DNA of 64,000 nt from Azospirillaceae bacterium. Its GTDB lineage: Bacteria > Pseudomonadota > Alphaproteobacteria > Azospirillales > Azospirillaceae. The translations under genes and the position numbers were made by a program. Where the stretch lies: the NCBI GenBank assembly GCA_028283825.1, contig JAPWJW010000003.1, positions 1 to 64,000 of the forward strand, written 5' to 3'. Under the pieces are notes generated by a model. It did no database searches and was not told the origin of the DNA. It saw only the letters and a list, made by a program, of their open reading frames with translations. Positions 1-64,000 of the stretch are shown piece by piece (positions within the stretch are counted from its first letter, which is position 1; every line of letters starts with the position of its first letter).

Positions 1-411
1 GCCGGCCGCGCCCGACGGCACGTCGATCTGCGCCCAGGTGCCCGAACCGTCCAGCGCGCCCTGGTAGATCATGCCGTGGTCGCCGTTGCCGCTTTCCTCA
101 TACTTGTAACTGCCCACCGCCCGGACGTTGCCCTGGCCCAGGGATGGGTCGAACAGGGCGGTGTTGGGGCCGTAGAAGCTGGAGGTGGTGACGGTCTGGC
201 CGGCGAAGGCGGGCGGCAGGTAGGCGTAGCCGGCACTGTCGGTGGGGTAGAGCGGCCCCCGGTACAGCAGGGCCTGGGGCTTGCCGCCGCCGGCGGGCGG
301 GTAATTGCCGGTGATCAGCACCGGGTGGCCATCGCCCCCGTCCTGGCGGATGCCGGTGACGAAGGAACCAGGGGCGAGGATGTTGTTGTAGGTGACGCTG
401 GGCGTGGGCAT
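1..411 (-). CDS. Unknown protein, N-terminal part (cut by window edge)
   Basis: An open frame starts at an ATG at 411 and runs off the left edge, giving 137 codons. The protein starts MPTPSVTYNNILAPGS and has no signal peptide, membrane span or cysteine. It is rich in Gly, Tyr and Pro. Two short segments look alike (ALLYRGPLYPTDSAGY and GMIYQGALDGSGTW), which suggests a repeat-built beta structure such as the propeller-like repeats of some extracellular proteins; that is inference from pattern only. It diverges from the Fur-box gene pair to its right. I do not recognise the family and assign no function. Confidence 0.6.
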   Translation of the reverse strand, partial: MPTPSVTYNNILAPGSFVTGIRQDGGDGHPVLITGNYPPAGGGKPQALLYRGPLYPTDSAGYAYLPPAFAGQTVTTSSFYGPNTALFDPSLGQGNVRAVGSYKYEESGNGDHGMIYQGALDGSGTWAQIDVPSGAAG

Positions 412-554
412 CGCGCTTCTCCGGTCGGGTTGTGACGCAGACGGGGCTGCGATGGACCACTTATATTCATGGATGCGTATCTACGATATATACCCTCAAG
501 AGTAGCATTTTGAGGGTGCCATACATTTCCTCTCCTTTGCGTGGTTTTTGCGCT

Positions 555-578
555 TGCAAATGCGAATGACTCTCATTA
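555..578 (+). promoter_or_regulatory. Fur-box-like site
   Basis: The stretch contains GCGAATGACTCTCATT preceded by TTGCAAAT, which resembles the interleaved hexamers of alphaproteobacterial Fur/Irr-type iron boxes. It lies about 85 bp upstream of the DUF4198 gene and in the divergent interval with the leftward gene, so it could control both. This is pattern recognition only. Confidence 0.5.
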
Positions 579-661
579 AACATGAGGCCACACGCTGATG
601 AACGCAGCGACGCCGAAACGGCGACGACGCAGCAGCGAACGCAATTTGGGGAAGTGGGGAC

Positions 662-1504
662 ATGGAACGGACGCTGGCCACGCGCCACACCATACGCCGG
701 GGCGGTCGCACGGTACGCGCCCTGGCCGCCGGTCTGGCGCTGACGGTGGCGGCCCCGGTGGTGGTCCAGGCCCACACCCCCTACGTCCTGCCCAACCAGT
801 TCACGGTGACCAAGCGCGACCATGTGACGGTCGAATCCTCCTTCACCGAGGATTTCTTCACCCCCGACGTGGTCCTGCGCTCCGACGCCTTCGCCGTCGT
901 CACCCCCTCGGGTGAGGAACGCAAGGCGGAGGTCACCTACCTCAAGGATGTGGCCCTGTTCGAGGCCGCCCTGCCGGAGGCCGGCACCTATCGCCTGACG
1001 ACCGGGGAGCGCCTCGGCCAAAAGGGCAAGGTGGTCAAGATCGACGGACGTTGGCAGGTGCTGGGCGAGAACGGCGACAAGACGCCGCCCGCCGGCGCCG
1101 AGGTCCAGGAATACCAGAGCGTCACCCGTGCCGACGCCTATGTCACCAAGGGTGCGGCCAGCACCAAGGTTGTGGCCCCCACGGGCCATGGGCTGGAGTT
1201 CGTGCCGCAGAGCCATCCCAACCAGATCGACCGCCAGGCCGGTCTGGCGGTGCAGGCCCTGTTCGACGGCAAGCCGCTGGCCGGGCAGACGCTGACGCTT
1301 TACCGCGCCGGCACCGCCTATGACCCGGCGGGTGAGAAGGGGGTGGCGACCGTCACCACCGCCGCCGACGGCCGCGCCACCCTGCGTCCGGACCAGGCCG
1401 GCCTGTACCTGGTGATGGGCCGCTATCGCACCGAAGCCCCCGCCGGGGCGGAGACGCCGATGCGCAGCTACACCTACGCCCTGACCTTTGAAGTGCCCAA
1501 GTAA
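662..1504 (+). CDS. DUF4198 domain periplasmic protein
   Basis: A 280-residue protein with a long basic N-terminus and a signal peptide ending around AAPVVVQA-H at residues 30-38. The mature part begins HTPYVLPNQF, and the protein ends in an Ig-like half with the sequence SYTYALTFEVPK; this is the usual build of DUF4198 proteins, which are secreted and often sit beside TonB receptors or metal-uptake genes. The family's biochemical role is not settled. The Fur-box-like site upstream suggests an iron or metal link here. It is followed by the EF-hand gene after about 100 bp, probably one transcript ending at the hairpin near 2300. Confidence 0.8.
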   Translation: MERTLATRHTIRRGGRTVRALAAGLALTVAAPVVVQAHTPYVLPNQFTVTKRDHVTVESSFTEDFFTPDVVLRSDAFAVVTPSGEERKAEVTYLKDVALFEAALPEAGTYRLTTGERLGQKGKVVKIDGRWQVLGENGDKTPPAGAEVQEYQSVTRADAYVTKGAASTKVVAPTGHGLEFVPQSHPNQIDRQAGLAVQALFDGKPLAGQTLTLYRAGTAYDPAGEKGVATVTTAADGRATLRPDQAGLYLVMGRYRTEAPAGAETPMRSYTYALTFEVPK

Positions 1505-1606
1505 GTTCGCCCGTACCAAACTTCAGGTTCGCCCAGGGGGCGTCGCCCCGTCCCCGGGCCCATCAATAAAGCCAAACTTCAGACTTCGACTTCGAGGAAT
1601 TCCACC

Positions 1607-2122
1607 ATGGCCTACACCCGCAGCACCATCCGTCTGACCGCGACCGCCCTGGTGGCCGTCGGGCTGCTGGGCGGCGGCGTGGCCCGCGCCGCGTCGCATG
1701 ACATCGCCACCTTCATCAAGGAGCATGACCAGAACAGCGACGGCACCGTGACCGCCCAGGAATACCAATTGGTGCGCGACCAGCAGTTCAAGGCGCTGGA
1801 CACCAACGGCGACGGCTGGATCAGCGAGGCGGAATACACCAGTGAGTTCGAGGCCCGCCTGAACAAGGAAAACGTGGCGCCGGAACGCAAGGCCCTGCAG
1901 CTGAAGCAGACCCACATCCGCTTCGTCGCCATCGACCTGGACGGCGACCAGAAGATGTCGCGGGAAGAGTTCATGGCCTCGGGCTGGCGCATGTTCGGTT
2001 TCCACGACAAGAACGGCGACCAGAAGATCGACCAGGCGGACGTCGCCCTGTCGGAAGAGATGAAGCCCTTGCTGGAAAAGGCGCATGACGCTGCCAAGGG
2101 CGGGGCGGGCAAGGCCCCCTGA
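1607..2122 (+). CDS. Secreted EF-hand calcium-binding protein
   Basis: A 171-residue protein with a cleavable signal peptide (cut near VARAA-S, residue 29). Four canonical 12-residue EF-hand loops are visible: DQNSDGTVTAQE (41-52), DTNGDGWISEAE (65-76), DLDGDQKMSREE (110-121) and DKNGDQKIDQAD (134-145). Loops 1, 2 and 3 keep the acidic residue at position 12; loop 4 ends in Asp. It is therefore a periplasmic calcium binder or sensor. It follows the DUF4198 gene and precedes a strong terminator, so the two are likely co-transcribed. The partner protein is unknown. Confidence 0.85.
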   Translation: MAYTRSTIRLTATALVAVGLLGGGVARAASHDIATFIKEHDQNSDGTVTAQEYQLVRDQQFKALDTNGDGWISEAEYTSEFEARLNKENVAPERKALQLKQTHIRFVAIDLDGDQKMSREEFMASGWRMFGFHDKNGDQKIDQADVALSEEMKPLLEKAHDAAKGGAGKAP

Positions 2123-2288
2123 TTTCAAGAGTTTTCGAGTTCCTTATCGGTGCCTGGGGATTGGGCGATGCGGAGTCCACCCCCACAAAAAAGGCATCGT
2201 ACAGCCGGTCGGCGGCGCGCTAGTCGTGTGGTGCGATGGGCGGAATGGCGGCCTCCGTTTCCCCTTCCGTCGACCGGCTCTTTTTATC

Positions 2289-2325
2289 GGGCCCCGGGAT
2301 CCCCTCCCGGGGCCCCTTTATTTTG
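2289..2325 (+). terminator. Rho-independent terminator
   Basis: A perfect 11-bp stem GGGCCCCGGGA / TCCCGGGGCCC with a 5-nt loop is followed by CTTTATTTT. It ends the DUF4198/EF-hand transcript and lies just before the convergent end of hemF. Confidence 0.85.
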
Positions 2326-2348
2326 TGCGCCCACAGGTGCCGGGCGCC

Positions 2349-3287
2349 TCACGGCCATTTCACCTCGGGCGGCAGGCTCATCAGGATGGCTTCGATGTTG
2401 CCGCCGGTCTTCAGGCCGAACAGCGTGCCGCGGTCGTGCAGCAGGTTGAACTCGACATAACGGCCGCGGCGCACCAGCTGGTGGTCGCGCTGCGCCGGCG
2501 TCCAGGCCAGGCCCATGCGGCGGCGCACGATCGCCGGGTAGACCTCCAGGAAGGCCTGGCCTACCGCCCGGGTGAAGGCGAAGTCCGCGTCCCAGTCACC
2601 GGTATCGTGCCGGTCGTAGAAGATGCCGCCGATCCCGCGCGGCTCATTGCGGTGGGGCAGGAAGAAGTAGCGGTCGCACCATTCCTTGAAGCGGGCGTAG
2701 TAGTCGGCGCCGTGGGCGTCGCAAGCCGCCTTCAGCGCCGCATGGAAGGTGGCGGCGTCCTCCGCCGTCTCGGCACTGTCCGTGAACATGGGTGTCAGGT
2801 CGGCGCCGCCGCCGAACCAGGCCTCCTCCGTCACCAGGTGGCGGGTGTTCATGTGCACCGCCGGCACCAGGGGACTGCGCATGTGCGCCACCAGGCTGAC
2901 GCCGCTGGCCCAGAAGCGGCCGGTGCTGGCGGCCCCTGGGATCTGGGCGCGAAATTCTTCCGAGAAATTGCCGAAAACCGTCGAAATATTGACGCCGACC
3001 TTCTCGAAAACCCGGCCGCGCATCAGCGACATGACACCGCCGCCGCCCTTTTCCTCGCACGCGTCCGGGCGGTCCCAGGCCTTGCGCTGGAACCGGCCGG
3101 GCGCCCCCTCACCATACTGGGGCAGGGTGGCCGCCTCATCCTCGATGGCCTCGAAGGCGGCGCAGATACGGTCGCGCAAATCCTGGAACCAGGCGGCGGC
3201 CCGGGCCCGGTGCTCCTCCGCCAGCGGGGTGTCGCCTGCCACGGTGAGGGAGGGCGGCAGGCTGGCGGAGAGGGGGATGTCGGTCAT
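2349..3287 (-). CDS. hemF: Coproporphyrinogen III oxidase, aerobic
   Basis: A 312-residue protein that oxidatively decarboxylates coproporphyrinogen III to protoporphyrinogen IX in haem synthesis, using oxygen; cytosolic. The HemF hallmarks are clear: [20 protein letters not shown], the VHMNTRHL segment, [10 protein letters not shown], the RGIGGIFYD stretch and the C-terminal [13 protein letters not shown]. The frame stays open upstream to 3635, but that part is arginine/glycine-rich shadow sequence over trmL; the ATG at 3287 ([10 protein letters not shown]) fits the family length. It lies 29 bp behind trmL and is probably co-transcribed with it. Confidence 0.95.
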
Positions 3288-3316
3288 CGATCGGTATTTC
3301 CGTTGAACCGGTGGGG

Positions 3317-3817
3317 TCAGCGCGGCCAGGCGTCCAGCTGGCGTAGGGCCTCGCCCACCACCATGGCGGCGGCCACCGCCACGTTGAGCGAGCGTTGGCC
3401 CGGACGCAAGGGAATGACCAGCCGGGCGTCCGCCGCCTGGTGCACATCCTCCGGCACGCCGGCCGATTCCCGGCCCAGCAACAGGATGTCGTCGGGCTGG
3501 AAGGCGAATTCCGTGTAGCACACCGCGGCCCGGGTGGTCAGCAGCAGCAGGCGCGGCGTGCACCCCGCACCACCCTGCACGGCGCCCCCGGGGGATTGAC
3601 CGTCTGCCCGCCGAACCGCCTGGAACGCGTTCCATGAGGTATGCCGAACGAGATCCACACCCTCTAGGTAGTCCATACCCGAACGGCGTAGGCGTCGATC
3701 ATCGAGCACGAATCCGCAGGGTTCGATGAGGTCTATCCCCACGCCAAGGCAGGCGCCGAGCCGCATTAGCGTGCCGGCGTTCTGGGGGATGTCCGGTTGG
3801 TAAAGGGCGAGGCGCAC
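3317..3817 (-). CDS. trmL: tRNA (cytidine(34)-2'-O)-methyltransferase
   Basis: A SPOUT methyltransferase that 2'-O-methylates the wobble base of leucine tRNAs. The family pattern is present: [19 protein letters not shown] at the start, [11 protein letters not shown] in the middle and the knot motif [20 protein letters not shown] near the end. A GTG at 3817 matches the usual family start; an ATG farther up would add an unrelated cysteine-rich leader. The protein carries an extra glycine-rich stretch ([18 protein letters not shown]) in the loop before LLLLTTRAA, longer than I expect for the family. It is upstream of hemF. Confidence 0.88.
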
Positions 3818-3956
3818 GATATTAAAGTAGTCCGATAAGTGGTTGGAAAGACTAGCGCTTAAGCAACTTAACCTTTTGGTGATGCAGCTAAGAATAGCGC
3901 TGTGGGTGCATTCATACGCTTCCCAACGCTTCGGGGCGCATGTATATGGATTCATC

Positions 3957-3980
3957 AAGACCGAACACACGATCGGTCTT
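3957..3980. promoter_or_regulatory. Inverted repeat upstream of petABC
   Basis: AAGACCGA and TCGGTCTT form a perfect 8-bp dyad around an 8-nt spacer. It lies about 130 bp upstream of petA and about 140 bp upstream of trmL, so a dimeric regulator could act on either side. No known consensus recognised. Confidence 0.45.
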
Positions 3981-3984
3981 CCAC

Positions 3985-4028
3985 CTTACCGAAACAGCGC
4001 GGCGCAACACCGCGACTGTTTGGGTAAG
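3985..4028. promoter_or_regulatory. Long imperfect palindrome in the petABC leader
   Basis: CTTACC-G-AAACAG-CGCGG pairs with CCGCG-A-CTGTTT-G-GGTAAG across a 7-nt loop: 17 pairs with one mismatch and one bulge. There is no T-run after it. It could be an operator or a 5' UTR hairpin of petABC. Confidence 0.45.
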
Positions 4029-4111
4029 GCTATAAGAACATTGGGAAACCCTTCGTGAGGCGGGCGCCGGGGCGTTATCGGGTGCCCCCTGACTTCGAGG
4101 AGAAAGTTGGT

Positions 4112-4684
4112 ATGGCGGACACGACCCAAACGGCCGGGCACGGGCCGGGGAGCGGCTCACATGGCGACGGGGATCCCTCACGTCGCGACTTCCTTTACTT
4201 GGCCGCCGCCGCGACCGGTGCCGTGGGCGCCGCGACGGTGGTGTGGCCTTTCATCGACAGCCTGAATCCCGCCGCCGACACGTTGGCGCTGGCCAGCACC
4301 GACGTCGATCTGACGCCGGTCGCCGTGGGCCAGTCCATCACCGTGACCTGGCGCGGCAAGCCGGTGTTCATCCGCCACCGCACGCCTGAGGAAATCAAGT
4401 CCGCCACGGACGTGAACGTCTCGGAACTGCGCGATCCGCAGACCGACGCGTCGCGCGCCAAGAAGCCGGAATGGTTGATCGTCGTCGGCATCTGCACGCA
4501 CCTGGGCTGCATCCCGCTGGGCCAGAAGAACTCCGATCCGCGGGGTGAATATGGCGGCTGGTTCTGTCCCTGCCATGGTTCGGTCTACGACACGTCGGGC
4601 CGTATCCGCAAGGGTCCAGCACCCCGCAATCTTGAAGTGCCCACCTACGCCTTCAAGACCGACACTTCGATCAGAATCGGCTAA
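4112..4684 (+). CDS. petA: Rieske iron-sulfur subunit of cytochrome bc1
   Basis: A 190-residue Rieske protein that passes electrons from ubiquinol to cytochrome c1. The N-terminus has the twin-arginine motif SRRDFLYL followed by the single membrane anchor ([17 protein letters not shown]). Both cluster-binding boxes are intact, CTHLGC and CPCHGS, giving two Cys and two His ligands for the 2Fe-2S centre. The ATG at 4112 has the ribosome site GAGGAG at 4097; an in-frame start at 4055 would add a leader without support. It is first in petABC, 23 bp before petB. Confidence 0.96.
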
Positions 4685-4707
4685 GCCGGACCCCCAAGGA
4701 GCGAGAA

Positions 4708-6039
4708 ATGGCTCACGGCCCTTCATCGTCTTTCAAGAATCCGGTGGTCAACTGGCTCGACCAGCGGCTGCCGATCTTCACGATGATCCAGAAGGAATAC
4801 GGGGTTTTCCCAACCCCGCGTAACTTCAACTATTTCTGGAACTTCGGCGCTATCGCCATGGTCATGCTGATGACGATGATCGTCTCCGGCATCGTCCTGG
4901 CCATGCACTACACGCCGAATACCGGCCTGGCCTTCAATTCCGTCGAGCGCATCATGCGCGACGTGAACTTCGGCTGGCTGATCCGCTACATCCACATGAA
5001 CGGCGCATCGTTCTTCTTCATCGCCGTTTATATCCACATCTTCCGCGGCCTCTACTACGGTTCCTATAAAAAGCCGCGAGAGCTGCTGTGGATGATCGGC
5101 GTCGTGATCTTCCTGCTGATGATGGCCACCGCCTTCATGGGCTATGTGCTGCCGTGGGGCCAGATGAGCTTCTGGGGCGCCACCGTCATCACCAACCTGT
5201 TCTCGGCATTGCCGCTGGTGGGCCAGGACATCGTGACCCTGCTGTGGGGCGGCTTCTCGGTCGACAACCCGACGCTGAACCGCTTCTTCGCCCTGCACTA
5301 CCTGCTGCCGTTCGTCATCGCGGCCGTGGTGTTCCTGCACGTGGCGGCGCTGCACGTCACCGGGTCCAACAACCCGCTGGGGGTGGAGCCCAAGGGCCCG
5401 CAGGACACGCTGCCCTTCCACCCCTATTACACGGTGAAGGACAGCTTCGGTTCGGTGGTCTACCTGCTGATCTTCGCGGCCTTCGTGTTCTACGCGCCCA
5501 ACTTCTTCGGTGAGGCGGACAACTACATCCCCGCCAACCCGATGGTGACGCCGCCGCACATCGTGCCGGAATGGTACTTCCTGCCCTACTACGCGATCCT
5601 GAAGTCCATCACCTTCGACATCTCCATCCCCTTCACGGGCCTGAAGCTGATCGAGGCCAAGCTGGGCGGCGTCATCGCCATGTTCGGTTCCATCGCCGTG
5701 CTGTTCATCCTGCCCTGGCTGGACACCTCACCGGTGCGCAGCGCGCGCTTCCGCCCGTTGTTCAAGAAGGCCATCTTCGCCTTCCTGATCGCCTTCTTCC
5801 TGCTGATGTATGTCGGCGCCCAGACGGCGGATGCCGCCTGGAACCTCGGCGGCCTGTCGCTTCCGCTGGTCTATGTCGGCCAGTTCGCCACCCTCGTTTA
5901 CTTCGGCTTCTTCGTGTCGCTGCCGTTCATCGGCCTGTTCGAGAAGCCGCTGCCGCTGCCGGCCAGCATCGCCAAGCCCGTTCTGGGCGGTGGCGCCACG
6001 GCCTCCGGCGTCGCCGCCAAGCCGATGGAGAAAGCCTGA
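4708..6039 (+). CDS. petB: Cytochrome b subunit of cytochrome bc1
   Basis: A 443-residue integral membrane protein carrying both b haems and the two quinone sites. Haem-ligand histidines sit in helix II ([23 protein letters not shown]) and helix IV ([20 protein letters not shown]). The Qo-site motif PEWY is present ([13 protein letters not shown]). The C-terminal hydrophobic helices and an extra Ala/Gly/Pro tail make it slightly longer than many homologues. The AAGGAG ribosome site lies just before the ATG. Its stop overlaps the start of petC (TGATG), implying coupled translation. Confidence 0.97.
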
Positions 6040-6821
6040 TGCGCCGTCTTCGGTCCCTGATCCTCGCCGGTCTCGTCACCTTCGCCGCCGCGGCCCCCGC
6101 CATGGCCGTGGAAGAGATGGAATATCCGAAGCAGGAATGGAGCCATGGGGCGGTGACCCGCGGCTTCAGCAACATCTTCGGCACCTTCGACCGCAAGGCA
6201 TTGCAGCGCGGCTTCCAGGTCTACAAGGAAGTCTGTTCCGCCTGCCATTCCATGAACCTGCTGTCGTACCGCAACCTCAGCGCCCTGGGGTACAGCGAGG
6301 CGGAGATCACCGCCATCGCCGCCGGCTACGACATGACCGACGGGCCCAATGACGAGGGTGAGATGTTCACCCGCAAGGGCGTGCCGGCCGACCGGTTCAA
6401 GGCGCCCTTCGCGAATGAGAAGGCCGCCGCCGCCGCCAACGGCGGCAAGGCCCCACCGGACCTGTCCTTGATCGTCAAGGCCCGCAAGGGCGGCGAAGAC
6501 TATGTCTACGCCATCCTGACCGGGTTCGAGGAGGCCCCCGCCGGCTTCAACCTGCCGTCGGGCGGCAACTACAACAAGGCCTTCCCCGGCCATGTCATCG
6601 CCATGCCGCCGCCCCTGTCGGACGGTGGCGTGACCTTCGCCGACGGCACCAAGGCCACGGTGGACCAGCAGGCCAGGGACGTGGTGACCTTCCTGGCCTG
6701 GGCCGCCGAGCCCAACCTGGAGGCCCGCCACCAGATGGGCCTGAAGGTCATGATCTTCCTGCTGGTGCTGGCCGGCATCCTCTACGCCGCCAAGCGCGCC
6801 GTATGGGCGGACCAGCACTGA
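6039..6821 (+). CDS. petC: Cytochrome c1 subunit of cytochrome bc1
   Basis: A 260-residue periplasmic haem protein with a signal peptide (LILAGLVTFAAAAPAMA), the haem-attachment motif CSACH, the methionine-ligand region (VIAMPPPLSDG) and a C-terminal membrane anchor (MIFLLVLAGILYAAKRAVW). The real start is the ATG that overlaps the petB stop; the frame stays open far upstream inside petB but that is shadow sequence. It is last in petABC and is followed by a terminator 30 bp on. The complex feeds electrons to soluble cytochrome c; one such protein is encoded at 19.6 kb. Confidence 0.96.
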   Translation: MRRLRSLILAGLVTFAAAAPAMAVEEMEYPKQEWSHGAVTRGFSNIFGTFDRKALQRGFQVYKEVCSACHSMNLLSYRNLSALGYSEAEITAIAAGYDMTDGPNDEGEMFTRKGVPADRFKAPFANEKAAAAANGGKAPPDLSLIVKARKGGEDYVYAILTGFEEAPAGFNLPSGGNYNKAFPGHVIAMPPPLSDGGVTFADGTKATVDQQARDVVTFLAWAAEPNLEARHQMGLKVMIFLLVLAGILYAAKRAVWADQH

Positions 6822-6850
6822 GCGGTTCATGGCTTCGGTGAGTTGAAAGG

Positions 6851-6885
6851 GCGCTCCGGGTTGACCGGGGCGCTCTTTTTTCTTT
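6851..6885 (+). terminator. petABC terminator
   Basis: GCGCTCCGG and CCGGGGCGC form a 9-bp stem (one G-T pair) with a GTTGA loop, followed by TCTTTTTTC. Confidence 0.85.
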
Positions 6886-6902
6886 GGTCGTGATTTGTTG
6901 AT

Positions 6903-7007
6903 AGGCCGCGACCGCGGCCGCCGGAGGTTTCTGGGGAGCCGTAGGCGGACTGGAAACCGAGGATCAGGCCAAGCCGACGGATGTCGGCGCCCGCCGCCTG
7001 AGGGAAC
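6903..7007 (+). repeat. Structured intergenic repeat, copy A (3' truncated)
   Basis: First of three copies (others at 20043-20168 and 37001-37136). It shows hairpin 1 GGCCGC-GACC-GCGGCC (6904-6919), an outer pairing GGTTTC / GAAACC (6926-6958), and hairpin 3 GCCGAC-GGAT-GTCGGC (6973-6988) followed by GCCCG. The 3' hairpin found in the other copies is missing; this copy stops where the convergent M48 gene ends. It follows the petC terminator in the same direction. Confidence 0.75.
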
Positions 7008-8060
7008 CTAAATATTCAAACCGCAGGCGGCGTCGAAGGGGCGCAAGCGTTCCTCCGTCACCGGGTGGGTGGCCAGCCACCCGGGCATGTGGCCGGTGAC
7101 CTCGGCCATGCGCTTCACTTCCGGGCTATCCACGATCTTGCGCAGGGCGCGGGCGAAGGTGCAGGGGCTGCGGCCGTCCCGGGATAGCCAGGCCAGGGCA
7201 TCACCGTCGGCCTCCGCCTCGAACGCACGGGTGAAGCGCAGGTTCAGCAGCAGCACTGGGGCCGCAACCAGGAAATGTGCGCTGGTGCTGGCGTCGCCCA
7301 GGGTCAACGCAGCCAGCAGCGACAGGCCGCTGGCCCGCAAGGTCAGGCGCAGTCCGTGGCGGTGGCGCACGTGCCCGACCTCATGCGCCAGCACGGCCGC
7401 CACCTCCTGGTCGTCCAGGATGGCCAGCAACTGGTCGGTGACGATGATGTCGCCGCCGGGCAGGGCGAAGGCGTTGGGGCCGATGACGGGCGCGTCCAGG
7501 AAATGCAGGGTATAGGTGTTGCCATCCGCCGCCGGGCCGGTCATATCCGCCAGGATGGCGGTCAGCGCCTGGCGGCGGGCGGGGTCGATCTTGGTGTCCT
7601 CCTCACCCTGGCGCAGCACCAGGTCCAGGGCGGCGTCGGTGATCTTGTGTTCCACCCAGGGCGGCACATGCTCCGCCGCGCGGTCGGCCAGGAAGGGCAC
7701 GCCCCAGTACCAGCAGGCCGCGGCCACGCCCACCAGTACGGGGATGGAGGCCAGGGCCAGGCGCCAGGATCGCTCCAGCCGGTTCAGCAGGCCGGGGGCG
7801 TGGCCCAGCGCCGCCGCCAGGGTGCCGCCGCCGATGACCTCCAGACTGTCGCCATTGGCCAGGGTGAAGCGCCAGTAATCGCCGCCGATGGGCGGCACGA
7901 TCTCGACGGTGGGGCCGGCCTCCGTCCGTGTCGCACCGTCGGCGGCCTCCAGCACCAGGTCGCCGGACGCCGCGCGGGCGGTGACGCCGACGGCGCGCGA
8001 CTGGCCGGGGCTGAACAGCCGCCCCGGCCAGCCGGTATCAGGCGTGGGAGCAGGCGTCAA
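7008..8060 (-). CDS. M48-family membrane zinc metallopeptidase
   Basis: A 350-residue protein with an N-terminal DUF-like soluble part, one membrane span (LALASIPVLVGVAAACWYWGV) and a peptidase domain with the zinc site HEVGH and the downstream third ligand in EAEAD. A second hydrophobic patch follows the HEVGH helix. These are the marks of M48 (HtpX/Ste24/BepA-like) peptidases, which act in membrane or periplasmic protein quality control. Its ATG overlaps the stop of the DUF898 gene by 4 bp, so the two membrane proteins are translationally coupled, as is often seen for this pair. The substrate is unknown. Confidence 0.88.
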   Translation of the reverse strand: MTPAPTPDTGWPGRLFSPGQSRAVGVTARAASGDLVLEAADGATRTEAGPTVEIVPPIGGDYWRFTLANGDSLEVIGGGTLAAALGHAPGLLNRLERSWRLALASIPVLVGVAAACWYWGVPFLADRAAEHVPPWVEHKITDAALDLVLRQGEEDTKIDPARRQALTAILADMTGPAADGNTYTLHFLDAPVIGPNAFALPGGDIIVTDQLLAILDDQEVAAVLAHEVGHVRHRHGLRLTLRASGLSLLAALTLGDASTSAHFLVAAPVLLLNLRFTRAFEAEADGDALAWLSRDGRSPCTFARALRKIVDSPEVKRMAEVTGHMPGWLATHPVTEERLRPFDAACGLNI

Positions 8061-9139
8061 AACCCGATCCCGAGGTCGATGTCGAAGAAGGACGCCGCCT
8101 GGTCGCCGAAGGCCCCGGTCTCATCCGTCGCCCCCGCCACGAAGTGGTCCAGGCCCGTGGGTGCCCGCACGGCCATGTGCTCCAGGATATACCGCGCCTT
8201 GCGGCACCGGACCCACGGGTAGGCGAAGCCCAGGGTGACGGCCAGCAGCACGAAGTTGCTGAACTGCAGCCAGACGTAGGGCAGGACCCGCCAACCGGTG
8301 GTGAAGGTGACGTCGCCCAGCGTGGTGCGCTCCACCGCCGTCTGCAACAGCTTCAGGCCGATGGTGACGGCCGTCAGGATCAGGGCGGCATAGAGGACGG
8401 GCAGGAGGAGGAGCATCGCGTCGGCGGCCAGCGAGGGCTCCACACCCGTCTTCTCGGCCTGCATCACGGGAACGAAGATGGCGGCGATGGCACCGCCGAA
8501 CACGATGAAGGCGGCGACCATCGCCACGCACAGCAGGTAGAAGCGGCCCACCGCTGGCGTCATGCGCATGGGTGTGGCGCCGAAGCGGCTGTTGTCCACC
8601 ATCCAGCGGTACTGCTGGTGGATGACATAGGGGAACAGCAGGCCCAGCGAGACGCCGCCCAGGATGGGCAGGCCCAGGAAGCGGATGTAGGCGCCGGCCA
8701 TCACGCCCCGCTCATGCGAAAAGCTGAAACGCACCCCCCGGTAGGAGGTGACGCGCAGGCGAAAGCGCAGGGCCTTGACCACCAGCCAGGGGCTGGCCAT
8801 CGCCAGCAGCAGGGCGAAGAGGGCGGCGAAGGGCGATTGCAGCCGCACCAGGATCAGATAGGGCACGAACAGGGCCAGCACGATGGCGCGCCCGATCAGG
8901 ATGGACAGCGGCCGGGCGTGATAGCCGAAACGCGCGCCGGCCAATTCCGTTGCCTCATGAAAATAGCGCTCGGTGCGCACCTTCGCCCAGGGCGAATAGA
9001 CGCCCAGGGTGACGATGGTCAGCAGCAGATTGACGATCCAGATGGAAAAATACTCGGCCCCCCGGCCGTGGAACCGGAAGAGGTGAACCCCGCCTTCCAC
9101 GGCGGGCGTGGTGTTGGACGCATCTAAGGTATCAGGCAT
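8057..9139 (-). CDS. DUF898 (YjgN-like) membrane protein
   Basis: A 360-residue polytopic membrane protein with the DUF898 hallmarks: FHGRGAEYFSIWIVNLLLTIVTLGVYSPWAKVRTERYF at the start (given here only in part as the key residues F-x-G-x-G-x-x-Y and SPWAKVRxxRY) and a repeat of the same pattern near the C-terminus (VTLGFAYPWVRCRKARY). It has about eight hydrophobic segments. The family function is unknown. It is followed, with a 4-bp overlap, by the M48 peptidase, which supports a shared envelope role. The divergent DUF924 gene lies 146 bp upstream. Confidence 0.88.
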   Translation of the reverse strand: MPDTLDASNTTPAVEGGVHLFRFHGRGAEYFSIWIVNLLLTIVTLGVYSPWAKVRTERYFHEATELAGARFGYHARPLSILIGRAIVLALFVPYLILVRLQSPFAALFALLLAMASPWLVVKALRFRLRVTSYRGVRFSFSHERGVMAGAYIRFLGLPILGGVSLGLLFPYVIHQQYRWMVDNSRFGATPMRMTPAVGRFYLLCVAMVAAFIVFGGAIAAIFVPVMQAEKTGVEPSLAADAMLLLLPVLYAALILTAVTIGLKLLQTAVERTTLGDVTFTTGWRVLPYVWLQFSNFVLLAVTLGFAYPWVRCRKARYILEHMAVRAPTGLDHFVAGATDETGAFGDQAASFFDIDLGIGF

Positions 9140-9285
9140 TCTGCCCCCGCTGGTTTGGCGCCACCCCCCCTGGCGACGCCCTGAAACTCTAGCGTAAATT
9201 TTTTACAGCGATACACGTATCGATAGCGATAAGTCGGAAAGTTGCCAGTCCGGCAAGGCGCGAGAGAAGGTGCGAGAAGTGGAAT

Positions 9286-9852
9286 ATGACCAAGGTGGTG
9301 AACACGCCGACGATCGCTGATGTGCTGCGGTTCTGGTTCGATGAATTGACGCCGGAGGACTGGTTCGGCGGCGGTGCCGAGGTGGACGTGCTGGTGCACG
9401 ATCGGCTGGCCGGCGCCTATGAACTGGCGGCCGCCGGAACCCTGGATGCCTGGGGCCAGACGTCGGACGGCGCGCTGGCCCTGCTGATCCTGCTGGACCA
9501 GGTGCCGCGCAACCTGTTCCGCAGCGCCCCCCGCGCCTTCGCCACCGACGAGCGTGCGCAGGACCTGGCACGGCGCGCGGTGGCGCGGGCCCAGGATCTG
9601 GAACAGCCGGAGGGCGACCGCCGCCTGTTCTTCTACCTGCCGTTCGAACATGCGGAGGAAATCGTGCTGCAGGACTGCTGCGTCGCCCTGGTGGCGGAAC
9701 GAATCGGCCAGGGCGAGCGGCTGGATTATGCCGAGCGCCACCGCGCGGTCATCCGCCGCTTCGGCCGCTTCCCCCACCGCAACGCCGCCCTGGGCCGGAC
9801 CTGCACGGCGGAGGAACTGGACTATCTGGCCCAGCCGGACGCCGGGTTCTGA
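9286..9852 (+). CDS. DUF924 family protein
   Basis: A 188-residue soluble protein matching the DUF924 pattern: VLRFWFDELTPEDWFG at the N-terminus, LILLDQVPRNLFR in the middle, then FFYLPFEHAE and HRAVIRRFGRFPHRNAALGR near the end. The family is helical and TPR-like in fold; its function is not established. Conserved histidines (FEHAE, RFPHRN) could form an active or metal site, but that is inference. It diverges from the DUF898/M48 pair. Confidence 0.88.
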   Translation: MTKVVNTPTIADVLRFWFDELTPEDWFGGGAEVDVLVHDRLAGAYELAAAGTLDAWGQTSDGALALLILLDQVPRNLFRSAPRAFATDERAQDLARRAVARAQDLEQPEGDRRLFFYLPFEHAEEIVLQDCCVALVAERIGQGERLDYAERHRAVIRRFGRFPHRNAALGRTCTAEELDYLAQPDAGF

Positions 9853-9986
9853 GCGGTTCCGGCCGAGCTGCGGCGGGGTGCCGCAGGGGCCTTTCAGGCA
9901 GGATCGGAAGTGGTCCTATACGGGTGCCGGCCGCCGCCGCTACCATGCCGCCCGCAGGTCCAACCCAGGACCATCGCGGGGAGCAT

Positions 9987-10925
9987 ATGATGAGCGCTTT
10001 CATTAAGGCATTGAAGGTAAATGGTATTTTAATGGGCGTGTTGCTGGCCGGGGCCCATCCGGCGCTGGCGGCACCCACGCCGGAGCAGGTGAAGCACGCC
10101 GTGGACACGGGCGACCTGACCGGGGCGGAGGGCATGCTGCGCCAGGCCATCCGCGACCATGGCGACAGCGCCCGCGCGCATTATGAGCTGGGGGAGGTGC
10201 TGGGCATGGAAGGCCGGCACCAGGACGCCGTCGGCGAACTGGAACTGGCCCGCAAGATCGACCCCAGCCTGCATTTCGCCGCCACGCCCCAGGCTTTCCA
10301 GCAGCGGCTGGAACGGGAGGAATCCTTCCAGAAACCGGCCGTCGCCCCGGTGCCCGCCCCCCAGCATGTGACCCAGACCACCACCACCGTCAGCCACCCG
10401 CCGGCCCCGGTGCCCAAGGAATCCTCCAGCCATGGCATGACCATCGCCCTGCTGGTGGGTGGCCTGTTGCTGGCGGCGCTGGTCGTCTATCTGGTGTTCC
10501 GCCGGCCCAACGCCGCGCCGGGATATTCGGGTGGCCCCCGGTACGCGCCGGCCGGCGGCCCGCCGCCTTATGCGCCGCAGCCGGGCCCCGGCTACGCGTC
10601 CGGTTATGCGCCGGGTTACGCCCCCGTGGTGGTGCAGGAGAACAGCGGTGCCGGTTTCTTCACCGGCGTGCTGGCGGGCGAGCTGATGGCCGGTGGCCGC
10701 GGCCATGACACCGTGGTGCATGAGACGGTGATCAACAACGTCACGGAGAACCGGGTTTATGAGGACGACCGCCGCCCATCGCGCGACAGCGGCTTCGACA
10801 GCGGCTCCGCCTCATCCGGCAATGACGGCTGGGGCGGGTCCAGCGACGGCGGTTCTTCCTCCAGCAGCTTCGACAGCGGTAGTAGCTCGGACAGCGGCAG
10901 CGGCGGCGGCGACAGCAGCTGGTAG
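9987..10925 (+). CDS. TPR membrane protein with Ser/Gly-rich tail
   Basis: A protein of about 312 residues starting MMSAFIKALKVNG; GGGGAG-type ribosome site at 9978 favours the ATG at 9987 or the adjacent one at 9990 over the in-frame start at 9924. It has a signal peptide (MGVLLAGAHPALA), a TPR-like region (TGAEGMLRQAIRDHGDSARAHYELG), a Pro-rich linker, a single membrane span (MTIALLVGGLLLAALVVYLVF), a Tyr/Pro/Gly segment with YAPGYAP repeats and a C-terminal tail almost wholly Ser, Gly and Asp ending SGGGDSSW. Such SSG tails resemble those of TPM/YgcG-type membrane proteins. Function unknown. Confidence 0.75.
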   Translation: MMSAFIKALKVNGILMGVLLAGAHPALAAPTPEQVKHAVDTGDLTGAEGMLRQAIRDHGDSARAHYELGEVLGMEGRHQDAVGELELARKIDPSLHFAATPQAFQQRLEREESFQKPAVAPVPAPQHVTQTTTTVSHPPAPVPKESSSHGMTIALLVGGLLLAALVVYLVFRRPNAAPGYSGGPRYAPAGGPPPYAPQPGPGYASGYAPGYAPVVVQENSGAGFFTGVLAGELMAGGRGHDTVVHETVINNVTENRVYEDDRRPSRDSGFDSGSASSGNDGWGGSSDGGSSSSSFDSGSSSDSGSGGGDSSW

Positions 10926-10929
10926 GGTG

Positions 10930-11325
10930 TCAGAAGAACTGGGCGGCGTAGGCCGGATCGTACTGCATGGCGCCGACCCGGTTGCCCTCCGTGTCCCGCA
11001 GGTAGATCAGGCGGCCCACGCCGTCGATGGTGTAGGGCTGCAGGGTGACGGCGCCGCCATGGGCCGTCACCTTGGCGATGATGGCGTCCAGGTCGTCCAC
11101 GCCGACGGTGCATTCGAAACCCTGCATGCCGGTGCCGGCCAGGGGCTCATGCCGTTGTTGCAGGGCGCCGCCCACGCCCTTGTCATCGTCCGGCCCGGTC
11201 TGGATCAGGTAAAAGCCCGGGGGGCCCCAGGGGCTGATGCGCCAATCGAACACCGCCTCGTAAAAGGCCTTGGCGCGCTCCACATCGTCGGCGTGGATGG
11301 CGAAGAAACGCAGATGGTTGGGCAC
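10930..11325 (-). CDS. VOC-family (glyoxalase-like) protein
   Basis: About 131 residues with the paired beta-alpha-beta pattern of the vicinal oxygen chelate fold: HLRFFAIHADDVERAKAFYEAVFDW at the start and a second half containing ECTVGVDDLDAIIAKVTAHGG and IYLRDTEGNRVGAMQ. The GTG at 11325 (VPNHLRFF) is the best start; the frame remains open to 11439 but that would run through the promoter of the divergent AraC gene. VOC proteins of this size are often of unknown substrate. The neighbouring AraC regulator may control it. Confidence 0.82.
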   Translation of the reverse strand: MPNHLRFFAIHADDVERAKAFYEAVFDWRISPWGPPGFYLIQTGPDDDKGVGGALQQRHEPLAGTGMQGFECTVGVDDLDAIIAKVTAHGGAVTLQPYTIDGVGRLIYLRDTEGNRVGAMQYDPAYAAQFF

Positions 11326-11440
11326 GGGCGTCGCTCCATCAGGGGTGGAAGATGGCTGCCAGCATGCCCCATGCACCCCTGGCCGTCTTGCGCTAGGATG
11401 ACGATCCTTGTCGTAAAGACGCCAACCTTTGGGCGCCAAT

Positions 11441-12193
11441 ATGCCCGATGCCTTCCTGATCCGCAGCCTGGCCCTGACGTTTGATGATGGCCACCGCCTG
11501 CACCGCCATAGCCACGGTTGGGGTCAACTGCTGTTTGCCGCCCGTGGCGTCATGCGGGTGACGGCGGGCGAGGTCGCCTGGCTGGTACCGCCGGCCCAGG
11601 CCGTCTGGCTACCGCCCGGCACGCCGCACGGGGTGGAGATGCGCGGTGGCGTGGCCATGCGCACGCTGTACCTGGCACCGGGGCAGGATGAGGGGCTGCC
11701 TTTGGTTTGCCAGGTGATGGCGGTGGCGCCGCTGTTGCGTGAGTTGATCCTGCATATCGTGGCCGAGGGCATGCTGCGCGCCGACCGGCCGGACCATGTG
11801 CGCCTGGCCGGGGTGTTCCATGACCGGCTGGCGGCGGCCGACCGCCTGCCCCTGTCGCTGACCTGGCCGCGCGACCGCCGGGCGTGCGCGGTGGCGGACC
11901 GGTTGCGCCAGGATCCGGCGGATGAGGCGGAGCTTGAGGTGCTGGGCCAGGCGGTGGGCGCCAGCGCCCGCACCCTGCAACGGCTGTTCAAGGCGGAGAC
12001 GGGCCTGAGGTTCGGCGAATGGCGCCAGCAATTGCGCCTGCTGCACGCCGCCAGCCTGCTGGGCACCGGCCTGTCGGTAACGCAAGCAGGGCTGGAGGTC
12101 GGCTACACCAGCACCAGCGCCTTCGTCAGCGCCTTTCGCCGCCGGCTGGGTGTGACGCCGGCGCGTTACCGGCCGTCCACCTCCGCTGCATAA
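11441..12193 (+). CDS. AraC-family transcriptional regulator with cupin sensor
   Basis: A 250-residue regulator. The N-terminal half is a cupin-type sensor (HRLHRHSHGWGQLLFAARGVMRV ... VWLPPGTPHGVEMRGG). The C-terminal half holds the two helix-turn-helix units of AraC proteins (VLGQAVGASARTLQRLFKAETG and SVTQAGLEVGYTSTSAFVSAFRRRLGVTPARYR). I take the ATG at 11441 (MPDAFLIRS). It is divergent from the VOC gene with about 115 bp between starts, a common layout for a regulator and its target. The ligand is not known. Confidence 0.9.
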   Translation: MPDAFLIRSLALTFDDGHRLHRHSHGWGQLLFAARGVMRVTAGEVAWLVPPAQAVWLPPGTPHGVEMRGGVAMRTLYLAPGQDEGLPLVCQVMAVAPLLRELILHIVAEGMLRADRPDHVRLAGVFHDRLAAADRLPLSLTWPRDRRACAVADRLRQDPADEAELEVLGQAVGASARTLQRLFKAETGLRFGEWRQQLRLLHAASLLGTGLSVTQAGLEVGYTSTSAFVSAFRRRLGVTPARYRPSTSAA

Positions 12194-12227
12194 AGCGCCC
12201 TCAGTCGCCGGGCGCCAGCGACACCGG

Positions 12228-13136
12228 TCAGGGCCTCGTGTCGTTGGCGTAGTTCCGCTTCATGAAGTCGATGAAGGCGCGCAAAGGGGCCGGCACGTGG
12301 CGGCGGCTGGGGTAATAGAGATAGGGGCCGGGGAAGGGGGGCAGCCAGTCTTCCAGCACCGGCACCAGCTGTCCGGCCGCCAGCGAGGGCGCCATGAAGC
12401 CTTCAAAGGTGCAGTACCAGCCCAGGCCGGCCTCCGCCGCACTGACGGCGATCTGTACGCTGTTGGCGACCAGGCGGCCGTCGGGCACCACCCGCACCGT
12501 TTCGCCGTCCTTCTCGAACTCCCAGGCCAGGGGGGCGCGGTCGGCGAAGCGGTGGCGGATGCAGGGGCGGCCGACCAGGTCGCGGGGGTGCTGGGGCGGG
12601 CCCTCGCGCGCCACCAGGTCTGGTGAGCCGGCCAGGACATAGCGTTGCGGCGGGCTGATGGGTACGGCCACCACGTCCTGGGCCAGCGCCTCGCCATATC
12701 GGATGCCGGCGTCGAAGCCCTCCGCGAAGACGTCGATCAGGGCGTTGTTCTCGATCACCTCCAGCGTGATGCCGGGGTATTCCGCCAGGAAGCGGGGCAC
12801 CAGCGGCGCCAGGATCAGCCAGGAGACGACGATGGGCACGTTCAGGCGCAGCACGCCGGTGGGTGTGTCGCGGAAGCTGTTGACCTCGTCCAGCGATTCC
12901 GCCACCTCCGAAAACACCGGCGCCAGGCGGGCCACCAGGCGCTGGCCGGCCTCCGTCGGCGTGACGCTGCGCGTGGTGCGGTTCAGCAGGCGCACGCCCA
13001 GATCCTCCTCCAACCGCTTCAGCGCCAGGCTGAGGGTGGAGGGGGCCACGCCCCGTTCCCGGGCGGCGTTGCGGAAGCTGCGGTGGCGGGCCACCGCCAG
13101 GAACAGGTCCAGGTCGGCCAGGTTGGGCGCGGGCAT
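12228..13136 (-). CDS. LysR-family transcriptional regulator
   Basis: A 302-residue regulator. The winged helix-turn-helix at residues 5-62 is typical (LADLDLFLAVARHRSFRNAARERGVAPSTLSLALKRLEEDLGVRLLNRTTR; key residues A-x-x-RSFxxAA and PSxLSxALxxLE). The rest is the periplasmic-binding-like effector domain. The ATG at 13136 is preferred to an in-frame start at 13193. It is divergent from the aldo/keto reductase gene, with a perfect 18-bp palindrome between them, so it very likely regulates that gene and itself. Confidence 0.92.
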   Translation of the reverse strand: MPAPNLADLDLFLAVARHRSFRNAARERGVAPSTLSLALKRLEEDLGVRLLNRTTRSVTPTEAGQRLVARLAPVFSEVAESLDEVNSFRDTPTGVLRLNVPIVVSWLILAPLVPRFLAEYPGITLEVIENNALIDVFAEGFDAGIRYGEALAQDVVAVPISPPQRYVLAGSPDLVAREGPPQHPRDLVGRPCIRHRFADRAPLAWEFEKDGETVRVVPDGRLVANSVQIAVSAAEAGLGWYCTFEGFMAPSLAAGQLVPVLEDWLPPFPGPYLYYPSRRHVPAPLRAFIDFMKRNYANDTRP

Positions 13137-13147
13137 GCGGCATCCAT

Positions 13148-13165
13148 TGTTCGATTTATCGAACA
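13148..13165. promoter_or_regulatory. Perfect palindrome, probable LysR operator
   Basis: TGTTCGAT-TT-ATCGAACA is a perfect 18-bp dyad containing the T-N11-A pattern of LysR sites. It lies 12 bp upstream of the LysR start and about 100 bp upstream of the aldo/keto reductase start. Confidence 0.65.
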
Positions 13166-13263
13166 GTTCATTGAGGATAGTCCAGATTATCACGCGGGGC
13201 CAAAGGCGGCATAGTCCGCCTTGTCATCCCCCTGGGGCGCCGTCCCCTTTTCGGAGAAAAGCG

Positions 13264-14274
13264 ATGTTGCAGCGTACCTTGGGCGCCAAAGGCCCCGCCA
13301 CCTCCGCCCTGGGCCTGGGCTGCATGGGCATGTCCGGCATGTATGGGCCCAGCGACCGGGCGGAAAGCCTGGCCACCCTGCAGGCGGCGGTGGATGCCGG
13401 CATCGTCCTGCTGGACACCGGCGACTTCTATGGCATGGGCCATAATGAGATGCTGATCGGCGATTTCCTGGCCGATCCAGCGTTCCGCAAGGGCCACAAG
13501 CGTGACGACGTGCAGATCAGCGTGAAGTTCGGTGCCCTGCGCGACCCGGCCGGCGGCTGGCTGGGCTTCGACGGCAGCCCGGCGGCGGTGAAGAACAGCC
13601 TGGCCTACACGTTGCAGCGCCTGCGGGTGGATCATATCGACGTTTATCGCCCGGCCCGCCTGGACGCGAATGTGCCGATCGAGGACACGGTGGGTGCCAT
13701 TGCCGACATGGTGAAGGCCGGCTATGTCCGCCACATCGGCCTGTCGGAGGTGGGGTCCGAAACCCTGCGCCGGGCGGCGGCGGTGCATCCGATCGTCGAC
13801 CTGCAGATCGAATACTCCCTGATCTCCCGTGGGATTGAGCGCGACATCCTGCCCACCTGCCGCGACCTGGGCATCGCCATCACCGCCTATGGCGTGCTGA
13901 GCCGTGGCCTGATCAGCGGTCATTGGGCCAAGGGCCAGGGCCAGGGGGCGGACTTCCGCGCCCACAGCCCGCGCTTCCAGGGTGACAACCTGGACCACAA
14001 CCTCACCCTGGTGGAGGCGTTGCGCCGGGTGGCCGAGGCCAAGGGCGTCAGCGTGGCGCAGATCGCCATCGCCTGGGTGCTGGCCCAGGGGAATGATCTC
14101 ATCCCCCTGATCGGCGCCCGCCGCCGCGATCGCCTGGCGGAGGCGCTGGGCGCCCTGGACGTGACCCTGACGGCGGCGGACCTGGCCGCCATCGAACAGG
14201 CCGTGCCCAAGGACAGTGCCGCCGGCGATCGCTACCCCGCCCACGGCATGGCGACCCTGGACAGCGAGCGCTGA
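13264..14274 (+). CDS. Aldo/keto reductase
   Basis: A 336-residue NADPH-dependent reductase of the TIM-barrel AKR family. Seen: RTLGAKGPATSALGLGCMGMS at the start, the catalytic Asp/Tyr in LLDTGDFYGMGHNE, the catalytic Lys in QISVKFG, and the cofactor region PLIGARRRDRLAEALGAL. Where most relatives have the catalytic His in Y-x-x-x-H-R, this one reads IDVYRPARLD, so the His position is Ala. That variant is found in some alphaproteobacterial AKRs as I recall, so it may still be active on other carbonyls. The frame extends upstream to 12658 but only as shadow of the LysR gene; ATG 13264 follows GGAGAAAAGCG. Confidence 0.9.
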   Translation: MLQRTLGAKGPATSALGLGCMGMSGMYGPSDRAESLATLQAAVDAGIVLLDTGDFYGMGHNEMLIGDFLADPAFRKGHKRDDVQISVKFGALRDPAGGWLGFDGSPAAVKNSLAYTLQRLRVDHIDVYRPARLDANVPIEDTVGAIADMVKAGYVRHIGLSEVGSETLRRAAAVHPIVDLQIEYSLISRGIERDILPTCRDLGIAITAYGVLSRGLISGHWAKGQGQGADFRAHSPRFQGDNLDHNLTLVEALRRVAEAKGVSVAQIAIAWVLAQGNDLIPLIGARRRDRLAEALGALDVTLTAADLAAIEQAVPKDSAAGDRYPAHGMATLDSER

Positions 14275-14278
14275 AACA

Positions 14279-14310
14279 AAAAGGGCGGCCCGCTGAGGCC
14301 GCCCTTTCTT
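14279..14310. terminator. Bidirectional terminator between aldo/keto reductase and ychF
   Basis: A perfect 10-bp stem AAGGGCGGCC / GGCCGCCCTT with a 6-nt loop, A-rich on the left and TTTCTT on the right, so it works in both directions. Confidence 0.85.
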
Positions 14311-14333
14311 CATTCCGTTACCGGAACAATGGC

Positions 14334-15431
14334 TCAGACGTTGAACCGGAAGTGGAAGATGTCGCCGTCATGGACGACGTATTCCTTGCCTTCGATGCGC
14401 AGCTTGCCGTTGTCCTTGGCACCGGTTTCGCCGCCGAAGGCGATGTAGCTGTCGAAGTCCACGGTTTCGGCCTTGATGAAGCCGCGTTCGAAGTCGGTGT
14501 GGATGGCGCCGGCGGCCTCGGGGGCCTTGGCACCACGGCGCACGGTCCAGGCGCGTGCCTCCTTCGGCCCGACGGTGAAGAAGGTCAGCAGGTTCAGCAG
14601 GCCGTAGCCGGCGCGGATCAGGCGGTTCAGGCCCGGCTCCTCCAGCCCCAGCGAGGACAGGTACTCGGCCTTGTCCTCATCGCCCAGCTGCGACAGCTCG
14701 GACTCGATGGCGGCGGAGATGACGACCGATACCGCACCCTGGGCCTTGGCCATCTCGGCCACCTGGGCCGACAGGCTGTTGCCGGTGGCGGCGGACGCCT
14801 CTTCCACGTTGCAGACGTACAGCACGGGCTTGCCCGTCAGCAGCGCCAGCTGGCGCCACAGGCCGCGCTCCTCCTCCGACACCGCGACCGTGCGCGCAGG
14901 CTTGCCGTCGCGCAGCGCCACCAGGGCGCGCTCGATCAGGTCGGCGACGATCTTGGATTCCTTGTCGCCGCCCTTGGCCTTCTTCTGCAGGGCGGGCAGG
15001 CGCTTTTCCAGGCTGTCCATGTCGGCCAGCATCAGCTCCGTCTCCACCGTCTCCGCGTCGCGGGTGGGGTGGATGGAGCCTTCCACGTGGGTGATGTCGC
15101 CGTCTTCGAAGCAGCGCAGCACGTGGACGATGGCGTCGACCTCGCGGATGTTGGCCAGGAACTGGTTGCCCAGGCCTTCACCCTTGGAGGCGCCGCGCAC
15201 CAATCCGGCGATGTCCACGAATTCCAGCTGGGTGGGCACGGTCTTCTGCGACTTGGCGATGGCCGCCAGCTTGTCCAGGCGCGGGTCGGGCACGCCGACG
15301 CGGCCCACGTTGGGCTCGATGGTGCAGAAGGGGTAGTTGGCCGCTTCCGCCGCCGCCGTGCTGGTCAGCGCGTTGAACAGGGTCGACTTGCCGACGTTGG
15401 GCAGGCCGACGATGCCGCAATTGAATCCCAT
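14334..15431 (-). CDS. ychF: Redox-regulated ATPase/GTPase YchF
   Basis: A 365-residue Obg-family P-loop NTPase that binds the ribosome and prefers ATP. Seen: Walker A GLPNVGKSTLFNAL at residues 8-21, switch region VDIAGLVRGASKGEGLGNQFLANIREVDAIVHVLRCF, coiled-coil arm, and the C-terminal TGS domain ending GDIFHFRFNV with the typical FERGFIKAETVDFDSYIA. The ATG at 15431 (MGFNCGIVGLPN) is the normal family start; the frame open to 15479 is an extension without support. In many alphaproteobacteria it follows pth, which is not next to it here. Confidence 0.96.
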   Translation of the reverse strand: MGFNCGIVGLPNVGKSTLFNALTSTAAAEAANYPFCTIEPNVGRVGVPDPRLDKLAAIAKSQKTVPTQLEFVDIAGLVRGASKGEGLGNQFLANIREVDAIVHVLRCFEDGDITHVEGSIHPTRDAETVETELMLADMDSLEKRLPALQKKAKGGDKESKIVADLIERALVALRDGKPARTVAVSEEERGLWRQLALLTGKPVLYVCNVEEASAATGNSLSAQVAEMAKAQGAVSVVISAAIESELSQLGDEDKAEYLSSLGLEEPGLNRLIRAGYGLLNLLTFFTVGPKEARAWTVRRGAKAPEAAGAIHTDFERGFIKAETVDFDSYIAFGGETGAKDNGKLRIEGKEYVVHDGDIFHFRFNV

Positions 15432-15503
15432 GGGAATAACCTGGAGTAAGGGGCCGCTTTGGCGGCGTTTATCGGGCAAACGCGCCCCGATTGCAAACCG
15501 AGC

Positions 15504-15944
15504 TTATGCAGGGCCGCCATCGGGGCCGGGCGCCCAGCCCGCCGGCGCCATCTCGAACGCCTGGAACTCGAACGCCGGGGCCACGGTGCAGCCCACCAGC
15601 GTCCAGTCGCCCAGGGATTCCGCCGCCTGCCACTGGTCGGCCGGCACCACGCCCTGGGGCCGCTGGCCGGCGGCCAGATCCGCGCCCAGGACCAGGTCGG
15701 CGGCGGTGAGGCCGTCGGCGGAGATGGACAGGCGCAAGGGCGCGCCGGCATGCCAATGCCAGACCTCATCCGCGTCGCGCACCCGGTGCCAGTGCGACCG
15801 CTCCCCCGCCTTCAGCAGGAAATAGATGGCGGTGGAGGCGCCGCGCCCGCCGCCCTCGGGGATGTGGCGGTAGGTCTCGAAGTAATGCCCGCCCTCGGGG
15901 TGGGGTTGCAGGCCCAGCAGGGCGATGATGCGGTCGGCGTCCAT
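15504..15944 (-). CDS. DUF985 cupin protein
   Basis: A 146-residue single-domain cupin of the DUF985 family: IIALLGLQPHPEGGHYFETYR at the start, STAIYFLLKAGERSHWHRV with the metal-binding His pair, and a second half with LGDWTLVGCTVAPAFEFQAFEMA. Cupins of this group are beta-barrels with a likely metal site; the reaction is not known. It sits 6 bp downstream of the GST gene stop on the same strand, so the two are probably co-transcribed. Confidence 0.88.
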   Translation of the reverse strand: MDADRIIALLGLQPHPEGGHYFETYRHIPEGGGRGASTAIYFLLKAGERSHWHRVRDADEVWHWHAGAPLRLSISADGLTAADLVLGADLAAGQRPQGVVPADQWQAAESLGDWTLVGCTVAPAFEFQAFEMAPAGWAPGPDGGPA

Positions 15945-15950
15945 GGATGC

Positions 15951-16556
15951 TTATCCCCGGGGCGGCACGGTCTGGCGGAAGCTGCCGCTGTCCGATGCGC
16001 GTTCGAACCAGGCGGCGAGATTGGGCCGGCCTTCGCGCCAGTGGTCGCAACCCCAGCGGAAGTCCAGATAGGCCAGGGCCACGGTGACCGACAGCGTGCC
16101 GATGGTCTGGCCCTCCAGCAATTCCGTCTCGGACTCCAGCAGGTCCACCGCCCGCATCATGGCCTGGCGCTGGCGGTCGATCCAGTTGGCGGAGCGCAGG
16201 TTCTCCGGCCGCAAACCCTCCATCCGGCGCAGGATGGCGGCGTCGCAGATGCCGTCGGCGATGGCCTGCTGGCGCAGCGCCAGCCAGCGGGCGTGGCCGG
16301 CTACGGGGAACAGGGCGCCACCGGCCTCACCCAGGCTGTCCAGATATTCGGCGATGACCGGGCTGTCGAACAGGGTCAGGCCGTCGTCGGTGACCAGGGT
16401 CGGTATCTTGCCCAGCGGGTTCAGGGTGGGCACCACCGTTTCCGGCGACCAGATGTCGGTGGGTGTGAGTTCAAGGCGGGGGAACAGCCCGCGCTCATGC
16501 GCCACCATCAGCACCTTGCGCACGAAGGGTGAGGTCTGGCTGTAGAACAGTTTCAT
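15951..16556 (-). CDS. Glutathione S-transferase family protein
   Basis: A 201-residue protein with the thioredoxin-like N-domain (MKLFYSQTSPFVRKVLMVAHE, with the SPF-x-R-K helix that binds glutathione, and NPLGKIPTLVTDDGLTLFDSPVIAEYLD) and the all-helical C-domain. The pattern is like the GST group of E. coli YibF. I chose the ATG at 16556 (MKLFYSQ), the normal family start. It lies between gloB, which also uses glutathione, and the cupin gene on the same strand; a shared detoxification role is an inference. Confidence 0.9.
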   Translation of the reverse strand: MKLFYSQTSPFVRKVLMVAHERGLFPRLELTPTDIWSPETVVPTLNPLGKIPTLVTDDGLTLFDSPVIAEYLDSLGEAGGALFPVAGHARWLALRQQAIADGICDAAILRRMEGLRPENLRSANWIDRQRQAMMRAVDLLESETELLEGQTIGTLSVTVALAYLDFRWGCDHWREGRPNLAAWFERASDSGSFRQTVPPRG

Positions 16557-16610
16557 GGTGGGTCGGGCTTCCAGGCTCAGGCGGTCCGGCATATGCCGGA
16601 TAATGGGTTT

Positions 16611-17390
16611 TTATCCCCGGAAATTGTCTTTCCGGCGGCGGATTTCGGCGAACACCGTCACCGGATCGCCCCCGGGCAGGTCCACCGCCCGGGCCAGCAC
16701 GGCCAGGTCGGCGCGCAGGAAGGGGTTGGTGGCCTTCTCCGTGCCCAGGTCGATGGGCAGGGTGGGGTGACCTTCGGCCCGCAGCGCATCCACCGCCACC
16801 ATGCGCGCCACCAGCGCCGCGTTGTCGGGTTCCAGCGTCAGGGCGAAGCGGCCGTTGCCGGCGGTGTATTCGTGGCCGCAATAGATGGATGTCGCGTCGG
16901 GCAGGGCGCGCAGGCGGCTCAGGGAGTGCCACATCTGGCCGGCCGTGCCCTCGAACAGGCGGCCGCAGCCCATGGAGAACAGTGTGTCGCCGCTGAACAG
17001 CGCCGCGTCCTCGGGCCCATGATAGGCGATGTGGCCGCGCGTGTGGCCCGGCACGTCGATGCCGATGAAGGGGGCGGCCCCCACCTGGAACACATCGCCG
17101 TCCGCGATGGCATGGTCGATGCCGGGGATGCGGTCGCGGTCGGCGGCGGGGCCGATGACGGCGGCGCCGTAGCGGGCCTTCAGGTCCAGGTTGCCGCCGA
17201 CATGGTCGCCGTGATGGTGGGTGCTGAGGATCAGGTCCAGGTCCCAGCCCAGGCGGTCCAGTGCTGCGATGACGGGGGCCGCTTCCGACGGGTCGACCAC
17301 GGCGACGGTGCCGGTGGCGGCGTCGCGCACCAGGTGGATGTAGTTGTCGCTGAGTGCCGGAACCAGCCGGACGTCGAGGCGGGCGGTCAT
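16611..17390 (-). CDS. gloB: Hydroxyacylglutathione hydrolase (glyoxalase II)
   Basis: A 259-residue metallo-beta-lactamase-fold hydrolase that turns S-lactoylglutathione into D-lactate and glutathione. The binuclear metal site is intact: THHHGDHVGG, VPGHTRGHIAYH, FSGDTLFSMGCGR and YCGHEYTAGN. The ATG at 17390 (MTARLDVRLVPALSDNY) has GAGGG upstream; an in-frame ATG at 17411 is possible. The partner glyoxalase I, gloA, is at 36.5 kb. It heads a leftward group with the GST and cupin genes. Confidence 0.95.
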   Translation of the reverse strand: MTARLDVRLVPALSDNYIHLVRDAATGTVAVVDPSEAAPVIAALDRLGWDLDLILSTHHHGDHVGGNLDLKARYGAAVIGPAADRDRIPGIDHAIADGDVFQVGAAPFIGIDVPGHTRGHIAYHGPEDAALFSGDTLFSMGCGRLFEGTAGQMWHSLSRLRALPDATSIYCGHEYTAGNGRFALTLEPDNAALVARMVAVDALRAEGHPTLPIDLGTEKATNPFLRADLAVLARAVDLPGGDPVTVFAEIRRRKDNFRG

Positions 17391-17572
17391 GCTGGGACCC
17401 TCGGTTGTCATCGGTGACCTACTGCCACAGTTCAGTTAAAGCTAATCGTATGTTAATGAACAGGTAATGCTAATGGGTTGCCGGCAGTTCCGCTGCTTGA
17501 CAGCGCGGTGCCGTCGGCATTGCCTTGTGAGGGGGTGATCATGCCCGGCATGCGGCGGACCGAAAAGGGATC

Positions 17573-18211
17573 ATGAGCGATCTGCTGACGGCGGTGGCGG
17601 TGTTTGTCATGGTGGCGGGGTTGTCCTACCTCGTCGCCCTTGCCGCCTCGCATCTGGTCGAACGCCACCTGCACCGTGCCGAGGGCGTGGACCGGGTGGA
17701 CGAACGTTTCCACGAGGCCAACGTCCTGCACCACAAGTTCGAGGATCGCGGGGCCAAGATCATGCCGCGCGTGGCGCGGCTGGACAACACGCTGAAATCC
17801 GCCCGCCGCCAGAACTATATGTCCACCCGCAAGGTGGCGGACCTGGAGTCCAAGCGCGACCAGCTGATCCGCGTGCTGGGGGAGGAGGACGCCTTCCTGC
17901 GCCCTGGCCGCCCGGCCCGGCACTTCGTGGCCGCCGTCATCAACCGGCACGTCCAGCGCTCCGTTCTGGAACAGAAGGATGTCATCGGCCTGTCGCGCGG
18001 CTGGGCGCGGGTGCAGAACGTGCACGCCTGGGCCCCCAACGCCAACGACGCCAAGACCCTGGTGGAGAGTTACTACCCGCATTCCATGGGTTTCCATATC
18101 CTGGAGATTCGGGAACCGTCGCAGGACGGTCACCACGAGGATGACGGGGCGCACGATGCCGACGACCATCTGGCGGAGGCCGATACCGCGCCGCCCGGCG
18201 GCCGGCGCTAG
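17573..18211 (+). CDS. Unknown membrane-anchored coiled-coil protein (tandem pair, first)
   Basis: A 212-residue protein with one N-terminal membrane span (LTAVAVFVMVAGLSYLVALAASHLV), then a charged helical region rich in Arg, Lys and Glu (residues about 35-105), a small C-terminal domain with SRGWARVQNVHAWAPNANDAKTLV ... YYPHSMGF, and an acidic His/Asp tail. The C-terminal domain resembles that of the next gene (W-A-x-N-A ... A-K-T-L ... P-x-x-x-G-[FY]), so the two look like paralogues. They are 9 bp apart and surely one transcript. I do not recognise the family. Inner-membrane location is inferred. Confidence 0.75.
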   Translation: MSDLLTAVAVFVMVAGLSYLVALAASHLVERHLHRAEGVDRVDERFHEANVLHHKFEDRGAKIMPRVARLDNTLKSARRQNYMSTRKVADLESKRDQLIRVLGEEDAFLRPGRPARHFVAAVINRHVQRSVLEQKDVIGLSRGWARVQNVHAWAPNANDAKTLVESYYPHSMGFHILEIREPSQDGHHEDDGAHDADDHLAEADTAPPGGRR

Positions 18212-18220
18212 GGGGCGGGG

Positions 18221-18751
18221 ATGAGTTTCGCCCTGCTGTTCGGCATTGCCGCGGGCGTGACCGCGGCCGGTCAGGTCGCCAGTTCCACCGCACGGCGCAT
18301 CCGCCGCATGCGCCGTGACACCCAGGCCCGCCGCCGCCAAGTGGAGGAACTGTTCGTGGCGGTGCGCGCCAAGGCCAAGCTGACGCTCGACCTCAAGCGC
18401 GAGGAGCGCAAGATGGCGGCGGAGCTGGAGGAGTTGCGCACCAGCGTCACCGAGCATGACAAGCTGGCGGAGGTGCGGCGGGCGGATGAGGCGCTGCTTT
18501 ACGTCTATGACGAGCGGCGCATGCCCAAGGACAGCGCCTTCCTGGTGTCCATCAGCCATTCCAACTTCCAGACCCTGTCGCGCGGCGCGCCGGAAACGGT
18601 GGTGTCGTCCTGGCGCGTGGGCCGCCGCTATCTGGTCTGGGCGGTCAATGCCAAGCTGGCGCTGGCCAAGACGCTGCAGCGCTTCCCGCCCGAGCGGGGG
18701 TATGTGGTGAAGGGCGGCGACGCCTATCCCACCGACCCGGAAGAGTTATGA
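18221..18751 (+). CDS. Unknown membrane-anchored coiled-coil protein (tandem pair, second)
   Basis: A 176-residue protein with a short hydrophobic N-terminus (FALLFGIAAGVTAAGQVASS), a strongly basic and then mixed-charge coiled coil (RRIRRMRRDTQARRRQ to ELEELRTSVTEHDKL) and a C-terminal domain containing SAFLVSISHSNFQTL, WRVGRRYLVWAVNAKLALAKTL and FPPERGYVV. The last part matches the upstream protein in layout and key residues. No enzyme motif is visible. Function unknown; a structural or scaffolding role is a guess. Confidence 0.75.
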   Translation: MSFALLFGIAAGVTAAGQVASSTARRIRRMRRDTQARRRQVEELFVAVRAKAKLTLDLKREERKMAAELEELRTSVTEHDKLAEVRRADEALLYVYDERRMPKDSAFLVSISHSNFQTLSRGAPETVVSSWRVGRRYLVWAVNAKLALAKTLQRFPPERGYVVKGGDAYPTDPEEL

Positions 18752-18975
18752 CAAGGGTGGTGGGCGATGCCTGATCTTGTTCAAGGGCGCCGTTTGCGTG
18801 GCCTGCGCAAGTGTGTCGCGCGACAATCGCCCCCTCCCGGCCCCGGGCTTGCCCGCCTTCCGCCGCAATCCCGGTGTTGAATAGAACCATCGCCGGACGC
18901 CTTCCCCCCTAGGACAATTGTCTTTCGGGGTAGGGGGTCCGGGCCGGTCCTTCAGTTCGGGATAAGCGTGTCGCC

Positions 18976-19437
18976 ATGTTGCTCAAGACTGTCTTCATGC
19001 CCCTGACGGCCGCGGGCTTCGGTGCCGCCGCCGGACTGTGGGACCTGACCTCCGCCAGTCTGGACGGCACCCTGGTCATGCTGGCCATCGCCGGTTTCCT
19101 GCTGTCGGTGGCAGCCCCCCGCCAATGGGGCGTCTGGGTGTTGGTCATCGGTGTCGGGGTGTTGCTGTCCCACATGGTGACCCCGGCCCGCCACGGCATG
19201 CTGTTCGACCTGACCCTGGTGTCGGGCCTGGTGGCGGGTGCCGTCGCCCTGCTGCCGGCCACCGTCGGTGCCGTGGCGGCCCTGGTGGTGCTGTGGGTCG
19301 TCCGGCCGTCGCTGCCGAGTCCTGGCGTCGGTACGGTCGTGAAGCGTGGCACGGACGCCGCGCGCCGGGTCGGCGCCCGCATGGGCGGTGGTGGCCGTCC
19401 ACTGGGTGGCCAGCCGACCCTGGATATGGGCGACTGA
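18976..19437 (+). CDS. Small polytopic membrane protein, unknown
   Basis: A 153-residue protein with four to five hydrophobic segments (for example LVMLAIAGFLLSVAA, WVLVIGVGVLLSHMV, LTLVSGLVAGAVALLPATVGAVAALVVLWVV) and a basic Gly-rich cytosolic tail (RRVGARMGGGGRPLGG). The ATG at 18976 is the natural start. It stands alone: 225 bp follow the coiled-coil pair and 190 bp precede the cytochrome c gene. I do not recognise the family. Confidence 0.65.
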   Translation: MLLKTVFMPLTAAGFGAAAGLWDLTSASLDGTLVMLAIAGFLLSVAAPRQWGVWVLVIGVGVLLSHMVTPARHGMLFDLTLVSGLVAGAVALLPATVGAVAALVVLWVVRPSLPSPGVGTVVKRGTDAARRVGARMGGGGRPLGGQPTLDMGD

Positions 19438-19628
19438 AACCGAATTCCCCGGAAAAGCAACGGACTAGCCAACATTTCGGCGGCCGGCGCGATTGACAGC
19501 TGGTCGCCATCGCCCCCTAGGGTCGCCGCTGTCCCCGGGCCCGCATGCCCGATGACGGGACGCCCCGCCGGCCACCCTGTCCGGCACGACACACGACATG
19601 TATCCAGACTCTAGGGGGTCGTTTCTCC

Positions 19629-20006
19629 ATGAAGATTGCCGCCGCCGTCGCCCTGCTCGTCCTTGCCGCTGCCGGAACCGCCGCCGCCGACCCGGCCGCC
19701 GGTGACGTCGCCAAGGGCGAGAAGATTTTCCTGCGCTGCAAGGCCTGCCATAGCGCCGAGAAGGATGGCGCCGACAAGCTGGGCCCCAACCTGTGGGGCG
19801 TGGTCGGCCGCAAGTCCGCCAGCAAGGAAGGCTTCAGCTATTCTCCTGCCTTCAAGGGCGCCAACCTGACCTGGGATCCGGCCACGCTGGACACCTACCT
19901 GACCGGTCCGTCCAAGCTGATCCCCGGCAACCGCATGGCTTTCCCCGGCCTGCCCAACCCGCAGGACCGCGCCGACGTCATCGCCTATCTGTCCAGCCTG
20001 AAATAG
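19629..20006 (+). CDS. Periplasmic class I cytochrome c
   Basis: A 125-residue monohaem cytochrome with a signal peptide (AAAVALLVLAAAGTAAA-D), the haem motif CKACH, the GPNLWGVVGRKSASKEGFSYSPAFKG segment (key residues G-P-N-L-x-G-x-x-G-R) and the axial methionine in GNRMAFPGL. This is the c2/c550 type that carries electrons from the bc1 complex (petABC at 4.1-6.8 kb) to oxidases. The ATG at 19629 is chosen over an in-frame start at 19545 that lacks a signal peptide. It ends at a strong hairpin and is then followed by repeat copy B. Confidence 0.92.
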   Translation: MKIAAAVALLVLAAAGTAAADPAAGDVAKGEKIFLRCKACHSAEKDGADKLGPNLWGVVGRKSASKEGFSYSPAFKGANLTWDPATLDTYLTGPSKLIPGNRMAFPGLPNPQDRADVIAYLSSLK

Positions 20007-20010
20007 TACC

Positions 20011-20039
20011 AGCGGCACGAGACTCTAACTCGTGCCGCT
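20011..20039 (+). terminator. Hairpin after the cytochrome c gene
   Basis: AGCGGCACGAG and CTCGTGCCGCT form a perfect 11-bp stem with a 7-nt loop, 4 bp behind the stop codon. There is no T-run; repeat copy B follows at once, so this may be a mRNA-stabilising hairpin rather than a true terminator. Confidence 0.6.
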
Positions 20040-20042
20040 GTA

Positions 20043-20168
20043 GGCCCCGACCGGGGCCGCCGGAACGAGCACCGGAGGGCGCAGTGAGGAAGCCCCAAGC
20101 CGACGATGTCGGCGCCCGGCGCTTGAGGGGGCCTTTGATCGGTCACGATCAAAGGCCACTGGTATAAG
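20043..20168 (+). repeat. Structured intergenic repeat, copy B
   Basis: Hairpin 1 is GGCCCC-GACC-GGGGCC (20043-20058), hairpin 3 is GCCGAC-GAT-GTCGGC (20099-20113) followed by GCCCGGCGCTTGAGGG, and hairpin 4 is the perfect 12-bp stem GGCCTTTGATCG / CGATCAAAGGCC (20130-20157), then TGGTATAAG. The same elements occur in copy C with compensating stem changes. Confidence 0.78.
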
Positions 20169-20361
20169 CGTTGGGTCATGTGCGGGGGCGCGGCGCAGAA
20201 GGTTGCGGTCCTGCACATGATGTGCGCGTGACACAACCGAAGATATTCGCGTCCCTGCATCTTTTCATCCCTTGACGCCGGGGGATGCTTTCGTGGGACC
20301 CTATCCCTCGCGTCGAGAATGAGCGCGCCGCCTGAACGGCCGCCGTCGATGGAGAGGGAGC

Positions 20362-22233
20362 ATGACCACCAAGTTGTTGCGCGCCACCGCGCTGCGCACG
20401 GGTACCGCCGTGGCACTGGCCCTGGCGGCGTTTGCCGCCATTTCGGCCACCCCCGTCCAAGCCCAGCAATATTCCGCCGGCATCGTCTTCGGCGACAGCC
20501 TCAGCGACACCGGCAACCTGGTGCCCTTAGGCCTGGCACCGCCGGCACCCTATTACCAGGGGCGTTTTTCCAACGGCCCCCTGTGGGATGAGAAGGTGGG
20601 CGCCCTGCTGGGCGGCGTGCCGTTCAAGAGCTACGCCTATGGCGGCGCGCTGTCGACCGCCACCCGGCCCATCGATTTCCTGAACCAGATCAGCGCCTTC
20701 CTGGCGGCCAAGCCGACCATCACCAGCAGCCAGCTATACTCGCTCTGGATTGGCGCCAACGACTATTTCGCCTACGCGGCCAGCCCCACGGTGGACGCGG
20801 CGACCGAGGCCGCCACGGTGGTGGGCAACATCCGCACCGGCGCCAGCGAACTGATCGCCGCCGGCGCCCGCAACATGCTGATCTTCAACCTGCCCAACCT
20901 GGGCAACACCCCCGCCATCAGTGCGGAAGGGGCGACCGCGGCGCTGCAGGCCAACCAGCTGACGGCCATCCATAACCAGGATGTGCTGGACCTGACCAAA
21001 AGCCTGAACGGCACCAACGGCGCCCGCGTCATCCTGGTGGACGTGAACACCATCTTCGCCATGATTCAGGCCAACCCGGCCAAGTACGGCATCACCGACG
21101 CCGTGCATTCCTGTCTGCTGGGCGGGGTGGCCACCGGCTACTGCAACGCGTCCAACATCAACACCATGCTGTTCTGGGACGACGTGCACCCCACCACCAC
21201 CGGGCATACCCTGCTGGCGGAATATGTGGCGGGCACGCTGACCACCGTGCTGCAGGCGCCGCAGGCGGCGGTGGCGGCCACGCAGCTGGGCTTCCTGGCG
21301 GATGACGCCATGACCGGGGCGGTGCGTGCCCGCCTGAACGGCATCCGCATCGGCACCGCGACCTCGGGCGGTGGTAGTGCGGCCGGGTCGCAGATGGGCC
21401 GCGACGGCAAGGTCGGGGTTTTCCTCTATGGCAATTACGGCACCGGCAACCGCGACGCCATCGCCGGCCAGATGGGCTACGATTACGACAGCTACACCGG
21501 CGCGCTGGGCATCGACTACAAGGTCAGTGACGTCGTCACCACCGGCCTGGCCTTGGGTTTCGGCGACAACCGCCTGAACTTTGATGGCGGTTTCGGCAAG
21601 GATGAGCTGCACGCCTACAACCTGATGGCCTACGCCACCGCCACCCTGGGCTCATGGTACGCCGACGGCACCCTGTCCTATGGCTATGATGAGTTCACCA
21701 AGATGCAGCGGCAGACCGGGTTCGCGCCGCAGCCCTGGGGCAACGCCGCCCCCAGCGGCAACACCTACGCCGCCAGCCTGTCGGGCGGCTACAACATCAG
21801 CCTGGGTGGCGCCACCCTGGGGCCCACGGCGGGCCTGCGGTACCAGCGCGGCAGCATCCATGAATATACCGAAAGCGACGCCGGCGCCCTGGCCCTGACC
21901 GTGCCGGATTTCGACGCCGAAAGCTTCCGGGCGCAGGTGGGCGGCCAGCTATCCGCCCCCTTCACCCTGGGCGATGTGGTGGTGGCGCCACAGCTGACGG
22001 CCGGCATCCAGCATGAGTTCCTGAACTCCGGCCGCATCTTCCAGGCGACCTTGCCCGGCGGGCAGGTGGCGGAAACCAACGCGGGGGCGGGCAAGCGCAC
22101 CTCCTACGTCGGGGGCGGTGGCATCGCCATCCAGGGCGGCGGGATTGCCGCCACGGTGTCCTACCAGGGCACCTTCGCCGGCAACGACCGCACCGACCAC
22201 GCCGTCATGGGGCACATCCGCGTCGGGTTCTGA
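20362..22233 (+). CDS. GDSL/SGNH esterase autotransporter
   Basis: A 623-residue secreted esterase. It has a signal peptide (AFAAISATPVQA-Q), an N-terminal SGNH hydrolase passenger with the nucleophile block FGDSLSDTGN, the GANDYF block and the DDVHPT catalytic Asp/His block, and a C-terminal beta-barrel of about 280 residues ending in Phe (IRVGF), as in EstA-type autotransporters. It would be displayed on the outer surface and cleave lipids or esters. The start has GAGAGGGAG just upstream. Single gene with its own terminator. Confidence 0.93.
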   Translation: MTTKLLRATALRTGTAVALALAAFAAISATPVQAQQYSAGIVFGDSLSDTGNLVPLGLAPPAPYYQGRFSNGPLWDEKVGALLGGVPFKSYAYGGALSTATRPIDFLNQISAFLAAKPTITSSQLYSLWIGANDYFAYAASPTVDAATEAATVVGNIRTGASELIAAGARNMLIFNLPNLGNTPAISAEGATAALQANQLTAIHNQDVLDLTKSLNGTNGARVILVDVNTIFAMIQANPAKYGITDAVHSCLLGGVATGYCNASNINTMLFWDDVHPTTTGHTLLAEYVAGTLTTVLQAPQAAVAATQLGFLADDAMTGAVRARLNGIRIGTATSGGGSAAGSQMGRDGKVGVFLYGNYGTGNRDAIAGQMGYDYDSYTGALGIDYKVSDVVTTGLALGFGDNRLNFDGGFGKDELHAYNLMAYATATLGSWYADGTLSYGYDEFTKMQRQTGFAPQPWGNAAPSGNTYAASLSGGYNISLGGATLGPTAGLRYQRGSIHEYTESDAGALALTVPDFDAESFRAQVGGQLSAPFTLGDVVVAPQLTAGIQHEFLNSGRIFQATLPGGQVAETNAGAGKRTSYVGGGGIAIQGGGIAATVSYQGTFAGNDRTDHAVMGHIRVGF

Positions 22234-22252
22234 TTTGAATTGAGAACGGGAG

Positions 22253-22284
22253 GGGCCGCGGGTTCACGCCCGCGGCCCTTTTTG
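22253..22284 (+). terminator. Terminator of the esterase gene
   Basis: GGGCCGCGGG / CCCGCGGCCC, 10-bp perfect stem with a 6-nt loop, followed by TTTTTGC. Confidence 0.9.
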
Positions 22285-22424
22285 CTGCTCCGATTCGACC
22301 GGTGGTGCGGCGATGCGTCCCTGCGGCCTATTGCCCGGTCGTCCAGATGATCTTCCATAGATTTCGGGGGTTGGTAGGCACTGCAACCACACGGAAAGAA
22401 GAGGCGCCCATAAGGTGAATACGA

Positions 22425-22452
22425 TTGTATCATAAGATATACAAAATATAAT
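22425..22452 (+). promoter_or_regulatory. Probable sigma-70 promoter of the TonB receptor gene
   Basis: TTGTAT and TATAAT are 16 bp apart in an unusually AT-rich stretch (about 22410-22465). TTGTAT is also one arm of a small dyad (TTGTAT ... ATACAA), which could be an operator. The leader to the start codon is about 115 nt. Nothing else was recognised between 22285 and 22569. Confidence 0.5.
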
Positions 22453-22569
22453 ATTCACAATCATGCGCCAAATCTGAAACCAAGCACGGCGACAAGCTCC
22501 CTCGAAGATAGCTGGCACTATCGAAAAATAATGCAAATGCCGGCGTCCATATCGAAGGAGATGCGGGGA

Positions 22570-25353
22570 ATGATTGCATTCGGCGGGGTGGATATTTCGC
22601 GGCGTCATGTACTTTATTTGACGGCCAGCGCGACAGTGATGCTGGGTTTGATGGCGCCAATGGCGCGCGCGGCGGACGCGGACGCCGCCCCGGCGGATCA
22701 GGCTACGGGGGAACTGGTGATCACCGGTGACAGGATCAGCGGTACCCAGAAGGCCCTGGATGAAAAGCGCGACAGTACCGCCGTCACCAGCGTCATGTCG
22801 GCGGAGGAAATCGCCCAGCATCCGGGTGGCAACATCGTCGACATCATCACCCATCTGCCGGGTCTGTCGGGGTTCAGCGACATGGGCCTGGGGCAGGCCG
22901 CCACGGGTGAGCAGGAGTACGTCTCCATCCGCGGCATCGATTCCTCCTACAACGCCTACACCCTCAATGGCGTGCGGGTGCCGGCGGCGGATGCCAATAG
23001 CCGGGCCCTGTCGCTGAAGATGGTGGCGCCCTACGGCATCCAGTCGGTGTCGGTCAACAAGACCCCCACCGTGGACATGGACGGCGACAGCATCGGCGGC
23101 ACCATCGATATCCGCACGCCCACCGCCTTCGACTTCCCCGGCGCCATGACCAAGGTGACGATGGAGGGCAACTATTCGGACCTGGCCCGCAAGACCGGGT
23201 CCGATTACATGGGCGGTGGCGGCCAGGTCGAAACCGCCCAACGCCTCAGCAATGATATCGGCCTGTACGCCACCGCCTATTACACCCGCAAGAACACGGC
23301 GGGCGAAACGGTGGAGGCCACCGGGTACGCGCCGACCCTGGCGTCCGAGGCCACCGAGACCGACTTCACCAAGGTCCATGGCCTGTCGGCGGCCGGCGTG
23401 CGCTACGACTATTACGAAGACCAGATGACGCGGTACGGCGGCAACTTCTCCCTGGATAAGCAGGACCAGGACCAACACTATTATATCCAGGGATCGTATT
23501 CGAAATATCAGGTCCGCGGCACCGATACGCAGCACAGCATCAACGGTGGCCAGACCTGTTATTACTGTAATGGCACGACCTTCAGTGAACAGGGTATTTT
23601 GCCCGGCACCTATTTCCAGTTGCGTGACCAGAATGAGGAACTGCTGACCACCAAGATCGGCGGGCAGAACATCTGGGGCGCCCTGACCGCCGACTATGAT
23701 TTCTCCTACGGCTACAGCCGGATCGAACGGCCCGATTATGTCGAGGGCAGCGCCTATGGCGCGGTGGACACGACGGGGACCACGTCTTTCGACCTCAGTG
23801 ATCCGGCGGCCACCAAGGTCATCTACGGCAGCGCCGCCGACAAGGCTTACGCCCTGAGCCAGACGACGGATCGGCTGTGGAAATTCCAGGGCTCCGACAG
23901 CGCCCAGGAAAACACCATGTACACCGGCAAGGTGAACCTGAACTACAGCGTGAAGCAGGGGCTGCTGGACAACATCCGGGCGGGGGCGAGCATCAGCCGG
24001 TCGGACCGTTATCAGTACCAGCACCAGTTCTTCGGCAACAACGGCGACAACTTCGTCATCCTGGACGCCAACGGCAACATCCGGCCGTCCACCGACCCGG
24101 CGGGCCCCACGGTGCAGGCGCTGCCGGGGCGCGACCTGTCGTCCTTCCTGGGCGGCACCTACGCCGGTGTCTTCCGCGCGCTGGACCGGTCCACCTATGA
24201 GAACGGCGCCCTGCCGTACAAGTACACCAGCCAGTACGGCATCGACCCCGCCACGGGGCAGGTGACGGGAAACCCCGGCGCCTACACCTACAACGACTAC
24301 ATCCGCAACACCGTCTATGGCACCGAGGACATCTACGCCACCTATGTCGAGGCCAACTTCCAGTACCAGGACCTACGGGCGACGGTGGGCATGCGGTATG
24401 AGGACACCGACTTCGCCAGCCGGCAGTGGCAGGTGGACGGCGACAGCGGCGCCTGGAAGACCAGCTCCAACCATTACGGCGAAGTGCTGCCCAGCCTGAT
24501 CCTGACCTACCGCCCGGACCAGTCCTTCGTTTACCGCGCGGCGGTCCGCCAGTCCTTCTCCCGCCCGGCGTTCGGCTTGATCGCCAGCCCGGTGACCATC
24601 AGCCGCAACGACCTGACGGGGGAGATCAACGGCATCAGCCAGGGCAACCCCAACCTGAAGCCGTCCGAGGCCACCAACTACGACCTGTCGGCGGAATATT
24701 ACGGCCCCAACGAAATGGTGGTCGAGGTCAACGCCTACTACAAATCCATCCGTAACTTCATCTACGCTGCCAGTTCGTCCGGGGCGGCCCCCAGCGCCAA
24801 CACCGCCACCGCCAATAACGGCGGCGTCGTGGTCAGCGAATATGAGAACGGCGGCGACGCCGACCTGATGGGCCTGACCCTGGACGCCCGTCGCAAACTG
24901 ACCGAACTGCCGGGCCTGTGGAGCGGCTTCGGTGTGGGCGGCTCCGTGACCGTCCAGCACAGTTCCGCCGACAGCAAGCGGGCCGACCATTACGGGCGGG
25001 ACACCTGGCTGCCGCGCGCGCCGGAGCTGATGTACAACGTCGACCTGTTTTACGAGAAGGATGGCCTGAAGGCCGACCTGTCCTTCCAGTACACCGGCTT
25101 GCAACTGGTCGGGCTGACCAGCAACAACCTGGACACCTACCTCCAGCCCGTCAAAAGCCTGGACTTCAGCGTCAGCTATCCCTTCGCCGGGGTGACGGTC
25201 ACGCTGGCCGGCAAGAACCTAACGGACAACGTCCAGTTCTACAAAACCCTGGGCAAGACGACGCAGTACCTGGGGACCCAGGACGGCGGCGGCAACGGTT
25301 CCTATGTGGAAACCGGCCGCACGGTGGCGCTGACCGCCTCCTACCAGTTCTGA
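22570..25353 (+). CDS. TonB-dependent outer-membrane receptor
   Basis: About 927 residues. The signal peptide carries an RR pair (ISRRHVLYLTASATVMLGLMAPMARA-A). Next come the plug domain (VITGDRISGTQKALDEKRDSTAVTSVMSAEEI; key words VTSVMSAEEIAQHPGGNIVDIITHLPG, SIRGIDSSYNAYTLNGVRVP) and a 22-strand barrel ending in the outer-membrane signature TASYQF. The GxxxxGTIDIRT block is typical of Caulobacter-type receptors. The ATG at 22570 has GAAGGAG 9 nt upstream; earlier in-frame ATGs are worse placed. The next gene, a PHP hydrolase, starts 23 bp on; together they suggest import and hydrolysis of a phosphate-containing or complex organic substrate. Confidence 0.93.
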   Translation: MIAFGGVDISRRHVLYLTASATVMLGLMAPMARAADADAAPADQATGELVITGDRISGTQKALDEKRDSTAVTSVMSAEEIAQHPGGNIVDIITHLPGLSGFSDMGLGQAATGEQEYVSIRGIDSSYNAYTLNGVRVPAADANSRALSLKMVAPYGIQSVSVNKTPTVDMDGDSIGGTIDIRTPTAFDFPGAMTKVTMEGNYSDLARKTGSDYMGGGGQVETAQRLSNDIGLYATAYYTRKNTAGETVEATGYAPTLASEATETDFTKVHGLSAAGVRYDYYEDQMTRYGGNFSLDKQDQDQHYYIQGSYSKYQVRGTDTQHSINGGQTCYYCNGTTFSEQGILPGTYFQLRDQNEELLTTKIGGQNIWGALTADYDFSYGYSRIERPDYVEGSAYGAVDTTGTTSFDLSDPAATKVIYGSAADKAYALSQTTDRLWKFQGSDSAQENTMYTGKVNLNYSVKQGLLDNIRAGASISRSDRYQYQHQFFGNNGDNFVILDANGNIRPSTDPAGPTVQALPGRDLSSFLGGTYAGVFRALDRSTYENGALPYKYTSQYGIDPATGQVTGNPGAYTYNDYIRNTVYGTEDIYATYVEANFQYQDLRATVGMRYEDTDFASRQWQVDGDSGAWKTSSNHYGEVLPSLILTYRPDQSFVYRAAVRQSFSRPAFGLIASPVTISRNDLTGEINGISQGNPNLKPSEATNYDLSAEYYGPNEMVVEVNAYYKSIRNFIYAASSSGAAPSANTATANNGGVVVSEYENGGDADLMGLTLDARRKLTELPGLWSGFGVGGSVTVQHSSADSKRADHYGRDTWLPRAPELMYNVDLFYEKDGLKADLSFQYTGLQLVGLTSNNLDTYLQPVKSLDFSVSYPFAGVTVTLAGKNLTDNVQFYKTLGKTTQYLGTQDGGGNGSYVETGRTVALTASYQF

Positions 25354-25376
25354 CCCGAACGGACGGATGTCTCCCT

Positions 25377-26897
25377 ATGTCCTTCTTGGCTTTCCTGCGC
25401 GGCCTGGCGGCCGCGCTGACCCTAGGTCTTTGCTTCCCCGCCTGGGCGGGGGAGACGCAGGTGGTGATGACCGGCACCCTGCATGCCGGGGATAACCAGA
25501 CCTACCGCGAGCTGCCCTTCACCGTGCCGGCCGGCGTGGGCAAGATCACCGTCGATGTCAGCTGGGACAGCCTGGAAAAGGGCACCTACCTGGTGCTGGG
25601 GCTGTATGACCCGGAACGCAACCGCGGCTGGGGCGGGGCGATCAAGCCGCATTTCGTCGTGGCCGACGGCTTCGCCTCACCCTCCTACCTGCCCGGTCCC
25701 ATCGTGCCGGGGCAATGGCGCCTCAGCCTGGCCGTGGCCAGCATCCGTCCTGGCGTGACCTCGCCCTACACGGTCAAGATCACGCTGGCCACCGGGCCGG
25801 AGGCGCAGCGGTTCAGCGACACGCCGCTGCGGACCGGTGCCGGCTGGTATCGCGGCGATCTGCACAGCCACACCGGCCACAGCGATGCCGCCTGCCGCAG
25901 CCTGTCGGGTGCCGCGACACCGTGCCCCTTGTTCCTCAGCCTGCAGGCGGCGGTGGACCATAAGCTGGATTTCCTGGTGGTCACCGACCACAACGTCAGC
26001 AGCCATGTGGCCGACATGGGCAACTTGGCCGCCTATTTTGATACCCTGCTGCTGATACCGGGGCGGGAAATGACCACGCAGAACGGCCATTTCAACCTGC
26101 TGGGCATTACCGATTTCGTGGATTTCCGCCTGGGCCCGAAGGGCATCCCGACCATCAACGGCATGTTCGACGCCGCCAAAGGGACGGGGGCGCTGGTGTC
26201 GATCAACCACCCGGAAATCCCGACGGGGGAGGCCTGCCTGGGTTGCGGCTGGAATGCGCCGGACACCGATTACGGCCGGGTGCAGTCGGTCGAGGTGGCC
26301 AACGGCGGCATCGCCGCTGACCAGGGTGGCTTCGACGACGGCGCCGGCTCCGGCGTGGCCTTCTGGGAGGCGCAGCTGAGCCGGGGGTATCACCTGACCG
26401 GGGTGGGCGGCAGCGACAACCATGACGCCGTCGATGGGCGCAAGGACATCTCGCCGGTGGGGGCGCAGTCGCCGGTGGGGTTCCCGGCCACGGTGGTCCA
26501 CGCCGACGCGCTGTCGCAGCCGGCCATCCTGAACGGCATCCGGTCCGGCCGCGTCTTCATCGACCTGGAGGGCGCGCATCCCGGGCGGGTGCTGGACATG
26601 GCGGCCAGCGCCGGCGGGGCGACGGCGGTGATGGGGGCGACGCTGGCGCGGGATGCGGCGGCGCCCATCGTGGCGCACATCCATGTCGCCGGTGCCAAGG
26701 GGGCCCACATCGACCTGATCGCCGACGGGCAGGGGCAAAAGCTGATCCGCGACCCTGTCCTGCGGGATGACGACCAGACCGTGGACGTGACCTTTCCCGC
26801 CGGCCAGGACATCCACTGGTTTCGCGCCGATGTCCGCGCCGCCGACGGTCGCCGCATCCTGATTGGCAATCCCATCTACGTGGCGCCGAAGGGGTAA
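25377..26897 (+). CDS. Secreted PHP-domain (CehA/McbA-like) metallohydrolase
   Basis: A 506-residue protein with a signal peptide (LAAALTLGLCFPAWA-G), an N-terminal beta-sandwich of about 140 residues and a PHP-type metallohydrolase domain. The metal ligands are visible in RGDLHSHTGHSD, LVVTDHNVSSH, the GREMTT glutamate, ISINHPEIP-type VSINHPE, and GGSDNHD. The family includes carbaryl hydrolase CehA/McbA and phosphoesterases. Two extra cysteines lie in ACLGCGW. It is coupled to the TonB receptor and ends in a strong terminator. The substrate cannot be read from sequence; a phosphodiester or carbamate is plausible. Confidence 0.85.
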   Translation: MSFLAFLRGLAAALTLGLCFPAWAGETQVVMTGTLHAGDNQTYRELPFTVPAGVGKITVDVSWDSLEKGTYLVLGLYDPERNRGWGGAIKPHFVVADGFASPSYLPGPIVPGQWRLSLAVASIRPGVTSPYTVKITLATGPEAQRFSDTPLRTGAGWYRGDLHSHTGHSDAACRSLSGAATPCPLFLSLQAAVDHKLDFLVVTDHNVSSHVADMGNLAAYFDTLLLIPGREMTTQNGHFNLLGITDFVDFRLGPKGIPTINGMFDAAKGTGALVSINHPEIPTGEACLGCGWNAPDTDYGRVQSVEVANGGIAADQGGFDDGAGSGVAFWEAQLSRGYHLTGVGGSDNHDAVDGRKDISPVGAQSPVGFPATVVHADALSQPAILNGIRSGRVFIDLEGAHPGRVLDMAASAGGATAVMGATLARDAAAPIVAHIHVAGAKGAHIDLIADGQGQKLIRDPVLRDDDQTVDVTFPAGQDIHWFRADVRAADGRRILIGNPIYVAPKG

Positions 26898-26911
26898 ATC
26901 ACCGATCCCCA

Positions 26912-26953
26912 CCCACCGGGGCGGCCCCCAAGGACCGCCCCGGTGGGGTTTCC
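26912..26953. terminator. Terminator between the PHP hydrolase and the RND exporter
   Basis: CCCACCGGGGCGG / CCGCCCCGGTGGG, a perfect 13-bp stem with a 10-nt loop, then GTTTCCCC. It lies between two convergent genes and may serve both. Confidence 0.8.
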
Positions 26954-26957
26954 CCCG

Positions 26958-29339
26958 TCAGTGCGCCACGAAGTTCCGCTTCTGCGCCCGCTTGACCTCA
27001 CCCTCGAACAGGCGGGGGAACAGGCGGTACAGCATGGCGGCGATGGCGGGCAGCAGGATGATGGCGCCCAACATGTTGGCGATGAAGACGAAGGTCAGCA
27101 GTTCACCCATGTTGGCCTGGAATTTCAGGGCGGAGAACGCCCAGGTGGCCACCCCCACCGCCAGGGTCAATGCGGTGAACAGGATGGAACTGCCGGTTTC
27201 CTGCAAGGTCTTGTAGTAGGCCTCGGCGAAGCCCAGCCCATGCTTCAGGTAGGATTGCAGGCGGTTGAAGATGTAGAGGCCGTAGTCCACGCCGATGCCC
27301 ACGCCCAGCGCCGTGACGGGCAGGGTGCTGGTCTTCAGGCCGATCTTAAGCTCGGCCATCAGCGCGTCGCACAGGAAGGAGACCACCACCAGCGGCAGCA
27401 CGGTGGCGATGGTGCCGACGACGGAGCGGAAGGTGATAGCACAGAACACCAGCACGGTGCCGTAGACCCACAGCAGCATGGGCGTCTCTGCCTGGGTCAC
27501 CGCCTGGTTGGTGGCGGCCATGACGCCGACGCTGCCGGTGGCCAGGCGGAAGTGGATGGGGCTCTTATCTTTTTCCGAGGTGTGGTGGGCCTGGTTGTAG
27601 GTCTCCACCGCCTTGACCACGCGGTCGATGGTTTCGGCCCGATGGTCCTTGGTGAAGATCATCACCGGCATGACGGAACAGTCGGCGTTCAGCAGGCCGG
27701 TGGAGGTTTCCACCGGTGAGACGGTGCGGACCAGCACCTGGCTGTTGCGGGGCAGCACCCGCCAGTTCAGGTTGCCCTCGTTCCAGCCCATGTTGACGGT
27801 CTTCATCACCTGGGGCAGGGACAGGGTGGACTGCACCCCCTCCACATTGCGGATCTGCCAGGCGAAGTCGTCCACCTGGGACGCGACATGATAGTCGATG
27901 CAGCCGTTGGCCGGTGCCTCGGCGATGACCTGGATGATGTCCACGCCGATGGCGAAGTGGCCGGCGATGAAGTCGGCATCCTTGTTGTAGCGGCTGTCCG
28001 GCCACAGTTCGGGCACGCCGGCCTCGGCATCGCCGATGACGCGGCGGCCGGACTCATGGTGGGCCCAGGCGAAGACGGCCAGGCCGATCAGCAGGGCCGG
28101 GATGGCGCCCTTGGGCCGGGCGAAGACGGTGAACATCTTCCAAACCGCGTCGAACCGGTCCACCTGGTGCGCCACGCGGCGGCGATAGTTGTCGCCCAGC
28201 GGTAGGAAGGACAGGGTGATCGGCAGGATGATCAGGTGGGTCAGCACGATGATGACCATGCCGACGGAGGCCGACAGCGCCAGGTCCTGGATCATCTGGA
28301 TCTTGACGATGCGGATGGTCAGGAAGGCGATGGCGTCGGCCACCAGGGCGGAGGCACCAGGCACCAGCAGGCGCTGGAAACTGATGCGCGCGGCGGAGAA
28401 GGCGTCGGCACCCTTGCCGATCTCCTGCGTGATGGTGCCCACGTTCTGCACGCCGTGGCTGATGGCGATGGCGAACACCAGGAAGGGCACCAGGATGGAC
28501 ATGGGGTCCATGGCCAGGCCCATCAGCACCAGCAGGCCGGCCTGCCAGATGACGGTGACCACCGACAGGGCCAGCAGCACGGCCGTCATGCGGGCCGACC
28601 GGCCGTAGACATAGACCAGCAAGGCGGTGATGACGAAGGCGATGCCGAAGAAGACGACGACGCCCACCGTGCCGTCGGCCACGTCGCCCATCGCCTTGGC
28701 GAAACCGATGATGTGGATGTCGACGGTGTCGCTGCCGTACTTGGCGCGGATGGCCTCCAACCGCTTGGCGACCTCCATATAGTCCAGCTTGGCGCCGGTG
28801 GTGGGGTCGCGGTCCAGCAGCTGGATGTTCACCAGGGCGGCAGTGAAGTCCTCCGCCACCAGGCGACCCACTTGGCCGGACTTCAGCACGTTGCCGCGCA
28901 CCACGTTCAGCCACTCCGGCGTCGCCTTGAACTCCGCCGGGATGACGTTGCCGCCGCTGAACCCATCCTCCACGATTTCGATGAAGCGGACGTTGGGGGT
29001 GTAGAGCGAGGTGACGCTGGCCCGGTCCACGCCGGGGATGAAGAACACCTCGTCCGTCACCTGCTTCAGCTTGGTGAAGAACTCCGGCGTGTAGATGTCG
29101 CCCTGCTTGACGCTCAGCGCCACGACCACCCGGTTGGCCCCGCCGAATTCCTTCTGATATTGCAGGAAGGTCTTCATGTAGGGGTGGTCTTGCGGCAGCT
29201 GCTTCTCATACGCCGTGTCCACCGCCAGGTGGCTGGCCTGCCAGGCGAAGAAGGCGGTGGCCAGCGCGAACAGGATCAGCACCACCTTGCGGTGGCGGAA
29301 GATCACGGCGTCAATGATACGGGGCAGGGACGTCAGCAT
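26958..29339 (-). CDS. RND/MMPL-family exporter
   Basis: A 793-residue membrane transporter built of two similar halves, each with a first span, a large periplasmic loop and a five-span bundle. The first half has VVVFFGIAFVITALLVYVYGRSARM and VFAIAISHGVQNV; the second has VFCAITFRSVVGTIATVLPLVVVSF and LGVGIGVDYGLYIFNRLQ, a conserved GxxxDY block of this family. It is the third gene of a leftward set with a DUF1302 outer-membrane protein and a YCF48 protein. This trio recurs in proteobacteria, often with DUF1329 (absent here), and is thought to export or traffic hydrophobic compounds. The substrate is unknown. Confidence 0.9.
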   Translation of the reverse strand: MLTSLPRIIDAVIFRHRKVVLILFALATAFFAWQASHLAVDTAYEKQLPQDHPYMKTFLQYQKEFGGANRVVVALSVKQGDIYTPEFFTKLKQVTDEVFFIPGVDRASVTSLYTPNVRFIEIVEDGFSGGNVIPAEFKATPEWLNVVRGNVLKSGQVGRLVAEDFTAALVNIQLLDRDPTTGAKLDYMEVAKRLEAIRAKYGSDTVDIHIIGFAKAMGDVADGTVGVVVFFGIAFVITALLVYVYGRSARMTAVLLALSVVTVIWQAGLLVLMGLAMDPMSILVPFLVFAIAISHGVQNVGTITQEIGKGADAFSAARISFQRLLVPGASALVADAIAFLTIRIVKIQMIQDLALSASVGMVIIVLTHLIILPITLSFLPLGDNYRRRVAHQVDRFDAVWKMFTVFARPKGAIPALLIGLAVFAWAHHESGRRVIGDAEAGVPELWPDSRYNKDADFIAGHFAIGVDIIQVIAEAPANGCIDYHVASQVDDFAWQIRNVEGVQSTLSLPQVMKTVNMGWNEGNLNWRVLPRNSQVLVRTVSPVETSTGLLNADCSVMPVMIFTKDHRAETIDRVVKAVETYNQAHHTSEKDKSPIHFRLATGSVGVMAATNQAVTQAETPMLLWVYGTVLVFCAITFRSVVGTIATVLPLVVVSFLCDALMAELKIGLKTSTLPVTALGVGIGVDYGLYIFNRLQSYLKHGLGFAEAYYKTLQETGSSILFTALTLAVGVATWAFSALKFQANMGELLTFVFIANMLGAIILLPAIAAMLYRLFPRLFEGEVKRAQKRNFVAH

Positions 29340-29393
29340 CGGGCACCAGAAAAACGAATGAACCGGGGAAAGGGCGGTCGGGGCCTATAGGAA

Positions 29394-30455
29394 TTAAGGT
29401 AGGGCGCCGGCCAGTTTCGGCCCCTCATCCCCGAACAGGATCAGGCCGCCGTCGCTACCCCGCACCGCGTCGGCCAGGGCCAGGCGGTCGGGACGGTAGG
29501 TCAGCGTGAAGGTGGCGCCGGCGTCGGTGCTGGTCAGCACCGTGCCCAGCGCACCCACCAGCACGACATGGCCGTCGGGCGTGGCCAGGCCCCCCATCAG
29601 CCCGGCCTTGGTGCCCGTGTCCACCGGCTGCCAGGCCTCCCCACCGTTGGTGCTGCGGAAGGCGTGGCCCTGAAGGCCGAAGACGATGATGGTTTTGCCG
29701 TCCACCAGCGTGCCGCCGAACATTGAGCCCTCGTAGCCCAGGTCGCGCTTGGTCCAGGTGCGGCCCCTGTCGGCGCTGGTATAGACGCCGCCGGCCTCAC
29801 CCACGATCAGGCGGTTGTCGCCGCCTATGGCCAGGATGGCGTTCAGGTGCAGATCGTCCTCGGTGATGCGGCGCTTGGTCCAGGTCCGGCCGCCGTCGGC
29901 CGTCTCCAGGTACAGGCCGTAGGCGCCGACCGCGATGCCGTGGTCGGCATCATCGAACAGCACGTCCATCAGGGGCTGTTCCCAGTCGGGCGCGAAGTTC
30001 TGCAGGGTCCAGCTGTCACCGCCATCGGCCGTGTGCAGGATGGTGGCGTCATGGCCCACGGCCCAGCCCTGCTTGGCATCGATGAAGCGCACGGCCGTCA
30101 GGGTGGCGTTGGCCGGCACCGGCACCTGGCGCCAGGCATGGCCGTTGTCATCGGATAGCAGGATGTGGCCGCGTTCACCCACCGCCACCAGGCGGTTGCC
30201 GGCCAGGGCGGCGCCCAGCAGCAGGGACTTGGCGGCCAGCGGGGCGATCATCGCCGGGATGGGGGCGGCCGGTGCCACGCCGGCCTTGGCGGCGGCGGCG
30301 TCAGGCCCGGCCCCATCGGCGGAAGACGACGTGGCATTGTCGCCTGCCGCCACCTCCCTCGCCTGAAGGTTGTCCCCGGGGGCGAGGCTGGAGGCCAGGG
30401 CCAGGGACAGAAGTCCGGCGGACAGCCGGACGGCGAGGGATCGGCATTTCATCAT
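29394..30455 (-). CDS. YCF48/HCF136-like beta-propeller protein
   Basis: A 353-residue secreted protein with a signal peptide, an Ala/Pro-rich linker and a propeller made of repeats of the type D-x-G-x-x-W (DDNGHAWRQV, ADGGDSWTL, ADGGRTWTKR, ADRGRTWTKR, TNGGEAWQPV, TDAGATFTL). In plants such proteins help photosystem II assembly; in bacteria they appear beside RND exporters and DUF1302 proteins. It is 54 bp upstream of the exporter gene and 96 bp downstream of the DUF1302 gene; the latter gap holds a very strong hairpin. A periplasmic accessory role in export is inferred. Confidence 0.88.
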   Translation of the reverse strand: MMKCRSLAVRLSAGLLSLALASSLAPGDNLQAREVAAGDNATSSSADGAGPDAAAAKAGVAPAAPIPAMIAPLAAKSLLLGAALAGNRLVAVGERGHILLSDDNGHAWRQVPVPANATLTAVRFIDAKQGWAVGHDATILHTADGGDSWTLQNFAPDWEQPLMDVLFDDADHGIAVGAYGLYLETADGGRTWTKRRITEDDLHLNAILAIGGDNRLIVGEAGGVYTSADRGRTWTKRDLGYEGSMFGGTLVDGKTIIVFGLQGHAFRSTNGGEAWQPVDTGTKAGLMGGLATPDGHVVLVGALGTVLTSTDAGATFTLTYRPDRLALADAVRGSDGGLILFGDEGPKLAGALP

Positions 30456-30511
30456 TCAAGTCGCGGGCCGCCTCTCGGCAACCGGCGCCCATAAGACCAG
30501 GGACAGGAACC

Positions 30512-30544
30512 CGTCCGTCCCCGGGGGGCACCCGGGGACGGACG
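30512..30544 (-). terminator. Strong hairpin between DUF1302 and YCF48 genes
   Basis: CGTCCGTCCCCGGG / CCCGGGGACGGACG is a perfect 14-bp stem with a 5-nt loop, 8 bp after the DUF1302 stop. No T-run follows on the minus strand, so partial termination or protection of the upstream message is more likely than a full stop. Confidence 0.55.
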
Positions 30545-30551
30545 AGGGGGA

Positions 30552-32765
30552 TCAGAACGAATACTTCACGCTGAAGCTGACGAAATCGCGGTCCTTGATC
30601 AGGTTGAAGTCGCCGCCGCCGAAGAAGTTGGTGTAGTTGATGTCGGCCGACCACTTGTCCAGCAGGGAGGCGGTCAGGCCGACCGACACCGCCTTGCGGC
30701 CATCGATGAAGGTGCCGACGGGCAGCGGCGTGGTGCCGTGCACGTCATGTTCCCACACGATGCGCGGCATCAGGTTGATGCCGCCGATGGCGTTCAGGTA
30801 ATCGAAACGGGCGACCAGGCGGTAACCCCACGAGAATTCGGTGCCGAAACCGCTGGTGGCCACGCTGTCCATGCCGCCCAGGCCCAGGAAGGTGGCGTTG
30901 CCGCCGACGTTGGTGCCGGTGCCGGAGAAGTGCACGCCGTCCGGCATGTTGTGCACGATGTCGGCGCCGACCTCACCCACCAGGATGACCTGGCTGGCGC
31001 CCATCATGGGCGGCAGGTCCTTGGTGAAGGTCATCTGCACCTGACTGATGTCGTACCGGCCATAGCCCTGGATGGTGCTGCCGAACAGGCGGGACGCGCT
31101 CTGCTCGATCTGCGCCGTGGTGGTGCCTTGGATGCCGCCCAGGCGCTGGATCAGCGCGTTGGTGTTGAAGATGTGGGCGGCGGCGGTGGCCGCCTGCTGC
31201 GCGCCGGCTGTGGTGCCGGCGGCGGATCCGGCCGCCGCACCGGCGGCTTGCGCCGCGGCCAGCGAGGCCGGGCCGCCGGCGGCGGCGATGGCGGCCGCCA
31301 CCGTCGACTGCACGGCGGAGGGCAGCGAACTATAGGACGTGCCGACCAGCGCCGGTGCGGCCACCGACAACACCCGATTGACCGCCGTCTGGTACGAGGC
31401 GGTGGCGGCGGCGATGCCCTGGGCGGAGCCGGCCGCGGCACCCTGGGTGGCGCCCGTCTGGATCAGGCCGTAGACGGTGGGGGCGGCCAGCATGGCCTGC
31501 AGCACGTCCACGGCGTCGTACTGTAGCGGCTGGCCCTGCCGGTACGAGTACTCACCCTGGATGGCGACACCTTCAACACTGGTGCTGAAGCTGACGCCGT
31601 ACATCTTGATGTCGTTGGCGTAGTCGGCGAAGTAGCCGCTGTGGTTGCTGAAGGTGGTGGGGTCGGACGCGAAGTCGGCGAAGCTGCCCACCTTGACCGA
31701 CAGGTCGGGCACCCGGCTGTTGTACTTCATGAAGAACAGGCCGAAGTCGGTGTCGTCCAGTTCCGGCACGGAATAATGGACGCCGAAGCCGAACTGGCCG
31801 TCGTCGCGGCCGTTGTGGTCGTTCAGGCGCGGCACGTTGGTGCCGAACGGGGCGATGGGCGTGGCCTGGCCCAGCACCGGGTTGACGACGCTGCCGTTGG
31901 TCTGGATGGCGCCCTGGGTGGCGGTGTCGTGCGCCAGCGGGTTGCCGAAGGGGAGGGACAGGTAGCGGGCGCCCGGCGACAGCGCGTCGTCGCTGCTGAA
32001 ATAGGTGCCCGCCGGGTCCAGCAGGGTCTTTTCCCATTTGAACTGGTAGAACGCCTCCACGCTCAGCCGGTCGGTCAGGCCCAGATTGGCGCTGACCATG
32101 GGTACCGGCAGGAAGACTTCCTTCAGTTCCGTGCCAGGCTGGTGCAGAGCCGACACGTCCACCGGGTTGATGGCGTTGATGCCGTTGGGGATGAAGGTGC
32201 TTTCACCCCAGCTCAGCACTTGGTTGCCGGCGCGCAGGCTCAGCGACATGCTGTCGCCCAGGTCGAAGTTGCCGTAGGCATAGGCGTCCAGCAGGCGCGC
32301 GTAGGCCGCCGACTGGTCGCGGGCGGTGGAGCTCAGCGTGAAGTTGCCGGTGCGCGCACCCGACGTGCTGTTGGCGTCGTTGTTGATCGGGTCGTAGTAG
32401 AAGGTCGCGCGACCGAAGAAGCCGATCTCGTGATAGTCCAGCTTCAGCTCGTTGGTCATGCGACCACCGGTCGACACCAGGCCGGTGCCGTAGTTCAGGT
32501 CGCCGTTGTCCTGGTTGATGGAGGCGGCAGTGCCGCCGTTGGCCTTGCCCACCAGCGCCTTGTCGCGTTCCTGCACGCGGATCAGGCCACCGAAGGTCAA
32601 GGTGGTGTTGAAGCTGCCTTGAAGATCGCCGCTGCTGAAGTCCAGGGCGCGCGCCGGCGCGGAAACGAATAGCGGCAGCGCGATGGCCCCCAACAGGGCC
32701 CCGCCACTGACGCCCGCCAGGATGCGAGATTTCAGGCACGACTTCCCATAGACGTTCGCCACCAT
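30552..32765 (-). CDS. DUF1302 outer-membrane protein
   Basis: A 737-residue outer-membrane protein of the DUF1302 family: signal peptide ending PLFVSAPARA-L, DFSSGDLQGSFNTTLTFGGLIRV at the mature N-terminus, GNQVLSWGESTFIPNGINAINPVDVS in the middle and a C-terminal barrel ending FVSFSVKYSF. The ATG at 32765 follows GGGAGGAAAGACGC; a longer open frame to 32834 is not supported. Residues about 422-544 are an Ala-rich, helix-prone insert (for example AAAIAAAGGPASLAAAQAAG) that is unusual inside a barrel. It heads the operon with the YCF48 protein and RND exporter and may be the outer-membrane end of that path. Confidence 0.88.
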   Translation of the reverse strand: MVANVYGKSCLKSRILAGVSGGALLGAIALPLFVSAPARALDFSSGDLQGSFNTTLTFGGLIRVQERDKALVGKANGGTAASINQDNGDLNYGTGLVSTGGRMTNELKLDYHEIGFFGRATFYYDPINNDANSTSGARTGNFTLSSTARDQSAAYARLLDAYAYGNFDLGDSMSLSLRAGNQVLSWGESTFIPNGINAINPVDVSALHQPGTELKEVFLPVPMVSANLGLTDRLSVEAFYQFKWEKTLLDPAGTYFSSDDALSPGARYLSLPFGNPLAHDTATQGAIQTNGSVVNPVLGQATPIAPFGTNVPRLNDHNGRDDGQFGFGVHYSVPELDDTDFGLFFMKYNSRVPDLSVKVGSFADFASDPTTFSNHSGYFADYANDIKMYGVSFSTSVEGVAIQGEYSYRQGQPLQYDAVDVLQAMLAAPTVYGLIQTGATQGAAAGSAQGIAAATASYQTAVNRVLSVAAPALVGTSYSSLPSAVQSTVAAAIAAAGGPASLAAAQAAGAAAGSAAGTTAGAQQAATAAAHIFNTNALIQRLGGIQGTTTAQIEQSASRLFGSTIQGYGRYDISQVQMTFTKDLPPMMGASQVILVGEVGADIVHNMPDGVHFSGTGTNVGGNATFLGLGGMDSVATSGFGTEFSWGYRLVARFDYLNAIGGINLMPRIVWEHDVHGTTPLPVGTFIDGRKAVSVGLTASLLDKWSADINYTNFFGGGDFNLIKDRDFVSFSVKYSF

Positions 32766-33005
32766 GCGTCTTTCCTCCCTGCACGTTTTTTTTGTGGGCA
32801 CCATCGTTCCTGGCATTGCTGTCCAGGAGTGCACGCGAACCCACTATCCGCCAAGCCTCGTTTTTCCGGGCGTTGGCGTCAAGCATAGATGAGCAGGATC
32901 AAGGGATTCCGCGGGAAAATGGGGCAAATCTGCAACGCCGTTCAGGTTGGTTCCGGCGGCGCGGCCAGGTTGCAGAGGGGTTTGCCAGTAGGCGTCAGGC
33001 CGACT

Positions 33006-35954
33006 TCACGACGCAACTGCCCGCATCTGGGCGGGCTTCAAAAAAGTTTTGCAAAAATCGTCCGCGGGCAGCGGTTTTGAGAAGAAGAAGCCCTGAAGCT
33101 GGTCGCACTGGTGGCGGCGCAGGAAGTCCAGCTGTTCCTGCGTCTCGATTCCCTCCGCCACCACGGTCAGGCCCAACTGCCGGCCCATGGCGATGATGGT
33201 GGCGGCGATGGCGGCGGTGTCGGTGTTGGACGTCGCCTCCGCCACGAAGGACCGGTCGATCTTCAGCGTGGTGATGGGCAGGCGCCGCAGGTAGGACAGC
33301 GAGGAATAGCCCGTGCCAAAATCGTCGATGGCGATGGAAATGCCCTGGGCGCGCAACTCCGCCAGGGTGTCGGCGATATAGGCCAGGTTGGACATCATCG
33401 CCGTCTCGGTGATCTCCAGTTCCAGGAACTTCGGCCCCACGCCGTATTCCTGCAGCAGCTGGTTCACCCGTTCGCCGAACTGGCCCGACGACACCTGGCG
33501 GACCGACACGTTGACCGCCACCGGTAGGGGCTGCAGCCCCTGTTCCTGCCAGGCGCGGATCTGGGCCAGGGCGGTGCGCATCACCCATTCGCCGATGGGC
33601 ACGATCAGGCCGTTCTCCTCCGCCATGGGGATGAAGCGGGCGGGGGATATGGGGCCCATCTCCGGATGGGTCCAGCGGATCAGCGCCTCGGTCCCGATGG
33701 GCTTCAGCGTTTCCAGGTCCATCTTGGGCTGGTAGTGCAGGGTGAACTGGTTCAGGTCCAGGGCCTCGCGCAGGGCGTGTTCCATGGACAGGCGGGCCAC
33801 CGCCTCCTCGTTCATGCGGGGGGTGAAGAACTGATAGCTGTTTCCGCCGCCCGCCTTGGCGTTGTCCATGGCGGTGGCGGCGTCGCGCAGCAGGGCGTCG
33901 GTGTCCTTGGCGTCGCCGGGGAACAGGCTGATGCCGATGGACGTGGTGATGAACAGCTGCTGGCCGTCGATGGCGAAGGGCCGGGTCAGGCCCACCAGGA
34001 TGGCCTCGGCGATGCGGGCGGCGGCCTGCGGCTCCGGCAGGTCTTCCGCGATCACCATGAATTCGTCCGCCCCCATGCGGCCCACCGTGTCGGCGGCGCG
34101 CACGCAGGACACCAGCCGCTGGCCCAGGGCGCGCAGCAGCTTGTCGCCCACCTGGCTGCCCAGGCTGTCGTTCACCAGCTTGAACCGATCCAGATCCATG
34201 ACCAGCACGGCGACCGAGGTGCCCTTGCGTTCGCCATGGGCGATGGCGTGCTGCAGGCGGTCCTGCAACAGCGTGCGGTTGGCCAGGCCGGTCAGCGGAT
34301 CGTGGGTACTGACGTACAGCAGCTGCTCCTCGAAGCGCTTGCGGTCGGTCACGTCGGTCATGGTGCCGGTGAAGCGCAGGGGACGGCCGCGCTCATCCCG
34401 GATGGCCAGGCCGCGCGCCTCGGTCCACAGCCAGCCGCCGTCGCTCTTGCGCAGGCGGAACAGGCTGACATAGTCGCCGCTTTCGCCGGACAGGTAGCGC
34501 TCGATGGTACCCAGGGTGGCGGCCGTATCGTCGGGGTGCAGCAGGGCTTCCAGCGGCTTGTCGTGCCAGGGGCTGGCGCCGGACGGATAGCCCAGCATCT
34601 CCAGGAATTCCGGGCTCCACCATGTCAGGCCGGTGGTGAAGTCGCTGTCGAACACACCGGACCGGGTGGCGCTGACGGCCTGCTTCAGCCGCTCCTCGCT
34701 TTCGCGCACGGCGCGTTCCGCCCGCTTGCGCTGGGTGATGTCCTGGATGACGCAGATGGCGGTGCGGCTGCTGCCCACCCGCATCTTGCTGACGCCGAAG
34801 GCGATGGCGAAGCTGGTGCCGTCGTGGCGGCGGCCCTGCACCTCCGACCGCTGCTCCCCGCCATGGCTGCTGCCGTGGCGGCGCAGGCTGGCCATCAGTT
34901 CGGCCGACACGCGGGGCCAGTCGTCATCGGCGATGAAGCCGACGAAGGGCCGGCCGGCCGCCTGGCCGTCCTCATACCCGAACAGGCGGTGGGCGGCGCG
35001 GTTCATGGTGGCGACGCGCAGGTCCTCATCCAGGGTGATGATGCCGTCGGCCACGTTGTCCATGATGCCGGACAGGTGGGTGTCGCGTTCACGCAGGCTG
35101 TTCTCCACCCGCTCGCGCTCCACCAGCGCGCGGTCGAATTCCAGCAGCAGTTCATTCGTCGTGCTGGCCAGCAGGCCCAGCTCGTCATCCGTGTGCTGCG
35201 GCGGCACGCTCAGCAGCAGGTCGGCCGGGCGTCGCGCGTCCACCGCGGCGATGCCGCGCGTCAGCCGCAGGAAGGGCTTGGACAGCGAGATGTAGAAGAC
35301 CACCACCAGGATCAGGGCCAGGGCCACCGTCCACACCAGGCCCACGCCCAGCACCACGGCGGACCGGCGGAAGAAGTCCAGGGCGATCAGGTAACGGTCG
35401 ACGCTGACCTTCAGCACACCCACGTTCTGCTGGTGGCGTTCGATGACCAGGGGGATAGAGAAGCTCTTTTCCTGCGGCAGCAGGATTTCGGCCAGCCATT
35501 TCAGGCCGCCCTCCGCCTCCGGCCGGTCCTTGGCGGCCAGCTGGTTGCCGAAATCCTCATAGATCACGGCATGATAGAGGGGCCGGTACTCGAACAGGCC
35601 GGTCAGCACCCGTTCCGCCAGGGCCTGGTCGAAGGCGTAGGCCGCCTCCGCCGCCGGTTGGCGCGAGGTGGCCAGCACCTGCTGTACCAGCTGGTCGGTC
35701 TGCTGTTCGACGTTGAACAGGTCGTAGGTGATCTGGCCGGTGTTGAGGATCAGGCCCAATGCCAGGGTGATGATGGCGGTGTTGCGCGCCTGCTTGTAGG
35801 ACAGGCGCTTGCGCAGGGGCAGCTGCACCTTGGTTCCGGTCCCTAACGGCTTCGCCGCACCCGTCCCCAACGGCTTCGCCTCCGCCGGCGCCGCCGGGGT
35901 CGGGGAGGACGACGATGCCTCGGAGGACGGTGGGGGCGTCATGCCAACCTTCAT
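33006..35954 (-). CDS. Membrane PAS-PAS-GGDEF-EAL cyclic-di-GMP protein
   Basis: About 982 residues. Two membrane spans (near residues 55-75 and 195-220) flank a periplasmic sensor; a HAMP-like stretch, two PAS domains (about 290-550), a GGDEF domain (about 555-720) and an EAL domain (about 730-975) follow. The GGDEF motif reads GADEF, so cyclase activity is doubtful. The EAL motif (GTEALIRW), the DDFGTGYSS loop and the KIDRSF and AEGIE blocks are intact, so it should hydrolyse cyclic di-GMP. An upstream in-frame TTG exists; I take the ATG at 35954, with 35942 (AAGG 5 nt upstream) as an alternative. It is a lone gene. Confidence 0.92.
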   Translation of the reverse strand: MKVGMTPPPSSEASSSSPTPAAPAEAKPLGTGAAKPLGTGTKVQLPLRKRLSYKQARNTAIITLALGLILNTGQITYDLFNVEQQTDQLVQQVLATSRQPAAEAAYAFDQALAERVLTGLFEYRPLYHAVIYEDFGNQLAAKDRPEAEGGLKWLAEILLPQEKSFSIPLVIERHQQNVGVLKVSVDRYLIALDFFRRSAVVLGVGLVWTVALALILVVVFYISLSKPFLRLTRGIAAVDARRPADLLLSVPPQHTDDELGLLASTTNELLLEFDRALVERERVENSLRERDTHLSGIMDNVADGIITLDEDLRVATMNRAAHRLFGYEDGQAAGRPFVGFIADDDWPRVSAELMASLRRHGSSHGGEQRSEVQGRRHDGTSFAIAFGVSKMRVGSSRTAICVIQDITQRKRAERAVRESEERLKQAVSATRSGVFDSDFTTGLTWWSPEFLEMLGYPSGASPWHDKPLEALLHPDDTAATLGTIERYLSGESGDYVSLFRLRKSDGGWLWTEARGLAIRDERGRPLRFTGTMTDVTDRKRFEEQLLYVSTHDPLTGLANRTLLQDRLQHAIAHGERKGTSVAVLVMDLDRFKLVNDSLGSQVGDKLLRALGQRLVSCVRAADTVGRMGADEFMVIAEDLPEPQAAARIAEAILVGLTRPFAIDGQQLFITTSIGISLFPGDAKDTDALLRDAATAMDNAKAGGGNSYQFFTPRMNEEAVARLSMEHALREALDLNQFTLHYQPKMDLETLKPIGTEALIRWTHPEMGPISPARFIPMAEENGLIVPIGEWVMRTALAQIRAWQEQGLQPLPVAVNVSVRQVSSGQFGERVNQLLQEYGVGPKFLELEITETAMMSNLAYIADTLAELRAQGISIAIDDFGTGYSSLSYLRRLPITTLKIDRSFVAEATSNTDTAAIAATIIAMGRQLGLTVVAEGIETQEQLDFLRRHQCDQLQGFFFSKPLPADDFCKTFLKPAQMRAVAS

Positions 35955-36069
35955 GTCGCGGGGCCAGGCCAAACAGGGGTGCCGGATGCGTTAACAACGT
36001 GCGGGAAGACCTTAAGGCGTATGGGTCGTGAAGTCTCGCACTTCCGTATGGCGGGGGGCACGCAAAAGG

Positions 36070-36471
36070 TCAGCGCTCTTCCACTATGTTACGGAAAATC
36101 TTCAACCATTCATCCGCGGTGGCGCGCTTGCGGAAGCTGACGACGAAGGGTTGGGGATGGCGGCGCGAGGTCAGTGCCAACTCGAAATGCGTGTCCTTAG
36201 CCTGGTAGCGCCAGGCGGCCAGATCGCGGCGGCCCAGCAGCACGGGCGGGCGGGCGCTGGCGCCCCGGCCGATGACGGCCACGTATCCCAGGGTCTCGTC
36301 GGCGGCGATGCCGGTGCCGTCATGGGCGTGGCGCTCGGTGACGGTGAAGCCGTCCAGCGCGTCGAAACGGCGGAAGATCTCGGTTTCGGATGGGCTGCGG
36401 GTGGCTAGCCAAAGGGCCGTCACCAAACCCGCCGCCACCGCCACGATGGCCAGGACGATCAACAACATCAT
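36070..36471 (-). CDS. Small membrane-anchored protein, unknown
   Basis: A 133-residue protein beginning MMLLIVLAIVAVAAGLVTALWLA, a single N-terminal span, followed by a soluble part with FDALDGFTVTERHAHDGTGIAADETLGYVAVIGRG (key residues) and a C-terminal QPFVVSFRKRATADEWLKIF. The fold looks like a small beta-rich domain. The frame is open to 36618 but that stretch is proline/arginine-rich shadow across a hairpin. It follows gloA on the same strand, separated by a hairpin. I do not recognise the family. Confidence 0.65.
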   Translation of the reverse strand: MMLLIVLAIVAVAAGLVTALWLATRSPSETEIFRRFDALDGFTVTERHAHDGTGIAADETLGYVAVIGRGASARPPVLLGRRDLAAWRYQAKDTHFELALTSRRHPQPFVVSFRKRATADEWLKIFRNIVEER

Positions 36472-36494
36472 GGCATCAGGGATAGAATAAGCGG

Positions 36495-36533
36495 CCCGGA
36501 TCCGCAACCGTCGCGGCGGCGGATCCGGGCGTT
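36495..36533 (-). terminator. Hairpin after gloA
   Basis: GCCCGGATCCGC and GCGGATCCGGGC form a perfect 12-bp stem with a 14-nt loop. On the minus strand, the gloA direction, it is followed by a short GCTTATTC. Confidence 0.6.
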
Positions 36534-36541
36534 TGGGGTCC

Positions 36542-36961
36542 TTACCAGGCGCCGGTGTTGGGCATGGAGGCCCAGGGCTCCTGCGGCGGCAGCGAACCGC
36601 CGGCCTGCAACAGCTCAATCGAGATCTGGTCGGGGGAGCGGACGAAGGCCATATGGCCGTCGCGCGGCGGCCGATTGATGGTCACGCCTGCGTCCATCAG
36701 CCGCTGGCAGGTGGCGTAGATGTCGTCCACGGCGAACGCCAGGTGGCCGAAGTTGCGGCCGCCGGTGTAGACCTCCGGATCCCAGTTGTAGGTCAACTCG
36801 ACCTCGGCATCCGGGCTGCCCTCGGCCGCCAGGTAGACCAGGGTGAAGCGGCCCTTCTCATAGTCGTTGCGGCGCACCAGCTTCAGGCCCAGCTTGTTGA
36901 CGTAGAAGTCCAGCGAGGCCTCCAGGTCGGTGACGCGCACCATGGTGTGCAGGTATTTCAT
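36542..36961 (-). CDS. gloA: Lactoylglutathione lyase (glyoxalase I)
   Basis: A 139-residue VOC enzyme that converts the methylglyoxal-glutathione adduct to S-lactoylglutathione. The sequence is typical: [21 protein letters not shown] at the start, with His at residue 5 as a metal ligand, VELTYNW with the metal Glu, [15 protein letters not shown] with the second His, and SIELLQ with the last Glu. It supplies the substrate of gloB (16.6 kb). Repeat copy C lies just upstream in the same orientation. Confidence 0.93.
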
Positions 36962-37000
36962 CGACGGAATTCCCAGGGTTGGTGTCGTGTGTGACCGGAC

Positions 37001-37136
37001 CTTATACCATCGGCATTTGATCGTGGCCGATCAAATGCCCCCTCAATTGCCGGGCGCGGCCATCCGGCCGCTGGGCTTCCTCGGTTTCCAGTCCACTGAC
37101 ATTCCCCGGAAACCTGCGGCGGCTGCGGTCGCAGCC
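37001..37136 (-). repeat. Structured intergenic repeat, copy C
   Basis: Read on the minus strand: hairpin 1 GGCTGC-GACC-GCAGCC (37136-37121), the outer pair GGTTTCC / GGAAACC (37114-37083), hairpin 3 GCGGCC-GGAT-GGCCGC (37071-37056) followed by GCCCGGCAATTGAGGG, hairpin 4 GGCATTTGATCG / CGATCAAATGCC (37039-37012) and TGGTATAAG. Stems differ from copies A and B by paired changes; loops are kept. It lies between the DUF2807 terminator and gloA. Confidence 0.78.
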
Positions 37137-37156
37137 GTTGGCTTCAGGAGGCTGGT

Positions 37157-37194
37157 CAAAAGACGAAAGCCCGCCGGTGGGTCGGCGGGCTTTC
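37157..37194 (-). terminator. Terminator of the DUF2807 gene
   Basis: GAAAGCCCGCC / GGCGGGCTTTC, 11-bp perfect stem with an 8-nt loop; on the minus strand it is followed by GTCTTTTG. Confidence 0.85.
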
Positions 37195-37216
37195 GGTAGC
37201 TCAATCAGGGAAAGGT

Positions 37217-38026
37217 TCAGTGGGCGTCGCGGATGTGCACGCGGCCGCTGCCGCTCTGGCTGATGGACTGGTGGGCGGCGCTGCCGTCCAGGGTGAAGTC
37301 GCCCGATCCGGCGATCTCCACCACCAGCGGGTCGGCCTTGCCGGCGTGGATAGCGACATTGCCGCTGCCGTGGATTTCGGCGGAGACGGCACCGTTGACC
37401 GCGGCGATATCGACATTGCCGGACCCGTTGATCTGCATCGACACGGTTCCGCCGGTCTTGCCGGTGCGCACCTTGCCGCTGCCGCTGATCTCCACCGACA
37501 GGGCCTTGTCGATGTCGCCCAGGTTGATGTCGCCGCTGCCGCTGACCTCCAGCGAGGCCTCGCGCACATGGCCCACGGTGATGGTGCCGGAGTGCAGATC
37601 CTCCACCGCCAGGGCGGCGTTCAGGTCGCCCGCCGTCACTCGGCCGACGAAGTCGTCCACCGCCAGACTGGTCCCGGCGGGCAGGGTGACAGTGACCGTC
37701 ATGAAGTCTTCGTCGTTCAGGTGCTCATGGTGGCGGTGTTCCTGCTTCACCAACGCCTTCTCGCCCTCGTCATGGAAGGTCAGGCGGCCGACCTGGTCGT
37801 CGGGGCCATCGGCCGACACGGTGATGTCCTTGGCGGAGGACGACACCTTGACGTCGACATTGGCCACCAGGCCCCGCAGCTCCAGCGTCCGGCCGTGCAG
37901 GGTCTGCGGGCCGACGGTGGCGGCATGCGCCGGAACGGCGGTCAGGGCGATGAAGGCGGCCATCAAGGGGGCGGCCGCCAGCGGGGCGACGGACAGGGCG
38001 GCCAGGCGGTGGGGAATGCGGAACAT
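37217..38026 (-). CDS. Secreted DUF2807 (GIN-type adhesin-like) protein
   Basis: A 269-residue protein with a signal peptide (AAFIALTAVPAHA-A) and a right-handed beta-helix-like body in which the unit V/E-I-x-G-S-G-x-[VI] recurs: LEVSGSGDINLG, VEISGSGKVRTG, MQINGSGNVDIA, AEIHGSGNVAIH, VEIAGSGDFTLD, SQSGSGRVHI. This is the DUF2807 pattern. The family sits in the periplasm or on the cell surface; its role is not established. A His/Glu-rich stretch (EHRHHEHLNDED) could bind metal. It is a single gene with a terminator. Confidence 0.85.
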   Translation of the reverse strand: MFRIPHRLAALSVAPLAAAPLMAAFIALTAVPAHAATVGPQTLHGRTLELRGLVANVDVKVSSSAKDITVSADGPDDQVGRLTFHDEGEKALVKQEHRHHEHLNDEDFMTVTVTLPAGTSLAVDDFVGRVTAGDLNAALAVEDLHSGTITVGHVREASLEVSGSGDINLGDIDKALSVEISGSGKVRTGKTGGTVSMQINGSGNVDIAAVNGAVSAEIHGSGNVAIHAGKADPLVVEIAGSGDFTLDGSAAHQSISQSGSGRVHIRDAH

Positions 38027-38209
38027 GAGGCGGGGGCTCCCTGACGAAAACGGGGGGAACCGCCGTCGGCGACGGTTCCCGTGTCCCGCCTATATCGCAA
38101 GGGGTGTGCCAGTCCTGGAACCCGCGGAAAGCCTAGGGTGGGCTCCAAGGCGCGCAGAGGGAGAGGCGATTTAATCGCCGTTAACGCCACCAGGTGGTGA
38201 TTTTAGCCA

Positions 38210-42176
<3,967 letters not shown>

Positions 42177-42275
42177 GGGGCACTCACCCGGGTTGCGAGC
42201 CTTGAGACGACAAGGGCCCCGGACCGGCCATCGCCGTTCCGGAGCCCCGCTGTCGGGATAGGATTTTTCTAGGGC

Positions 42276-43331
42276 TTATTCGCCGAAAAGCCAACCCAAG
42301 AAGCCACGGTCCTTGCTCTCGCGCCGCGGCTTTTCGGCCGGCTGGGCCGCCGGGGCCGGGGCGGCGGCATCCGGGGCCGCCTCAGGCGTGGCCGGAGTGG
42401 CCGTGGCGGGGCTGGCAGCCGCTGGGGTCGCATCGCCGGTGGGCGGCGTCGCGGCGTCGGGCGTCGCGGCGGGGGCTGCCGCGGGCACAGCGACCGGGGC
42501 CGCCGGGGCGGGCACCGGCGCCTTGATGGCGATGGGGATGACGCGCGGCTGCGGCACGTCGCGCATCAGGTCGTAGGTGTTCTGGTACCAGTCGCTGCCC
42601 GGGTAGTTGTAACCCAGAACGGCGGCGGTCTTGCGCGCCTCGTCCAGCATGCCCAGGGTCAGGTAGACCTCCACCAGGCGGTGCAGGGCCTCCGGCACAT
42701 GGCTGGTGCTCTGGTAGTCGTCCACCACCTTGCGGAAGCGCTTCATGGCCGCCAGGTTCAGGCTGACGCTCTGGTAATAACGGCCGATGTCCATTTCCTT
42801 GCCCGCCAGATGGTCGCGGGTCAGGTCGATCTTCAGCTTGGCGTCGCGGGCATAGGGGCTGGAGGGGAAGCGGCGAATGACCTCTTCCAAGGCCTTCAGC
42901 GACTGCACGGTCGGCGTCTGGTCGCGCCGCACGTCGGAGATCTGCTCGTAATAGCAGAGGCCCTTCAGGTAATAGGCGTAGGCGACGTTGGGATTGCCGG
43001 GGTGCAGGCTGATGAAGCGGTCCAGCGAACCGATCGCCTCGTCATACTTGTTGGCCTCATAATAGGCGTAGGCGCCCATCAGTTCGGCGCGCATGGCCCA
43101 GGTGGAGTAGGGATGCTGCTGCTCCACCGCGCCGAAGAACAGCGCCGCCTTCTGGTATTCGCCCCGGTCGATGGCGTTGCCGCCCTCCGAGTAGATGCGC
43201 TCCACCGGAAGTTCGACGTAGGGCATCTCCTTATCATCGCTGGAGCAGGCCGCCAGCGCGAGCAGCGCGAGCGGGGCCAGAAGAGGGAGGTGGCGGGGCG
43301 ACAGGGCGAAGCGGAGGGACAAGGGCATCAT
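42276..43331 (-). CDS. bamD: Outer-membrane assembly lipoprotein BamD
   Basis: A 351-residue lipoprotein of the BAM complex, which inserts beta-barrel proteins. The lipobox LLALAAC puts the lipid on a cysteine near residue 29. TPR repeats follow (YQKAALFFGAVEQQHPYSTWAMRAELMGAYAYYE, given for its key residues, and YDEAIGSLDRFISLHPGNPNVAYAYYLKGLCYY). After the conserved core, about 90 residues are almost all Ala, Pro and Thr, ending in the basic-aromatic KDRGFLGWLFGE; such a tail is not part of the E. coli protein. It is first in bamD-recN-ligA. The gene to its right in most relatives is lpxC; here the peptide island intervenes. Confidence 0.94.
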   Translation of the reverse strand: MMPLSLRFALSPRHLPLLAPLALLALAACSSDDKEMPYVELPVERIYSEGGNAIDRGEYQKAALFFGAVEQQHPYSTWAMRAELMGAYAYYEANKYDEAIGSLDRFISLHPGNPNVAYAYYLKGLCYYEQISDVRRDQTPTVQSLKALEEVIRRFPSSPYARDAKLKIDLTRDHLAGKEMDIGRYYQSVSLNLAAMKRFRKVVDDYQSTSHVPEALHRLVEVYLTLGMLDEARKTAAVLGYNYPGSDWYQNTYDLMRDVPQPRVIPIAIKAPVPAPAAPVAVPAAAPAATPDAATPPTGDATPAAASPATATPATPEAAPDAAAPAPAAQPAEKPRRESKDRGFLGWLFGE

Positions 43332-43657
43332 CTCGAAGGCGAATATGCGGGGATGCGCGACGGCGTGTTATAGCACGCACATCCTGTCCATCGCCAAGCG
43401 GCACATTATCGGCCGAACAGCGAATTTTTTTAAAAAAGCGATGATCGTCGGCCTGGCGCGGCGCGTATCCGCCGGGCGGGCGGCCGATTTTTGCATTCGC
43501 GGCCGGATGTCTTCAGGGTGGATGATCGTGCGGTCAAGCGCTAGCCTTAACGTTGGTACCTTATAGGAATGTGCCAACGGCCGTCGCCGTCGCCCGAATC
43601 CGCGTTCCCCGTTTCCGTCCCGGAACCGCCCGCCCCCAAGGACTGCGTCTTCCCGCC
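43332..43657. other. Divergent promoter region between bamD and an unknown gene
   Basis: About 325 bp without a gene. It contains the symmetric AT block AATTTTTTTAAAAAA (43423-43437) and a second AT-rich stretch TTGGTACCTTATAGGAATG (43552-43570) that could hold the rightward promoter. No clear regulator site was recognised. Confidence 0.4.
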
Positions 43658-44575
43658 ATGACCGACAAGACGGCCAAGCCCAACGTCAAAGACTTCACCT
43701 TCACCCATCAGGCCCTAAGCCTGCCCAATTCCTTCTTCACGCTCAGCCATGGCGAGCCGGTGCTGCAGATCGACCTGGGCGATGCCCGGGGCACGATCCC
43801 GGTGAAGCAGGTGGCACAGATGTTCTCCATCGCGCCCGACAGCACCGACGGCCAATTGCTGGGCATGGTGGCGTCCAGCCTGAAGTTCGTCCGCATCATC
43901 CACAACGGCGACCGCATCCCGTCGGAAATCCTGGACGGCACCGCCTCATGGACCATCGAGGCCCGGCACCGCGACCTGGCCTTCATCAAGATCGGCGGGT
44001 CGCTGCTGAAGGCCATCGCCGGCGCGCGCGAGCATACCGCCCTGGATGAGAGCGAGGAGGCCAAGCGCCGCATGCGGGAACAGGCGGCCGAGATCGCCTC
44101 CCTGGTCGGCCTGCCGCCCGACCGCAAGCAGGAGGTGGTGGACCGGGTGGAGGTGCTGGCCAACGAGCTGGGTTTCCTGGAGGCGCTGCGGGAATACTTC
44201 AAGCCGGTGTTCGATATCGGCCGCAAGCTGCGCGAGATGCAGAAGCTGGCCCGGGGCGACCGTGAGTTGGACCACCAGCTGCGCCGCATCCAGACCCTGC
44301 TGAAGGTGCCGGTCGACAAGTACCGCGAATGGTTCGATGAGGTGGAGGCCGGCACCGGCGAGGCCGTGGCGGCGCTGAAGCAGTTCGAAGGCACGGTGGC
44401 CATGCTGCGCCGCCATCGCGACGGCCTGCATTTCGAAACCCTGGCCTGGGAGGACATCCCCCAGCGCTGGAAGGCCCTGGACCCCGCCAAGGACGAGGCG
44501 ATGTTCGAGATCAGCCGCCTGTACCGTTTCCTGGCGTCGCGCTATCTGGACACCAAAGTGTGGTTCAGCGGCTAA
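43658..44575 (+). CDS. Unknown soluble helical protein
   Basis: A 305-residue protein starting MTDKTAKPNVKDFTFTHQ. The N-terminal 110 residues look beta-rich (FFTLSHGEPVLQIDLGDARGTI, VRIIHNGDRIPSEILDGTASWTI); the rest is strongly helical and charged (RMREQAAEIASLVGLPPDRKQEVVDRVEVLANELGFLEALREYF; LREMQKLARGDRELDHQLRRIQTLL). There is no signal peptide or membrane span. The frame is open to 43553 but ATG 43658 fits. I do not recognise the family. It sits between bamD and the peptide modules; the first NifA-type site begins only 5 bp after its stop. Confidence 0.72.
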   Translation: MTDKTAKPNVKDFTFTHQALSLPNSFFTLSHGEPVLQIDLGDARGTIPVKQVAQMFSIAPDSTDGQLLGMVASSLKFVRIIHNGDRIPSEILDGTASWTIEARHRDLAFIKIGGSLLKAIAGAREHTALDESEEAKRRMREQAAEIASLVGLPPDRKQEVVDRVEVLANELGFLEALREYFKPVFDIGRKLREMQKLARGDRELDHQLRRIQTLLKVPVDKYREWFDEVEAGTGEAVAALKQFEGTVAMLRRHRDGLHFETLAWEDIPQRWKALDPAKDEAMFEISRLYRFLASRYLDTKVWFSG

Positions 44576-44579
44576 GAGG

Positions 44580-44595
44580 TGTCCGATATCGGACA
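44580..44595. promoter_or_regulatory. NifA-type upstream activator site, module 1
   Basis: TGTCCGATATCGGACA is a perfect 16-bp palindrome of the form TGT-N10-ACA, the established NifA binding pattern. A second, near-symmetric copy (TGT-N10-ACG, 44597-44612) follows. Its centre is 143 bp from the -24 GG of the module 1 promoter. Confidence 0.7.
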
Positions 44596-44729
44596 GTGTC
44601 CGCTGGCGGACGGCTTGGCGTTGCCGATCTATTTAAGAAGTGGCCGATACGGCCATTTAATGGCGCTGGCCTGTTGATGTCGTGATAACGGCAGTCCTTT
44701 TCGCGGAAAAATTGGCGGTTTCCCAGGGT

Positions 44730-44745
44730 TGGCACACCCCTTGCT
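44730..44745 (+). promoter_or_regulatory. Sigma-54 promoter, module 1
   Basis: TGGCACACCCCTTGCT matches the sigma-54 consensus TGGCAC-N5-TTGC at every defined base. The start codon of the first peptide is 43 nt past the -12 box. Confidence 0.88.
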
Positions 44746-44787
44746 CTTAGGGGGACATCAACCAACCATCCTCCGACGGAGACCGAA

Positions 44788-44925
44788 ATGACCGCTTTCA
44801 CCGCTTCCAGCCGCACCGCTTCCTTCCGCTTCTTCAAGGTGTTCCCCCGTACCGAGATCGTCGAGAGCGTGGCCATGCTGGCCGTGGCGCTGCTGATCAG
44901 CGTCAGCATCAACGCCATGCTCTGA
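44788..44925 (+). CDS. Small membrane peptide, type A, module 1
   Basis: A 45-residue peptide too short for most gene finders. The first 20 residues are polar and basic (SSRTASFRFFK); from VESVAMLAVALLISVSIN onward it is one hydrophobic span ending at the C-terminus in NAML. Expected topology: N-terminus in the cytosol, short periplasmic end. The ATG has GGAG 7-8 nt upstream. The three type A peptides of this island are about 70-80 percent alike over their length, with codon-level differences that keep the protein, which supports real coding. No known family recognised; function unknown. Confidence 0.82.
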   Translation: MTAFTASSRTASFRFFKVFPRTEIVESVAMLAVALLISVSINAML

Positions 44926-44968
44926 TCCAGCGATCACTGCCAACCTTGGGAAGAAGGAAGCCGCCGTC

Positions 44969-45103
44969 ATGACCACCCATACCGTCGCCCCCACCGCCAG
45001 CAAGCTGACCAACCGCCTGCCCAGCATCGCCGCCCTGGTCGAGACCGTCGGCATGCTGTCCGTCGCCGCCATCATGGCGCTGTGCATCAACTACATGCTG
45101 TAA
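44969..45103 (+). CDS. Small membrane peptide, type B, module 1
   Basis: A 44-residue peptide: a Thr/Ala-rich polar N-terminus (MTTHTVAPTASKLTNRL), then a hydrophobic span from IAALVETVGMLSVAAIMALCIN to the end YML. The ribosome site AAGGAAG precedes the ATG. It follows the type A gene after 43 nt. Its last 22 residues match the type A peptide in pattern (E-x-V-x-M-L-x-V-A ... I-N-x-M-L), so A and B look like ancient duplicates. A cysteine in the span is present in all three B peptides and absent from A. Function unknown. Confidence 0.82.
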   Translation: MTTHTVAPTASKLTNRLPSIAALVETVGMLSVAAIMALCINYML

Positions 45104-45151
45104 GATCGCCCCGACCCCCAGGTTTTTCGCCCGGGGCGTCTGCCGTATCTG

Positions 45152-45202
45152 AAACGAAAAGGCCCTCTTCCCACGCGTGGGGAGGAGGGCCTTTTCGTTT
45201 TG
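45152..45202 (+). terminator. Terminator of module 1
   Basis: AAACGAAAAGGCCCTC / GAGGGCCTTTTCGTTT is a 16-bp perfect stem, extended inward by the CCCACGCGTGGG palindrome. The T-run lies inside the 3' arm. The same core recurs after modules 2 and 3. Confidence 0.88.
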
Positions 45203-45290
45203 GTCTGCCGGCTTCCGGGATTACATCCTATGCGGGTATCGCATGGGTGTCATGTGGGCGCTGGCCGGGGTTCCGAAGGGCGATCCGGAG

Positions 45291-45306
45291 TGTTCGTTAG
45301 CGGACA
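45291..45306. promoter_or_regulatory. NifA-type upstream activator site, module 2
   Basis: TGTTCGTTAGCGGACA, again TGT-N10-ACA, with one mismatch in the outer palindrome. Its centre is 143 bp from the -24 GG of the module 2 promoter, the same spacing as in module 1. Confidence 0.68.
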
Positions 45307-45439
45307 GTGTCCGCTTTGGCGAGTCCAGAATGCCCCAGATTATACAATAAATAGCGAAAACGGCGACTTGATGGCGGTGTGATGTTGATGTCGCGATAAC
45401 GGCGAGGCCAAACCCACGGAAATCCTGGCTTACGGGTTC

Positions 45440-45455
45440 TGGCACGCCCCTTGCG
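45440..45455 (+). promoter_or_regulatory. Sigma-54 promoter, module 2
   Basis: TGGCACGCCCCTTGCG fits TGGCAC-N5-TTGC. The first peptide starts 44 nt past the -12 box. Confidence 0.88.
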
Positions 45456-45498
45456 ATTACCCAGTCATCAGACGAACCGCTCAACCATGGAGACACCG

Positions 45499-45636
45499 AT
45501 GACCGCCTTCGCTTCATCCAGCCGCACCACTTCCTTCCGCTTCCTGAAGGGGCTGCCCGGCACCGACCTGATCGAGAACGTGGGCATGCTGGCCGTCGCC
45601 CTGCTGATCAGCGTCAGCATCAACGCCATGCTGTAA
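45499..45636 (+). CDS. Small membrane peptide, type A, module 2
   Basis: A 45-residue peptide, same length and layout as its module 1 copy: MTAFASSSRTTSFRFLK, then ENVGMLAVALLISVSINAML as the membrane span and C-terminus. The hydrophobic end is identical to module 1 from MLAVALL on, while the middle differs (GLPGTDLIENV against VFPRTEIVESV). GGAGA precedes the ATG by 6 nt. An in-frame longer reading from 45451 would start at the -12 box itself and is rejected. Function unknown. Confidence 0.82.
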   Translation: MTAFASSSRTTSFRFLKGLPGTDLIENVGMLAVALLISVSINAML

Positions 45637-45728
45637 ACCGCGACCTTCCCGCCACTCAAGCCGTAACCGCCCTCATCGCCCGACCAGCGATCCGCCATCC
45701 ACAGACATCCACCCAAGGGGAATTGATC

Positions 45729-45887
45729 ATGACCACCGTTACCGTCAACCAGACCGCCACCGCTTCCGCCACCAGCGTTCCCAGCGCCTTTGGGGGCCTG
45801 ATGGCCCGCCTGTCCAGCGTGGTCGAGGCCGCCGGCATGTTGTCTGTCGCCGGCATCATGGCGCTGTGCATCAACTACATGCTGTGA
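45729..45887 (+). CDS. Small membrane peptide, type B, module 2
   Basis: A 52-residue peptide, eight residues longer in the polar part than module 1 (MTTVTVNQTATASATSVPS, then FGGLMARLSSVVEAAGMLSV). The span ends MALCINYML, identical to module 1. AAGGGG precedes the ATG by 10 nt. It follows the type A gene after 92 nt. Function unknown. Confidence 0.8.
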   Translation: MTTVTVNQTATASATSVPSAFGGLMARLSSVVEAAGMLSVAGIMALCINYML

Positions 45888-45955
45888 GCCTGCGCCGACC
45901 ACGATGCGCGCCCCGCCTGTGATGGGGCGCGCCGGCCGGGGGTTCCGGCACTGCC

Positions 45956-46004
45956 AAACGAAAAGGCCTTCTTCCCACCTGGGCAAGAGGGCCTTTCGCT
46001 TTTG
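45956..46004 (+). terminator. Terminator of module 2
   Basis: Imperfect hairpin built on AAACGAAAAGGCC / GGCCTTTCGCTTT with a CCCACCTGGG inner stem, clearly the same element as after module 1. A further GC-rich dyad (GCGCGCC ... GGCGCGC, 45907-45932) lies just before it. Confidence 0.8.
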
Positions 46005-46029
46005 GGGATTCTGTGTGGCGGGCCGCCTG

Positions 46030-46045
46030 TGTCCGCAAACGGACA
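46030..46045. promoter_or_regulatory. NifA-type upstream activator site, module 3
   Basis: TGTCCGCAAACGGACA, TGT-N10-ACA with perfect outer arms. Its centre is 144 bp from the -24 GG of the module 3 promoter. Confidence 0.7.
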
Positions 46046-46179
46046 GTGTTCGCCATCGTGCAGTGCAAATTTGCCCATTATTATACTAAATCGCCATAAC
46101 GGCGATTTTATGGCCATCGCGAAGCATGGCGCTGGTTGGTCAGCACCGAAAGCCCAGACTTTCCGCCATTTCGGGCAGT

Positions 46180-46195
46180 TGGCACACCCCTTGCT
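46180..46195 (+). promoter_or_regulatory. Sigma-54 promoter, module 3 (separated from its genes)
   Basis: TGGCACACCCCTTGCT is identical to the module 1 promoter. An IS630-type element begins right after the TA that follows the -12 box, so this promoter now reads into the insertion sequence. Confidence 0.85.
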
Positions 46196-46196
46196 A

Positions 46197-46219
46197 GAGC
46201 ATTTTGAAATAAGGCTGAA
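46197..46219 (+). repeat. Left terminal inverted repeat of the IS630 element
   Basis: GAGCATTTTGAAATAAGGCTG pairs with the right end with about five mismatches in 21. Confidence 0.8.
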
Positions 46220-46275
46220 TCGGTAAGGGGGATTCCCATTTATTTGGGCCTCTGATTCACTGCGTCTGTCTTGAG

Positions 46276-46695
46276 ATGGAGGCAGTGGCGATGGGTCGTC
46301 CGTATTCAATGGATCTTCGTGAACGGGTAGTGGCCGCAGTTCAGGGGGGCCTGTCGCGGCGTCAGGCGGCGGCTCGGTTCGGTGTGAGCGACAGCGCGGC
46401 GATCAGGTGGATGAAGCGCCTGAACGAGACGGGTGACGTCGCCCCTGGTCAGATGGGCGGTCACAAGCCCAAGAAGATATCCGGTGACCATCACACCTGG
46501 CTTGTTGCGCGCTGCCAGGAGCGGCCCTTCACCCTGGCCGTCCTGATCGCGGAACTGGGGGAACGCGGCCTGAAGGTCGACTACCGTTCGGTCTGGGAGT
46601 TCGTCCGTGGCCAGGGGCTGACTTATAAAAAAAGACGCTGGTCGCCAGCGAGCAGGACCGCCCCGACGTTGCCCACCGACGAGCGCAATGGGTGA
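46276..46695 (+). CDS. IS630 transposase, first frame (HTH part)
   Basis: A 139-residue N-terminal part of the transposase with a helix-turn-helix for end binding (SMDLRERVVAAVQGGLSRRQAAARFGVSDSAAIRWMKR; key residues LRERV, SRRQAAxxFxVS, WxKR). It begins near MGRPYSMDLRERV, so the second methionine at 46291 is the more usual start. The frame passes an A7 tract at 46627-46633, after which the protein homologous to other IS630 transposases continues in the -1 frame; the remainder of this frame is not family-like. Confidence 0.88.
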   Translation: MEAVAMGRPYSMDLRERVVAAVQGGLSRRQAAARFGVSDSAAIRWMKRLNETGDVAPGQMGGHKPKKISGDHHTWLVARCQERPFTLAVLIAELGERGLKVDYRSVWEFVRGQGLTYKKRRWSPASRTAPTLPTDERNG

Positions 46696-47234
46696 AGCAC
46701 CGGGCGTCGGTCGATCCGTCCCGCCTGGTGTTCATCGACGAAACCTGGACCAAAACCAACATGGCGCCACTCCGAGGATGGGGGCCGCGCAGTGAGCGCC
46801 TTGTCGGCAAGGCGCCCTTTGGCCATTGGAACACCATGACCTTCCTGGCCGCCCTGCGCCATGACCGCATCGAGGCTCCTTGGCTCTTGAACAAGCCCGT
46901 CAACGGCCAGCGCTTCCAGGTCTATGTCGAGGAGGTTCTCGCTCCGACCTTGAGCAAGGGCGATGTCGTCATCATGGACAACCTTCCCTCCCACAAGGCC
47001 AAGCCCGTTCGCAAGGCCATCCGCGACGCCGGCGCTAAGTTAATCTTCTTACCAAAATACTCCCCGGACATGAACCCCATCGAGAAGTTCTTCTCCAAGC
47101 TCAAGCATTCTTTGCGTGAGGCCCAGCCACGATCTATCGAGGCCCTCTGCAAGAGCATCGTAAAGACCATGGATACTGTTACGCCAGCGGAATGCTCAAA
47201 CTACTTCAAAAGTTGCGGGTATGGACCAACCTAA
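46692..47234 (+). CDS. IS630 transposase, second frame (DDE domain)
   Basis: A 180-residue C-terminal catalytic part with the DDE triad: VFIDETWTKTNM, VIMDNLPSHKA and NPIEKFFSKLK. The reading frame of this part stays open upstream to the A7 tract (KTLVASEQDRPDVAHRRAQWVKHRAS), so a -1 slip there would give one full transposase. Its end lies inside the right terminal repeat region. The element looks intact and possibly still mobile. Confidence 0.9.
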   Translation: MKHRASVDPSRLVFIDETWTKTNMAPLRGWGPRSERLVGKAPFGHWNTMTFLAALRHDRIEAPWLLNKPVNGQRFQVYVEEVLAPTLSKGDVVIMDNLPSHKAKPVRKAIRDAGAKLIFLPKYSPDMNPIEKFFSKLKHSLREAQPRSIEALCKSIVKTMDTVTPAECSNYFKSCGYGPT

Positions 47235-47247
47235 AATCATAATGCTC
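47227..47247 (-). repeat. Right terminal inverted repeat of the IS630 element
   Basis: On the minus strand it begins GAGCATTATGATTTTAGG, matching the left end. Confidence 0.8.
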
Positions 47248-47291
47248 TAATATAGGGACAACACCGACCAACGATCCTGATGGAGAGACAA

Positions 47292-47429
47292 ATGACCGCC
47301 TTCGCCGCCGCTAGCCGCACCGCTTCCTTCCGCTTTTTCAAGGTGTTGCCCGATATCGCCGTCGTCGAGACGGGCGCCATGATGGCCATCGCCCTGCTGA
47401 TCGCCGCCAGCATCAACGCCATGCTGTAA
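47292..47429 (+). CDS. Small membrane peptide, type A, module 3
   Basis: A 45-residue peptide: MTAFAAASRTASFRFFKVLP, then DIAVVETGAMMAIALLIAASINAML. It is the most divergent of the three A peptides in the span but keeps the length, the basic SRTASFRFFK stretch and the NAML end. GGAGAG lies upstream of the ATG. Because of the IS630 insertion it no longer has its own sigma-54 promoter next to it; read-through from the insertion sequence is possible. Function unknown. Confidence 0.8.
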   Translation: MTAFAAASRTASFRFFKVLPDIAVVETGAMMAIALLIAASINAML

Positions 47430-47510
47430 GTCGACCCGGCCCGTTCAACGCCTCGCCTCACCGACCATCGCCTGACCAGCGATCACCAGAATTCCCAAGG
47501 GGACAAGATC

Positions 47511-47642
47511 ATGACCACCGTTACCGCCACCGAGACCGCCGTCACCGCCAGCATCGCCGCCCGCCTGTCCGGCCTGGTTGAGGCCGCCGGCATGTTGTCC
47601 GTCGCCGCCATCATGGCGCTGTGCGTCAACGCCATGCTGTGA
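47511..47642 (+). CDS. Small membrane peptide, type B, module 3
   Basis: A 43-residue peptide: MTTVTATETAVTASIAARLS, then GLVEAAGMLSVAAIMALCVNAML. The span matches module 2 almost fully; the end is NAML, as in type A, instead of NYML. AAGGGG precedes the ATG by 10 nt. It follows the A gene after 81 nt and is followed by the third copy of the terminator. Function unknown. Confidence 0.8.
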   Translation: MTTVTATETAVTASIAARLSGLVEAAGMLSVAAIMALCVNAML

Positions 47643-47689
47643 GGCGCGCTGGGGCGCGCCGGCACGGCGGTCGGGATCGTCCGGCCGGA

Positions 47690-47736
47690 AACGGAAAAGG
47701 CCTTCTTCCGCTTGGGGAAGAAGGCCTTTTCGCTTG
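47690..47736 (+). terminator. Terminator of module 3
   Basis: AAAAGGCCTTCTTCC / GGAAGAAGGCCTTTT, a perfect 15-bp stem; same core as after modules 1 and 2. Confidence 0.88.
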
Positions 47737-47804
47737 AGGCTCAGTTGTTTTGTTTTGGCTGTGCTTGACGTTCTTGTTCTTGGCCGGACGGACGGCGGCG
47801 TGGA

Positions 47805-48764
47805 TCAGGCGGTGGCGGCCAGCCGGGGGCGTTCCCAGGCCGGGGCCACGAAGGCGGGGTCCATTTCCTCGACGATCTCGTAGGCGGAGGCGTCGGCGAA
47901 TAGGGCGTGCAGCAGCTTATTGTTCAGCGCGTGGCCGGACCGCACGCCGCTGTAGTGGCCGATGATGGCGTAACCCGCCATGTACAGGTCGCCCACGGCG
48001 TCCAGGATCTTGTGGCGCACGAACTCATCCGTGAAGCGCAGGCCACCCTCGTTCAGGACGCGGTCACCGTCGATGACGATGGCGTTGTCCATCGAACCGC
48101 CACGGGCCAGGCCGGCGCGGCGCATCATGTCCACTTCCTGCAGGAAGCCGAAGGTGCGGGCCTCCGCCACCTCATCCTTGAAGGTCTCCGCTTCCAGGCG
48201 GACGAAACCTTCCTGGCGGCGCACGGCGGCGCTGGCGAAGTCGATCTCGAACGCGAAGCTGGAACCGGAGGCGGGGGTCAGGGTGGCGATCTTCTCGCCC
48301 TCCACCACCGACACCGGGCGCAGCACGCGGATGACGCGGCGGGCGAGGGCCTGCTGGGTGATGCCGGCGCATTCGATGAGAAAGACGAAGGGGGCGGCGC
48401 TGCCGTCCATGATCGGCACTTCCGCGCCGTCCAGGTCGATGAACAGGTTGTCGATGCCACAGCCGCGCAGGGCGGACATCACATGTTCCACCGTGCCGAC
48501 GGTGGCGCCGCCGCCGTTGCCCACCACCGTGCACAGGCGGGTGTCGACCACCATGTCCCAGCGGGCCGGGATGGTGGCCTGCGCCTCGGTGGCGCCGCTG
48601 CGCAGCAGGTCGATACGACGGAAGACGATACCGGTGTTCACCGGCGCCGGGCGCAGGATCATCGTCACGGGCAGGCCGGAATGCAGGCCGACGCCAGTGC
48701 AATTGATGGGGGCCTTCAGCGTCTGCTGGCGGGCGGCGGCGGTGTTTTCACGATCGGCGTACAC
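47805..48764 (-). CDS. lpxC: UDP-3-O-acyl-N-acetylglucosamine deacetylase
   Basis: A 319-residue zinc enzyme that commits UDP-acyl-GlcNAc to lipid A synthesis. Zinc ligands are in TVEHVMSAL and [13 protein letters not shown] (His and Asp), with the family blocks [22 protein letters not shown] and the C-terminal INNKLLHAL-type NNKLLHALF. The start is a GTG at 48764. It lies leftwards of ftsZ, its normal neighbour, with its own promoter region between. The enzyme is essential in most Gram-negative bacteria. Confidence 0.96.
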
Positions 48765-49225
48765 GGGTCCAACTTCCTTGTTCGGCCATGATACGGTTGG
48801 GACCGGGTCCCTCCTGCATCACGGTTGCCCTGGGGTTTCCCCCCGGGACTTGGGTTCGGACTGGATGCGTTAGCGGCTGTCTTGGGGAAGACCGCACCGG
48901 GCTCTGCCATCCACGTCCGGCGTCCGGTTTGCCTAGCGGTGAAATCCGCGGGTAGGCCGACCTTTTCGCTTCGGTTCGTCGCCGGCTTCGTCATCGCCGC
49001 ATGTTGCGGTGCATCGAAAGCCAAACGTCACGCTGCCTAAGTAACAACCCGTGCGCCAAGCATCAAATCACTCTTTGTTACCGAATGTTACGCGGACCCA
49101 TGCGTATCTACTTGAGCACAAATGCAATTTTGCCTTTCTTCTGCCGCAAATGAAAAGGGCCGCTTTCCCTGGGGAAGCGGCCCTTCACATGGTGCGGTGC
49201 AGTGACGCGTGTCACATGACTGGCA
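48765..49225. other. ftsZ-lpxC intergenic region
   Basis: About 460 bp without a gene. Besides the ftsZ terminator it contains an AT-richer part (49035-49145) with two GTAACA words 10 bp apart on the minus strand, where the lpxC promoter most likely lies. No operator recognised. Confidence 0.45.
49152..49187 (-). terminator. Terminator of ftsZ
   Basis: AAGGGCCGCTTTCCC / GGGAAGCGGCCCTT hairpin, about 14 bp, 40 bp after the ftsZ stop. On the minus strand it is followed by TTCATTTG. Confidence 0.8.
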
Positions 49226-50980
49226 TCAATTCGCCTGGCGCCGGAGGAAGGCCGGGATATCCAGCGAGCTGTCCTCGCCCGGGGCGCGGGCCAGGCCGGC
49301 GTCCGGGTGAACGGCCTGTGCCGGGCGGGGGGCCGCCTGCGGCGCCGGGGCATGTGCCTGCGGGGCGGGCTGCGGTGCGTAGTGTGCGACGGGGGCCTGC
49401 TGTTGCGGCGGCGGCTGGTTCACGCCCGGATGGCGGGGGGCGGGGTGATGGGCCTGTGGCGCGTGCGCCTGGGGCTCATCGCCGGCGATGCCGAACATGC
49501 GCTGGAAGATGCTGCGCTTGCGCGGTTCCGCCTGCGGCGGCGTGTAGCGGTCCGGGTTGGGGGCGCCCAGGCGCGGACCGGCATCGGCCGGGCGCGGCGG
49601 GATGAAGCCGGCATTGCCACGCTCGCCGCGCAGGGCGGCGTTGGGGGCCGGGGCGCGTATCGGCACTTCCATCCGCGGGGCGGGGGCCGGTTCCGCCACC
49701 GGTTCCGGCGCCACTTCCGGGGCCGCCATCACCGCGACGGGGGCCGCTTCCACCGGCGCCGGTGCCGGCGACGGGCCGGGGACCGTATAGGCGGATGGTG
49801 CCGGCACCGCCATCGACGGCGCGGCGGCGGCCGGGGCCATGGGGGCCGGGGTCAGGTTGGCGTGATAGCTGGCGGCGCCGGTCGCCGCCGGGCGCACCGG
49901 GGTGCTGACGGGCGTGGCCGGCACCGGGGTGGCGGCGCGGCGCACGGGGGTCGCGTTGCCGGCGACCACAGCCAGCTGCGGGGCGGCGGGCTGGCGCGGC
50001 TGCTGGCCCGCCAGGCTTTCGATGCCGGTGGACACCACCGATACCCGCATCTTGCCATCCAGGGCGGAATCGAAGGTGGAGCCGAAGATGATGTTGGCGT
50101 CGGGATCGACCTCGTCGCGGATGCGGTTGGCCGCCTCGTCCACCTCGAACAGGGTCATGTCGTAGCCGCCGGTGATGTTGATCAGGACGCCGCGGGCGCC
50201 CTTCATCGACACGTCGTCCAGCAGCGGGTTGCTGATGGCGGCCTCGGCGGCCTCCACGGCCCGGCGCTCGCCGGTGGCCTCGCCCGTGCCCATCATGGCC
50301 TTGCCCATCTCCGTCATCACGGTGCGGATGTCGGCGAAGTCCAGGTTGATCAGGCCGGGCATGACCATCAGGTCGGTGACGCCGCGCACGCCGGAGTGCA
50401 GCACGTCGTCGGCCATCTTGAAGGCGTCGGCGAACGTGGTCTTCTCATTCGCCACCCGGAACAGGTTCTGGTTGGGGATGATGATCAGCGTGTCGACGTA
50501 GCTGGCCAGTTCATTGATGCCCTGCTCCGCGATGCGCATGCGATGCGCGCCCTCGAAGTGGAAGGGCTTGGTCACCACGCCCACCGTCAGGATGCCCTGC
50601 TCCCGCGCGGCGCGCGCGATCACCGGGGCCGCACCCGTGCCGGTACCACCGCCCATGCCGGCGGTGATGAAGCACATGTTGGTGCCTTCCAGGTAGGAGA
50701 GGATCTCCTCCAGCTGTTCCTCGGCGGCCGCCCGGCCCACGTCGGGGCGCGAGCCGGCGCCCAGGCCGCGGGTGATGGTGCTGCCCAGCTGCAGGCGCTT
50801 GGTCGCCTCGCTGCCGGTCAGGGCCTGCGCGTCGGTGTTGGCGACCACGAACTCCACCCCTTCCAGGTTGGAGCGGATCATGTTGTTGACGGCGTTGCCG
50901 CCGGCGCCGCCGACACCGAAGACGGTGATGCGCGGGCGGGTCAGCACTTCCACCGGCGGAATGGTGACTTTGATGGTCAT
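49226..50980 (-). CDS. ftsZ: Cell division GTPase FtsZ
   Basis: A 584-residue tubulin homologue that forms the division ring. The GTPase core is clear: [15 protein letters not shown], the tubulin signature [11 protein letters not shown], and [11 protein letters not shown]-type [11 protein letters not shown]. After residue about 320 comes a long Pro/Ala-rich linker, typical of alphaproteobacteria, and the C-terminal interaction peptide [14 protein letters not shown] that binds FtsA and other partners. It is downstream of ftsA with 175 bp between, so it may also have its own promoter there. Confidence 0.97.
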
Positions 50981-51155
50981 GGCGTGGTCCCCTCTGCGGA
51001 ACGTCCGGAATACGTTTGGTTCTTGTGACGGTGGGCGGTCGATTTCGGTCTTCGGACCGGCGATCTTCGGGCGCTACATCGCCCGGTGCCTTGTCCGAAA
51101 TAAGGCGATGGCGGGGGCCGGAACGCCTGTTGCGTCGCCTGGATCATGGCTGGGG

Positions 51156-52433
51156 TCATAAATTGTCCCTCAGCCAGTTGCCCATGCGGCCCAGCCAGCC
51201 GCTGCCGGCCGGCTCCATCAGGGGGGCCAGCGCCGGCGCCTCGGTATGCTGCTGCACCGCGTAGGCCAGCAGGCCGGCGGCGGCGGAGAAGGCGGGGCCG
51301 CCCACGGATTCCGCCAGGCCGCCGATGCGCAAGGGCCGGCCCAGCCGCACCTGCTTGTCCAGCACCTGCTGCGCCAGCTCGCGTATGCCCGGCAACTGGC
51401 TGGCGCCGCCGGTCAGCACGACGCGGCGCCCGGCCAGCTTGGCGAAGCCCGAGGCGTCCAGGCGGCCGCGCACGAACTCGAACACCTCTTCCAGGCGGGG
51501 CTGGATGATGCCGACCAGCAGGGATTTGGGCACGTGGTGGGCCTGGGCCCGGTCCTCTTCCCCGATCTGCGGCACGTCGATGATCTCGCGTTCATCCGAC
51601 GGGGCGGGCAGGGCGCTGCCGTACAGGGTCTTCAAGCGTTCGGCATGGGCCAGCGGCGTGGTCAGGCCGCGGGCGATGTCGCTGGTCACGTGGCTGCCGC
51701 CGATGGGCACGCTGTCGGTCCACACCATCTTGCCGTCGAAGAAGACGGAAATGCTGGTGGTGCCGCCACCCATGTCGATCAGGGTGACGCCCAGATCCAT
51801 CTCGTCTTCCACCAGGCAAGACAGCCCGGCGGCGAAGGGCGACATGACGAAGCCCTCCACGCCCAGGTGGCAGCGGCCGACGCAGGAATTCAAATTGCGC
51901 ACCGGGCCGGCGGCGGCCGTCACCACGTGCAGGCGCACGCCCAACTTCTCGCCCACCATGCCGCGCGGGTCGCGGATGCCGCTGGACCCGTCGACGGTGT
52001 AGCCCACCGGGATGGAATGGATCAGTTCCGCATCGGCGGAGACGTTCAGGTTGCGGGCGTGGGCCAGGGCGCGGCGCAGGTCGTGGTCGGTGATCTCGGT
52101 GCCCGAGATGCCCGTCTCCACCGTCAGGGTCTGGCTTTCCGGCTGGCCGCCGGACAGGCCCACCAGCACCTCGCGGATCTGTTCACCCGCCATGGTCTCG
52201 GCGGCGTGCACGGCCGTGCCGATGGCGTTCTCCGCCGCCTCCATATCCACGATGGCGCCGGCGCGCACGCCGCGCGACACCTGGTGGCCGATGCCGACCA
52301 CGCGGATGGATCCGGGTTCCTCCACCCGGGCGATGAAGCAGACGACCTTGCTGCTGCCCACGTCGAGCGCCGCGATCGTGCCGCCGCGGGCGACACGCTT
52401 GGGCTTGGACCGGCCGGTTACGGTGAATGCCAT
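51156..52433 (-). CDS. ftsA: Cell division protein FtsA
   Basis: A 425-residue actin-like ATPase that tethers FtsZ to the membrane. Visible: IAALDVGSSKVVCFIA (phosphate 1), the 1C domain with QVSRGVRAGAIVDMEAAE, VTLIDMGGGTTSISVF (phosphate 2), VVLTGGASQLPGI (adenosine) and the C-terminal amphipathic helix WLGRMGNWLRDNL for membrane binding. It lies between ftsQ (14 bp upstream) and ftsZ. Confidence 0.96.
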   Translation of the reverse strand: MAFTVTGRSKPKRVARGGTIAALDVGSSKVVCFIARVEEPGSIRVVGIGHQVSRGVRAGAIVDMEAAENAIGTAVHAAETMAGEQIREVLVGLSGGQPESQTLTVETGISGTEITDHDLRRALAHARNLNVSADAELIHSIPVGYTVDGSSGIRDPRGMVGEKLGVRLHVVTAAAGPVRNLNSCVGRCHLGVEGFVMSPFAAGLSCLVEDEMDLGVTLIDMGGGTTSISVFFDGKMVWTDSVPIGGSHVTSDIARGLTTPLAHAERLKTLYGSALPAPSDEREIIDVPQIGEEDRAQAHHVPKSLLVGIIQPRLEEVFEFVRGRLDASGFAKLAGRRVVLTGGASQLPGIRELAQQVLDKQVRLGRPLRIGGLAESVGGPAFSAAAGLLAYAVQQHTEAPALAPLMEPAGSGWLGRMGNWLRDNL

Positions 52434-52447
52434 GGTCTGGTCCGCCC

Positions 52448-53410
52448 TCAGTTCTTCTTCGCCGCGGGGGGCGTCGTCGGGCGCTTGCCGCCCTTGTTCG
52501 CCTTGGCGTTCATGCGCGCGTCCGCCGCCGCGGCGGAGGTCTGCACGATCAGGCGGTCAGGCACACGCAGGTCGATGGCGACCACGTCACGTTCCAGCAC
52601 CTTGTCCGATGCCTCCAGGCCCGCCAGCTTGTGCAGGGCGGCGGGGTAGTCGATCTCCGGCAGGCGGATTTCAGCACCGCCGGTCAGGTGCAGGTCCCAA
52701 CGCCGGGCGCCGACCAGCACGGCGGCGTTGACGCGCGACGCCAGCGTGGGCTCCGCCGCCAGGGCCGCCAGCAAGGCCTTGCCCTGCTTGGGCGCGCCGT
52801 CACCCACCAGGATGGGCAGGTTGGGGAAGTGATCCAGATTGTGCTCGGTCAGGACGGTGCCGTCGGCATCCACCAGGGCCAGCTTCTGGTCGTGCTGCCA
52901 GATGGCCATGGGCTGGCGTTCCGTCAGCACCACGTACAGGGTGTCGGGCAGCCGGCGCTCGATCCGCGCGCTGGCGATCCAGGGGATCTGCTCCAGCTGC
53001 TTGCGCGCCGCATGCGGGTCGAAGCCCAGGATGGGCGATCCGCGCTGCACGCCCAAGGCGGTCAGCACGTCGGCGGCGTCGGTTTCCTTGCGCCCCTTGA
53101 CCAGCACGTCCTGCACCTGCAAGCCGCCCCGCGCCGTCACGTCCAGGAAGGCGGCGTCGACGGCATTGCCGGCGGCGGTCAGCTTGCCGCTGGCCCAACC
53201 CCAAAGCACCAGGCCGCCGACCAGGGCCAGCGGCACGATGATGGTGGCCCGGCGGCCCAGGAACTTCAGCCACAAGGGAACGGCGCGGCGGCGGTTGGCC
53301 GCCTGCGCCGCGCGCTGCGTCGTCCGCCGCGTCTCATACGCGATGCGGCTGCGCGGGTTGTCGCCCTCGGGAAACAGGCCGGGGCTGGAGGGATGGGTCA
53401 CCCGTGGCAT
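52448..53410 (-). CDS. ftsQ: Cell division protein FtsQ
   Basis: A 320-residue bitopic protein: cytosolic basic N-terminus (ETRRTTQRAAQAANRRRAVPLW), one span (ATIIVPLALVGGLVLWGWA), the periplasmic POTRA domain (LQVQDVLVKGRKETDAADVLTALGVQRGSPIL, key residues) and the beta domain with ERQPMAIWQHDQKLALVDADG. It links early and late division proteins. The ATG at 53410 (MPRVTHPSS) overlaps the 3' end of ddl by 13 bp; the frame open to 53827 is shadow. It ends in a basic tail (KKN). Confidence 0.93.
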   Translation of the reverse strand: MPRVTHPSSPGLFPEGDNPRSRIAYETRRTTQRAAQAANRRRAVPLWLKFLGRRATIIVPLALVGGLVLWGWASGKLTAAGNAVDAAFLDVTARGGLQVQDVLVKGRKETDAADVLTALGVQRGSPILGFDPHAARKQLEQIPWIASARIERRLPDTLYVVLTERQPMAIWQHDQKLALVDADGTVLTEHNLDHFPNLPILVGDGAPKQGKALLAALAAEPTLASRVNAAVLVGARRWDLHLTGGAEIRLPEIDYPAALHKLAGLEASDKVLERDVVAIDLRVPDRLIVQTSAAAADARMNAKANKGGKRPTTPPAAKKN

Positions 53411-54330
53411 GCGGCGTGCTCCACGATCCAGCCGCACAGATCGGCGTAGCTGATGCCCAAATGCGCCGCCTGCTCGGGCAGCAGCGACAGCGGCGTGAAG
53501 CCCGGCTGGGTGTTGGTCTCCAGGAAGCAGAGGCCGGCCACGCCCTTGGCGTCGTCCCAGCGGAAGTCGCTGCGGCTGACGCCGGCGCAGCCCAGGGTCT
53601 GGTGGGCCAGCAGGGCCAGACGCTTGGCCTCGGCCGCGACATCCTCCGGGATCTGCGCCGGGCAGACGTGGACGGCGTGGCCCTCGGTGTACTTGGCCGT
53701 GTAGTCGAAGAATTCCGTGCTGGCCACGATCTCCGTCACCGCCAGGGCACGGTCGCCCATCACGCCCACCGTCAGCTCGCGGCCGGGGATGAAGCTTTCC
53801 ACCATCACGGTGTCGCCATAGACCCAATGCTCTTCCGGGATGGCGGGGCCGTTGGCGCCAGGGCGCACGATGCGCACGCCGACGCTGGAACCCTCATCCA
53901 CCGGCTTGATGACATAGGGCGGGGCGATGACATGGCCGGCCAGCACCTGCTCACGCGTGGCAATGACGCTGTCGGCCAGGGGCATGCCGACGGTGCCCAG
54001 CACCCGCTTGGTCATGGCCTTGTCCATGGCGACGGCGGAAGCCATGACGCCGGAATGGGTGTAGGGCACGCCCAGATATTCCAGCACGCCCTGGATCATG
54101 CCGTCCTCGCCGCCCCGGCCGTGCAGGGCGTTGAAGATGACGTCCGGCTTGGGCGTCAAGGCGGCCAGCAGGCCGGCCAGGTCGCGCTGCACGTCCACCG
54201 CGCGCACGACGTAACCCTGGGACTCAAGCGCCGTCGCGATGGACGCGCCGCTGACAAGCGATACCTCGCGCTCGGCAGACCACCCGCCCATCAGGACGGT
54301 GACATGCTTAGGCTGGTGACCACTCATCAA
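53398..54330 (-). CDS. ddl: D-alanine--D-alanine ligase
   Basis: A 310-residue ATP-grasp ligase that makes the D-Ala-D-Ala dipeptide for peptidoglycan. Seen: HVTVLMGGWSAEREVSLVSG at the start, HGRGGEDGMIQGVLEYLGVPYTHSGVMASAVAMDK (key residues GxxGEDGxxQ, GVxASAxxMDK), the ATP-grasp stretch PYVIKPVDEGSSVGV, and the C-terminal metal site FLETNTQPGFTPLSLLPEQA. It is the first gene after murB, with 245 bp of non-coding DNA upstream that may hold a promoter for ddl-ftsQ-ftsA. Confidence 0.96.
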   Translation of the reverse strand: MMSGHQPKHVTVLMGGWSAEREVSLVSGASIATALESQGYVVRAVDVQRDLAGLLAALTPKPDVIFNALHGRGGEDGMIQGVLEYLGVPYTHSGVMASAVAMDKAMTKRVLGTVGMPLADSVIATREQVLAGHVIAPPYVIKPVDEGSSVGVRIVRPGANGPAIPEEHWVYGDTVMVESFIPGRELTVGVMGDRALAVTEIVASTEFFDYTAKYTEGHAVHVCPAQIPEDVAAEAKRLALLAHQTLGCAGVSRSDFRWDDAKGVAGLCFLETNTQPGFTPLSLLPEQAAHLGISYADLCGWIVEHAACHG

Positions 54331-54342
54331 ACGCTCCCTATT

Positions 54343-54360
54343 GGCTGAATCGGTTCAGCC
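54343..54360. promoter_or_regulatory. Small dyad just upstream of ddl
   Basis: GGCTGAA-TCGG-TTCAGCC, a perfect 7-bp inverted repeat 13 bp in front of the ddl start. It could mask the start in the mRNA or be an operator. The rest of 54361-54575 shows no clear site. Confidence 0.35.
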
Positions 54361-54575
54361 AGGCGACACAATCCCTAGAGGATAGCCCACCTTTGCAGAA
54401 CCGCTGGGAAACGCAACATTTTGTGAGTTTCTTGATGCCTCTTTTTGAAAACCGCTAGCTATTGCGTTGAAATGTGCAGACCGGTGCAACCGGGGTATAA
54501 CTACCCATAGTCCTTCCCTATGTCCTCCGGATGGGTCCGAAAACGACTCGGGAACCGGGCCCTTGCCGCACCGCG

Positions 54576-55536
54576 TCACGGCTGATTCGGTGGCTCCCCG
54601 ATGCGGCGAATTTCCCATCGCAGATCGATGCCGGAGGCCTCAAAGACGCGGCGGCGCACCTCTTCCCCCAGGGTCTCGATATCGGCGGCGGTGGCGTCGC
54701 CCAGGTTCAGCATGAAGTTGGCGTGCTTCTCCGACATCTGGGCGCCGCCGACCACCAGGCCGCGACAGCCGGCCTTGTCCACCAGGGCCCAGGCCTTCTC
54801 GCCCGGCGGGTTGGCGAAGGTGGAACCGCCGGTACGGGCGCGCACCGGCTGGCTGGCGGCACGGGCGGCCGCGATCTCATCCATGCGGGCCTGGATGGCG
54901 GGCTTGTCGCCCGGACGGCCGCGCAAGCTGGCTTGGGTGAAGATCACGTCGTCGGGCACGCCGCAATGGCGGTAGGTCAGATGCAACGCATCACGGCTGT
55001 ACGGTGCGGACATTGCCCTGGCGATCCACGCCCCTGGCCGTCTCGATCACATCCACCGTTTCCCCGCCATAGGCGCCGCCATTCATGCGGATGGCGCCGC
55101 CGATGGTGCCGGGGATGCCGGACAGGAATTCCAGGCCCGCCAGGCCGCTGGCTTGCGCCGTCTGGGCCACCGTCAGATCCAGGGCGCCGGCGCCGGCGCG
55201 AACAAGATCGCCGTCGGTGGCCACCTGGGCGAAGCTGCCACCCAGGCGGATGACCACGCCGCGCACGCCGCCGTCACGGACCAGCAGGTTGCTGGCGACA
55301 CCGATCACCGTCACCGGCACATCGGCCGGGCAACCGGCCAGGAACGCGGCCAGGTCTTCCTCATCTGCCGGGCGGAACAGGGCATCGGCCGGGCCGCCCA
55401 CGCGGAACCAGGTCAGCGGACCCAGCGGCGCGTCGGGCGTCAGGCGACCGCGCACGGCCGGCAGGCGGCGCAGCAGGGCCGCACCCCGGCCTTCCGCCGA
55501 TGCCTCGACCCCATCCATGCGCCGCTCGGCCATCAT
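54576..55536 (-). pseudogene. murB: UDP-N-acetylmuramate dehydrogenase, frame broken
   Basis: MurB reduces UDP-GlcNAc-enolpyruvate to UDP-MurNAc with FAD. The first part (ATG 55536, overlapping the murC stop) has the FAD domain: [54 protein letters not shown]. That frame stops at 54991 just after GNVRTVQP. The rest continues in another frame from about 55000: [45 protein letters not shown] and [19 protein letters not shown], which complete a normal MurB. One extra base near 55000 (minus-strand CCGTACAGCC) explains the break. As murB is essential and usually single-copy, a sequencing error is the leading explanation. Confidence 0.88.
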
Positions 55537-56966
55537 CACGCGTGGCTCCCCGGGATGGCGGTGCCGAACAGGCGGTCCAGTTCGCCCGGCAGGGCGTTGG
55601 CCCAATTGGTGATGTTGCCGGCGCCCAGGCAGACCACCAGGTCGCCCGGCCGCGCCATGTCGCGGATCATGGACGGTAGCGCCTCGGGCGAGGGCAGGGG
55701 CAGGGCATGGCGGTGGCCGTGGGTGCGCAGGCCGTCCACCAGCGCCTCCTTGCTGACACCGTCCAGGGGCGTTTCACCGGCGGCATAGACATCGGCGACG
55801 ATGACGGCGTCGGCGTCGTTGAAGCAGGTGCAGAATTCCTCAAACAGGCTTTGCAGGCGGCTGTAGCGGTGGGGCTGCACCACGGCGATGGTGCGGCCCG
55901 TGCCGGCGGTGCGCGCGGCACTCAGCACGGCGGCGATTTCCACCGGGTGGTGGCCGTAATCATCAATGACGGTGATGCCGTTGGACTGGCCCGTCTTGGT
56001 GAAGCGCCGCTTCACGCCGCTGAACTTGGCCAGACTGTCGCGGATGCTGTCGTCGGTGATGCCCATGTTCAGGGCCACGGCGATGGCGGCCAGGGAGTTC
56101 TGGACGTTGTGCAGGCCGTACATGGGCAGGTGCAGGCCGGTGATGGTGCGTTCCTCCCCCGCCACGCGGTCGGAGACGACGACGTCGTAGAAGGCGCCCT
56201 CAACGGTGGTCTGCAGGTTGGCGGCGCGCAGATCGGCCTGGGGGTTGAAGCCGTAGGTGACGATGCGGCGGTCCACCCGGCTGATCAGGGCCTGCACCTC
56301 GGGATGGTCGATGCACAGGGCGGCGAAGCCGTAGAACGGGATGTTCTGGACGAACTGGTCGAACGCCTCGCGCGCCCGGTCGAAGGTGCCGTAGAAGTCC
56401 AGATGTTCCGGATCGATGTTGGTGACCACGGCGATGGTGGACGGCAGCTTGGTGAAGGTGCCGTCGCTCTCATCCGCCTCCACCACCATCCAGTCGCCGG
56501 AGCCCAGCTTGGCGTTGGTGCCCAGGGCGTTGATGATGCCGCCGTTGATGATGGTGGGGTCGAAGCCCGCACCGTCCAGCAGGGCCGACACCAGCGAGGT
56601 GGTGGTGGTCTTGCCATGCGTGCCGGCGATGGCGACCGACCACTTCAGGCGCATCAGCTCGGCCAGCATCTCGGCGCGCCGCACCACCGGCACCAGGGCG
56701 GCACGCGCGGCCATGACCTCGGGGTTGTCGCGCTTCACGGCGGAGGAGATGCAGACGACGGCCGCATCGCCCAGGTTTTCCGCCCGCTGGCCGATGGAAA
56801 CCGGGATGCCCAGGTCGCGCAGGCGCTTCACATTGTAATTGTCGGCCAGGTCGCTGCCCTGGACGGAATAGCCCAGGTTGTGCAGCACCTCGGCGATGCC
56901 GGACATGCCGATGCCGCCGATGCCCACGAAATGAATGGTGCCGATGGACAGGGGCATCGCCCTCAT
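55536..56966 (-). CDS. murC: UDP-N-acetylmuramate--L-alanine ligase
   Basis: A 476-residue Mur ligase adding L-Ala to UDP-MurNAc. Seen: [18 protein letters not shown] at the N-terminus, the ATP loop [25 protein letters not shown], the [11 protein letters not shown] block, [10 protein letters not shown] and HRYSRLQ. The ATG at 56966 or the in-frame one at 56957 (MPLSIG) may be used. Its stop overlaps the murB start (TGATG), so the two are coupled. murG lies about 120 bp upstream. Confidence 0.96.
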
Positions 56967-57087
56967 TGGCCGTCTCCGTCGCCCAGATTGGGATCTTGAA
57001 TGGGGTGAAGCGCGCGAGGTTCCCCCGCGGCGGCGGGACCATAGGGGAAGCGCACCACCCGAGGGAAGGCTGTCTTGCGGGGTTCGG

Positions 57088-58191
57088 TCATGCGGCCCTC
57101 CCGCTCAACTGCGCACCGGTCGCCACCTCCAGCACCACATCGGCCAGGCGGTCGGCGGCATCCGGGATGGCGAAGGACCGGGATCCGGCGGCGGCGGCCA
57201 CCAGGGGGGCGGGATCGTCCAGGAATGCGGCCAAACGCTGGGCCAGCGCCTCGGCCGTGAATTCCGCATGTGGCATCAGCCAGGCGCCGCCGGCGGCAAC
57301 CAGGGCCCGGGCGTTGGCGGTCTGGTGGTCGTCCATGGCCTGGGGATAGGGCACCAGGATGGCGGGGCGGCCGGCCACGGCCAATTCCGCCACCGTTCCG
57401 GCACCGGAACGACAGATGGCCAGGTGGCAGGCGTCCAGCCGGCCGGCCATGTCACGGAAGAAGGGGGCCAGTTCCACATCCACGCCCAGGCCGGCATAGC
57501 CTTCGCGGGCCTGTTCCATCGTCTCCACCCGGGCCTGCTGTTTGATGTGCAGGCGCAGGCGGTGTTCGATCGACAGGCGGGCGATGGCGGCGGGCAGGAT
57601 GGTGCTGAACACCGCCGCCCCCTGGCTGCCGCCCGTCACCAGGATGGACAGGGTGCCGCCGGGCGGGGTGTAGGGCCGGTCGGCCAGGGCCAGGATGGCG
57701 GGGCGCACGGGATTGCCGGTGCGGATCTGCGGCACATGGCGGGGCAGGCCGGCCACGCCGGGGAAGGATGTCGCGATGGCCCGTGCGCCACCCACCAGCA
57801 GCTTGTTGGCCCGGCCCAGCACGGCGTTCTGTTCGTGCAGCAGCACGGGCGTGCCTAAGCGCTGGGCCGCGAACACGGTGGGGACGGAGGGATAGCCGCC
57901 GAAACCGACCACCACCGCCGGCTTCAGATCTTTCAGGATGCGGCGCGCCTGCATGGCCCCCACCAGCAGCGACAGGGCGGTACGCGCCTTGGATACCAGG
58001 CCGCGGCCGGGCGTGCCGGCGCTGACCCGGTGGACGGGAATGTCGGACAGCCCTTCGCCGAAGGCATGGCCGCGCGTGTCGGTGACCAGCACCACGGGCA
58101 GCCCCCGGGCGCGTAAGCTGCGGGCCAGCGCCTCCGCCGGGAACAGATGGCCGCCGGTACCGCCGGCCGCCAGGACGATGGGGCCCGTCAT
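57088..58191 (-). CDS. murG: Lipid II synthase (GlcNAc transferase) MurG
   Basis: A 367-residue membrane-associated GT-B glycosyltransferase that adds GlcNAc to lipid I. Seen: [19 protein letters not shown] at the start, [30 protein letters not shown], the second G-loop [13 protein letters not shown] and the UDP-GlcNAc site [31 protein letters not shown] (key residues RSGAxTxxEL, PxPxAxDDHQ). The ATG at 58191 overlaps the ftsW stop by 4 bp; a longer open frame upstream is shadow of ftsW. Confidence 0.96.
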
Positions 58192-59312
58192 GGCAGGTCC
58201 CCCTGGCCGAAGCGCTTGCGGGTCAGGGCCAGCAGCATGCCGACACCGATGCCCAGCGCGATCAGGGATGAGCCGCCGTAGCTGATGAAGGGCAGGGTCA
58301 TGCCCTTGGTCGGCATCATGTGCAGGCTGGACGCCATGTTGATGCAGGCCTGAAGGCCGAACTGCATGGCCAGGCCGGCGGCGCCCAGCATGACGAACAG
58401 GCTCTGCTCGCCATAGGCGCGGGCGAAGCTGCGCATGACGACGATGCCGAACAGCAGCACGATGAACATGCACCACAGCATGCCCAGTTCCTCCCCCGCC
58501 ACGGCGAAGATGAAGTCGGCATGGGCGTCGGGGATGGTCATCTTCACGGTGCCCTGGCCGGGGCCGGTGCCCCATAGGCCGCCGTGCTGAAAGGCGTCCA
58601 GCGCGCGCTGGACCTGGTAGTTGTCGCCCGCCGCCGGATCCAGGAAGCGGTTCACGCGGCTTTGCACGTGGGGGAACAGGTAATAGGCGCCCACCAGGCC
58701 CGACAGGCCGGCCACCACCAGCACCGCCACCAGCAGGATGGGCAGGCCGGCGATGAAGAACTGGCCGAACCACACGGCGCTGACCACGAAGGTCATGCCG
58801 AGATCCGGCTGCATCAGCAGCAGGGCCACGATCATCAGGTAAAAGACGATGCAGACGCCGAAATAGACCACGTTGTTGGTGTGGCGCGCCTGGGCGAACA
58901 GCCAGGCGGCCACCACGGCGAAGGCCGGCTTGATGAATTCCGACGGCTGCACCGACAGGCCGGGCAGGTGGATCCAGCGGGTCGCACCCTTGATCTGCAC
59001 GCCCGACACCAGGGTCAGGGCCACGCCCACCAGCGACAGCAGGAACATGATCAGCGCCATGCGCCTGACACCCTTGGGCGACAGCAGTGAGACCGCCACC
59101 ATGACCAGCAGGGTGGGGATCAGCATCATCACGTGATGCTGGATGAAGTGGAAGTTATCCAGGCCGATGCGCTCGGCCACCGGCGGGCTGGCGGCCTGGA
59201 TCAGCACGACGCCGATGGTGGCGATCAGGAAGACGGTGGCCAGGGTCCAGCGATCGACGGTCCACCACCAGCGGCCGATGACGGATTGGTCGGTGCGCGA
59301 CAGCGTGATCAT
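58188..59312 (-). CDS. ftsW: Division septum SEDS polymerase FtsW
   Basis: A 374-residue SEDS protein with about ten spans, a peptidoglycan glycosyltransferase working with FtsI in the septum. Typical blocks: GATRWIHLPGLSVQPSEFIKPAF, the catalytic-loop region FLDPAAGDNYQVQRALDAFQHGGLWGTGPGQGTVK (key residues) with DAHADFIFAVAGEELG, and PTKGMTLPFISYGGSS. The 4-bp overlaps with murD upstream and murG downstream show tight coupling. Confidence 0.96.
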   Translation of the reverse strand: MITLSRTDQSVIGRWWWTVDRWTLATVFLIATIGVVLIQAASPPVAERIGLDNFHFIQHHVMMLIPTLLVMVAVSLLSPKGVRRMALIMFLLSLVGVALTLVSGVQIKGATRWIHLPGLSVQPSEFIKPAFAVVAAWLFAQARHTNNVVYFGVCIVFYLMIVALLLMQPDLGMTFVVSAVWFGQFFIAGLPILLVAVLVVAGLSGLVGAYYLFPHVQSRVNRFLDPAAGDNYQVQRALDAFQHGGLWGTGPGQGTVKMTIPDAHADFIFAVAGEELGMLWCMFIVLLFGIVVMRSFARAYGEQSLFVMLGAAGLAMQFGLQACINMASSLHMMPTKGMTLPFISYGGSSLIALGIGVGMLLALTRKRFGQGDLP

Positions 59313-60727
59313 GACGATCCGTCCTTCCCGGCTTCCAGTTCCCGCACCAGGCGCACGAAGGCGTCACCCCGCACCTCGAAATTCGGATACTGGTCGAAGC
59401 TGGCGCAGGCCGGGGACAGCAGCACGGTGCCGCCGCCGGCCGCTTTCGCCATGGCGAAGGCGGCGGGCACGGCGCGGTCCAGCGTCCCGTACCGGCCATA
59501 GCTGACCTTGCCCTCCAGCCAGGGCGCGAACTCTTCCGTCGCCTCCCCGATCAGCAGGGCGTGGCGCACCCGGCCCATGAAGGGTTCCAGGCCGCTCAAG
59601 CCCCCCTCCTTGGCCTTGCCGCCGACGATCCAGTACATGTCCTGGTAACAGCCCAGCGCCTTGGATGCCGCGTCGGCGTTGGTGGCCTTGCTGTCGTTGA
59701 CGAAGCGGATGCCATCCAGGGTGGCGATCGTCTGCTGGCGGTGGGCCAGGCCGGGGAAGCTGCGCATGGCCTCCGCGATCACCGCGGGCGCCACGCCGAC
59801 GGCGCGGGTGGCGGCATAGGCTGCGCAGGCGTTCTGCCAGTTGTGGCGGCCGGGCAATGCCGCGCAGGCTGCCAAATCGACCACGGCCCGGGCCTGGCCG
59901 TCGGTATCGTCCACCAGCGTGCCGTCGGCCGCATACACGCCGCCCGGCACCGCGCGCTCGGACGAGATGCGGATTATCTTGCGGCCGCCTTCCGCCTCCA
60001 GGCTGTCGGCCATGGCGGCGGTGTTGGGCTCATCCACGCCCAGGATGGCGACGGGCAGCGCCTTGTTCGGATCGCGGGCGCCCGGCTGGAAGATCAGGCG
60101 CTTGGCGGCGATGTAGCCATCCATGCCGCCGTGGCGGTCCAGATGGTCGGGCGTGATGTTCAGCAGCACGGCGGCATCGAAGCCCAGCGACGGCGTCAGT
60201 TCCAGCTGATAGCTGGACATCTCCAGCACGTAGACGTCATCCGCACCCAGGGCCGGGAAGGTCAGGACCGGGATGCCCAGATTGCCACCCACGGCGATGG
60301 TGCGGCCGGCCTGGGCCAGGATGTGGCCGGTCAGCGCGGTGGTGGTGGACTTCCCATTCGTGCCGGTGATGCCGACATAGGCCGCGTCAGGCTGGGCCAG
60401 GCGCAGCAGTTCCACGTCGCCGATGATGGGCATACCGGCCGCCTTGGCGCGTGTCGCTACGGGGTGGGCCTGCGGGAAGGTGTGCGGGATGCCGGGCGAC
60501 AGCACCAGGGCCGCCACGCCCGACAGATCGGCGTCGTGCAAATTGGTCAGGGGGATGCCGGCGTCCCTGGCGGCCTTCTGCCCGCCAGCGCCATCGTCCC
60601 AGGCCAGCACCTCCGCCCCGCCGGCGGCCAGCACGCGGGCCGCCGCCAGGCCGGACCGCGCCAGGCCCATCACCGCCACGCGGCGGCCTTTGAAGGGGGG
60701 GATCAGGATGGGCTGGGCGGTGGTCAT
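59309..60727 (-). CDS. murD: UDP-N-acetylmuramoylalanine--D-glutamate ligase
   Basis: A 472-residue Mur ligase adding D-Glu. Seen: VAVMGLARSGLAAARVLAAGG, LSPGIPHTFP, the ATP loop GITGTNGKSTTTAL, NITPDHLDRHGGMDGY, LPGRHNWQNACAAYAA and VNDSKATNADAASKAL, then LSPACASFDQYPNFEVRGDAF. It overlaps ftsW by 4 bp and begins 4 bp after mraY. Confidence 0.96.
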   Translation of the reverse strand: MTTAQPILIPPFKGRRVAVMGLARSGLAAARVLAAGGAEVLAWDDGAGGQKAARDAGIPLTNLHDADLSGVAALVLSPGIPHTFPQAHPVATRAKAAGMPIIGDVELLRLAQPDAAYVGITGTNGKSTTTALTGHILAQAGRTIAVGGNLGIPVLTFPALGADDVYVLEMSSYQLELTPSLGFDAAVLLNITPDHLDRHGGMDGYIAAKRLIFQPGARDPNKALPVAILGVDEPNTAAMADSLEAEGGRKIIRISSERAVPGGVYAADGTLVDDTDGQARAVVDLAACAALPGRHNWQNACAAYAATRAVGVAPAVIAEAMRSFPGLAHRQQTIATLDGIRFVNDSKATNADAASKALGCYQDMYWIVGGKAKEGGLSGLEPFMGRVRHALLIGEATEEFAPWLEGKVSYGRYGTLDRAVPAAFAMAKAAGGGTVLLSPACASFDQYPNFEVRGDAFVRLVRELEAGKDGSS

Positions 60728-60731
60728 GGGG

Positions 60732-61819
60732 TCAACGCAGCTTCAGGGTGGACAGGCCGGCCAGCGCCAGGATGACGGCGATGATCCAGAAACGGATCAC
60801 CACGGTCGGTTCCGACCAGCCCTTCTTTTCGAAATGATGGTGCAGCGGCGCCATGCGGAACACCCGCTTGCCCGTCATCTTGAAGCTGGCGACCTGCACC
60901 ATGACGGACACGGTTTCCAGTACGAACAGGCCGCCGATGATGGCCAGCACGATCTCGTGCTTGGTGATGACGGCGATGGTGCCCAAGGCGCCGCCCATGG
61001 CGAAAGAGAGCCGGTGTCGCCCATGAACACCATGGCCGGCGGGGCGTTGAACCACAGGAAACCCAGGCCGGCGCCCACCAGCGCGCCGCAGAACACGGCC
61101 AGTTCACCTGTACCCGGCACATGGTGGATTTGCAGGTAGTTGGCGAAGACGGCGTTGCCCGACAGATAGGCGATCAGGCCGAAGCTGGCGGCGGCGATCA
61201 TGATGGGCACGATGGCCAGGCCGTCCAGGCCGTCCGTCAGGTTCACCGAATGACTGGACCCGACGATGACGAAGATGGCCCAGGGCACGAACAGGAAACC
61301 CAGCGGGATCAGCACATCCTTCAGGAAGGGCACGGCCACGCTGGTGTCCAGGGGCCCCTGCGCCACCTGCAGGTACCAGGCGGTGGCGATGCCGGAGACC
61401 GCGATCATGGCGACCATCTTGCCCCGGCCGGACAGGCCCTTGGTGTTGCGCTTGGTCAGTTTCAGGAAGTCGTCGCCGAACCCCACCAGGCCGAAACCCA
61501 CGGTGACCAGCAGCACGATCCAGGTATAGGCGTTGGTCACGTCCACCCACAGGATGGTGGAGACCAGGACCGAGATCATGATCATCAGGCCGCCCATGGT
61601 GGGCGTGCCCTTCTTCTTCAGGTGCGTTTCCGGCCCATCGGTGCGGATGGGCTGTCCGGCGCCCTGCATGGACTTCAGCCAGCGGATGACGCCGGGCCCG
61701 ATGAGGAAGCTGATGATCAGCGCCGTCACCATGGCCCCGCCCGTCCGGAAGGTGATGTACCGGAACAGGTTGAAAAGCTGGAAATCGTCGGCCAGCGGGA
61801 ACAGCAGGTTGAACAACAT
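60732..61819 (-). pseudogene. mraY: Phospho-MurNAc-pentapeptide transferase, frame broken
   Basis: MraY moves phospho-MurNAc-pentapeptide to undecaprenyl phosphate, making lipid I; polytopic. The first frame has [50 protein letters not shown] and [13 protein letters not shown], all family hallmarks. At about 61000-61010, within minus-strand GGCTCTCTTTCGCCATGG, the correct protein moves to another frame: [38 protein letters not shown] and the last span. The first frame itself runs on as nonsense to 60875. One missing base (or two extra) accounts for it. Since mraY is essential, a sequencing error is most likely. Confidence 0.9.
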
Positions 61820-61829
61820 GGGACGGGTC

Positions 61830-63293
61830 TTAGCTCCCGGAGACGGCGGCGGTTGTTGCAGGGGACGGGTTGGTTGAATCGGGGGCCATGGCCTTCAGGG
61901 CCTCGACCACCTTGGCCATGCGGCTGCCGGCGGACCCCTTGACCATGATGACGTCGCCGCCACGCACGGCCGCTGCCACCAGGGGGGCCAGGTCGGCGCT
62001 GGTGTCGGCGTGGGCGCCGCGATGGGCCGGCGGCAACTGGTCGAACAGATGGCGCATGTTGGGGCCGCAGGTGAAGGCCAAATCCACCCGCGCCGCCAGC
62101 AGGGCGTCGGCCAAGCCGGCGTGCAGCTTGGGTGATTCGGCACCCAGTTCCAGCATGTCGCCCAGCGCCACCAGGCGGCGGCCGCCGGGGCCCGGCTGGG
62201 TGTGCCCCAGGACGGCGGCCGTGGCCGCGACCGACACCGGGCTGGCGTTGTAGCTTTCGTCGATGATGGTGACCGTGCCGCCTTGGGGCAGGGGCACCGT
62301 CTGGCGGACGCCCCGGCCCTTGACAGGTGCCAGGGTGCCCAGCGATCGGGCGGCCAATTCAATGTCGCCGCCGGCGGCCGAGACGGCCAGCAGCACGGCC
62401 AGGCTGTTCAGCGCCTGGTGGCGGCCCGGAATGGCCAGGGTGTAGCGCACCACCTGGCCCAAAATCTCCGCCGTCACATCGCTACTGGTGGCGCCCAGAT
62501 CCAGGTCGATCAGGCGGGCGTCGGCACCGGGCGTGGCGCCGAAGCTCAGCACATGGCCGACGCCCTGGGTGCGGGCGGCGGCCAGCAGGCGGGCGTATTG
62601 CGGGTTGTCGCGGTTCAGCACGGCGGTGCCCTGGCGCGACATGCCCTCGAATATCTCCGCCTTGGCGTCGGCGATGGCCTCCACCGACGCGAAGAACTCC
62701 AGGTGCACGGCCTCCACCGTGGTGACGATGGCGATGTCCGGCCGCGCCATGCGCGACAGCGGCCCGATCTCGCCCGCGTGGTTCATGCCCAGCTCGAACA
62801 CGCCGTAACGGACGTCGGCCGGCAGTTGGGCCAGCGACAGCGGCAGGCCCAGATGGTTGTTGAAGTTGCCTTCGGTGGCGAAGGTCGGCGCCTGGGCCGA
62901 CAGGCAGGCGCGCAGGATTTCCTTGGTGCTGGTCTTGCCGACCGATCCGGTGACGGCGATGACCTTGGCCTTGGTGTTCAGGCGCGCGACCCGGCCCATG
63001 TCCTCCAGCGCCGCCACCGTGTCCTCCACGATCAGCAGCGGGGCGTCGGCGGGCACGCCGTCCGGCACGTGGGACACCAGGCAGGCGGCGGCACCGCGCT
63101 GCAACGCCGTCGCCACGAAGGCGTGGCCGTCGAAGGTCGGGCCCTTCAGCGCCACGAACAAATCGCCCGGGGCCAGGGTGCGGGTGTTGATGGACACGCC
63201 GGTGGCGGCCCAGGCGGGACCTTGCGTGCGGGCGTTCACCGCGGCGGTGGCATCGGCGGCGGTCCAGAGGACGGGCTTGGCGGACACGGTCAT
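61830..63293 (-). CDS. murF: UDP-MurNAc-tripeptide--D-alanyl-D-alanine ligase
   Basis: A 487-residue Mur ligase adding the D-Ala-D-Ala made by Ddl. Seen: [27 protein letters not shown], the ATP loop [73 protein letters not shown] and [18 protein letters not shown]-type VKGSAGSRM. The ATG overlaps the murE stop by 4 bp; mraY begins 10 bp on. Confidence 0.96.
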
Positions 63294-64000
63294 GGCGCGG
63301 TCCCCCCGGCCAGACCCAGCACGCCACGGGCGACGGCGGCGTCGTCGAAGGGACGCACCTCCCGGCCCACGATCTGGCCCTGCTCATGCCCCTTGCCGGC
63401 GATGACCAGCACGTCGCCGGCCTTCAACGCGTTGATGGCCAGCGCGATGGCGGCGGCGCGGTCGTCCACCTCCGTCGCATCCGGACAGCCGGCCATGACC
63501 TCGGCGCGGATGGCTGCCGGCACCTCCGTGCGCGGGTTGTCGTCGGTGACGATGACGCGGTCGGCCAAGCTGGCGGCGATGGCGCCCATCATCGGGCGCT
63601 TGCCCCGGTCGCGGTCACCACCACAGCCGAAGACGACGGACAGCTTACCCTCGGCATGCGGGCGCAGGCTGTTCAGCACCGTTTCCAGTCCGTCGGGGGT
63701 GTGGGCGTAATCGACATAGATGGCGGCGCCATTGTCCAGCGTGGCCACCAGTTCCAGCCGGCCGCGCACGCCGTCCAGCTGCGATAGCAGTCCGGCCGCC
63801 GCCTGCGGCTCCGCCCCGCTGCCGATGACCATGCCCAGGGCGCACAGCGCGTTCCACACCTGGAAGCGGCCGACCAGGGGCAGGACGATCTCGTGATTCG
63901 TGCCCATGACCTCCAGGGTCAAGGCCTGGCCGTGGGGCAGGGGGCGCAGGGCCTTCACCGCCAACTCGCGGCCTTGCGCGCCAAAGCCGATCAGCGTCTG
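63290..64000 (-). CDS. murE: UDP-MurNAc-tripeptide synthetase MurE, C-terminal part (cut by window edge)
   Basis: About 236 residues of the C-terminal half of MurE. Seen: GRFQVWNALCALGMVI, VDYAHTPDGLETVLNSL, VFGCGGDRDRGKRPMMGAIA, VIVTDDNPRTEVPAAI and VLVIAGKGHEQGQ. The DNPR motif indicates meso-diaminopimelate as the added residue, as expected for a Gram-negative. The N-terminal half lies beyond the right edge. It overlaps murF by 4 bp. Confidence 0.95.
   Translation of the reverse strand, partial: QTLIGFGAQGRELAVKALRPLPHGQALTLEVMGTNHEIVLPLVGRFQVWNALCALGMVIGSGAEPQAAAGLLSQLDGVRGRLELVATLDNGAAIYVDYAHTPDGLETVLNSLRPHAEGKLSVVFGCGGDRDRGKRPMMGAIAASLADRVIVTDDNPRTEVPAAIRAEVMAGCPDATEVDDRAAAIALAINALKAGDVLVIAGKGHEQGQIVGREVRPFDDAAVARGVLGLAGGTAP

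Follow-up and report, generated by a model that had tools for sequence, protein, structure and literature searches.

Tandem σ54 modules encoding tiny membrane peptides: probable control by two cell-envelope stress systems rather than by nitrogen fixation

Sequence comparison suggests that two cell-envelope stress systems, and not nitrogen fixation, activate the multicopy genes for tiny membrane peptides described here. The genes lie in three tandem modules within the window, by which we mean the whole stretch of 64,000 nucleotides of Azospirillaceae DNA that was analysed. These modules are probably envelope-stress operons, with two σ54 activators, PspF and a response regulator, converging on each promoter. 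The basis for this reading is the structure and conservation of the genes, their promoters, two kinds of activator site, and the correlated presence and absence of the regulator and its site.

The three modules occupy positions 44580-47742, and each runs from a palindrome through a σ54 promoter, an A peptide gene and a B peptide gene to a hairpin terminator. The thrice-repeated unit described in an earlier note on this DNA was recovered in full, with every part in the stated order in all three modules. Each promoter has an exact TGGCAC-N5-TTGC core, starting at 44730, 45440 and 46180. The palindrome, given earlier as TGT-N10-ACA, is indeed present three times but is corrected here to TGTCCG-N4-CGGACA. 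In module 1 a second copy with one mismatch follows 17 bp on (44580 and 44597), and in modules 2 and 3, read directly from the sequence, this second copy is degenerate. The features of the array are as follows.

44580..44612, + strand: tandem response-regulator sites of module 1, TGTCCGATATCGGACA (44580) and TGTCCGCTGGCGGACG (44597), from the palindrome scan
44641..44655, + strand: PspF-type site of module 1, TGGCCGATACGGCCA (p=0.003 against shuffles)
44730..44744, + strand: σ54 -24/-12 promoter of module 1, exact core
44788..44925, + strand: peptide A1, 45 aa, ORF
44969..45103, + strand: peptide B1, 44 aa, ORF
45150..45205, + strand: hairpin terminator of module 1 (stretch folded; -40.1 kcal/mol, z -6.75)
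45291..45323, + strand: response-regulator site of module 2, TGTTCGTTAGCGGACA (45291-45306), with the degenerate second copy, from the palindrome scan
45352..45366, + strand: PspF-type site of module 2, TAGCGAAAACGGCGA (p=0.007)
45440..45454, + strand: σ54 promoter of module 2, exact core
45499..45636, + strand: peptide A2, 45 aa, ORF
45729..45887, + strand: peptide B2, 52 aa, ORF
45950..46006, + strand: hairpin terminator of module 2 (stretch folded; -29.4 kcal/mol, z -4.92)
46030..46045, + strand: response-regulator site of module 3, TGTCCGCAAACGGACA, from the palindrome scan
46091..46105, + strand: PspF-type site of module 3, TCGCCATAACGGCGA (p=0.003)
46180..46194, + strand: σ54 promoter of module 3, exact core
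46195..47249, + strand: IS630-type element with flanking TA (HTH ORF 46276-46695, DDE_3 ORF 46692-47234)
47292..47429, + strand: peptide A3, 45 aa, ORF
47511..47642, + strand: peptide B3, 43 aa, ORF
47688..47742, + strand: hairpin terminator of module 3 (stretch folded; -30.9 kcal/mol, z -4.42)

The IS630-type element, whose ends were placed by eye, sits between the -12 box and A3, and because it splits module 3 between promoter and genes, A3 and B3 are probably cut off from their own promoter. The genome holds six full-length copies of this element at a reported identity of 100%, the module 3 copy included. Six further genomes of this genus were examined, and in each the array lies at one locus, between a 340-aa ORF and lpxC. 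Taken singly the motifs do not exceed chance: with one mismatch allowed, the σ54 core occurs 7 times in the window against 7.29 expected, and the palindrome gives 23 forward matches in the whole genome against 36 for the reversed control. The significance of the array lies in the combination of its elements and the conservation of that combination.

A family-wide search supported the proposal that these are conserved, multicopy membrane peptides under σ54 promoters. Peptides were found in 21 of the 82 genomes of the bacterial family, among them 7/7 in the host genus, whose genomes retain three or four modules each. A σ54 core lies within 110 nt upstream of 47 of 98 unique family peptide genes, and most of those lacking a core of their own are preceded, within their module, by a further peptide gene. 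The single hydrophobic span at the C-terminus, noted earlier for the six window peptides, extends to 88 unique family peptides, in which a median of 0 and a maximum of 6 residues lie beyond the best 19-residue window. A and B peptides are mutually related, with 8 invariant columns; among 18 aligned peptides the Glu at the start of the span is invariant and the Asn near its end is present in at least 90%. The net charge of the N-tail varies from -6 to +5 across the family peptides, a spread that speaks against their all binding a single conserved partner electrostatically. The A+B hetero-pairs suggested by the window recur in part of the family, but six genomes (G007, G014, G018, G030, G034 and G099; E 1e-4 or better) have one peptide per module, and obligate pairing was rejected.

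The same length class and conserved C-terminal motif are seen across five genera. For 23 A genes dN/dS is 0.52 in the coding frame, and the two alternative frames give 0.87 and 1.27. For 24 B genes it is 0.41 when the final 21 codons are taken, and in three of five B length groups frame 0 is not the most constrained. The A genes show frame-specific constraint, though dN/dS is only moderately below 1. The six peptides match no Pfam or NCBIfam family at E up to 1, those of PspB, PspG and LiaI included; four of the six have no match in PHROGs, and an 18-row peptide profile has none among PDB sequences. In the libraries searched the peptides are, as proposed, previously undescribed, and a literature search drawn mostly from journals outside subscription found no published description of them or of the regulon of the response regulator. 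Beyond the family, a scan of 385 genomes of the class, scoring at most 17 candidates per genome, matched three, all of them inside the family itself.

The response regulator, P0001, is a σ54 activator of 474 aa (G000:C1:2054575-2055996) partnered with a histidine kinase whose hydropathy profile shows two membrane helices with hardly any periplasmic loop between them. Orthologs with at least 75% identity occur in 17 of the 82 family genomes, all among the 21 that carry peptides (Fisher p=3.7e-14, the genomes not being phylogenetically independent). All 38 module promoters tested in regulator-positive genomes carry the TGTCCG-N4-CGGACA site with at most two mismatches, and the module site lies at -131 to -167. 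In the regulator-negative genomes G026, G101 and G007 the best module-promoter site has 5-6 mismatches; G102, a 93% complete assembly in 860 contigs, keeps the site and has no regulator ortholog. The site thus follows the regulator and is absent in three of the four regulator-negative genomes. A one-mismatch site is also found directly upstream of the regulator's own gene. The sequence evidence supports this wiring well, as it does the wiring to PspF described next, and puts the module promoters in the predicted regulon of P0001.

The second site kind was defined by a 15-bp matrix trained on seven psp promoters, independently of the E. coli PspF consensus. The matrix recognised 10/10 held-out psp promoters at p<=0.007 with both strands scanned, several of these being close relatives of the training promoters. 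A PspF-type site at p<0.05 is present in 37 of 46 module promoters, including all three in the window, and nine miss; in the control, 4 of 26 other σ54-like matches of the host genome pass, against 1.3 expected. This frequency implies PspF control and would place the peptide modules in the PspF regulon, and both activators would be expected to bind their respective sites. The PspF gene is present in 18/18 genomes searched, and the host psp operon encodes PspA, PspB and PspC (Pfam). In G026 and G101 the regulator is absent and the PspF-type sites are weak (p=0.17 and 0.06), so that another activator may act there. Elsewhere in the window a PspF-type site precedes a DUF2807 gene.

38195..38209, - strand: PspF-type site TGGCTAAAATCACCA upstream of the DUF2807 gene (p=0.003)
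38097..38111, - strand: σ54 promoter of the DUF2807 gene, from the σ54 core scan
37217..38026, - strand: DUF2807 (Toastrack/LiaG-like) protein, 269 aa (PF10988, 1.4e-14)

At this promoter the best response-regulator site has 5 mismatches, and the protein matches the LiaG model NF049997 at 5.3e-8, below the cut-off. PMC11237479 brings DUF4097, DUF2154 and DUF2807 together under the name Toastrack, a domain that partners Psp. The DUF2807 gene is a putative co-regulated envelope-stress gene.

The regulator-kinase pair also appears, from gene order and sites, to drive a MacB/FtsX-type ABC exporter. The regulator gene stands beside exporter or permease genes in G014, G018, G030 and G034, and two genomes, G017 and G023, have the peptides ~5.5 kb from the end of a MacB/FtsX exporter operon that is preceded by these same sites; the earlier remark that no export gene adjoins them fits the window as read but not these two genomes. 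Outside the family, in Sphingomonas, Acidobacteriota, Aminicenantes, Massilia and Pseudoduganella, a regulator homolog (47-56%) is divergent from an adaptor(-ABC-FtsX) operon, which in all five loci is preceded by a TGTCCG-N4-CGGACA-type site; the Sphingomonas regulator is cut by the locus end and that of Acidobacteriota lies 1.1 kb from the site. Only one of seven exporter promoters has a PspF-type site at p<0.05. For the adaptor and the ATPase the top-scoring models are DarC and DarD, with scores below the curated cut-offs (208.9 against 450 and 281.9 against 375), while the permeases score higher with the ADOP model, also below its cut-off (295.1 and 133.5 against 622.3). The exporter and psp operons each open with their own tiny tail-anchored peptide gene. 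Comparison by hhalign of A/B with the psp-leader and exporter-leader peptides gave probabilities of 7.9% and 0.5%, and the remaining comparison among the three peptide classes gave 0.2%; none of these values shows homology.

In E. coli, PspF is held by PspA and released on inner-membrane damage. On the envelope-stress reading, PspF freed by such damage would activate the module promoters, and the response regulator with its two-helix kinase would be their second activator. Firing of either would engage σ54 RNA polymerase and lead to production of the 43-52 aa peptides, which are predicted to insert into the inner membrane by their C-terminal helix. Their most likely role there would be that of small structural elements protecting the bilayer, or of docking elements on which PspA or the exporter is seated. 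A more specific proposal, which we put forward tentatively and regard as rather unlikely, is that tail-anchored micro-peptides are a new class of membrane subunits of the psp and MacB/FtsX exporter machines, with a separate kind at the head of each of these operons and the amplified A/B kind, fired by both activators, coupling the two, for example via PspA docking or by tuning the exporter-kinase sensor.

Among known systems, PspB, PspG and, in Firmicutes, LiaI are small inner-membrane proteins tied to PspF or to a stress two-component system. The window peptides are likewise linked, by their sites, to the psp operon and the DUF2807 protein; they differ in matching no PspB, in a genome that has its own, in their location apart from pspA, in their amplification, and in having a second σ54 activator as well. 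Envelope stress modules of the BceRS-BceAB/LiaRS type combine a loop-poor two-helix kinase, FtsX-type ABC permeases and a response regulator, as here, but the present regulator is an AAA+ activator of σ54, a periplasmic adaptor accompanies the exporter, and the regulon includes tiny peptides. The darobactin exporter DarBCD is the nearest match for the adaptor and ATPase, although not for the permeases. The small membrane proteins that E. coli induces under stress, YohP among them, share with A/B their very small size, probable membrane insertion and a link to phage shock; PMC12719787 describes YohP as lowering membrane potential, inducing PspA/PspC and protecting cells. No sequence relation to YohP was shown, and A/B differ in their σ54 promoters and tandem amplification.

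The YohP precedent, together with peptide size and the single span, would fit peptides that, in the manner of TisB or YohP, deliberately reduce the proton-motive force or hold back growth when the cell is stressed, with psp and the exporter limiting the damage, and tight σ54 control would suit dangerous products. We consider this unlikely. TisB-type toxins have a cationic amphipathic helix, unlike the conserved Glu and Asn of the A/B span and the acidic to basic N-tails, and the retention of several modules per genome in the host genus also speaks against it.

Quite unlikely, too, is that the MacB/FtsX exporter carries the peptides out of the cell as antimicrobials, signals or pheromones, with psp giving self-protection. 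The shared response-regulator sites, the resemblance to DarC/DarD, the proximity of the exporter operon in G017 and G023, and the paralogous, amplified peptides all favour export. Against this, inspection by eye showed no leader or cleavage motif, the peptides end with their hydrophobic span, G026, G101 and G007 keep peptides without the regulator, and in the out-of-family loci the site leads straight to the exporter genes, with no A/B-like peptide noted in the stretch translated. With regard to two-peptide bacteriocins, the peptides have no leader by eye, end in the span and are paired in part of the family only, and the exporter sharing their regulator is not adjacent in the window.

Control by NifA, which in the earlier note made these nitrogen-fixation-state membrane peptides, is most improbable, as both phylogenetic profile and site comparison are against it. 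The original TGT-N10-ACA formally fits the NifA consensus, which is the same, and the host genus has NifA. NifA (TIGR01817) scores over the cut-off in 11 of 20 genomes searched; however, seven peptide-bearing genomes (G014, G017, G018, G023, G026, G030 and G034) have none over it, and G011, G012 and G016 have NifA and no peptides. Three of four host nif/fix-type promoters carry TGTCG...CGAC(A/G) sites, TGTCGCCTATCCGACA (ETF gene), TGTCGGGTTCCCGACG (NifT gene) and TGTCGGGATTGCGACA (SufB-type gene), which differ in sequence from the module sites and lie nearer, at -70 to -89. The fourth, TGTCGGTAACCGGACA, before a nifB-like gene identified by eye, differs from the module site by a single mismatch. 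The distinction is hence not absolute, but the module site follows another regulator, P0001. That the modules work through RNA, or that their ORFs are remnants in decay, as very short ORFs and moderate dN/dS might suggest, is scarcely credible given the length class and C-terminal motif kept across five genera and the frame-specific constraint in A genes.

Small stress-linked membrane proteins are often seen but seldom explained. Here an unannotated peptide family is connected with a defined stress circuit whose regulators and sites can be named, which makes its function directly testable, and it offers operons of three classes as well as genomes in which one regulator has been lost naturally. 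TGTCCG-N4-CGGACA would be the recognition site for a regulator-exporter system in Proteobacteria, Acidobacteriota and Aminicenantes. These findings suggest a common output for the Psp response and for an ABC exporter system run by a σ54 two-component pair.

The window is positions 1-64000 of contig C3 in a genome that comprises 7.16 Mb in five contigs, and its three modules lie between a 340-aa open reading frame and lpxC (44580-47742). The parts that the earlier note had named, namely a palindrome, a σ54 promoter, an A and a B peptide gene and a terminator, are all present in each module. A2 and A3 share 73% and 71% identity with A1, and the B peptides share 30-35%; eight columns of the alignment are invariant, among them Glu26, Ala34 and Asn42. 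Folding indicates that the module terminators are strong. Module 1 has a doubled palindrome, with two copies 17 bp apart, and in module 3 an insertion sits between the -12 box and A3:

46195-47249: IS630-type element, present at full length six times in the genome, this copy included (100% reported identity).

Six complete copies with this reported identity suggest that the element was recently active.

A profile built from the window's six peptides recovered those six from their own genome, together with two weak matches that are probably due to chance, and matched strongly in each of the six further genomes searched within the genus. A wider search of family genomes, made with an 18-peptide profile (E 0.001), found matches in 21 of 82: all seven of the own genus, all 11 of g12, the single genome of each of g9, g13 and g2 (the g2 genome, G007, at E 7.8e-5), and none of the 45 of g11. 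In a class-wide sample, with at most 17 candidates scored per genome, 3/385 genomes matched, every one from the own family. The loci read contain 98 unique peptide genes giving 88 different peptides of 41-69 aa, which share a variable N-terminal tail, usually an 'LP', and a single span that closes the protein; in the aligned peptides this span has Glu at its beginning and Asn close to its end. Frame conservation, whose lack the earlier note had counted as a refutation, was seen for the A genes (dN/dS 0.52, with 0.87 and 1.27 in the other two frames) and was mixed for the B genes: dN/dS was 0.41 across the last 21 codons of 24 of them, but frame 0 was not the most constrained in three of five length groups. 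No known family was found in Pfam or NCBIfam (six peptides), PHROGs (four of the six) or PDB sequences (18-row profile). By sequence, the A/B peptides are a conserved family.

The σ54 activator domain has ten strong matches in this genome (14 over the cut-off, four of these weak). A genome scan for the palindrome gave only one match within 1 kb before a σ54 activator gene:

TGTACGATTTCGGACA: immediately ahead of a response regulator gene, C1:2054575-2055996.

Orthologs of this regulator occur in 17 of the 82 family genomes, all peptide-bearing. We collected 47 module promoters, dropped one for too little upstream sequence and scored 46. All 38 from regulator-positive genomes, which are not independent samples, carry the regulator site, TGTCCG-N4-CGGACA, within two mismatches, at -131 to -167 relative to the -24 box. 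Regulator-negative genomes supplied five of the 46: the site is absent from G026, G101 and G007, and is still present in the fragmented G102 (two promoters). Three promoters from two unassigned MAGs also have it. The earlier note had read the palindrome as a NifA site; NifA control is disfavoured because of the phyletic pattern of NifA and the different sites at nif/fix-type promoters, one exception being a site before a nifB-like gene that differs from the module site by one mismatch.

The same site stands ahead of exporter genes elsewhere in the genome:

C1:334 kb: adaptor-ATPase-permease operon, regulator site ahead.
C5:242 kb: permeases, regulator site ahead.
C5:347 kb: another permease, regulator site ahead, without a clear σ54 core.

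Searching the species collection for a σ54 core together with the exact site yielded 29 stretches; by title, 13 belong to organisms outside the family. In five of these 13 a gene for a regulator homolog (47-56% identity) is divergent from the exporter genes that follow the site. Nine of the 13 were compared with the exporter proteins: eight have an adaptor, ATPase or FtsX homolog, and L227 has none. The divergent units, with σ54 regulator facing away from adaptor-ABC-FtsX genes, have TGTCCG-N4-CGGACA and come from several phyla (L203, L210, L214, L216, L220), and a kinase accompanies the regulator wherever the locus extends far enough. A literature search found no description of such a unit. 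In the exporter or permease operons of L016 (6612-13923), L232 and L233, large MacB/FtsX permease genes follow one another, three to five per operon, with tandem sites ahead. In a gammaproteobacterial MAG (L221, 727-1491, + strand) the site and a σ54 core precede a repeat-rich protein, Toastrack-like by eye, with no Pfam match at 0.001.

A second, 15-bp element is common to the modules and the psp operon, which encodes PspA, PspB and PspC (Pfam). A matrix trained on seven psp promoters only (14 sites) recognises this PspF-type site in 29/35 module promoters, the window's three included, and in 37/46 of a larger, overlapping set, often at -78, -89, -98 or -108. Held-out psp promoters, several of them close relatives, scored p<=0.007 in 10/10; among other σ54-like matches of the own genome (30 of its 56, minus four known members) the site occurred in 4/26. 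One of these four, C2:347882 (score 18.1), combines a very strong PspF-type site with an interrupted TGTCCGC...GCGGACA palindrome at a σ54-like promoter, precedes a 302-aa protein without Pfam match, and is a possible further dual target. In regulator-negative genomes the PspF-type site alone is kept in G007 (p=0.003) and is weak in G026 (p=0.17) and G101 (p=0.06). It occurs, without a regulator site within two mismatches, in the 17 psp promoters examined and before one further gene in the window:

37217-38111, minus strand: DUF2807/Toastrack gene, about 6 kb away from the modules, that has a σ54 promoter and a PspF-type site of its own.

This gene is probably a separate PspF target, which fits a statement in PMC11237479 that Toastrack proteins, DUF2807 included, are recognised Psp partners. 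Exporter promoters carry the regulator site, with a PspF-type site in one of seven. As psp promoters have the PspF-type site only, exporters mainly the regulator site, and modules both, the modules would lie where the regulons of the regulator and PspF overlap.

Small peptides also head the psp and exporter operons. Of the 17 psp loci judged (G016 left out), 15 begin the operon with a gene whose peptide ends ...AVPxEAWIILAVATxxSNLFIALA. These 15 all come from genomes with A/B peptides, and G011 and G012, which have no such leader, also have no A/B peptides. One example is:

L089, 10097-9927, minus strand: tail-anchored psp leader of 56 aa, heading the psp operon.

In all seven genomes looked at, the exporter operon opens with a gene for a peptide of 44-63 aa that ends with ...NPDxWL... 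and a short span. Profile comparisons did not demonstrate homology among the three classes; their predicted common plan is a tail-anchored span heading a stress operon.

Activator binding and the expression, topology and function of the peptides are predictions from comparing sequences throughout. By hydropathy, the kinase paired with the regulator has two hydrophobic stretches, 13-29 and 37-53, with seven residues between them, and a similar pattern is seen in G018, G030 and G034 (incomplete out-of-family fragments left out). Kinases with two close membrane stretches often sense via a partner transporter. As for the peptides, two alternatives are live: that they reduce membrane potential like YohP, which is reported in PMC12719787 to lower it, and that they are exported. 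Local action is the likely reading, in which the peptides would strengthen or mark the membrane, or seat PspA or the exporter. The regulator with its kinase, and PspF, would bring two envelope-damage inputs to one output, the tiny membrane peptides.
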